A stretch of DNA of 32,033 nucleotides from Acidobacteriota bacterium (GCA_018606725.1 JAGYID010000093.1:1-32033), one strand, 5' to 3'; positions 1 through 32,033 are shown, numbered from the stretch's first letter. Notes: a model not told the origin generated them from the letters alone. Numbers and translations are program-made.

Positions 1-1112
1 TCCGCGGCGGCTCGGTGGCGGCCGCCAACTGCGCCTCGTGCCACGGCTCGCACGACATCCGCCCGTCGAGCGACCCGCGCAGCAGCGTCAACCCGGCCAG
101 GCTGGCGGCAACCTGCGGCCAATGCCACCCCGGCGCCAATGTCCGCTTCGCCAGGGGCAAGGTCCACCTGGAACTGACCCGGGCGGACGATCCGGCGCTG
201 TACTGGATCGCGACCATCTACACCGTCCTGATCGTCCTGACCGTCGGCGGAATGTTCGCGCACAACCTGCTCGACTTCGTCCGCAAGGCGCGGCACCGCC
301 TGCGGATCCGGCGCGGCGCCGAGCCGGCCGGGCTGGAAGAAGCCGAAGCTCGTGACAGCGGCGCGCTCTACTTGAGGATGACGCTCGGCGAGCGGCTGCA
401 GCACGCCGCCCTGCTCATCAGCTTCACCGTGCTGGTGATCACCGGCTTCATGCTCCGCTATCCGGAGGCGTGGTGGGTGGAGAGCCTCCGGCGCTTCGAT
501 GAAAACCTGTTCGACCAGCGCAGCTGGGTGCACCGCGTGGCCGGCGTCGTCATGGTCATCGCCTCGGTCGTCCACTTGTGGTATCTGACCCTGACGGCGC
601 GCGGCCGGCAGTTCATGCGCGACATCCTGCTCGGCCCCGGCGACCTGCGCGACGCCGTGCAGTCGGTCGGCTACAATCTCGGGCTGCGCCGGACCCGGCC
701 GCGATTCGGGCGGTTCAGCTACATCGAGAAGAGCGAGTACTGGGCGCTGGTGTGGGGCACCATGGTCATGGCGGCGACCGGAGTCGTCCTGTGGTTCGAG
801 GATCCCGCCATCGCGTTTCTGGGCAAGCTCGGCTGGGACATCTCGCGCACCATCCACTTCTACGAGGCGGTGCTGGCGACGCTGGCGATCATCGTTTGGC
901 ATCTGTACTTCGTGATCTTCAACCCCGACGTCTATCCGCTGAACCCGGCGTTCCTGACCGGCACGCTCAGCGAGTCGGAGATGGAGGAGGAGCACCCGCT
1001 CGAGCTCGAGACGATCCGCCGCCGGCGGCTGGAGGAGGAGGCCCGGGCGCAGCAGGAGCCTGGAGCGCGCGAGGGCGCGTCGGCTCCGGAGGGGCACGAT
1101 GAACGGACCTGA
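1..1112 (+). CDS. Multihaem cytochrome c / cytochrome b561 fusion, 5' partial (CbcL-like layout)
   Basis: The reading frame is open to the left window edge, so the N-terminus and probably more haem sites are missing. The visible part starts with two CXXCH haem-c motifs (CASCH, CGQCH). A hydrophobic anchor follows, then a four-helix cytochrome b domain of the FdnI/HydC type with histidines in helix-embedded contexts (LQHAAL, WVHRV, VVHLW, TIHFYE, VWHLYF) that can ligate two b haems. The C-terminal tail is charged and Glu/Arg rich. A multihaem c domain fused to a di-haem b561 domain is the layout of Geobacter CbcL, an inner-membrane quinol oxidase feeding extracellular respiration. A role in moving electrons from menaquinol to periplasmic haem proteins is therefore likely, by inference. 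The 3' end overlaps the Rieske gene by 14 nt, so the two are co-transcribed. Confidence 0.85.
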   Translation, partial: RGGSVAAANCASCHGSHDIRPSSDPRSSVNPARLAATCGQCHPGANVRFARGKVHLELTRADDPALYWIATIYTVLIVLTVGGMFAHNLLDFVRKARHRLRIRRGAEPAGLEEAEARDSGALYLRMTLGERLQHAALLISFTVLVITGFMLRYPEAWWVESLRRFDENLFDQRSWVHRVAGVVMVIASVVHLWYLTLTARGRQFMRDILLGPGDLRDAVQSVGYNLGLRRTRPRFGRFSYIEKSEYWALVWGTMVMAATGVVLWFEDPAIAFLGKLGWDISRTIHFYEAVLATLAIIVWHLYFVIFNPDVYPLNPAFLTGTLSESEMEEEHPLELETIRRRRLEEEARAQQEPGAREGASAPEGHDERT

Positions 1113-1545
1113 GACGACCTCGATCGAGCGGCGGGGGGTGCTGACCTGGCTCATCCGCGGGTTCCTGGCGATCTGGGCGCTCGGCGCCGGCGTCCTCGGC
1201 ATCTCGTTCCTGAAGGCACCGTCGTCGGAGAAGCGGCCCGGCGAGCGGCAGCTGCGCTGCGGCAGCTTCTCGACGCTGGCGATCGGCGAGGCGCGCCTGG
1301 TCCGTCACGGGGCCGAGCCGCTATTCGTGGTGCGGGTCTCCGACTCGCAGGTCACCGCCGTCTCGGCGGTGTGCACCCATCTGCGCTGCGTCTTGAAGTG
1401 GGATGGCGACAAGGGCACCTTCCAGTGCCCCTGCCACAACGGCGCCTTCGATCGCGCCGGCATCGTTCTGTCCGGCCCGCCCAAGAAGCCTCTGCCGCAG
1501 TATCCGGCGGAGGTGCGGGCCGACGAGATCATCGTCCACACCTGA
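1099..1545 (+). CDS. Rieske 2Fe-2S protein of a cytochrome bc-type complex
   Basis: A 148-residue protein with one N-terminal membrane helix (about residues 14-38) and a periplasmic Rieske fold. Both cluster-binding boxes are intact: C92-T-H94-L-R-C97 and C110-P-C112-H113-N-G. They supply the two Cys and two His ligands plus the Cys pair for the stabilising disulfide. The arginine in the first box and the NG in the second differ from the common CTHLGC and CPCHGS forms. A purine-rich site (GGAGGGG, 1088-1094) lies 4 nt before the ATG. The gene lies directly before cytochrome b. In such complexes the Rieske protein takes the first electron from quinol at the Qo site and passes it to a c-type haem, here presumably on the multihaem proteins encoded next. 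Confidence 0.95.
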   Translation: MNGPETTSIERRGVLTWLIRGFLAIWALGAGVLGISFLKAPSSEKRPGERQLRCGSFSTLAIGEARLVRHGAEPLFVVRVSDSQVTAVSAVCTHLRCVLKWDGDKGTFQCPCHNGAFDRAGIVLSGPPKKPLPQYPAEVRADEIIVHT

Positions 1546-1567
1546 GAGATCCTGGCAGGAGGCCGAC

Positions 1568-2695
1568 GTGGCGGCGGATGCAGGCGGCAAACGGTCGATC
1601 CGGAGCTGGCTCGAGGCGCGGTTGAACCTGACCGAGATCGCCTCGTTCCTGAGCGTGTTCGGTCTGCTGCCCGCCGAGCTGGACACCCGCAAGCCGCTGC
1701 GCGAGGCGCTCGACGAGGCGTTGTCGCGGCCGCTGCCGTCGTATGCCCGCTGGCCCCGCATCATGGGGATCCTGTCGTTCATCCTGTTCCTGGTGCTCGC
1801 CGTCAGCGGCATGATGCTGGCGTTCTACTACCAGCCGACCGCCTCGGAGGCCTACGGCTCGGTCACCTCGATCGCCCGCGATGTCACCGGCGGGACTCTG
1901 GTGAACCAGGTGCACCGCTGGGCGGCGACGCTCCTGCTGCTCATCCTGGCGGCGCGTATCGTCCGTTTCTATTTTGGGGGCATGTACGGCCGTTCGCGCG
2001 AGGTGATCTGGATGCTGGCGATGGTCACCTTCGTGGTGGCGACCTTCGCCGATCTGACCGGGCGCCTGCTGCCGTGGGACGCCCGCGGCTACTGGACGAC
2101 GGTGCGGGCCCGCGAGGTCACCGATGCGCTGCCGCTCATCGGGCCGTTGTTCTCCTTCCTGGTCGGCGGCTCCGGCCTGGACTCGCTGGTTCTGACCCGC
2201 TTCTACATCCTGCACATCGTCGTCTGGCCGTTCCTGCTCCTGGCGCTGTTCTACCTGCACTTCTCCAGCGTGCGCCGCGTCGGCCTGTCGTCGGTCGCCG
2301 ACGGACCTGGCAGCCGCTCGCTCCGGGTGGTGCTCTACGATCTGTTGTTGATCGTGGTGTTCCTGATCGGGGCTTTGGCGACGCTGGCTATCTTCATGCC
2401 GCAATCTTTCGACGTCGCCGCCGACCCGTTCGCCACCCCGCCCGGGGCGCGCCCGCCCTGGTACCTGCTGGCGCCGCACGCGCTGCTCGAATCGTTCCCG
2501 CCCCTGGTGCCGCGCTTTCTGCGCGGCCTGTTCCTCGAAGCGTTGTTCGTGGCGGTGCTGCTGCTGCCGTTCCTCGACCGGCGGGCCGGCGAGCGGCCCG
2601 GGCGGCGACCGGCGGCGATCGCGCTGGGGGCGCTCGCCCTGCTCGTGTGGGCCGCGCTGATCTGGAAGGGCTGGCACCTGGAGGGGCCGCGATGA
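1568..2695 (+). CDS. Cytochrome b (b6/subunit IV fusion type) with altered haem ligand and Qo motif
   Basis: The GTG at 1568 is chosen because AGGAGG (1557-1562) precedes it by 5 nt and it follows the Rieske stop; longer starts would overlap the Rieske gene. The product has 375 residues and about seven membrane helices, corresponding to cytochrome b6 joined to subunit IV. Helix B has the first haem ligand H116 (VHRW), but the residue 14 further on, normally the second histidine, is R130. Helix D has both histidines, H216 and H231. The PWD motif before the Qo loop is present. The Qo-site PEWY motif reads P296-P-W-Y299, so its proton-accepting glutamate is absent. The protein should oxidise quinol with the Rieske partner, but a conventional Q-cycle is doubtful. 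The stop overlaps the next ATG (ATGA at 2692). Confidence 0.93.
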   Translation: MAADAGGKRSIRSWLEARLNLTEIASFLSVFGLLPAELDTRKPLREALDEALSRPLPSYARWPRIMGILSFILFLVLAVSGMMLAFYYQPTASEAYGSVTSIARDVTGGTLVNQVHRWAATLLLLILAARIVRFYFGGMYGRSREVIWMLAMVTFVVATFADLTGRLLPWDARGYWTTVRAREVTDALPLIGPLFSFLVGGSGLDSLVLTRFYILHIVVWPFLLLALFYLHFSSVRRVGLSSVADGPGSRSLRVVLYDLLLIVVFLIGALATLAIFMPQSFDVAADPFATPPGARPPWYLLAPHALLESFPPLVPRFLRGLFLEALFVAVLLLPFLDRRAGERPGRRPAAIALGALALLVWAALIWKGWHLEGPR

Positions 2696-3894
2696 AGCAC
2701 GCATCGGTGCTCCTGGCGGTCCTGTTCGCCGCGGCGACAGCCGCGGCCCGCGCCAACGAGGCGGGGATGTGCGGCGTCTGCCACTCCGACGTTCGCGTGC
2801 AGTTCGAGCAGGGGGTGCACCGGAGCGAGGGAATCGCCTGCACCACCTGCCATGGCGGTGACGTCGCCGCGACGACGGTCGAGGGCGCCCATCGCGCCGG
2901 CTTCCGGGGGGTGCCGCGGCGGCGCGACATCCCGGCGCTGTGCGCCTCCTGCCACGGCGACATTGCCCGCATGCGGCCGTACAACCTGCCGTCGGACCAG
3001 TTCGCCCTCTACCAGACGTCACAGCACGGCCGGCGGCTGGCCAAGGGCGACCCGAACGTGGCGGTCTGCACCGACTGTCACGGCGTGCACGAGATCCGCC
3101 GGCGCGACGATCCGCGGAGCCGCGTCTTCCCGCGCAACATCCCGTCCACCTGCGCCCGCTGCCACGGCGACGCCGCGCTGATGAAGAAGTACGGCCGCAC
3201 CGACAACCCGTACGCCGACTACGCCGCGGGGGTGCACGGCCGCGCCTTCCTGGAGAACGCCAGCGATGCGGCGCCCGAGTGCACGCGCTGCCACGGCAGC
3301 CACGGCGCCACGCCGCCCGGTCTCGGCGACGTCGAGAAGGTGTGCGGGCAGTGTCACGCCACGACGCGCCAGTACTTCCTCGAGGGGCCGCACAAGAAGG
3401 CGATGGACGACGCCGGGCTGCCGGAGTGCGCCGCCTGTCATCACAACCACAAGACGCCGCCGGCCGGGGTGGAGATGCTCGACAGCGTCTGTCTGCAGTG
3501 CCACGCCGCCGACTCGGAGCAGCAGAAGCTGGCGGGGACGATGAAGGGGATGTTCACCGACGCCGCCCGCGAGATCGACGAGGCCCGCCACCTGGTCGAG
3601 GAGGCGGCCCGCATCCCGCTTTACGTCGACGACTACCAGGCGCGTCTGGAGGACGCCCGCACGGCCCTCATGGAGTCGTTCCCGGTGATGCACGCCCTCG
3701 ACACGGGCCGGGTCGAGCCGCACACCCGGCGGGCCCGGTCGATCGCCGCCGAGGTCAGCGGCGAGATCCACGAGAAGCTGGCCGGTCGCTGGTGGCGCAA
3801 GGTCGGCCTCGGCCTGTTCTGGTTCTATCTCCTGCTGACGGCGGCGATCCTGGTTCGCGCCCGCCACCGGGCCGCCGCGGAAAGCCGCCACTGA
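2692..3894 (+). CDS. Nine-haem cytochrome c with C-terminal membrane anchor
   Basis: A 400-residue exported protein. A Sec signal peptide (about residues 1-22) is followed by nine CXXCH haem-c sites from residue 27 (CGVCH) to residue 267 (CLQCH). A haem-free, probably helical region comes next, then a single membrane anchor near residues 372-390 (GLFWFYLLLTAAIL). Many extra histidines between the motifs suggest bis-His ligation. The chosen ATG lies after GGAGGGG and overlaps the cytochrome b stop, so translation is coupled; the longer frame upstream is only a shadow of the cytochrome b gene. It probably replaces cytochrome c1/f as the acceptor for the Rieske protein and hands electrons on to the 18-haem protein. 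Multihaem subunits of this kind occur in Geobacter Cbc-type menaquinol oxidoreductases. Confidence 0.92.
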   Translation: MKHASVLLAVLFAAATAAARANEAGMCGVCHSDVRVQFEQGVHRSEGIACTTCHGGDVAATTVEGAHRAGFRGVPRRRDIPALCASCHGDIARMRPYNLPSDQFALYQTSQHGRRLAKGDPNVAVCTDCHGVHEIRRRDDPRSRVFPRNIPSTCARCHGDAALMKKYGRTDNPYADYAAGVHGRAFLENASDAAPECTRCHGSHGATPPGLGDVEKVCGQCHATTRQYFLEGPHKKAMDDAGLPECAACHHNHKTPPAGVEMLDSVCLQCHAADSEQQKLAGTMKGMFTDAAREIDEARHLVEEAARIPLYVDDYQARLEDARTALMESFPVMHALDTGRVEPHTRRARSIAAEVSGEIHEKLAGRWWRKVGLGLFWFYLLLTAAILVRARHRAAAESRH

Positions 3895-5711
3895 TGACGA
3901 CGCCCGGAGACCCCGGGGCCCCAGCAGGGCCCCTCGCCCGCTTGCGGGCGCGCCTCGCCTCCGCCCCGCTGCGCACCGCCGGCTTCGCCGCCGCGCTGCT
4001 CGTGGCCATCGGCATCGTCGCCACCGGCACCGCGATGGAGGTCAGCAGCCGGCCCCGCTTCTGCGGCTCCTGCCACATCATGGCGCCGTATTACGAGTCG
4101 TGGAAGGACTCGTCGCACAAGAACATCGCCTGCGTCGAATGCCACATCCCGCCGGGCGTCACCGCCGAGCTGCGCAAGAAGTACGAGGCGCTGTCGATGG
4201 TGGCGCGCTACTTCACCGGCACGTACGGCACCAACCCCTGGACCGAGATCGACGACGCCGCCTGCCTGCGCTGCCACGAGCGGCGCCTGCTGATCGGCAA
4301 GGAGCTGATCGGCGATGTGCTGTTCGACCACGCCGCCCACCTGGTCGAGATGCGGCGCGGCAAGACGCTGCGCTGCACCTCCTGCCACTCACAGATCGTC
4401 CAGGGAAGCCACATCGCCGTGACCACGTCGACCTGCATCCTGTGTCACTTCAAGGGGCAGGTCGCGGGGTTCGGCACGGCGCGCTGCACCCTGTGCCATC
4501 ACGTCCCCGACAAAGTCGTCAAGGCGGGCAGCACCACCTTCAATCACGCCGATGCATCGCGCTTCGGGATGGACTGTACCTGGTGCCACGCCCGGCCGGA
4601 GGGCAGCGACGGCGAGGTGCCGCGCGAGCGCTGCGTGACCTGCCACAACCAGGCGGCCCGCCTGGAGAAGTACGGCGACACGGACCTGCTGCACCGCAAG
4701 CACGTCACCGAGCACAAGGTCGACTGTCTCGACTGCCACCTGTCGATCCAGCACGTCGCCCCGGCCCGGGTCGAGGCGGCCGCCGCCCGCATCGAGTCGG
4801 CGGCCTCCGCCTGCCGCTCGTGCCACGCCGCCGGGCATTCGCCGCAGCTCAGCCTGTACACGGGGACGGGGGGACGCGGTGTTACGCCGATGCCCAGTCC
4901 GATGTTCGAGGCTGGCGTGCGCTGCGAGGGCTGCCACATCACCCTGCCCGGCCACGGCGGCGCGGTCAACCGCGCCTCGGACGTCGCCTGCATGGCCTGC
5001 CACGGCCCGAAGTACCGCGCCATCTACATGTCGTGGAAGGACGGCGCCGCCAGCCGGGTCGCCGCCCTGCGCCGCCAGGTCGACGAAACGGCGCGCGCCC
5101 TCGGCGGCGCCCCGCCGGCGGCGTTCGCCGACGCGCGTCACAACTTCGATCTGGTGGCGGCCGGCCGCGGCGTCCACAACATCGGCTACGCCTACGCCCT
5201 GCTGCGCCGCTCGCACGACGATCTGAACGCGGCGCGCCGGTCGCGCGGTCTGGCGCCGCTGCCGACGCCGTGGAAGGAGGCGCCCTTCCAGTCGGCCTGC
5301 CTGGCGTGCCACGAGGGGATCGAGGCACAGCGCGGCGAAATCTTCGGTCGCGCCTTCGCCCACGAGCCGCACGTCGTGGGGGCGAAGCTCGACTGCGCGA
5401 ACTGCCATCGCCCGCACGAGGAGCGCCAGAAGGGGGAGAGCGTCCGCTTCGAGGCCTCGGGCTGCGAAGCCTGCCACCACCGGGCGTCGACGGGCGCGCC
5501 GGGCACGGCCGCCGGGGCCGGGGCCCCACCGGCCGACTGCCTGACCTGCCACGCCGGCATCCGCCAGAAAAAGGTCAAGAGTTTCCGCGGCGATTTCGAC
5601 CACGCCTTCCATCTGGACGAGGCCGGCCAGACCTGCGCCGACTGCCACGACCTGTCGTCGGCGCCGCCTCGCCTCAAGCAGGACACCTGCGCCGGCTGCC
5701 ACGAAGGCTGA
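3894..5711 (+). CDS. Eighteen-haem cytochrome c with NapC/NirT-like N-terminus
   Basis: A 605-residue protein starting at the ATG inside TGATG (the upstream stop and this start share one base). After a single N-terminal membrane helix (about residues 26-46) comes a NapC/NirT/NrfH-like segment: CGSCH at residue 57, a MAPYYESW stretch, then CVECH with nearby histidines. I count eighteen CXXCH motifs in all, the last (CAGCH) at the extreme C-terminus. NapC/NirT proteins take electrons from membrane quinol and relay them into the periplasm. Here the domain heads a long haem chain, so the protein could be a second quinol entry point or a wire from the bc-type complex to a terminal reductase or outer-membrane conduit. 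No terminal reductase or porin gene is visible in the window. Confidence 0.92.
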   Translation: MTTPGDPGAPAGPLARLRARLASAPLRTAGFAAALLVAIGIVATGTAMEVSSRPRFCGSCHIMAPYYESWKDSSHKNIACVECHIPPGVTAELRKKYEALSMVARYFTGTYGTNPWTEIDDAACLRCHERRLLIGKELIGDVLFDHAAHLVEMRRGKTLRCTSCHSQIVQGSHIAVTTSTCILCHFKGQVAGFGTARCTLCHHVPDKVVKAGSTTFNHADASRFGMDCTWCHARPEGSDGEVPRERCVTCHNQAARLEKYGDTDLLHRKHVTEHKVDCLDCHLSIQHVAPARVEAAAARIESAASACRSCHAAGHSPQLSLYTGTGGRGVTPMPSPMFEAGVRCEGCHITLPGHGGAVNRASDVACMACHGPKYRAIYMSWKDGAASRVAALRRQVDETARALGGAPPAAFADARHNFDLVAAGRGVHNIGYAYALLRRSHDDLNAARRSRGLAPLPTPWKEAPFQSACLACHEGIEAQRGEIFGRAFAHEPHVVGAKLDCANCHRPHEERQKGESVRFEASGCEACHHRASTGAPGTAAGAGAPPADCLTCHAGIRQKKVKSFRGDFDHAFHLDEAGQTCADCHDLSSAPPRLKQDTCAGCHEG

Positions 5712-5988
5712 GGCGCCCGCTTTCCGCAGGTTTTTCTCCGGGGGGCCGCGTCGCCGAACCGACTGCGTCCCGGCGGCGCGCGGCGATCGACGCGAGGCGC
5801 TCCGTCCACGACCGGCGGCCGTCCTGAAGCACTTGTCGGGCGTGGCTTTGCGCTCGTGGTCGGGGCGACAAGGCGCGCTTGCTGCGCGGGGCACCGTTCT
5901 TGCTATTTGACGAAGCGGGCTTGCAGGTCCCATCCAATCCTTCGATGCGGCCGCCCAGCTCGGGATCGGACGCGAGTGAGGCAGGTCG

Positions 5989-6396
5989 ATGATCAACACC
6001 CCGGTTCACGCCGAGCCCCCCAAGGTTGCGGAACCGGCGCCTTCGATGAAGTCGGAAACGGTCGGTCTCGCCATCGAGGAGCGTACCGTCGCCGCCGAGG
6101 GCATCAGTCCCTGGAGTCTCGGCCCCCAGTCCCTCGGCGACGACGAGATGGCCGAGTTGTACCTAATGGCCACGCCCCCGGCCTGGCCGAAAAGGATCTG
6201 CTGGCGGTCGCCCGCCTCGCCTGGCAGCGGCGCGGCAACCCGCTGACCCCCCGCAGCGTCGCTGCCGCCCTCGGCTGACCGATGACGGCCACCACACGGG
6301 TCCATGGCCGGGCTTCGCGAGCTCGGGTTCCTGACCGAGAACTCCTACAGCGTCAACATCAGCGGCATCCCCGAGTACACCGTCGCCGGCGCCTGA
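5989..6396 (+). pseudogene. Frame-broken remnant of an unrecognised gene
   Basis: An ATG at 5989, preceded by GAGGCAGGT, opens a frame with a plausible protein start (EPPKVAEPAPS ... SLGDDEMAELYLMA). Near 6168 the sense moves to another frame (LAEKDLLAVARLAWQRRGN, then LTPRSVAAALG and stop at 6278). Near 6275 it moves again (RLTDDGHHTGPWPG), and near 6310 it returns to the first frame (LRELGFLTENSYSVNISGIP, stop at 6396). Joined, the pieces read like one continuous protein of about 135 residues; no single frame does. I do not recognise the family. Three shifts within 150 bp suggest decay, though assembly or sequencing errors in a GC-rich stretch would look the same. The surrounding 5712-5988 and 6397-6508 hold nothing else I can support. 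Confidence 0.45.
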
Positions 6397-6508
6397 GACC
6401 CCGAGTCGATCCTCTCGCTCTCCGCCCCGGGGCATGTGCCTTGCAGCAGTGTTGCTCCTTTCCGTGAGCCACTCCGGTCGGCCGCGGGGGCACTGTGGGG
6501 GTAGTCGA

Positions 6509-7213
6509 ATGAGTTTCATCGGCGACTGGTTCGCGGGCGCGCCGGCGGACAGCTGGTCGTGGAGCCTGCTGCTGGCGGTCGCCGGCGTGACACTGTCGCA
6601 CACGCTGCTCAGCCCCGACCATTACGTGCCGTTCGTGGCCATGGCGCGCGCCCGCGGCTGGAGCGGCCGGCGCGCCGCCTGGGTCACCGGCTTGTGCGGG
6701 GCCGGACATGTCGCTTTCTCGCTCCTGCTGGCGGTCACCGCGGTGTGGCTCGGCGCCGCCGCCACCGGGCTGGAGCGCTTCGACCGGATCCGCGGCGCGG
6801 TCGCCGCCTGGGGGCTGGTCGCGTTCGGTGTCGCGTTCGCGGCGCTTGGCTTGCGGCAGATGGGGCGCGGCACGGTGGCCGGCACGCGCGCGGCCAACGC
6901 AAGCGCGGTCAGGGCGCCGGCGGCAGCCGCCGCCCGCGGCCTGGGGCTGGTGATCGCGCTGTTCATCCTGCGCCCGGCCGAGCCGCTGGTCCCGTTGTTG
7001 ATGCTGCCGACCTGCGGCGGCGACTGGTCGCTGGCGGTCGCGGCGACATTCCTGTCCGCGATCGTGACCATCGGCGCGATGGTGGGGGTGACCCTCGCCG
7101 CCCTGCGCGGGCTGGGGCAGGTCCGGCTTGGACTGGTCGAGCGGTGGACCGTTCCGATCGTCGGCGCGTCGATCGCCGCCACCGGACTCGCGGTGATCGT
7201 GCTGCGAACCTGA
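6509..7213 (+). CDS. NicO/UreH-like membrane transport protein
   Basis: A 234-residue, strongly hydrophobic protein with about six membrane helices. The first helix carries H31-x5-D37-H38 (SHTLLSPDHYVPF), and a second histidine-containing helix follows (GLCGAGHVAFS). An HX5DH-type signature in helix 1 is typical of the nickel/cobalt exporter and urease-accessory UreH/RcnA/NicO superfamily, so divalent metal transport is the most likely role. The metal and direction cannot be read from sequence. The ATG at 6509 gives a normal membrane-protein N-terminus; the longer frame from 6434 adds an unconvincing leader. It converges on the permease gene on the other strand, with 19 bp between stops and no clear terminator. 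No urease or hydrogenase genes are nearby. Confidence 0.7.
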   Translation: MSFIGDWFAGAPADSWSWSLLLAVAGVTLSHTLLSPDHYVPFVAMARARGWSGRRAAWVTGLCGAGHVAFSLLLAVTAVWLGAAATGLERFDRIRGAVAAWGLVAFGVAFAALGLRQMGRGTVAGTRAANASAVRAPAAAAARGLGLVIALFILRPAEPLVPLLMLPTCGGDWSLAVAATFLSAIVTIGAMVGVTLAALRGLGQVRLGLVERWTVPIVGASIAATGLAVIVLRT

Positions 7214-7232
7214 GCGGCGTGCCTGAGCCGGG

Positions 7233-8687
7233 CTAGGACCCTGCGGCCGGCGGCGATGGTCGCCGGCGCCGCAGCCGGGCGGCCAGCGGGTAGAGGACGA
7301 CACCGCTGAGGATCGCCGGCGCGCCATAACGGACGTACTCCTCGCCGCTGCCGAACATCGCCATGACGATCAAGATGATGGGCGGCAGCGTGACCAGCCA
7401 GATGCCGCGGACCCCGAGCGGGATGACGAACCGGTAGCCGGTGGATTCGCTGGCGCCGGGTGCTGTGCCGGCGGGCGCGGACGCCCCTGGCGCGGCGGCG
7501 CCCCCCGGGTCGAGCATCGGCCGGACCCGCACCCGCCACAGGGCTATATATAAGAGGATATAGAGCACCGAGAAGCACCACATCTCCAGCACCAGCAGCG
7601 CCTGGATGATCTTCTCGGACGGGATCAGGGTCAGCGCGGCGTAGATGACCCCACCTGTCAGGAGCGCCACCCACGGCGTGCCGTGCTTCGGATGCGTCCG
7701 CGCCAGGCCGCGCGGCAGGAAGCCGTCCTGCGCCATGGCGAACGGGATGCGCGAGTACGAAAGCGTGTAGGCGTTGAACATCGACAGGCTCGCGACCATG
7801 CCGGCGACGCCGATCCACGACGCCAGCAGCGGCCCGCCGATGATGCTGCCGGCATCGGTGAAGGCGCCGGCGGCGAACGACGTCCAGTCGGAGGTGGCGG
7901 CGAGACTGACCAGCATCGGCAGCAGGTAGGTCGGCACGGTCACCGCGATGGTGATCAGGATGGCGCGCAGGTAGTTGCGGCGCGGGTCCTCCAGTTCCTC
8001 GGCGGCGGTCGACAGCGACTCGTAGCCGGAGTACGACCACATCGCGATCAGCGTGCCGACGCCGAGCGACTTCAGCCACCCCTGGTCGGGCGGTTTCCAG
8101 GGCAGCAGCGGGTTGTGCGTCCAGTGCGCCAGCCCGACCGTGCACAGCACCAGGAACGGGCTGAGGACGAAGACGAGGAAGACGAAGTTGGACCAGCCGA
8201 CCAGCTCGATGCCGCGCAGGTTCGCCCAGGTGCAGGCGACGATCACGACGAGCGGGATGACAAAGCGCATCGACGGCTGCCACGCCTCCGGCAGCAGGCC
8301 GACGGCGGCGCCGCTGTACTCGTACACCAGCAGGGCGCAGGCCGCGCCGTCGCACAGCCCGCCGAGCCAGGCGCACCAGCCGGCCTGGAAGCCCCAGAAG
8401 TCGCCGAACATGATCCGCACCCAGCGGTAGTACCCGCCTTCCACCGGGAAGCGGCTGTTCATCTCTCCCGACGCCAGGCCGAGCGGCAGGCCGTAGAGGA
8501 TCGGCACGAGCAGCAGGAGCAGAGCGGTCAGGCCCGGCCCGGAGACGGCGACGATCTCCTCGATGCCGAACGGGCCGGCGCAGGACAGGGCGTAGACGAG
8601 GCTGACCAGCGGCAGGAAGCGCAGCCCGCGCCGCCGGTGCGGCGCGGCGTGGGCGGCCCGGGTTGGCCCGGGCGGGTCGGCCGACAT
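7233..8687 (-). CDS. APC-superfamily amino acid/amine permease
   Basis: A 484-residue inner-membrane carrier with about twelve hydrophobic helices. The N-terminal part (LRFLPLVSLVYALSCAGPFGIEE) and the following GLTALLLLLVPILYGLPLGLASGEMNS segment are typical of APC-type transporters, as is the central FNAYTLSYSRIPFAMAQDGFLP stretch. A low-complexity Ala/Gly/Pro stretch (about residues 395-415) links late helices. The gene starts 16 bp after the stop of the MttB-family gene on the same strand, so the two almost certainly share a transcript. That makes a methylated amine, betaine or amino-acid derivative a plausible cargo, by context only. APC members carry many amino acids and polyamines, so the substrate remains open. 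Confidence 0.88.
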   Translation of the reverse strand: MSADPPGPTRAAHAAPHRRRGLRFLPLVSLVYALSCAGPFGIEEIVAVSGPGLTALLLLLVPILYGLPLGLASGEMNSRFPVEGGYYRWVRIMFGDFWGFQAGWCAWLGGLCDGAACALLVYEYSGAAVGLLPEAWQPSMRFVIPLVVIVACTWANLRGIELVGWSNFVFLVFVLSPFLVLCTVGLAHWTHNPLLPWKPPDQGWLKSLGVGTLIAMWSYSGYESLSTAAEELEDPRRNYLRAILITIAVTVPTYLLPMLVSLAATSDWTSFAAGAFTDAGSIIGGPLLASWIGVAGMVASLSMFNAYTLSYSRIPFAMAQDGFLPRGLARTHPKHGTPWVALLTGGVIYAALTLIPSEKIIQALLVLEMWCFSVLYILLYIALWRVRVRPMLDPGGAAAPGASAPAGTAPGASESTGYRFVIPLGVRGIWLVTLPPIILIVMAMFGSGEEYVRYGAPAILSGVVLYPLAARLRRRRPSPPAAGS

Positions 8688-8703
8688 GGGCCGCGATTCT
8701 ACT

Positions 8704-10146
8704 TCAGGCGGCGGACTCGGCGCAGGCCTTGTCGGCGGCGGCCAGGATGCGCCGCAGCTCGCGATCCACCTCGGGCGGCAGCGGCTCGGGGTCGGGCATC
8801 ATCAGCAGCCGCTCGACCTCGGCCCGGGCCTTTTCGATCTCGTTGTTGCCGTCCTCGAAATACTTGTCGTAGGAACTGCGGTAGGAGAATTTCGGGAAGA
8901 AGACGGCGCCGGTCTTCAGCCCGGCGAGGGTCTCCTTGAAGCCGAGGAAGTGCTGCCCCGGCCCGGCCTTCTCGATCAGGTGGGTCATCAGGGTCTCGTC
9001 GTTGACCACGACGCCCTGGCGGATCCGCTTCACCATCCCGGCGATTTCCGACTCGATGATCATCTGCGTGTACGACATCGTGTTGTTGTCGTCGAGGATG
9101 CCGATGCCGACCAAGAGGTCGGCGCCCGACAGGGCCGCTGCGAGGCCGGTCTGCATCGACTCGTAGGCCGCCTGGATGCCGGGGATCTTGGCGTCCGAGT
9201 TCAGCCCGACGCCCAGCGCCGGCACGTCGTAGTGCTTGGCCATCTGCCCGAGGACAAGATTGAACAGCGGGATCTCCGGACTGCCGCACACCGCCATGCC
9301 GGAGCGCATGTCGAGGACCTCCGGCCCCAGCGGATAGATCAAGGGGCACCCCGGCGCCGCCAGCTGGAACAGGACGACGCCCGACAGGAACTCGATCAGG
9401 CTCATCAGGCAGGTGCCGGGCACCGTCACCGGCGCGGTCGCCCCGGTCAGCGGCATCGGCCAGATGACGATCGGGATGCCGGCGCGCGCCAGGTCGATGC
9501 ACAGCTCGGCCATCTTCGGCTCGTGCTGCAGCGGCGACACCGTGCAGGCGACGACCGAGTACGGCGGGCGCCGCTTCAGCTCCTCGCGGCTGCCGGAGAT
9601 CACCTCGAGCATCTCCAGCGCGAACGGCACGTGCTCGGGAAGCTGGATCTCGTGCTGGATGTGCTTGCCGGTCATCGCGATCGAGTGGTACATCTCGTGC
9701 AGCACCCGGCTCGGCCCCGGCACGTCGAACGGCACCACCATCGGCCAGATGTAGTCGACGACTTCGAGGTGGTGGCCGATCTTGGTCGAGTCGCGCAGGT
9801 CCTGCACCAACCCCTGCCGGCGCACCCCCGTGCGATGGTCCTGAATGAACGTCCCCTGCCCGTTGGTGGTGACCCGCAGCCGCGTGCCGTCCAGCACCAT
9901 GTCGTGCTCGGGCACCCGCCCGGCGAGGGTGATCGTCCGCGGCGTCGTCTTGATGCACGCCTCGACCGTCTCCGGCTTCAGCCAGGCGATCCCTTTATCA
10001 TAGTCAACCCGCTGGCCGTGCTCCTCGAGGAGCCGGAGGACGGCGGGGCTTTCGTACTTGATGCCGACCTTCTCGAGCACGTCGAGCGCCCGGGTGTGCA
10101 GGAGCTGCACTTCCTCGTCGCTGAGAATTTTGACCTGCGGGATCAT
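8704..10146 (-). CDS. MttB-family methyltransferase, non-pyrrolysine type
   Basis: A 480-residue cytoplasmic protein of the trimethylamine methyltransferase (MttB) superfamily. It begins MIPQVKILSDEEVQLLHTRALDVLEKVGI and ends with the family's GQHFLGFKETLAGLKTG region. The start at 10146 has AAAGGA on its strand 7 nt upstream; the longer frame to 10263 is an unlikely leader. True MttB reads through an in-frame amber codon as pyrrolysine, whereas this frame is uninterrupted. It therefore belongs with the non-Pyl members, some of which (such as MtgB) demethylate glycine betaine or related quaternary amines onto a corrinoid protein. No corrinoid protein or reactivase gene is in the window, so the methyl acceptor must be encoded elsewhere or differ. 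It leads a two-gene operon with the APC permease. Confidence 0.9.
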   Translation of the reverse strand: MIPQVKILSDEEVQLLHTRALDVLEKVGIKYESPAVLRLLEEHGQRVDYDKGIAWLKPETVEACIKTTPRTITLAGRVPEHDMVLDGTRLRVTTNGQGTFIQDHRTGVRRQGLVQDLRDSTKIGHHLEVVDYIWPMVVPFDVPGPSRVLHEMYHSIAMTGKHIQHEIQLPEHVPFALEMLEVISGSREELKRRPPYSVVACTVSPLQHEPKMAELCIDLARAGIPIVIWPMPLTGATAPVTVPGTCLMSLIEFLSGVVLFQLAAPGCPLIYPLGPEVLDMRSGMAVCGSPEIPLFNLVLGQMAKHYDVPALGVGLNSDAKIPGIQAAYESMQTGLAAALSGADLLVGIGILDDNNTMSYTQMIIESEIAGMVKRIRQGVVVNDETLMTHLIEKAGPGQHFLGFKETLAGLKTGAVFFPKFSYRSSYDKYFEDGNNEIEKARAEVERLLMMPDPEPLPPEVDRELRRILAAADKACAESAA

Positions 10147-10487
10147 GAATCCGTCCTTTCCCCCACCGGCCGGGGCGGGGACGCGCCGCCGCGGAAGCGA
10201 CGGCGGCCCCCACCCGGGAGCCGATGGCTGAGCAACATAAAGCATGATGCACCGGCGCGGCACCGGGTCGCAAGCACTTTCCTGATCTGAGTCCGCGTCT
10301 CAATGGGGTTACCGCTTCAAACCCTCGCAAACCCTGAGGTTCTGAAGCCGTAACAGCATTTCCGGCGGGCCGGTGGATCGCCCCGCGGGCCGCCTGTGCT
10401 AGATTGGCGCCATAGCATTGAACTATGTTGCCGCGGGGGGACGCCAGGGGACGCCCGGGCAGCGGGACACACGAGGGAGGTGCGCTC
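10147..10487. other. Intergenic region between divergent genes
   Basis: This 341-bp gap separates the MttB-family gene (-) from the PYROXD2-like gene (+) and must hold both promoters. On the plus strand there is a TAGATT hexamer (10400-10405), similar to -10 elements elsewhere in the window, but I find no convincing -35 at 17-18 bp. An inverted repeat CATAG-N7-CTATG (10411-10427) lies just downstream and could be an operator. GGGAGG at 10475-10480 is the ribosome site of the plus-strand gene. I see no coding sequence here. Confidence 0.5.
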
Positions 10488-12089
10488 ATGACAGCGATTC
10501 GCTACGACGCCATCATCGTGGGCGGCGGTCACAACGGAATGGTCGCCGCCGGGTACCTTGCCAAGGAAAAGCTGAAGGTCCTGGTGCTCGAACGCCGGCC
10601 GATCGTCGGCGGCGCCTGCGTCACCGAAGAATTGATCCCCGGTCATCGCGTCACCCGCACTTCCTACGTCACCAGCCTCATGCTTCCCGAAGTCGTCCGT
10701 GACTTCCGCCTGAAGGAATTCGGCTTCACGTCCCTGGTCCCCGAGCCGCACACGCTGTACCCGTTCCCCGACGGGCGTTACATGCTGTGGTCCGCCGACG
10801 AGGCGAAGACCGAGGCCGAGATCTCCAAGTTCTCGAAGAAGGACGCCAAGGCGTACACCAAATTCATGAACGAGCTGACCGAGCTGCAGCCGTTCGTGGA
10901 CGAGATCCTGCGCACCACCCCGCCGATGTTCCCGCCGCACGGCCTGCGCGAGATGTACCAGTTCGGCCAGTTCGGCCGTCGCATGCTGAAGCTGGGCGAC
11001 GCCAAGCTGAAGCACTTCATCGAGCTGATGACCTCGTCGTGCCATGACTACCTGACGAAGCGGTTCGAGTCCGACCAGGTCATGGCGGCGCTGTCGATCA
11101 ACGGCCTGATCGGCACTTGCGTCGGGCCGATGACCCCCGGCTCGGCCGCCGTCATGCTGCACCACTCGATCGGCGGCGAGGTCGAGGGGCAGACCGGCGC
11201 CTGGGGCTACGTCAAGGGCGGCATGGGCGCTTTGGCCGAGTCGATCAAGAAGTCGGTGCAGTCGCTGGGCGTCGACATCAAGACCGACTCCGAAGTCTCG
11301 AAGTTCATCATCCAGGACGGCGTCTGCCGCGGCGTCGCGCTGGCCAACGGCGACGAGTACCGCGCCCGGCTGGTGGCCAGCAACCTCGACCCGAAGCGCA
11401 CCTTCCTGAAGATGATCGACAAAGGCGTCCTGCCGGCGGACTTCACCGATTCGATCGAGAAGTGGCGCATCCAGGGCTCGTCGATCAAGGTGAACCTGGC
11501 CCTCTCCGAGCTGCCGAACTGGAAGTGCATCCCCGGCCAGGACCAGAAGGCTCCCCACCAGCAGGCAATGTTCAACATCGCCCACAGCGTCGAGTACCTC
11601 GAGCGCGCCTACGACGACATGAAGTACGGCCGCCCGTCGCGCCGCCCGATGATCGATGGCAACGTTGCCAGCGTCCTGGACGACACGCTCGCCCCCAAGG
11701 GCCACCACATGATGAGCCTGTTCGTGCAGTACGGCCCCTACAAACTGAAGGAAGGGACCTGGGACCAGATCCGCGAGAGCGTCGGCGACAATATCGTCGA
11801 CACCCTGGCGGAATACTGCCCCAACATCAAGAACGCCGTCATCGGCCGCGAGGTGCTGAGCCCCTACGACCTGGAGAAGATATTCGGCCTGACCGAGGGG
11901 AACATCTTCCACGGCGAGATGACGCCCGACCAGCTCTTCGTCATGCGCCCCGCCATGCGCTGGGCCCAGTACCGCACCCCCGTCCGCGGCCTCTACCTGT
12001 GCGGCTCCGGCGCGCATCCTGGCGGCGGCGTCATGGGCGCCCCGGGCAAGAACGCGGCGAGGGAGATCTTGAAGGACTTGAGGAAGTAG
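10488..12089 (+). CDS. PYROXD2-like FAD/NAD(P)-dependent oxidoreductase
   Basis: A 533-residue protein with an N-terminal Rossmann dinucleotide site (IIVGGGHNGMVAA, glycines 12, 14 and 17), followed by the acidic end of beta-2 (VLERRPIVGGACV). The C-terminal flavin motif (GLYLCGSGAHPGGGVMGAPG) is characteristic of the phytoene-desaturase-like / PYROXD2 group of amine-oxidase-fold enzymes. The start is fixed by GGGAGG 7 nt before the ATG; the frame from 10425 would read through that site. No carotenoid genes are nearby, so carotenoid desaturation is unlikely. Bacterial PYROXD2 relatives are common but their substrates are mostly unknown. It is divergent from the MttB-family gene and could be co-regulated with it through the shared upstream region. 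Confidence 0.9.
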   Translation: MTAIRYDAIIVGGGHNGMVAAGYLAKEKLKVLVLERRPIVGGACVTEELIPGHRVTRTSYVTSLMLPEVVRDFRLKEFGFTSLVPEPHTLYPFPDGRYMLWSADEAKTEAEISKFSKKDAKAYTKFMNELTELQPFVDEILRTTPPMFPPHGLREMYQFGQFGRRMLKLGDAKLKHFIELMTSSCHDYLTKRFESDQVMAALSINGLIGTCVGPMTPGSAAVMLHHSIGGEVEGQTGAWGYVKGGMGALAESIKKSVQSLGVDIKTDSEVSKFIIQDGVCRGVALANGDEYRARLVASNLDPKRTFLKMIDKGVLPADFTDSIEKWRIQGSSIKVNLALSELPNWKCIPGQDQKAPHQQAMFNIAHSVEYLERAYDDMKYGRPSRRPMIDGNVASVLDDTLAPKGHHMMSLFVQYGPYKLKEGTWDQIRESVGDNIVDTLAEYCPNIKNAVIGREVLSPYDLEKIFGLTEGNIFHGEMTPDQLFVMRPAMRWAQYRTPVRGLYLCGSGAHPGGGVMGAPGKNAAREILKDLRK

Positions 12090-12157
12090 ATACTGATGCG
12101 GGGCGGGCTTGCCTCACCCGACCTCCCCGCCGCCTCCGTGCTGTTTCCGCGCTGCCG

Positions 12158-12186
12158 TTGACGCCCCGTCATTCCCGCGGTACCCT
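12158..12186 (+). promoter_or_regulatory. Putative sigma-70-type promoter of the arylsulfatase gene
   Basis: TTGACG (12158-12163), a 17-bp spacer and TACCCT (12181-12186), about 80 bp before the sulfatase ATG. The segment closely resembles the element at 25330-25359: both share GTTGACGC, CCCGTCAT and CCCGCG blocks at the same spacing. This suggests a shared sigma factor rather than chance. Confidence 0.45.
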
Positions 12187-12266
12187 TCCCGACTTCTGAA
12201 CGTGGCTGATCAATGGACATCGCTGGCGAAGCGCACCAACTCACCGTCCGCGCAAGGAGAAATGCT

Positions 12267-13871
12267 ATGCCCCCGAAGCGAACCGTCATGCTGTTGGTGC
12301 TCGCCATCTCCGGCATTCTCCTGTCGCCGGTCGCTGCCCACGCGCAGGCACGTAAGCCCAACATCGTCATCATCTGGGGAGACGACGTCGGCCAATCCAA
12401 CATCAGCGCCTACTCGCGCGGCCTGATGGGATACCAGACGCCCAACATCGACCGGGTTGCCAGGGAAGGCATGATGTTCACCGACTACTATGCCGAGCAG
12501 AGCTGCACGGCAGGCCGGGCGTCGTTCATCACCGGCCAGTCGGGGTTGCGCACCGGTTTGACCAAGGTCGGCTTGCCGGGCGCTGCGGTCGGGTTGCAGA
12601 AGGAAGACCCGACGATTGCCGAGCTGTTGAACGCACAAGGCTATGCGACCGGCCAGTTCGGCAAGAACCACCTGGGCGACCGCAACGAATACCTGCCCAC
12701 CGTCCACGGCTTCGACGAGTTCTACGGCAATCTGTACCACCTGAACGCCGAGGAAGAGCCGGAGCTTCCTGATTACCCCAAAGACCCGGCGTTCCGCGCC
12801 AAGTTCGGACCGCGCGGTGTTTTGGACTGCAAGGCCTCGGCCACGGACGATCCGACGGTGGACCCGCGCTTCGGCAAGGTCGGCAAGCAGGTGTGCAAGG
12901 ACACCGGCCCGCTGACCAGGAAGCGAATGGAGACGACCGACGATGACATCGCGGCCCGGGCCGTGGACTTCATCCAGCGGCAGAACAAGGCCGGCAAGCC
13001 GGCCTTTGTCTGGGTGAACTTCACCCACATGCATTTCCGCACCCATACCAAGCCGGAGAGCCTCGGCCAGGCGGGGCGTTTCCAGAGCCCGTACCACGAC
13101 ACCATGATCGACCACGACAAGAATGTCGGCCAGGTCCTCAAGGTGCTGGACGACCTGGGCATCGCGGACAACACCTTCGTCATGTACGGCACCGACAACG
13201 GCCCGCACATGAACAGTTGGCCGGACGGAGGAATGACGCCGTTCCGCAACGAGAAGAACTCGAACTGGGAAGGCGCCTATCGAGTGCCGGCCATGGTCCG
13301 CTGGCCGGGTCACATCAAGCCGGGCAGCGTGTCCAACGAGATCGTCGCCCACCTCGACTGGCTGCCGACCCTCCTGGCCGTTGCCGGCGACGCGCAGGTG
13401 AAGGACGAGCTGCTCAAGGGCTACAAGGCGGGCGCCATGACCTACAAGGTCCACCTTGACGGTGACAACCTCGTCCCCTACCTGACCGGGCAGGCCGCGA
13501 AGAGCCCGCGGGAATCGTTCTTCTACATCAACGACGACCAGCAACTGACCGGGCTGCGCTACGACAACTGGAAGTTCGTGTTCATGGAGCAGCGAGCCCC
13601 CGGAACGCTGCGCGTCTGGTCCGAGCCGTTCACCACCTTGCGGGTTCCGAAGATCTTCAATCTGCGCACCGACCCGTACGAGCGTGCGGACATCACCTCC
13701 AACACCTACTACGATTGGCTGATTGACCACGTCTACATGCTGGTCCCCGCGCAGGGGTTCGTCGGTCAGTTTCTGATGACATTCAAGGACTATCCGCAGC
13801 GGCAGAAGGCTGACAGCTTCAATATGGATGAAGTGTTTCAGAAGCTGAAGGAAAGCAGCGGGTCGAAGTAG
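12267..13871 (+). CDS. Secreted arylsulfatase
   Basis: A 534-residue sulfatase with a Sec signal peptide (cleavage probably after AHAQA, about residue 26). Family marks are present in order: metal-binding WGDD near the mature N-terminus; the formylglycine site C80-T-A-G-R84 (Cys type, C-x-A-x-R form); GKNHLGD in place of the usual GKWHLG; and GTDNGPH carrying the late metal ligands. The ATG at 12267 is preceded by AAGGAGA at 6 nt. The cysteine must be converted to formylglycine, and no maturase is encoded here. The periplasmic or extracellular enzyme should hydrolyse a sulfate ester, and the substrate cannot be inferred. A strong hairpin follows the stop, before the HAD-fusion gene. Confidence 0.93.
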   Translation: MPPKRTVMLLVLAISGILLSPVAAHAQARKPNIVIIWGDDVGQSNISAYSRGLMGYQTPNIDRVAREGMMFTDYYAEQSCTAGRASFITGQSGLRTGLTKVGLPGAAVGLQKEDPTIAELLNAQGYATGQFGKNHLGDRNEYLPTVHGFDEFYGNLYHLNAEEEPELPDYPKDPAFRAKFGPRGVLDCKASATDDPTVDPRFGKVGKQVCKDTGPLTRKRMETTDDDIAARAVDFIQRQNKAGKPAFVWVNFTHMHFRTHTKPESLGQAGRFQSPYHDTMIDHDKNVGQVLKVLDDLGIADNTFVMYGTDNGPHMNSWPDGGMTPFRNEKNSNWEGAYRVPAMVRWPGHIKPGSVSNEIVAHLDWLPTLLAVAGDAQVKDELLKGYKAGAMTYKVHLDGDNLVPYLTGQAAKSPRESFFYINDDQQLTGLRYDNWKFVFMEQRAPGTLRVWSEPFTTLRVPKIFNLRTDPYERADITSNTYYDWLIDHVYMLVPAQGFVGQFLMTFKDYPQRQKADSFNMDEVFQKLKESSGSK

Positions 13872-13880
13872 CGTGAACGC

Positions 13881-13910
13881 GGCGGGGCGCTTCCGTGGAA
13901 GCGCCCCGCC
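13881..13910 (+). terminator. Strong hairpin after the sulfatase gene
   Basis: A perfect inverted repeat: GGCGGGGCGCTTCC (13881-13894) and its exact complement (13897-13910), with only GT between. It probably folds as a 13-bp stem with a 4-nt loop. There is no T-run after it, so it may act as an attenuator or protect the upstream mRNA 3' end as well as, or instead of, terminating. It lies between the sulfatase stop and the next start. Confidence 0.55.
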
Positions 13911-13937
13911 ATGGATTCGCACCAACCGAGGCGACGG

Positions 13938-15959
13938 ATGAAAGGCTCAGCGATCAAGGCCCTGCTGTCTCTGCTGCTGTTCACGAGCGCGGCCTTTGCC
14001 GCCGACCCCCTCCCTTCCTGGAACGACACCGCGCCGAAGAAAGCCATCGTGGCCTTCGTCGACAAGGTCACGAGGGAAGGCACGCCTGATTTCGTGCCGC
14101 CCGCCGAGCGTATCGCCGTCTTTGACAACGACGGCACGCTCTGGTGCGAGCAGCCGGTGCCCGTTCAGTTGTACTTCGCGCTCGACCGGGTGAAGGCGCT
14201 CGCGCCGCAGCATCCGGAATGGAAGACCAGGGAGCCGTTCGCCTCGCTGCTCAAGGGGGACTTGAAGACGGCGCTCGCCGGTGGCGACCGCGCGGTCCTG
14301 GAACTTTTCATGGCCACGCACACCGGCATGACGACGGACGAGTTCGAGCAGATCGTCAAGGACTGGATCGCCACCGCGCAGCATCCGAAGACGGGCCGGC
14401 TGTTCACCGAGATGGTCTATCAGCCGATGCTCGAGCTGCTCACCTACCTGCGCGCCAACGGGTTCAAGACCTTCATCGTCTCCGGCGGCGGGATCGAGTT
14501 CATGCGCCCGTGGGCGGAGCGGGTCTACGGCATCCCGCCCGAACAGGTGGTCGGCAGCAGCATCAAGACGAAGTTCGAGATGCGCGGCGGCAAGGCGGTC
14601 CTCGTGCGTCTGCCGGAGCTGAACCTCAACGACGACAAGGCCGGCAAGCCTGTCGGCATCAGCCAGCACATCGGCCGCCGTCCCATCGCTGCCTTCGGGA
14701 ATTCCCGTGGCGACCAGGAGATGCTGGGATACACGCAGGGCGGCAGCGGCGCGCGGTTCGAGATGCTGGTGCTGCACGACGATGCGGCGCGCGAATACGC
14801 CTACGGTCCGGCCCGCGGCTTGCCGGATGTCACACTTGGGGCTTTCCCGCCCGCGCTCGACGAGCGGGCGAAGAAGGACGGCTGGACCGTCGTCAGCATG
14901 AAGGACGATTGGAAGGCCGTCCTCCCGGCCGGCGCGTCCCCGGCCGGACAGTCCCCGGTCACCGCCATCGACATCCTGCTGGAGCCGGACGCCACGATGC
15001 TCCAGCATTGCCAGGCCAACAACGCCCGCCTGCTCGGGGTTTACCCGAAGGGTTTTGCGCTGGATGAGACCCATCGTCCGCACATCACGATGGTGCAGCG
15101 ATTCGTCCGCACCGCGGATCTCGACAAGGTCTACGCCGCCGCCGGCAAGGTTTTCGCCGGCGCCCACGTGAACGGCATGAAGCTGGAGGCCTTCAAGTAC
15201 TACTACGCCCCGACCCCCCCGGACACTGGCGTTGCGGGCATTGTCGCGAAGCCGACCCCCGAACTGCTCAAACTGCAAGAGGACATCATCGCCGCCGTGG
15301 CCCCCTTCACCGTGGAGACCGGCACCACGGCGGCGTTCGCCACCTCACACAACGATCCCGTCCTCGACGCGGCCCTTATCCAATACGTCTCGGCGTTCGT
15401 CCCGAAGTATTCCGGCGAGCACTTCAACCCGCACGTCAGCACCGGCGTCGCTCCCCGGGAGTACCTCGACACAATGCTCGCCGAACCGTTCGAGCCGTTC
15501 ACCTTCTCGCCCGCGGGCGCGGCCGTGTACCAGCTCGGCGCGTTCGGCACGGCTGCGAAGAAACTCAAGGAATGGGATTTGAACTCCGGCGAAGGGCATG
15601 GCTCCGCCGGCCTGGGCGGCACGTCGTGGCGGCTCGTGAAGTTTCAGGGCGGCGACGACACGACGCTGACGCCCGACGACGGGTCGAAGTACACGCTCGC
15701 CTTCGGGGCCGACGGCCGCGTGAGCGCGCGCATCCACTGCAACCGCGGCTCCGGCGCATGGAAATCAGCCGGGCCGAACGGGCTCCAGCTCGGTCCGCTC
15801 GCTCTGACGCGCGCAATGTGCCCGCCCGGGTCCCTCCACAACCGCGTCGTCAAGGACTGGGAGTACGTGCGCTCCTACCTCATCAAGGACGGCCATCTCT
15901 TTCTATCGCTGATGGCGGACGCGGGCATCTACGAGTTCGAGCCGATCGCCGGGGGCTGA
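13938..15959 (+). CDS. Exported three-domain protein: HAD phosphatase + 2H phosphoesterase + META
   Basis: The ATG at 13938 follows GAGG at 6 nt and gives a clean signal peptide (AIKALLSLLLFTSAAFA). The start at 13911 would place the protein start right against the hairpin. Domain 1 (about residues 25-310) is a HAD-type phosphatase with D63-N-D-G-T, VSGGG and G254-NSRGDQE motifs. Domain 2 (about 335-545) has two H-x-T/S signatures, H382-I-T and H499-V-S, in PHITM and PHVST contexts, as in 2H phosphoesterases (2'-5' RNA ligase/CPDase fold). Domain 3 (about 560-672) resembles the META/HslJ domain (GGTSWRLVKF, CNRGSG). HAD proteins beside arylsulfatases are familiar, but this triple fusion is not one I know. 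A periplasmic phosphoester or phosphodiester substrate is an inference. Confidence 0.8.
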   Translation: MKGSAIKALLSLLLFTSAAFAADPLPSWNDTAPKKAIVAFVDKVTREGTPDFVPPAERIAVFDNDGTLWCEQPVPVQLYFALDRVKALAPQHPEWKTREPFASLLKGDLKTALAGGDRAVLELFMATHTGMTTDEFEQIVKDWIATAQHPKTGRLFTEMVYQPMLELLTYLRANGFKTFIVSGGGIEFMRPWAERVYGIPPEQVVGSSIKTKFEMRGGKAVLVRLPELNLNDDKAGKPVGISQHIGRRPIAAFGNSRGDQEMLGYTQGGSGARFEMLVLHDDAAREYAYGPARGLPDVTLGAFPPALDERAKKDGWTVVSMKDDWKAVLPAGASPAGQSPVTAIDILLEPDATMLQHCQANNARLLGVYPKGFALDETHRPHITMVQRFVRTADLDKVYAAAGKVFAGAHVNGMKLEAFKYYYAPTPPDTGVAGIVAKPTPELLKLQEDIIAAVAPFTVETGTTAAFATSHNDPVLDAALIQYVSAFVPKYSGEHFNPHVSTGVAPREYLDTMLAEPFEPFTFSPAGAAVYQLGAFGTAAKKLKEWDLNSGEGHGSAGLGGTSWRLVKFQGGDDTTLTPDDGSKYTLAFGADGRVSARIHCNRGSGAWKSAGPNGLQLGPLALTRAMCPPGSLHNRVVKDWEYVRSYLIKDGHLFLSLMADAGIYEFEPIAGG

Positions 15960-16067
15960 GAGAGCGGCGGGGGCTGATAGAATCGCCGCCTGGTGTCCGG
16001 CGGCCCTGGACACCGTCTCCTTCGCCCCACAGCGGGCGAGGCCTGCCCCGAACCAAGGAGAGGTGGC

Positions 16068-16925
16068 ATGCATCCGAGATGGGCCGACGCGCACCAGAGT
16101 TCCTCCCGACAGATCTTGATGGCGCTCGCGGCGCTGGCCGTCGTGGCTGCAACGGCCTGCACGGCCGCGCGGCACGAGTCGCCGCGTGAAGCGGCCACGC
16201 GGCTGGTCGCCCAGATTCAGCGGGCCGACTACGAAGGCGACCGGGCGGCGCTGCGGCGGCTTTACGGCGAGCTGGCCCCGTTCGCCGACGACAAGGAGAT
16301 CGGCACCAAGGTCCTCTACTGGCGCGGGTTCGCTCTGTGGCGCCGCGTGCTGAACGGGTTCAATGAAACGGTCGAGCGCGCCGAGCAGGAGCAGGATCTC
16401 AATCAGGCGATCCGCGAGTTCGAGCAGGCGGCGGCGCAGGATCCGAACTTCGTCGACGCCAAAGTCGGGACCGCGTCGTGCCTGCTGCATCTCGTATGGC
16501 TGGCCGGGGACGACAAGGCGCGGGTGGGCGAGCTGGTGGCGAAGGCGATGCCGCTGTTCAAGGAGGCGCGCGAGGCGGACCCGGAGAACCCCCGCCTGCT
16601 GTGGATCCTGGGGGCCAGCAGCTGGGCCTTTCCGCCGGACGGCAGCCGCCGCGCCGCGGCGCTTGAGACGTACGACAAGGGACTGCAGGCGGCGCGCGCG
16701 CAGAAGAGCGCCGCGCGCGACGCGCTTCTCCCTTCGTGGGGCGAGCCTGAGATCTTGATGAACCTGGCTTGGTCGAACCTGAACAGCACCCCGCCCGACC
16801 TGGACGCGGCCGAGCAATACGCCAAGTCGGCCCTCGCGCTCGTGCCGTACTGGCACTACGTCCGCGACATCCTGACCGCTCAGATCGCCGCCGCCCGCGC
16901 CGCAGCCGGGCTTCATCCGCGATGA
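16068..16925 (+). CDS. TPR-like envelope protein
   Basis: A 285-residue protein starting at the ATG after AGGAGAGG (4 nt). It has a basic N-terminus, a hydrophobic stretch (ILMALAALAVVAATAC) and then a helical body. The cysteine after ATA resembles a lipoprotein site, but the -3 position is alanine, so lipidation is uncertain. The body has helix-turn-helix repeats of tetratricopeptide style, for example AIREFEQAAAQDPNFVDAKVG, KEAREADPENPRLLWILG and AAEQYAKSALALVPYWHYV, which suggest a protein-interaction scaffold in the periplasm. I cannot assign a partner. A possible terminator follows the gene. Confidence 0.75.
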   Translation: MHPRWADAHQSSSRQILMALAALAVVAATACTAARHESPREAATRLVAQIQRADYEGDRAALRRLYGELAPFADDKEIGTKVLYWRGFALWRRVLNGFNETVERAEQEQDLNQAIREFEQAAAQDPNFVDAKVGTASCLLHLVWLAGDDKARVGELVAKAMPLFKEAREADPENPRLLWILGASSWAFPPDGSRRAAALETYDKGLQAARAQKSAARDALLPSWGEPEILMNLAWSNLNSTPPDLDAAEQYAKSALALVPYWHYVRDILTAQIAAARAAAGLHPR

Positions 16926-16942
16926 TGTCCAGTCCGCCGTCG

Positions 16943-16987
16943 GGCCCGCGCGGCCCAGGGTGGCGATACGAGGCGGGCCTTTCTCTT
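16943..16987 (+). terminator. Possible terminator after the TPR-like gene
   Basis: GGCCCGC (16943-16949) pairs with GCGGGCC (16973-16979) across a 23-nt loop, and TTTCTCTT follows. The loop is long and the stem short, so this is a moderate candidate for an intrinsic terminator just before the cassette array region. Confidence 0.35.
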
Positions 16988-16996
16988 GTCCGATGA

Positions 16997-17026
16997 TTGA
17001 CCTTCAGGCCGCCTCCACGGTAGTCT
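16997..17026 (+). promoter_or_regulatory. Putative promoter reading into the cassette array
   Basis: TTGACC (16997-17002), an 18-bp spacer and TAGTCT (17021-17026). The -10 hexamer is identical to the one at 25354-25359. It lies about 160 bp before the first cassette junction and about 200 bp before the first cassette gene, in the position a cassette promoter (Pc) would occupy. The rest of 16926-17188 shows no gene. Confidence 0.4.
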
Positions 17027-17172
17027 GGCAGACAGCAGGCTCGTCCCCCGGCAGTTGACAGGCGTTGGAGGCCAACAGGTGTGTCGCGATCCGTCGCGGC
17101 TCCATCCAATCTCCCGGACGCTTCGCCGTGTTTCTCGTGCCATACAGCACGCTATGTGTATCGGATATTCGA

Positions 17173-17195
17173 GAACTAGATAATCCTAGTTCGGC
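17173..17195 (+). other. Left cassette junction with palindrome (possible attI)
   Basis: GTTCGGC at 17189-17195 is the exact complement of the R'' box ending the first cassette (17675-17681) and so marks the recombination point. It overlaps a perfect hairpin, GAACTAG (17173-17179) and CTAGTTC (17186-17192). No attC-like long stem lies upstream. This may therefore be an attI-type site or the remains of one; attI sites have little sequence consensus, so this stays tentative. Confidence 0.45.
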
Positions 17196-17224
17196 GGACG
17201 AAGTCGGAGCGCCTTGGAAACCCC

Positions 17225-17635
17225 ATGACTGAACTCAGGAGCAGGCTCGAACCACTCGCTCGTAAGGCTGGTCTCAGTTTTGGGGATAACGTCCGTGTGC
17301 AGCGTATCCCCGTCACCGAAGCAGCTGGGGTTGCGGGGATGGCCGGCCAGATTTTCGGCTTTACGACTCCATCGGCTACTCATATCGAAGTCATCGGTGA
17401 AGTTACCGATGACTTCGCGGTAAATGTCCACATGGCCGAACGCAAGGAGGCCTTCTGGTTCGCCGCAAATCTTCTGGAGTTTGTGGACCATGGGCCAGGT
17501 ACGGAGATCACCCTTCAGGGTGTTGCGAAGAAGTGGGCGCGGCGAGAGACAGGCGAGTGGGAAGAGCGTCCTCAGGCCCCATCGACGGGGGGCATTCTCC
17601 GGCGCGCCCTTCGCAAACTAGGTTGGGCAAAATAG
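17225..17635 (+). CDS. Cassette 1: conserved-looking hypothetical protein
   Basis: A 136-residue soluble protein with no signal peptide or membrane helix, encoded in the first cassette (17190-17761). I do not recognise a named family. The central part (VAGMAGQIFGFTTPS, HIEVIGEVTDDFAVNVHM) alternates like beta strands, followed by FWFAANLLEFVDHGPGTEI and a basic C-terminus (RRALRKLGWAK). The sense of the reading frame, its position after a cassette junction and its stop 39 bp before an attC R'' box support a real gene. The ribosome site is weak (TTGGAAAC before the ATG). Function unknown. Confidence 0.72.
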   Translation: MTELRSRLEPLARKAGLSFGDNVRVQRIPVTEAAGVAGMAGQIFGFTTPSATHIEVIGEVTDDFAVNVHMAERKEAFWFAANLLEFVDHGPGTEITLQGVAKKWARRETGEWEERPQAPSTGGILRRALRKLGWAK

Positions 17636-17652
17636 TTCGGTGTCACACCGAA
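17636..17652 (+). other. Hairpin directly after the cassette 1 stop codon
   Basis: TTCGGTG (17636-17642), loop TCA, then CACCGAA (17646-17652): a perfect 7-bp stem starting on the base after the TAG stop. There is no T-tract, so termination is uncertain. It lies outside the attC stem that follows. Confidence 0.35.
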
Positions 17653-17674
17653 GGGCGAGAAGGGGTCACGGGCC

Positions 17675-17767
17675 GCCGAACAACCGGCTGAAGCTGGCGG
17701 CGCGCGGCAGGTCGGTGGCGGAGTCGTTGCGACGCACGCGCGCCGCAGCTTAGCCGGGGCGTTATGC
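17675..17767 (+). other. attC-like recombination site of cassette 1
   Basis: Ninety-three bp. The R'' box is GCCGAAC (17675-17681) and the R' box is GTTATGC (17761-17767). The inner arms pair over about 21 bp: CCGGCT, then AAGCTG, then CGGCGCGCG on the 5' side match the complement on the 3' side. The 5' arm has two unpaired G residues, as expected for extrahelical bases that set strand choice. The variable loop is about 30 nt. The next gene starts 25 bp after the R' box. Confidence 0.82.
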
Positions 17768-17791
17768 GTAGCGCCTTGTAGGAATGCGCCG

Positions 17792-18607
17792 ATGTCCGAT
17801 TTGAGATCAATCGACAAGAGGAAACTGGAGAAGCTGTTCCAGATGGGCGGCGGCTACGTTCTGGACTTCTCGAACCGGACGCTGGCTGAGTTCGTCGAGG
17901 AAAGCACCGGCCGCGACATTTACGACGCGCGATACGACTACGCCAGCGGTTCCAAGGCGAACCGCCTTCGCGCCTTCTGGACGCAGGAACCGAACCATCT
18001 CGTGGGCAAGCTGCTCAACGACCTTCTTGAGTACTGCCGGCCGGCAGCGGGTGATCCTGATCGTGACCGCCTGTTCGAGGAATGCGAGCGTATCGCGGCA
18101 CGCCTGCTCCAAAGCGCTCATGTGGACGGGCTGGAAGCCATCACGCCGGAGGGAACCGAGCGCGGCTTCGAAGTGCTTGCGAGGGCCGTACGCGATTCCA
18201 TCGAAAACAACGAACCGGAAGCAGGTCTCGACCGGTTGCATACGTTCGTCACGAAGCTAATCCGAACCCTATCGGAGAGGCGCGGCGTCACCATCGACAG
18301 GGACAAGCCGCTCCACAGCATCTTCGGCGAATACGTGAAGGCACTCCGCGCAGCCGGGCTCATAGAATCGGAGATGACCGAACGTATTCTGAAGTCCAGC
18401 ATCAGCACGATGGAAGCGTTCAACCGCGTCCGCAACGACACGAGTTTCGCTCACGACACTCCCACGCTCAACTATGATGAGAGTCTCCTCATCTTCAATC
18501 ACGTCTGCAGCGCGGTTCGGTTCATCAGGGCGCTCGAGTCGCGCGCGGCGAGGGCGCGGTCCGCCGCCCCACTTCAAGGGGCCATCGATGATGAGATCCC
18601 GTTCTGA
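17792..18607 (+). CDS. Cassette 2: Abi-type protein with HEPN-like C-terminus (candidate phage defence)
   Basis: A 271-residue soluble protein encoded in the second cassette (17762-18703), with TAGGA about 8 nt before the ATG. The N-terminal part (FQMGGGYVLDFSNRTLAEFVEEST, then KANRLRAFW) matches my memory of abortive-infection family proteins of the AbiJ/Abi_C type. The C-terminal half is helical and ends with RNDTSFAHD followed by LNYDESLLIFNHVCSAVRFI. The R-N-x5-H pattern is the HEPN ribonuclease signature, found in the Abi_C domain. Such proteins are thought to cut or sense RNA on phage attack and stop growth. Defence function is inferred from the family and from the cassette setting. The stop lies 6 bp before the R'' box of the next attC. 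Confidence 0.75.
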   Translation: MSDLRSIDKRKLEKLFQMGGGYVLDFSNRTLAEFVEESTGRDIYDARYDYASGSKANRLRAFWTQEPNHLVGKLLNDLLEYCRPAAGDPDRDRLFEECERIAARLLQSAHVDGLEAITPEGTERGFEVLARAVRDSIENNEPEAGLDRLHTFVTKLIRTLSERRGVTIDRDKPLHSIFGEYVKALRAAGLIESEMTERILKSSISTMEAFNRVRNDTSFAHDTPTLNYDESLLIFNHVCSAVRFIRALESRAARARSAAPLQGAIDDEIPF

Positions 18608-18613
18608 CAGCAC

Positions 18614-18709
18614 GCATAACTACGGCATGGACCCCGCGGCGGGCGTCGGGTTCAGGCGATGCACTCGCGTCGGGCGTATGCCCGCCGCGGGTTATGCCGG
18701 GCGTTCTGA
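18614..18709 (+). other. attC-like recombination site of cassette 2
   Basis: Ninety-six bp. The R'' box is GCATAAC (18614-18620), the exact complement of the R' box at the left end of this cassette (17761-17767). The R' box is GTTCTGA (18703-18709). The stem pairs CGGCAT and then the GC-rich CGCGGCGGGC, with unequal unpaired bases (GGA against AA) in between on the two arms. The centre is a variable loop of about 35 nt. Confidence 0.8.
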
Positions 18710-18719
18710 GAGGTGAGGC

Positions 18720-19214
18720 GTGATTAACCTGGACACGGGGAGGCACCCTTCCCATCTTGAAGTTCCTTACTCGCCTCGTGGTCGATGGTCTGTACTCATG
18801 ATTTCTCTCCTCCTCACCGCGCTCACGTTTGGCGCAGAGAGTCCGCGGCCGACCAAAGCAGGCGAGCCGTTACAAGAATGGGACGTTCTCGCCGAATCTG
18901 GAATCGTCCGGTTCGTTTACGTGTCGCCTGATGGCCTCAGGGACAAGTTCTTCGTTGCTCAGTTGTTGCAGGCTATCGCGTCGAAGGCTGCTCGCACTCT
19001 ACCCATCGAGATCCTCCTCTTTGACGACCGACGGTATACGCCGCGCGCTTTTCCCATGACCGACGCCCAGATGCTTCATTGGAGGGCGCGCTACAACAAG
19101 AACCCGAACAGCAAATTCGAGGAATTCGTCTGGATCTCGGTGACCAACTCCAAGACTTCGCCGCCGAAGCTCAAGGAGACTCGTGCGAAGATCAGGCCGG
19201 GGTTCGCTGAATAG
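18720..19214 (+). CDS. Cassette 3: exported or anchored hypothetical protein
   Basis: A 164-residue product from the GTG at 18720, 11 bp after the R' box, with GAGG nearby upstream. It has a basic leader followed by a hydrophobic segment (WSVLMISLLLTALTFGAES) that could be a signal peptide or anchor. The ATG at 18798 would leave a signal with no positive residues, so GTG is preferred. The rest (LAESGIVRFVYVSPDGLRDKFFV, IEILLFDDRRYTPRAFPMTDAQMLHW) looks like an alternating alpha/beta domain with a charged tail. I do not recognise the family. The stop is 2 bp before the R'' box of the next attC. Confidence 0.68.
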   Translation: MINLDTGRHPSHLEVPYSPRGRWSVLMISLLLTALTFGAESPRPTKAGEPLQEWDVLAESGIVRFVYVSPDGLRDKFFVAQLLQAIASKAARTLPIEILLFDDRRYTPRAFPMTDAQMLHWRARYNKNPNSKFEEFVWISVTNSKTSPPKLKETRAKIRPGFAE

Positions 19215-19216
19215 CC

Positions 19217-19319
19217 GGCTAACAAGCGCATGCAGCGGACGCACTCGCGCGTCACGCCCCGTGCTAGAAGAGCGCACGGGTCGCGCCGCGCGGCGCGCCG
19301 CTGATGCGCAGCGTCAGCC
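19217..19319 (+). other. attC-like recombination site of cassette 3
   Basis: About 103 bp. The R'' box is GGCTAAC (19217-19223), followed by AA, then GCGCAT, an unpaired G, and CAGCGG. The 3' arm gives the complement of GCGCAT and CAGCGG without the extra G, and the R' box is GTCAGCC (19313-19319). The first part (TAACAA, then GCGCAT) is very like known attC 5' ends. The R' box has GTC instead of GTT. The same change occurs in the R'' box of the next cassette (GGTTGAC), which pairs with it. Confidence 0.75.
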
Positions 19320-19333
19320 GCCTGAGGAGCGAG

Positions 19334-19945
19334 ATGCACAGCGGTGACTGGCGGTGGCTGGCTGTGGCCCTGCTCACACTGGCGATGACCGCGTGTGGCG
19401 GCACGTCGCGAACAAATGCGCTTCCGGAGATCACCTTGGAAACCGATGAAGGTTTCTACGACCTCGTGTTTCGCATTCGCGACTACGGGCAGCGGGCGGA
19501 CGGCACGACAATGTTTCGAGCCTACGGGATTCATGAAGGCCAGACCGTTGGGGTCACGGTTGTACTGGGCTCAGCGTGGGAACGGGTATCACTTGGCGCC
19601 GACCTGCCCAGCGCCTTCCAGGGCACGGTCGAGCTCCGATCGCTCGGTGTCGAGAGCGACGCACTCCTCAATGTGATGGACCAGCTCTACGGTACGAAGC
19701 TCCATCCCAAGGCGATGAAGCCCGCGACAGTGTTTACTGGCATCACGCTCGAGGGAAATCCTCGCGATGTGAGCCGCGGTGTCGTCAAGATCAAGCTTTT
19801 CTTTGAGCCCGATGACGAAGCACGGTATGCAGAGCTCTATGCGAACATCGACTTGCCGGGAGGCAAGCTCTACGTAAACGAGAAGGACATTGACTATCGC
19901 ACGCCAGTCATCAAGGCACTCGCGAGGCCGCGCGCCGGCGGTTGA
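19334..19945 (+). CDS. Cassette 4: lipoprotein of unknown function
   Basis: A 203-residue protein starting at the ATG after GAGGAG (4 nt). The N-terminus has a lipoprotein signal (WLAVALLTLAMTAC) with the modified cysteine near residue 20, so it should be membrane-anchored. The mature part (ITLETDEGFYDLVFRIRDYGQRADGTTMFRAYGIHEGQTVGVTVVL) is rich in predicted beta strands, and its C-terminus is basic. I do not recognise the family. The TGA stop lies inside the R'' box of the following attC, the closest coupling of gene and site in the array. Confidence 0.72.
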   Translation: MHSGDWRWLAVALLTLAMTACGGTSRTNALPEITLETDEGFYDLVFRIRDYGQRADGTTMFRAYGIHEGQTVGVTVVLGSAWERVSLGADLPSAFQGTVELRSLGVESDALLNVMDQLYGTKLHPKAMKPATVFTGITLEGNPRDVSRGVVKIKLFFEPDDEARYAELYANIDLPGGKLYVNEKDIDYRTPVIKALARPRAGG

Positions 19946-20038
19946 CTACCGCATCAACCCGTCGTTCTGCCGCGTCACGCCCCCGGCGTCCGCAAGGGTC
20001 GCGCCGCTCCAGCCCGCGGGTTGTGCGGGGCGTTGGCC
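19940..20038 (+). other. attC-like recombination site of cassette 4
   Basis: About 99 bp. The R'' box is GGTTGAC (19940-19946), followed by TA, then CCGCA, an unpaired T, and CAACCCG. The 3' arm complements CCGCA and CAACCCG without the extra base. The R' box is GTTGGCC (20032-20038). The inner stem beyond these 12 bp is weak and the loop is long. Confidence 0.72.
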
Positions 20039-20059
20039 GACACCTCCAGAGGAGAACGC

Positions 20060-20641
20060 ATGAGAAACGATCTAGAGCCTGACCACGTGCCTGCGGAGTT
20101 GCTGCCATACTTCAATACCCATCGTTCCAGCTATCTGTTTGCGGCTGTCACAGTCCTGGTGTGGGTGGCGGTGGCGATTCCGTTTGTCGTCGGGCTTGGA
20201 GCCTTGCTTGCCCCGAAGAGCAAGACGCTATCTCGTGCCGCGACGCTGCTATCAGCGGGCGGCATTCTTCTCCTTGGCTTTGCCATGTTTACCTTTGTTG
20301 GTGCGTTTATCGCTATTGTGGCGGCAGGTGACCTAGCTCCGACCGCTGCTGAAGCGACGTATCAGGCCACAATTTGGAGCAACCTCTCGTTCTTCCTCAC
20401 AGACCCGGGCCTAATGACCTTGGGCGCCGGCCAGTTTCTGTTCGCATGGCTCGCCTGGGGCAGCGGTGTCTTACCAAGGTCCGTATCCCTGGTTGGCTTT
20501 ATCGGGGGCCTTGCCGGCCTACTCACACTGGCCGTCTATCAGACAAGCCTGCTTGCTCTGGTTCAAATCGGAGCGTTTGCAATCTGGGGCATTGCCACCG
20601 GAATTGTCCTGCTCCGCCACAAACCTGGCCCGTTGGCGTGA
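20060..20641 (+). CDS. Cassette 5: multi-pass membrane protein of unknown function
   Basis: A 193-residue protein with GAGGAG before its ATG, starting 21 bp after the last R' box. A short polar N-terminus (EPDHVPAELLPYFNTHRSSY) is followed by about five hydrophobic helices, for example LFAAVTVLVWVAVAIPFVVGLG and VSLVGFIGGLAGLLTLAVY. A loose resemblance to DUF4386-type membrane proteins is possible, but I would not assign it. By position it is the cargo of a fifth cassette. No complete attC follows; TGAGGCGATGCAAGAGCGG at the stop could be a truncated attC 5' arm, which would mark the eroded end of the array. Confidence 0.7.
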   Translation: MRNDLEPDHVPAELLPYFNTHRSSYLFAAVTVLVWVAVAIPFVVGLGALLAPKSKTLSRAATLLSAGGILLLGFAMFTFVGAFIAIVAAGDLAPTAAEATYQATIWSNLSFFLTDPGLMTLGAGQFLFAWLAWGSGVLPRSVSLVGFIGGLAGLLTLAVYQTSLLALVQIGAFAIWGIATGIVLLRHKPGPLA

Positions 20642-20658
20642 GGCGATGCAAGAGCGGT

Positions 20659-20751
20659 CCGGCCCATGACGCCTACCTCGCGGCGCGCTACGGCAGCGAA
20701 TTCGACCACTACGCGCGCCGGACGAGCAAGTTGGTGCCGCTGCTCTACTGA
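20659..20751 (+). pseudogene. C-terminal fragment of an isoprenylcysteine methyltransferase (ICMT)-like protein
   Basis: The stretch HDAYLAARYGSEFDHYARR, then TSKLVPLLY and a stop, matches the usual end of ICMT/NnrU-like membrane methyltransferases, where a YL-x-R-x-G-x-x-Y-x-x-Y pattern precedes the C-terminus. Nothing of the preceding membrane domain is present; the upstream sequence in this frame is a shadow of the cassette 5 gene. It appears to be a tail left by recombination or deletion at the end of the array. Confidence 0.5.
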
Positions 20752-20768
20752 TAGGTCAGAGGATTCTA

Positions 20769-20924
20769 ATGGGGCCATCACTCCTCAGCCGCAAACCAAC
20801 CGACCGAGACTATGACGCCATGCTTGATACCCTGGTACTGGCGTTTGCCAATGATCCGGTGTGGGGCGGGTGGGCGTTTCCTGACCACGATCACGCCATT
20901 GAACAGCGGCGGGCCGATGGTTGA
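20769..20924 (+). pseudogene. N-terminal fragment of a GNAT acetyltransferase
   Basis: A 51-codon frame from the ATG at 20769 (RDYDAMLDTLVLAFANDPVWG, then GWAFPDHDHAIEQRRADG and stop). The pattern LDTLVLAFANDPVW...FPD is the typical start of a GNAT-family N-acetyltransferase of about 200 residues. The acetyl-CoA-binding part is missing, and the next gene, a hydrolase, begins 24 bp later. It is probably a truncated remnant rather than a functional small protein. Confidence 0.5.
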
Positions 20925-20948
20925 CAAGATGTGGCGAAAGCCTTGCCG

Positions 20949-21929
20949 ATGACCACTCGCAGTCAATGCGTCCTCGTGCTGTGCCTCTTGTCGCTATCCT
21001 CCGCGTGTGCGCAATCGGCGCTGCGACTCGGCGAGGGGTTCATCGATGTCCCTGGCGGCCCTGTGTGGTATCGCATCGTCAGTTCTGGGGGTTCCGGGGA
21101 TTCCGGGGAGGCCACTCCCGTCCTGTTTGTCCACGGTGGTCCGGGGGGAAGCTCCTGCGTATTTTCCGACCTTGCCGCAGCCCTGGGTCAAGACCGCCCG
21201 GTCGTGCTGTACGATCAATTGGGTAGCGGGAGGTCAGGGCGTCCGCGGGACGCCTCCCTGTGGCATCTTGACCGATTCGTGCGAGAGCTCGCGGCAGTCC
21301 GAAAGGCGCTTGGGCTTCGGCGCGTTCACCTCGTCGGCCACTCGTGGGGGGCGGCGCTGGCAACCGAGTACGTGGTGAAGAGCAGGCCAGGCGGCGTCGC
21401 GTCCCTGGTTCTCGCCGGTCCCCTGCTCAGCACCGAACGATGGATCGACGATGCGAACCGGTTGCGCGCCCAGCTGCCAGAGGCTGTCCAGCGCACGCTC
21501 ACCCTCCACGAACGGGCTGGAACGACCGCTTCGAAAGAATATCTGGCGGCGACGGAGGTGTTTTACGACAAGTTTCTCTTCCACCGTCAACCGCGCCCGG
21601 AGATGCCGGAGTGCAGGAGTTGGGAAGACAATGAAGTCGTCTACGAGCAGATGTGGGGACCGAGTGAATTCCATGCCACGGGCAACCTGCTGCATTTCGA
21701 CGTGACGCCGCAGCTTGCCGGGTTGAATCTCCCCGTATTATTCATCGTCGGCCGCTATGATGAGGCGAGACCCGAGACCGTGGCGGGGTTTCAGGCGTCC
21801 GTTCACGGTGCGAAGATGGAGGTCCTGGAGCAGAGCGGGCACATGGCGCCGGTCGAAGAGCCGGTGCGCTACCGGGAGATTCTCCGGGAATTCTTCCGAA
21901 GTGTTGACGCCGGCAGCTCAACCCGGTGA
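20949..21929 (+). CDS. Exported alpha/beta hydrolase, proline iminopeptidase (S33) type
   Basis: A 326-residue protein with a hydrophobic leader ending in LSSAC, which may be a signal peptide or a poor lipobox. Proline iminopeptidase-like features are the oxyanion-hole HGGPGGSS, YDQLGSGRSGRP and the nucleophile elbow G-H-S132-W-G. The late acid lies in GRYDEARPET and the catalytic histidine in SGHMAPVEEP. The family releases N-terminal proline or hydrolyses small amides and esters. A periplasmic location fits the leader. The GTG at 20931 is an alternative start; neither has a strong ribosome site. The gene lies directly after the debris at the array end and before the kinase gene. Confidence 0.85.
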   Translation: MTTRSQCVLVLCLLSLSSACAQSALRLGEGFIDVPGGPVWYRIVSSGGSGDSGEATPVLFVHGGPGGSSCVFSDLAAALGQDRPVVLYDQLGSGRSGRPRDASLWHLDRFVRELAAVRKALGLRRVHLVGHSWGAALATEYVVKSRPGGVASLVLAGPLLSTERWIDDANRLRAQLPEAVQRTLTLHERAGTTASKEYLAATEVFYDKFLFHRQPRPEMPECRSWEDNEVVYEQMWGPSEFHATGNLLHFDVTPQLAGLNLPVLFIVGRYDEARPETVAGFQASVHGAKMEVLEQSGHMAPVEEPVRYREILREFFRSVDAGSSTR

Positions 21930-21999
21930 GCGTCAGGGAGCAGCGGATGCGGTTCACGCTGATGGAACACGTTAACGTCGCACTCCGGCAGCGGCTTCC

Positions 22000-24684
22000 A
22001 TGAGTTTTCAATCGGGCACTCGTCTGGGGCCCTACGAGATCCAGGCCGCCATCGGCGCGGGCGGCATGGGCGAGGTGTACAAGGCGCGTGACACGCGGCT
22101 GGACCGCAGCGTCGCCATCAAGGTCCTGCCGGCGGAGTTCGGTGCGGACCCGGCTCGTCGCGAGCGCTTCGAACGAGAGGCACGGGCGATCGCGGCGCTC
22201 GCCCACCCGCACATCTGCGTGGTCCATGACGTCGGCCACCAGGACGGGATCGATTTCCTGGTCATGGAGCACCTTCAAGGCGAGGCGCTCGCCGACCGGC
22301 TCGCGAAGGGGCCGCTGCCATTCGATCAGGTCGTGCAGATCGGGGTGGAGATCGCCGACGCCCTGAATGCGGTCCACAGGAATGGCATCGTGCACCGCGA
22401 CCTCAAGCCGGGGAACATTGTCCTGACCAAGGGGGGCGCCAAGCTCCTCGATTTCGGGCTCGCCAGGCTGAGCCCTGCAGGGGCGCAGGACGGCGGCCCG
22501 GCCGTCGCAGGAAGCGCGACGCGCACCAACCAGTTGACCGACGCGGGAATGATCCTGGGAACGGTCCAGTACATGGCTCCGGAGCAGCTCGAGGGCAGGG
22601 AGGCGGATGCGCGAGCCGATGTCTGGGCTCTGGGCTGCGTGCTTTACGAGATGGCCACGGGCCGGCCGGCGTTCGAGGGCCGCAGCCAGGCCAGCTTGAT
22701 CGGCGCGATCCTGAGGGACGAGCCCGCGCCGATCGCGCAGCGGCAGCCGTCGACCCCGCCGATCTTCGGGCGGCTCATCAAGTCGTGCCTGGAGAAGGAC
22801 CCCGACAAGCGCTGGCAGAGCGCGCACGACATCAGGGTCCAGCTCGAGGCGATGACCTCCGGGGCGGCCGGGGAGTCAACGGTCGTCGAGCAGCGCGTCT
22901 CGGGGTGGCGCAGCCGCAAAGCCGCCTGGATGCTGGCGGCGCTGTCGCTCATGACGACGGCGGCAGCGCTCCTTTGGACGCCGGTTCGGACACCGCCTGC
23001 ACGGGCGCTTCCACTCGTCCGGTTCGCGATTCCGCTGCCGCGGCACACCACCATGAACGCCGCGTGGGAAAGCATCCTGGCCTTGTCCCCTGACGGGCAG
23101 CGCGTCGCCTATCTGGTCCAGTTGCCCGGAGAACCTTCACGCCTCTATGTCCGCTCGCTCGATGATCCAGAGCCCCGCGCGCTTCCGCAGGCCGACGGCC
23201 CCGGCCAGCCGTTCTGGTCGCCGGACGGCCGGGCCATCGCGTTCGCGACGAGCCGTAGTCTGCAGCGGATTGACATCGCCGGCGGCCCGGCGCGGGTGAT
23301 CTGCCCGCTGTCGGGAGGACAGCGCTATATCAGCGGCACCTGGGGTCCGCGCGGCGTCATCATGTTCAGTTCGGGCCCGACGCTGTTCCGGGTCGATGCC
23401 GAGGGGGGCGAACCAACCCCTGTCCTGCGCGAGAGCCAGACGGGGGCGAACCTTGCATGGCCACGGTTTCTTCCCGACGGTGATCGGTTTCTTTACTACC
23501 GCAGCACCTTTGATCCCGCGACCACCGGAACTTTCGTCGGTTGGCTGAGCCAACCGGCGAGGACTGTCAAGCTGCTCGATGTCCCGGCCATTCATGCCAG
23601 CGTGCCCGATTCGCTGCTGGCCCAGCGTGGGTCAACCCTCCTCGCTTACCCGTTCGATTCGGCGACACTCAAGGTCACCGGTGAGCCGACGATGGTTGTC
23701 GATGATCTGGGTATCAGTTTCGATGCCGCGGGCGAGGGGGTGATGGCCTACACAACGCTGGCGACCCATGGAGGAGTGAACCGGCCGGAGGACACGTCGC
23801 AGCTTCTGTGGTTCGACAGGACCGGCAGGCGCCTGGGCGGCATTGGCCTGCCGGGCGCCTACGGATGGCCGGCGCTCTCCCCCGATGGGTCTCGCGTGGT
23901 CGTGGAGCGACTCACGTCCTGGGATCCGCTTGAGGCCGATCTGTGGGTCCTCGACAATCAGACATCCCGGGAGCAACGATTGACGTTCGGTCCCGGACGG
24001 GAATCGGACCCGGTCTGGTCGCCCGACGGCCGCGACATCGCCTTCGCCTGCACCCGGGAGACCTCCGTTACGGTTTGCCGGCGACCCGCCTCAGGAGCCG
24101 GTGTCGAAGAGATGCCGATCCGGTTGGAGGGGCAGAACTATCCGACCGACTGGTCACGCGACAGGCGTTTGATCCTGTATACCGCGGTCGTACTGGAGCC
24201 CTCCGTCAATGCTGACATTTTCGCTCTTCCGGTCGATGGAGATCCCGCGCCGCGCGCGATCGTCGCGACGCCAGCCAACGAACATCAGGCCAGGCTCTCG
24301 CCCGACGGACAGTGGCTCGCCTACGCGTCGGACGAGTCCGGGTGGCCGGAGGTGTATCTGCAACGACTGGACATGACCGGCGAGCGCCGGCTCGTTTCCG
24401 TGAAGGGTGGAGCCCAGCCCACCTGGCGCGGCGACGGGAAGGAGCTGTTCTACCTGGCACTCGACATGAAGCTCATGGCCGTCAGCGTCACCACCGGCAG
24501 CGAACTCCGGTTGGGTGATCCAAGGCCGCTCTTCGAGCTGCCGTATCCGGTGGCACCGTTCTACGATGTGCGGAATGTCTACGACGTGACGCCCGACGGG
24601 CAGCGATTCCTGGTGAATCTTCCGACGGTGATGCCTCCGCCCCCCTCGATCAACATCGTGCTCAACTGGTCCAGGAAATCATGA
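22000..24684 (+). CDS. Ser/Thr protein kinase with TolB-like beta-propeller
   Basis: An 894-residue membrane protein. The cytoplasmic kinase domain (about residues 10-285) has G19-AGGMGEVY27, the ATP-anchoring K41 in VAIKV, the catalytic loop H132-RDLKPGN139, D151-FG and A193-PE, so it should be active. One membrane helix near residues 308-328 (WMLAALSLMTTAAALLW) leads to an extracytoplasmic part. That part has repeated PD40/WD40-like strands (LSPDGQRVAYL, WSPDGRAIAFAT, LSPDGSRVVV, WSPDGRDIAFAC, LSPDGQWLAYAS, VTPDGQRFLV), which should form a TolB-like propeller. The layout is a sensor kinase with an outside binding domain and is abundant in Acidobacteriota. The stop overlaps the ATG of the next small ORF (ATGA). 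Confidence 0.95.
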   Translation: MSFQSGTRLGPYEIQAAIGAGGMGEVYKARDTRLDRSVAIKVLPAEFGADPARRERFEREARAIAALAHPHICVVHDVGHQDGIDFLVMEHLQGEALADRLAKGPLPFDQVVQIGVEIADALNAVHRNGIVHRDLKPGNIVLTKGGAKLLDFGLARLSPAGAQDGGPAVAGSATRTNQLTDAGMILGTVQYMAPEQLEGREADARADVWALGCVLYEMATGRPAFEGRSQASLIGAILRDEPAPIAQRQPSTPPIFGRLIKSCLEKDPDKRWQSAHDIRVQLEAMTSGAAGESTVVEQRVSGWRSRKAAWMLAALSLMTTAAALLWTPVRTPPARALPLVRFAIPLPRHTTMNAAWESILALSPDGQRVAYLVQLPGEPSRLYVRSLDDPEPRALPQADGPGQPFWSPDGRAIAFATSRSLQRIDIAGGPARVICPLSGGQRYISGTWGPRGVIMFSSGPTLFRVDAEGGEPTPVLRESQTGANLAWPRFLPDGDRFLYYRSTFDPATTGTFVGWLSQPARTVKLLDVPAIHASVPDSLLAQRGSTLLAYPFDSATLKVTGEPTMVVDDLGISFDAAGEGVMAYTTLATHGGVNRPEDTSQLLWFDRTGRRLGGIGLPGAYGWPALSPDGSRVVVERLTSWDPLEADLWVLDNQTSREQRLTFGPGRESDPVWSPDGRDIAFACTRETSVTVCRRPASGAGVEEMPIRLEGQNYPTDWSRDRRLILYTAVVLEPSVNADIFALPVDGDPAPRAIVATPANEHQARLSPDGQWLAYASDESGWPEVYLQRLDMTGERRLVSVKGGAQPTWRGDGKELFYLALDMKLMAVSVTTGSELRLGDPRPLFELPYPVAPFYDVRNVYDVTPDGQRFLVNLPTVMPPPPSINIVLNWSRKS

Positions 24685-24809
24685 CCGACCTTCCGATCGC
24701 CTGCACGCTGCAGGACGCCGAGCGGCAGTGCTGCGGCTGTCTCAGGTTCCGCCTCACGGTCGAGCCGGGGGGCGGGCCGCCCCGCCCGACCGAGACCCGA
24801 CAGGGATGA
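24681..24809 (+). pseudogene. Internally deleted small ORF between kinase and GNAT genes
   Basis: A 42-codon frame joined to both neighbours by ATGA overlaps (24681 and 24806). It starts like a small protein family I remember (MTDLPIACTLQDAE) and runs at once into that family's Cys-rich middle (RQCCGCLRFRLTVEPGGGP), normally some 50 residues later. It then ends out of frame with the expected C-terminus. I read this as a copy with an internal deletion plus a frameshift. The double translational coupling could still keep it expressed as a tiny CCGC-containing peptide, so a functional small ORF is the alternative. Confidence 0.45.
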
Positions 24810-25306
24810 CCCCGATCCGGCTGATCCGAATCGACAACGAGCTCAAGCGGCTGCTCGACGGGCCGGCGGAGGAGTTCGAGAAGACGCACCACGCCAGCGT
24901 GGGCAGCCACGCCGCCACGGTCGGGGAGGTCGTCGCGCAGACGCTGGACCTGCTCGCGAGGGCGCCGCGCGACCCGAAGTTCGGCGGGTTCCTGGCGGTG
25001 GACGAGGCGAGCGGCCGCGTGGTCGGTACGTGCGGGTACAAGCACGGGCCGGAGAAGGACGGCCGCGTCGAGATCGCCTATTACACCTTCGCGGAGTTCG
25101 AGGGGAAGGGCTACGCGACCGCCATGGCCGCCGAGCTCCTCGGACGCGCGCTCGCGGCCGACGGTGTCCGCGGGGTCATTGCCTATACCCTGCCCGCGCC
25201 GGGCGCCTCCACCCGCGTCCTGGAGAAGATCGGGTTGCAGAGGGCCGGCGAGATCGTCGACCCCGAGGACGGAAAGGTATGGCTCTGGGAGTATCGGCCC
25301 GGTTAG
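24806..25306 (+). CDS. GNAT-family N-acetyltransferase
   Basis: A 166-residue protein with the GNAT core: GRVVGTCGYKHGP (beta-3/4), RVEIAYYTFAEFEGKGYATAMAAELLGRA (motif A, with the pyrophosphate-binding EGKGYAT loop), then NTL-like APGASTRVLEKIGLQRAGE (motif B). It transfers an acetyl group from acetyl-CoA to an amine; the acceptor is unknown. The ATG overlaps the upstream small ORF stop (ATGA), so translation is probably coupled to the kinase mRNA. The GTG at 24728 is an alternative start but would overlap the small ORF fully. Confidence 0.9.
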   Translation: MTPIRLIRIDNELKRLLDGPAEEFEKTHHASVGSHAATVGEVVAQTLDLLARAPRDPKFGGFLAVDEASGRVVGTCGYKHGPEKDGRVEIAYYTFAEFEGKGYATAMAAELLGRALAADGVRGVIAYTLPAPGASTRVLEKIGLQRAGEIVDPEDGKVWLWEYRPG

Positions 25307-25329
25307 CCGGACGGCGCGCTGCCGCGCCG

Positions 25330-25359
25330 TTGACGCTCCCGTCATGCCCGCGCTAGTCT
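25330..25359 (+). promoter_or_regulatory. Putative promoter of the secreted hypothetical gene
   Basis: TTGACG (25330-25335), an 18-bp spacer and TAGTCT (25354-25359), 43 bp before the ATG at 25403. Much of the spacer (CCCGTCAT, CCCGCG) matches the spacer of the element at 12158-12186. Confidence 0.5.
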
Positions 25360-25402
25360 TCGCGGCAGCTCGACGAGCCACATCAATGGGAGTTTCGCTC
25401 CG

Positions 25403-26749
25403 ATGAGTCCCGGTCGGTCAGGACGCGCGGCGGGTCGGACCATCGCCTTGCTCGGGCTCACATTCAGCATGGCGCCCGATGCGCACGCGCTGACGCGCGA
25501 GGCGCTGCGGAACGCGGTCTATCTCTCCCGCTTCGTCGGGTCCGGAAGGGTCATGCTGGTGGACGGCAAGGCCGAGGTCGTTGATTCGGAGGCCAGGGTC
25601 CTCGTCACGTTGACCGACTTCGTCGCCATCGGCGACCTGAACGGCGACAGCAGGGACGACGCGGCGGCGATCCTGCTGACCTCGATGGGCGGGTCGGGAT
25701 CGTTCTGCGACCTCGTTGCGGTGATCGACGCGGACGGAGCGCCGCTGCACATCGGTACCGCGCCGCTGGGGGATCGGGTCAAGCCGGAGTCGATCGGCAT
25801 CGCGGATCGGCAGGTGCAGGTCCGGATGGTTGCCCACAAGCCGCGCGAGCCGCTTTGCTGCCCGACGCTCTCCGTCACCAGGAACTATGTCCTGCAGGGA
25901 ACCGGGCTTCGCGAGGAGCCCGGCACGCAGGGCGTGCCTCGTGCAGGCGATGCGGCGGACGTCGAGCGACGCGGCGGGGGCGATGTCGATCGGGCCCCTG
26001 TCCGGGATGGCGGCGGCGCCGGAGTTGTCCGCGAGGAGCAGCCGGTCAGAGTGGGAAAGACCACGGAGCTGTGGCGCCTGGTCTGGAGAGCCCCCCCGCA
26101 GCCGGCCTGTGCGCCGGATGATGGCGTCGGGGGATGGGACAGTCGCCCGTGCGATGGGTTCGCCTTCGGCGAACGCGGTGACCTCGACCTGATCCGGGTT
26201 CGGGATGGACGGGTCGTCGAGCGCCTTCCCATCACCCCGTTTTTCGATGTCCTCCTCACTCCCTGGGAGGTCGCGGCGGTCCTCCCGCGCCGGGCGGTCC
26301 GCGAGGGCGATTTCGAAAAGGAGCAACAGGACGGGGGGAAGTTCATCGCCGAACTGCAATCCCGCCCCGACGTGAAGATCATGCAGCCGCGAGATTACGA
26401 CCATGACGGCCGGGCGACGGAGTTCTTCCTTCAGCTTTCGTCATCGCCGTGCGGCAAGCGGATGGGAATCGTCATCGGCGTGTCGCGCGACAACGATCGC
26501 CTGCACGCGTTCGGAACCGCCCGCCATCCCGACAAGCCGCTCGTCCTGCGGGTCGATCATTGGGGCGCGCTCGCCGGCGCGCGCGGGCCACTCAGGCTGA
26601 TCGCCTGGGAGTGCGGCGACCACGGCAGCGACACCCGGGACGTGCTGGAGGCCCTGGTGGACGCGGGCGGGATTCATGTGACGGGCCGCAATTACCTCTG
26701 CAATGATGATGGCACCCCGGGCCCGCTTCTTACGACGGAGGAGCCGTGA
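25403..26749 (+). CDS. Secreted protein of unknown function
   Basis: A 448-residue protein with an N-terminal signal (RTIALLGLTFSMAPDAHA, cleavage near residue 29). The mature part has FG-GAP-like, possibly calcium-binding segments (VAIGDLNGDSRDDAAAIL, PRDYDHDGRATEFFL). A CC pair and further cysteines (PLCCPTL, SSPCGKR, WECGDH, NYLCNDD) could form disulfides outside the cytoplasm. The middle (about residues 190-230) is Gly/Arg/Asp-rich and looks like a linker. I do not recognise a family. Its stop lies about 40 bp before the Tat-exported PLP enzyme, so the two are probably one transcript. Confidence 0.75.
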   Translation: MSPGRSGRAAGRTIALLGLTFSMAPDAHALTREALRNAVYLSRFVGSGRVMLVDGKAEVVDSEARVLVTLTDFVAIGDLNGDSRDDAAAILLTSMGGSGSFCDLVAVIDADGAPLHIGTAPLGDRVKPESIGIADRQVQVRMVAHKPREPLCCPTLSVTRNYVLQGTGLREEPGTQGVPRAGDAADVERRGGGDVDRAPVRDGGGAGVVREEQPVRVGKTTELWRLVWRAPPQPACAPDDGVGGWDSRPCDGFAFGERGDLDLIRVRDGRVVERLPITPFFDVLLTPWEVAAVLPRRAVREGDFEKEQQDGGKFIAELQSRPDVKIMQPRDYDHDGRATEFFLQLSSSPCGKRMGIVIGVSRDNDRLHAFGTARHPDKPLVLRVDHWGALAGARGPLRLIAWECGDHGSDTRDVLEALVDAGGIHVTGRNYLCNDDGTPGPLLTTEEP

Positions 26750-26790
26750 AGCCGATGAGGAAGATGCAACCCATTGATCGGGAGGGTCCC

Positions 26791-28146
26791 ATGTCCGCCA
26801 CACGCCGGAAGTTCCTGCAGGGGTCGGGTCTCGCCGCCGCCGCGCTCGGGCTTGGCGGCGCATCGTTGGGTGCCGCGGGCGCCGTCGCGGCCGAGCCCGC
26901 CGGGAGGCCGGCGGCGGCGCCGGACTTCCGGCCGGATGACTGGGCGTCGGTGCGGGCGCAGTTCCGGCTGTCGCCGGAGTACGCGCACCTGTCGAACTTC
27001 TACATCGTCTCGCACCCGAAGCCGGTGCGGGACGCCATCGACAAGTATCGCCACGCACTCGACGACAACCCGGCCATCTTCCTCGAGACCCATATGTTCG
27101 AGCGGCCCGAGGACATGCTCTGCCCGAAAGTGATGGCCGCGGCGGCGGAGTACATCGGCGGCCGCCCCGAGGACGTCGCGTTGACCAGCAGCACGACCAA
27201 CGGCCTGGCGCTCCTGTACAACGGCCTGCGGCTGAAGCCGGGGCAGGAGATCCTGACGACCACGCACGACCACTACGTGCACCACGAATCGATCCGCCTG
27301 GCGGCCGGGAAGTGGGGCACGCCGGTGCGCAGGACGACGCTGTACGACACCGGCGCGACCGCGTCGGTCGACCAGATCGTGTCGCGATTGCGGGCCGCCG
27401 TGCAGCCGAATACCCGGCTCATCGGCATCACCTGGGTGCATTCCAGCACCGGGGTGCGGCTGCCGGTCCGCCGGATCGCCGACGCGGTGGCCGAGATCAA
27501 TCAGGGCCGCGACGCCGCCGATCGCGCCCTGATCGTCCTCGACGGGGTGCATGGCTTCGGCGCGGTCGAGGACCGGGTCGCCGATCTGGGCTGTGATTTC
27601 TTCGCCGCGGGGACGCACAAGTGGATCTTCGCGCCGCGCGGCACCGGCCTCATCTGGGCCAGGCCGGAGAACTGGGCGCTGGTGCAGCCGACGATTCCGA
27701 CGTTCATCTCGCTCGATCTGTACAACGCCTGGCAGGAGCAGCGCCCGCCCGACGGGCCGACGAAGGCGGCCTGGGTCAGCCCCGGCGGCTTCCTCGCGTA
27801 CGAGCATCAATGGGCGGCGGTGGAGGCGTTCCGCTTCCACGCGCAGATCGGCCGCAAGCGGATCGCCGACCGGATCGCCGCACTGAATACCCGCATCAAG
27901 GAGGGCCTCGCGGCGATGCAGCACGTCACCCTGCACACGCCGATGGACCCGGCGCTGTCGGCCGGCATCAACTGCTTCGAGGTGCAGGGACACGCCCCGA
28001 AGGAGGTCGTCGAGCGGCTGCTCGACCGACGCATCGTCGCCAGCACCTCGCCCTACAAGGTCACCTATCCGCGCCTGTCGGCGGGGATCATGAACACGCC
28101 GGAGGAGGTGGACAGCGCCCTCAAGGCGGTGCGGGCGCTGGCGTGA
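26791..28146 (+). CDS. Tat-exported class V aminotransferase-fold PLP enzyme
   Basis: A 451-residue protein starting at the ATG after GGGAGGG (4 nt); the longer GTG start would bury the export signal. The leader has a twin-arginine motif (TRRKFLQGSG) and an Ala/Gly-rich hydrophobic stretch, so it should be exported folded with its cofactor. The class V (CefD/NifS-like) fold shows TSSTTNGLALLYNGL at the phosphate-binding region, LDGVHGFG with the pyridine-ring aspartate, and K277 in GTHKWIF as the Schiff-base lysine. Exported PLP enzymes are uncommon; PvdN of the pseudomonad pyoverdine pathway is the best-known example. Isopenicillin-N epimerase-like, desulfurase or transaminase chemistry all remain possible. 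No siderophore genes are visible. Confidence 0.88.
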   Translation: MSATRRKFLQGSGLAAAALGLGGASLGAAGAVAAEPAGRPAAAPDFRPDDWASVRAQFRLSPEYAHLSNFYIVSHPKPVRDAIDKYRHALDDNPAIFLETHMFERPEDMLCPKVMAAAAEYIGGRPEDVALTSSTTNGLALLYNGLRLKPGQEILTTTHDHYVHHESIRLAAGKWGTPVRRTTLYDTGATASVDQIVSRLRAAVQPNTRLIGITWVHSSTGVRLPVRRIADAVAEINQGRDAADRALIVLDGVHGFGAVEDRVADLGCDFFAAGTHKWIFAPRGTGLIWARPENWALVQPTIPTFISLDLYNAWQEQRPPDGPTKAAWVSPGGFLAYEHQWAAVEAFRFHAQIGRKRIADRIAALNTRIKEGLAAMQHVTLHTPMDPALSAGINCFEVQGHAPKEVVERLLDRRIVASTSPYKVTYPRLSAGIMNTPEEVDSALKAVRALA

Positions 28147-28163
28147 TTCGAGGGAGGTGCACC

Positions 28164-28385
28164 ATGCTTCGCATCGCGAGTCGGTCGTTCATTGCCATCG
28201 TCGTCCCCCTCCTCGCCATCCCGGGTCCCGGATCTGCGGGGCAGGCCTGCGCCCAATGCGACACGCTGGGCGGTCCGGTGGTCCAGGACGCGCGCCGCGC
28301 GCTCGAGTCCGGCGACATCGCGCCGGTCCTCAAGTGGGTGCGGGCCGCAGCCGGCCGCGCCTACGTGTCGGCCGGCGCACGGTGA
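28164..28385 (+). pseudogene. Internally deleted DUF6448-like gene
   Basis: A 73-codon frame with a good ribosome site (GGGAGG, 6 nt) and a signal peptide ending near SAGQA. The mature start (QCDTLGGPVVQDARRALESG, then DIAPVLKWVRA) matches the N-terminus of DUF6448 proteins, which are normally about 190 residues. It then jumps to AAGRAYVSAGAR and stops. AAGRAYV resembles a segment close to the C-terminus of that family, so a large internal deletion followed by a frame change is likely. A truncated but expressed secreted peptide is the alternative. Confidence 0.5.
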
Positions 28386-28537
28386 GCCGGGCGGCGAGGC
28401 GCACTCGAAGTGACCGGCGGATCGTGGAACAGATGAAGGCTTCAACGGGCCTGCGATGCGCGGCCCTGCTCGTCGCGATGGAGGAGACGTACGCGCCGCA
28501 GGTGCGGCGGTTCCTCGATTCATTTAGATTGCTCTGA
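28386..28537 (+). other. Possible gene tail after the DUF6448-like remnant
   Basis: One frame ends TGLRCAALLVAMEETYAPQ, then VRRFLDSFRLL and a stop at 28537. It looks protein-like but I do not recognise it, and no full gene can be built upstream. It may be another fragment. Between 28538 and 28584 lies only the leader of the next gene, with GGAGG about 10 nt before its ATG. Confidence 0.25.
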
Positions 28538-28584
28538 CGTTGCAGATTGCGGAAGACTTCAGGTTCAACATCGGAGGCGGGGAG

Positions 28585-28995
28585 ATGGGTGAGACGTGGC
28601 GAAGACGGGCCTTGTATCTGGCGGCCGCCTGGAACGTCGTCGGCGGTGTCGGCGCGCTGATCGATCCGGTGGGGCACTTCGCCCAGCTGTACCACGGCGC
28701 CCTGTCGCTCGGCGACCCGCTCCAGGCGTTCTTCTTCCGGGCCACCTGGGTCAACGTCATCGCGTGGGGCGTCGGGTACGGGCTGGCGGCCCGGCATCCC
28801 GCGGCCCGGGGGCCCGTGCTGCTGGCGGGCGGGGCCGGCAAGCTCGGGTATTTCGGGCTCTGCCTGTCCCTCTATCTGGGCGGCGCCGGCACCGCGATGC
28901 TGCTGGCCACGGGTGTCATCGACGTCGCCTTCGCGGCCTTCTTCGCCCACGTCCTTTGGGCCCGGCGGTCGGAAGCGGCCGCGCAGGATCGGTGA
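28585..28995 (+). CDS. Small four-helix membrane protein, unknown
   Basis: A 136-residue protein with four predicted membrane helices (ALYLAAAWNVVGGVGALI, AFFFRATWVNVIAWGVGYGLAA, GPVLLAGGAGKLGYFGLCLSLYL, AMLLATGVIDVAFAAFFAHVLW). The ATG at 28585 follows a GGAGGCGGGGAG purine tract; the TTG start at 28540 is less likely. The layout (short, four helices, an Asn/Trp in helix 1) is shared by many uncharacterised bacterial membrane proteins. No named family is assigned. A second small membrane protein gene begins 24 bp after its stop, so they are probably co-transcribed. Confidence 0.75.
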   Translation: MGETWRRRALYLAAAWNVVGGVGALIDPVGHFAQLYHGALSLGDPLQAFFFRATWVNVIAWGVGYGLAARHPAARGPVLLAGGAGKLGYFGLCLSLYLGGAGTAMLLATGVIDVAFAAFFAHVLWARRSEAAAQDR

Positions 28996-29018
28996 GTGGA
29001 CCGGCTGATCGAACCGAC

Positions 29019-29462
29019 ATGACGGGCATTCCGGCCGCCGGCCCGGGCCGGCATTGGATCGTCGCCGGCCTGTTCGAGGCGGGGTGGGCGCCGGCGGCGG
29101 TCTTCGCCCTCCACGTGCTGGCGTCACGCGTGTTCTTCCTGTACGCGCTCTACCCGTCCACCGACATCGCCATGCACCTTCTCGGCGGGATCGCCATCTC
29201 CTTCTTCTTCTGGCGGACCGGCGCGCTCGCATCGCGGGCCGGCGTCATCGGCCCCTTCAACCGTGCCGGCCTGGTCGTGATGACCTTCGGTCTGACGTGC
29301 GCGGCGGCGGTGTTCTGGGAATTTGCCGAGTTCCTGTCGGACCGCTATCTCGGCACAAGCGCCCAGCGCGGCCTGGCCGACACCCTCAAGGACATGCTTC
29401 TTGGCATCGTCGGCTGCGTGGTCTTCCTCAGCGGTAGACCTCGCGTCGATGACCGATCCTGA
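29019..29462 (+). CDS. Small membrane protein of VanZ/DUF2238-like type
   Basis: A 147-residue protein with about four membrane helices. The HLLGGIAISFFFWR segment and the later FWEFAEFLSDRYLGTSAQRGLADTLKDMLLGIVGCVVFL pattern (an in-membrane glutamate pair, then D-x-x-x-D-x-x-x-G) resemble VanZ-like and DUF2238/YjdF-like membrane proteins, whose function is poorly known. The last 35 bp overlap the 3' end of the RelE-like toxin gene on the opposite strand, so transcripts from the two operons would be antisense at their ends. Confidence 0.68.
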   Translation: MTGIPAAGPGRHWIVAGLFEAGWAPAAVFALHVLASRVFFLYALYPSTDIAMHLLGGIAISFFFWRTGALASRAGVIGPFNRAGLVVMTFGLTCAAAVFWEFAEFLSDRYLGTSAQRGLADTLKDMLLGIVGCVVFLSGRPRVDDRS

Positions 29463-29685
29463 CGACCACGACCACGACGTCCGCATCCTGAACGGTATAC
29501 AGCACGCGGTAGTTCCCCTGGCGGACCCGGTAGAGCTCATGACCGGAGAGTCTTTCGCATCCAGGGGGGCGCGGGTCGCTCGAGAGGCCTTGGATCCTGG
29601 CGATGATGCGCCGGCGATCCTTTTGGGGGAGGGCCTCGATGTCCTTTACCGCCGAAGGCTTGATCTGCAGCTCAAAGCTTGCCAC
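29428..29685 (-). CDS. RelE/ParE-family toxin
   Basis: An 85-residue protein of the RelE/ParE superfamily. It begins with a beta strand (FELQIKPSAVKDIEALP), then the helix KDRRRIIARIQGL, and has the conserved C-terminal sheet (YRVRQGNYRVLYTVQDADVVVVVVRIGHRREVYR). The Arg/Tyr-rich end GHRREVYR is the usual catalytic face of RelE mRNA interferases acting on the ribosome; ParE-type gyrase poisoning is less likely but not excluded. It follows the antitoxin gene with a 14-bp overlap, the usual antitoxin-first order. Confidence 0.9.
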   Translation of the reverse strand: MASFELQIKPSAVKDIEALPQKDRRRIIARIQGLSSDPRPPGCERLSGHELYRVRQGNYRVLYTVQDADVVVVVVRIGHRREVYR

Positions 29686-29902
29686 GACGCCGCAGATCCT
29701 TCAGAACGGTCTCGAAGTCGAGATTCGGCTCCTTGACGCGGGAGCGGAAAGCCTCGAGGTCCTCGGAATCTTCCGCCAGTGTCTGCCTGACCGCCTCATT
29801 GACGATGTCCGAGACGCTCTGATCGGTCTCCGCCGCCTTGATGCGGAGGGCTCGATGCAGTTCAGGATCCAGATAGATGGTCGCTCGTCGGGCGCTGCTC
29901 AT
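29672..29902 (-). CDS. Ribbon-helix-helix antitoxin
   Basis: A 76-residue protein with an N-terminal RHH DNA-binding motif (ARRATIYLDPELHRALRIKAAETDQ, then SVSDIVNEAVRQTL) and an acidic toxin-binding tail (EDSEDLEAFRSRVKEPNLDFE). It should neutralise the RelE-like toxin and, as a dimer, repress its own operon. The palindrome right before the gene (29919-29938) is the likely operator. The ATG has no obvious ribosome site, and the promoter places the transcript start at about the ATG, so translation may be leaderless. Confidence 0.9.
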   Translation of the reverse strand: MSSARRATIYLDPELHRALRIKAAETDQSVSDIVNEAVRQTLAEDSEDLEAFRSRVKEPNLDFETVLKDLRRRGKL

Positions 29903-29908
29903 GGAGAC

Positions 29909-29938
29909 AATTTAGCGTCTTGACGTCACGACGTCAAG
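29909..29938 (-). promoter_or_regulatory. Promoter and palindromic operator of the toxin-antitoxin operon
   Basis: On the minus strand TTGACG (29937-29932), a 17-bp spacer and TAAATT (29914-29909) form a good promoter. A perfect palindrome, CTTGACGTC-AC-GACGTCAAG (29919-29938), covers the -35 box and most of the spacer, so a bound RHH dimer would block RNA polymerase. The expected start point is about 7 nt after the -10, that is at or next to the antitoxin ATG (29902). Confidence 0.7.
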
Positions 29939-29974
29939 TTGTTTCAGGGCCGGAACCGACCGAACCCTTCGCTG

Positions 29975-30004
29975 TTGCGACCCTTGCGACCGGGGCGGTA
30001 GAAT
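29975..30004 (+). promoter_or_regulatory. Putative promoter of the aminomutase-like gene
   Basis: TTGCGA (29975-29980), an 18-bp spacer and TAGAAT (29999-30004). The expected start is about 60 nt before the ATG at 30073. It is divergent from the toxin-antitoxin promoter, with the -35 boxes about 40 bp apart. Confidence 0.45.
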
Positions 30005-30072
30005 TCGCCTCTCGTCAGCACTCCCCCGTCAAGCGGCGCGACCCTTCGGGCCGCCCCATCGAGGTCACGAGC

Positions 30073-31413
30073 ATGCCCGCACCCGGTGTCGACCCCGCCA
30101 AGGTCAGGGACATCCACGATCGGGAGATGAAGAAGTTCGTCGACGCCCGGCCGCGCACGATGGGGCTCCTGGAGCGGGCCCGGGCGCACATGCCGAACGG
30201 CGTGCCGATGGCCTGGATGACGATCGATCAGGACATCCCGGTCTACGTCGATCGCGGCGAGGGGGCGGGCTTCACCGACGTCGACGGGCATCGCTACCTG
30301 GACGTCAACGTGTCCGACATGGTGATGTTCTGCGGCTACGGCAATCCGGAAGTCGCCTCGGCCATCGCCGAGCGCGCCCGCAGCGGGACGCAGTTCCTGC
30401 TGCCGACCATCGAGGCGGTCGAGGTCGCCGAGGAGCTGGCCCGCCGCTACCCGGTGCCGTTCTGGCAGTTCACCCTGTCGGCGAGCCAGGCGAACGTCGA
30501 GGCGATCCGCATCGCCCGCGCCGCCACCGGGCGCGAGGTGGCGCTGCTGTTCGACGGTCATTATCACGGCCACTTCGACGAGGGGCTGATCAATCTGGAG
30601 GACGGCCGGCTGGTCCCGGTGCAGCGCGGGCTGGCGAAGGCGACCACCGGCAAGGTCCGGATCGCCCAATTCAACGACCTCGACGGCCTGCGGCGGGCCC
30701 TGGAGCCGCGCGACGTCGCCATCGTCCTCACCGAACCGGCGCTCACCAATAATGTGCACTTGTTGCTGCCGCAGCCGGGCTGGCACGAGGCCCTGCGGGC
30801 CCTGACGCGCGAGGCCGGCACGGTCCTCGCCATCGACGAGACCCACACCTGCGTGGTCGGCCCCGGCGGCGCCACCCGGCGGTTCGGCCTGCAGCCCGAC
30901 ATCATCACCATCGGCAAGTCGATCGCCGGCGGCGTGCCGCTCGGGGCCTACGGCCTGAGCGAGCCGCTGGCGCGCGAGCTGGACGTCAGGCGCGAGCAGG
31001 GCGGCACGGCCACCGGCGGGACCCTGTTCGGCAACCCGCTGTCGATGGCCGCCGCGCGCGCCGCGCTGACCAGGGTGCTGACGCCGGCCGCCTACGAGCA
31101 CACGGCAGCCCTCGGCGCCCGGCTGGCCGACGGCATCGACACCGCCATCCGCGCCGCCCGGCTGCCCTGGACAGCGCAGCGGTTCGGTCCCCGCTCGGGC
31201 CACTGGTACGGGCCGGAGCCGAAGACCGGCCTGCAGGCCCTGGCGCGGCGCGACCGGCTGCTCACGGTGACGCAGCGGCTGTGGATGGCCAATCGCGGCG
31301 TGTGGGAGGCATTGCCCGGCGCCGGGCCGACGATCGCCGTGCCGGCGCAGGCGGGCGACGTCGACCGGTATCTGGACGCGTACAGCTCGTTCCTGCGCGC
31401 CGTGGCGACCTGA
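30073..31413 (+). CDS. Class III PLP enzyme, glutamate-1-semialdehyde aminomutase-like
   Basis: A 446-residue cytoplasmic protein. The ATG at 30073 follows GAGGT at 7 nt; the frame from 29920 would start inside the toxin-antitoxin operator. The class III aminotransferase fold shows TDVDGHRYLDVNVSDMVMFCGYGNP near the start, FDGHYHGHFDE, IDETHTC carrying the PLP-ring aspartate, and K282 in ITIGKSIAGGVPLGAYG as the Schiff-base lysine. GTLFGNPLSMAAARAAL is the usual GSAM-like phosphate-side loop. The overall look is GSAM-like, but the DE-THT in place of DEVxTGFR and the absence of haem-synthesis neighbours argue for an amino-acid aminotransferase or aminomutase with another substrate. Confidence 0.88.
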   Translation: MPAPGVDPAKVRDIHDREMKKFVDARPRTMGLLERARAHMPNGVPMAWMTIDQDIPVYVDRGEGAGFTDVDGHRYLDVNVSDMVMFCGYGNPEVASAIAERARSGTQFLLPTIEAVEVAEELARRYPVPFWQFTLSASQANVEAIRIARAATGREVALLFDGHYHGHFDEGLINLEDGRLVPVQRGLAKATTGKVRIAQFNDLDGLRRALEPRDVAIVLTEPALTNNVHLLLPQPGWHEALRALTREAGTVLAIDETHTCVVGPGGATRRFGLQPDIITIGKSIAGGVPLGAYGLSEPLARELDVRREQGGTATGGTLFGNPLSMAAARAALTRVLTPAAYEHTAALGARLADGIDTAIRAARLPWTAQRFGPRSGHWYGPEPKTGLQALARRDRLLTVTQRLWMANRGVWEALPGAGPTIAVPAQAGDVDRYLDAYSSFLRAVAT

Positions 31414-31421
31414 TCGACTCG

Positions 31422-32033
31422 TCAGTTCGTCTCGGGGGCGCCGGCGTCGATCCAGTCGATAACCACTTGAGGTTCGCCGGTGGCCAGGTACTGCCGCATC
31501 GAGCCGCCCGAGATGAGCAGGCTGCGCGACTTGGTGCGCCAGTTATAGACCTCGGCATAGGTGGTCAGCGGGCTCTGCGGCCTCGACAGTCCGGGCGCGT
31601 GGCAGCCGACGCAGCCGAGCTTCTTGCCGTTCGCCTGCACGCCACGGTCGGAGTACAGGGTCCTGATGGTGTTCACGTAGGTCACCCGGGTCGAGACGTT
31701 CACCGAGTCCTGCGCATTCATTGGCGGCGAGCCGTTGTCGGTCACCGTCAGGGTGAAGGTGTAGGTCGCGGTCGTCCTCGCCGCGGACACGAAGGACGGG
31801 GTCGCCGTGGTCGCGCCCGACAGGGTCACGGCCGGGCCGGCGGTCTGGGTCCACTGGTACGACAGCATGTTGCCGTCGACGTCCAGGGACGCGCTACCGT
31901 TGAGGTTGATGGTAGTGCCGGGGTCCTTGTTGGTCTGGTCCGCCCCGGCGTTGGCGGTCGGCGCATGGTTCCCCTGCTGCACCGTGATGGCGACGGTCGC
32001 CGAGCCCTTGGCCCCGCCGTTGTCGGTGACCGT
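31422..32033 (-). CDS. PKD-repeat protein with C-terminal cytochrome c domain, 5' partial
   Basis: The minus-strand frame is open to the right window edge, so this is the C-terminal part of a longer protein. It begins in the tail of one repeat (TVTDNGGAKGSATVAITV). One complete PKD/REJ-like repeat follows (HAPTANAGADQT ... GSASLDVDGNMLSYQWTQ ... TYTFTLTVTDNG). A short cytochrome c domain comes last, with C-V-G-C-H and a likely distal methionine in GGSMRQYLATGEPQVVIDWIDAGAP. Such extracytoplasmic fusions use PKD repeats for adhesion or spacing and the haem for electron transfer. It converges on the aminomutase-like gene with 8 bp between stops. Confidence 0.85.
   Translation of the reverse strand, partial: TVTDNGGAKGSATVAITVQQGNHAPTANAGADQTNKDPGTTINLNGSASLDVDGNMLSYQWTQTAGPAVTLSGATTATPSFVSAARTTATYTFTLTVTDNGSPPMNAQDSVNVSTRVTYVNTIRTLYSDRGVQANGKKLGCVGCHAPGLSRPQSPLTTYAEVYNWRTKSRSLLISGGSMRQYLATGEPQVVIDWIDAGAPETN

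Follow-up and report, generated by a model that had tools for sequence, protein, structure and literature searches.

How does an array of gene cassettes come to stand in a place where no integron integrase adjoins it? The question is raised by the window, that is, the whole stretch of 32,033 nucleotides that was analysed (contig C28 of the genome). Reviews and tools describe attI as a single site adjoining intI and ascribe CALINs to rearrangement, to the degradation of integrons or to insertion off target (PMC8618304, PMC9024848). An array without integrase commonly passes for debris or for cassettes gone astray. I argue here for a different reading, beginning with the array itself.

The initial annotation pointed to four attC-like palindromes of 93-103 bp with R''/R' boxes:

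17675-17767, plus strand: attC 1, 93 bp (covariance model E 7.4e-18; fold z -4.4)
18614-18709, plus strand: attC 2, 96 bp (covariance model E 6.6e-6; fold z -3.7)
19217-19319, plus strand: attC 3, 103 bp (covariance model E 9.4e-10; fold z -6.7)
19940-20038, plus strand: attC 4, 99 bp (covariance model E 3.5e-7; fold z -2.7)

An independent covariance model, trained on 12 attCs that were all taken from other genomes to prevent circularity, returned the four of them at exactly the bounds claimed (E 7e-18 to 7e-6), the next best match in the window having E 0.38. Their bottom-strand folds beat dinucleotide shuffles, the weakest being that of attC 4, which 3 of 200 shuffles equalled. A gathering scan with Rfam found no match to attC, a result that is neutral for or against. 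A screen for hairpins only is noisy in GC-rich DNA, and the case is therefore carried by the covariance model and by the complementarity of the boxes that bound each cassette. AttC 1 closely resembles the attCs of a related genome, G003, and attC 3, whose R' starts with GTC and not GTT, is 89% identical over 105 bp to an attC on contig C103 of the same genome.

The sites delimit the following units:

17190-17761, plus strand: cassette 1, gene at 17225-17635 (136 aa, without known family)
17762-18703, plus strand: cassette 2, gene at 17792-18607 (271 aa, Abi_C)
18704-19313, plus strand: cassette 3, gene at 18720-19214 (164 aa, without known family)
19314-20032, plus strand: cassette 4, gene with probable start at 19334, ending at 19945 (without known family)
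20033-20650, plus strand: probable fifth cassette without attC, gene at 20060-20641 (DUF4386 membrane protein)

The left box of cassette 1, GTTCGGCGG, is the exact 9-bp complement of its own R'', CCGCCGAAC, and the boxes of cassette 2, GTTATGCGT and ACGCATAAC, are just as exact over 9 bp. Those of cassette 4, GTCAGCCGC and GCGGTTGAC, pair along 10 bases, one of the pairs being a wobble, and have the GTC variant in common. For these three cassettes the complementarity described in the initial annotation holds. Cassette 3 is the sole case among the four to deviate: its left box GTTCTGAGA and its R'' CCGGCTAAC (GTTCTGA against GGCTAAC) pair at the core only, a mismatch (18703-19223) that could stem from the loss of a cassette or from a deletion of a non-standard kind. 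Past GTT/AAC, six bases were compared in 26 internal cassettes, drawn from several genomes: on average 5.4 of them match, while none of 2000 shuffles exceeds 3.9. Folds, model matches and box complements agree, and the window holds a true integron cassette array, as had been supposed.

What the cassettes carry is for the most part unfamiliar. The protein of cassette 2 has a C-terminal abortive-infection domain (Abi_C, PF14355, E 5.7e-12). The gene of cassette 1 found nothing in Pfam, NCBIfam or PADLOC, and searches of the cassette genes with PADLOC and NCBIfam gave no match. The start of the gene in cassette 4 is probably at 19334, since the ATG listed for it, at 19304, falls within attC 3. 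A scan of the array for sigma-70 promoters came up empty, and so no cassette promoter is claimed. The fifth gene starts at the R' of attC 4 and matches PF14329 (E 3.3e-7, above the cut-off), and the independent covariance model finds no attC downstream of it. Here the right end of the array is eroded: after this gene come only short ORF scraps (20650-20930), which resemble remnants of truncated genes and have no match in Pfam.

At its left end, the array is headed by a sequence that the initial annotation missed and that proves more informative:

17130-17191, plus strand: attI copy, array head, with repeat unit CACGCTATGTGTATCGGATATT and core CGAGAACTAGATAATCCTAGTT

Its crossover point, G/TT, lies at 17189/17190, and weaker similarity begins near 17114. 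Over 62 bp it agrees at 94% with the attI found 3' of intI on contig C40, and over its last 53 bp at 88% with a copy on C103, the homology stopping at G/TT, where cassettes start. In an ungapped comparison with the attI of C40, the array head has an identity of 0.95, and the best of the 328 other 44-mers in the window that end in GTT has 0.39. Judged by this likeness, the head of the array is a copy of the resident integron's attI, not a naked GTT or a bare cluster of attCs. The array thus has at its head the attI of a complete integron and lacks the intI that should adjoin it. With at least two attCs and no integron integrase nearby, it falls within the definition of a CALIN.

The initial annotation also spoke of an array without visible integrase. 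This holds for the window contig, where neither tblastn nor a family search finds intI, but not for the genome, since an intact intI is present on C40. It encodes the only integron integrase over the family cut-off in a search of the whole genome (TIGR02249, 473 bits against a cut-off of 265). The protein is colinear with the structure of Vibrio IntI4 (2a3v, E 2e-89) in an alignment that spans residues 33-343 and includes the HxLRH, GH and Y motifs. By these catalytic residues and by the extra IntI domain, it is predicted with confidence to be an IntI-specific tyrosine recombinase. Its relatives in a scan of a contig database are distant, up to 71% identical, and come from many phyla. Contig C40 of this draft genome is 3.7 kb long. 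Its attI lies about 660 bp 3' of intI on the same strand, the first cassette opens with GTTAGATTG, to which CAATCTAAC, its R'' at the end of the contig, is exactly complementary. Within G000:C40 1446-3219, where G000 is the genome of the window, intI is directed toward attI and the array, on the strand of the cassettes, and a gene for a small predicted lipoprotein stands between intI and attI. The layout is that of Treponema, where intI is transcribed toward attI (PMC3607928). G000:C111 and G000:C224 encode further tyrosine recombinases, weakly similar to IntI (63-75 bits, under the cut-off), two of them adjoining on C111.

The window array is not alone. There are five arrays led by attI in the genome, on C28 (the window), C40, C103, C196 and C23, and a single intI. 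In all five the first cassette starts exactly at the G/TT of attI and has 9-bp box complements; this includes C103, where such a cassette follows an attI that is 84-88% identical, depending on the query. The arrays on C196 and C23 were located by searching the genome with the attC model, whose matches up to E 3e-4 all fall within the five arrays. Their attIs are more diverged and built on the same plan, with CGCTATGTTTA..GGATTAG-type repeats and then CAGAACT....TAATTTGAGTT. Compared with the others over 41 bp, they reach an identity of just 54-71%, so the IntI of C40 may not use them. A search of the genome with a sequence model of attI matched the five loci and found no empty attI. The five attIs have different upstream flanks, and C28 and C103 agree with the rest of the genome in tetranucleotide use. 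The first attC of the C23 array is split by a gene for an IS110-family transposase (G000:C23 3200-4550; PF02371, PF01548). Part of the IS110 family is known to insert into attC sites.

I propose that these arrays belong to a distributed integron, in which one integrase acts in trans on several attI platforms, and that the window array is docked at a second-site attI. From the sequences, this seems to me likely. IntI made from C40, the sole source of integrase, would act in trans, recombining any copy of attI with the attC that free cassettes present as a folded bottom strand. Strand exchange would take place between G and TT at the remote attIs, and one integrase would thereby feed several chromosomal platforms. 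The sequences themselves show copies of attI, cassettes that abut them exactly, attC structures, an intact IntI and a like layout in relatives. If one integrase does feed several attIs, then a genome could offer several "first cassette" positions simultaneously, and each would have a transcriptional context of its own.

The layout in relatives was sought in genomes that are all drafts. IntI is present in 23 of 41 genomes of the class; the array, where its side is visible, lies mostly 3' of intI, and a 3' position of attI is common to several genomes. BLAST with the attI DNA in 60 relatives gave no usable match, because attI differs between genera. The relatives were searched with each genome's own intI-linked attI and then with the attI model, which yielded 13 further copies of attI without intI, in seven genomes:

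G003: C8 and C22
G004: C36 (two copies) and C139
G005: C48, C18 and C54
G019: C309
G022: C140 and C73
G024: C24
G002: C22 (partial match; no intI was found in this genome)

The contigs that hold the copies examined have no match to intI at 1e-80. Support for the copies is uneven: the contig ends before an attC for C18 of G005, for C140 and C73 of G022 and for C139 of G004, and the box complements at the two sites on C36 of G004 have one mismatch or one missing base. Several of the arrays are interior to contigs of 59-855 kb, so these attI sites are not ends of an assembly. In four genomes with IntI (G028, G029, G034 and G036), a second copy of attI was not found. A candidate on C147 of G022 was rejected, being without core and GTT.

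An attI can also be found without prior knowledge of its sequence, through the complement of the R'' box of the first cassette. When the first cassette was located in this manner from its own R'' alone, a definition free of homology, the DNA before it ended in most cases in a core of the ..AATTnnn-GTT type. The box-complement test alone gave a further attI candidate on C4 of G024, in the interior of an 855-kb contig. Copies of attI have a mean identity of 0.64 within a genome, as against 0.42 between genomes. G019 has two intI genes (C61 and C98) with different attIs, and its intI-less attI on C309 resembles just one of them. The two sites in G004 (G004:C36 11332-11371 and 5143-5185, minus strand) are attI-like and in tandem, some 6 kb from one another, and cassettes follow both.

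Do cassettes move at sites that have no integrase beside them? One orthologous locus, C309 in G019 and C140 in G022, can be compared in two species. The 3.4-kb flank is 90% identical and both loci are headed by attI, and the sequences part a few bases into the first cassette, with nothing in common thereafter: the first cassettes differ. C22 of G003 and C54 of G005 have an upstream gene in common (86% over 1 kb), the synteny consisting of that gene only, and different cassettes. In G024, a cassette lies in a stretch, about 93% identical, that is common to the intI-linked array and the array on C24, with different neighbours. The window array itself is carried by no close relative. No homolog of its left neighbour, a TPR gene, was found in 14 relatives, and there are none in the class for the genes of cassettes 1 and 2. 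The observations of traffic, together with the likeness of attIs within a genome, would fit one integrase serving several attIs in trans. Recombination in trans, its current activity and the manner in which copies of attI spread are inferences.

The spread brings up a rival account. Suppose that a whole integron was duplicated or acquired, that it lost its intI, and that what is left is a fossil without cassette traffic. The stretch that copies have in common upstream of G/TT then bears on the matter. It extends 204 bp in G024, about to the end of intI, and 192 bp at C140 of G022, as expected after the loss of most of intI, and these longest stretches suggest duplications of that kind. In the genome of the window it is only 61 and 94 bp, in G003 86 bp and in G019 about 110 bp; intI of C40 is 660 bp away from its attI. 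The eroded right end of the window array suits a fossil, but its box complements are still exact, cassettes differ at orthologous loci without intI, and tblastn of the DNA surrounding the attIs of the window, of C103 and of the further intI-less sites that were examined found no fragment of intI. I think it improbable that the arrays are mere fossils. The route by degradation could nonetheless explain the origin of the sites while allowing their later use in trans.

Much less can be said for the two remaining accounts. IntI might have put cassettes at an attG, a site merely resembling the crossover point, where an array then grew, and such insertion is an accepted route to arrays without integrase (PMC8618304; PMC12444791). 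It would hardly produce a head that matches the intI-linked attI over 62 bp at 94%, repeats included, when no chance GTT site in the window exceeds 0.39, against 0.95 here. The identity of attI disfavours this account, and I hold it to be very improbable. Nor is there much prospect that the five attIs are one integron broken up in assembly, or parts of several strains binned together, a notion I would rate as scarcely credible. The genome is indeed a draft of 235 contigs, in which the arrays on C40, C103 and C196 lie at contig ends, and CALIN counts are known to come out too high in drafts (PMC9024848). The window array, however, lies within a contig of 32 kb and is flanked on either side by chromosomal DNA, and the flanks and tetranucleotide use described above speak against an artefact, as do the interior arrays of relatives and the intI-less locus that G019 and G022 have in common.

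A distributed integron of the kind proposed resembles several known systems and differs from each in some respect. Like a CALIN in the sense of IntegronFinder, the window array consists of tandem cassettes with attC sites and has no adjacent intI; the definition of a CALIN, however, includes no attI, and the usual reading is one of degradation, rearrangement or off-target insertion, whereas at the head of this array stands a copy of the resident attI. With a complete chromosomal integron it has in common attI, the G/TT crossover and cassettes, but there is no integrase in the window and there are five attIs to one intI. The closest precedent found is a cryptic prophage of Shewanella, in which a second array, without intI, begins with a copy of the resident attI. 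That is one case of two attIs in one prophage, whereas here a single genome has five, and seven related genomes show the pattern too, at unrelated loci. Cassettes of the Delta-attI type in mobile integrons also have attI sequence in addition to, and apart from, the primary attI, but there attI replaces the attC at the 3' end of a cassette, while here it forms a complete upstream platform at a separate locus (PMC12901181). No report of multiple or orphan attIs as a pattern of a genome or class was found in an open-access library. Five attIs to one intI, in an arrangement that recurs in relatives, runs counter to the textbook rule of one attI beside each integrase.

Taken a step further, the integron of this group is probably dispersed, though I say so with some reserve: one intI, several dedicated attI platforms at fixed positions, attIs alike within a genome, and turnover of cassettes far from intI. 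By the same token, many CALINs elsewhere may be platforms served in trans, filed as degraded because searches for attI are confined to class 1. If so, the category of CALIN needs to be split.

One further feature of the window may be mentioned for itself. At 1403-5711 in the window, a cytochrome b gene is followed by a gene for a large multihaem cytochrome c protein with NapC/NirT, c3 and c7 domains, and the two probably encode a respiratory complex.
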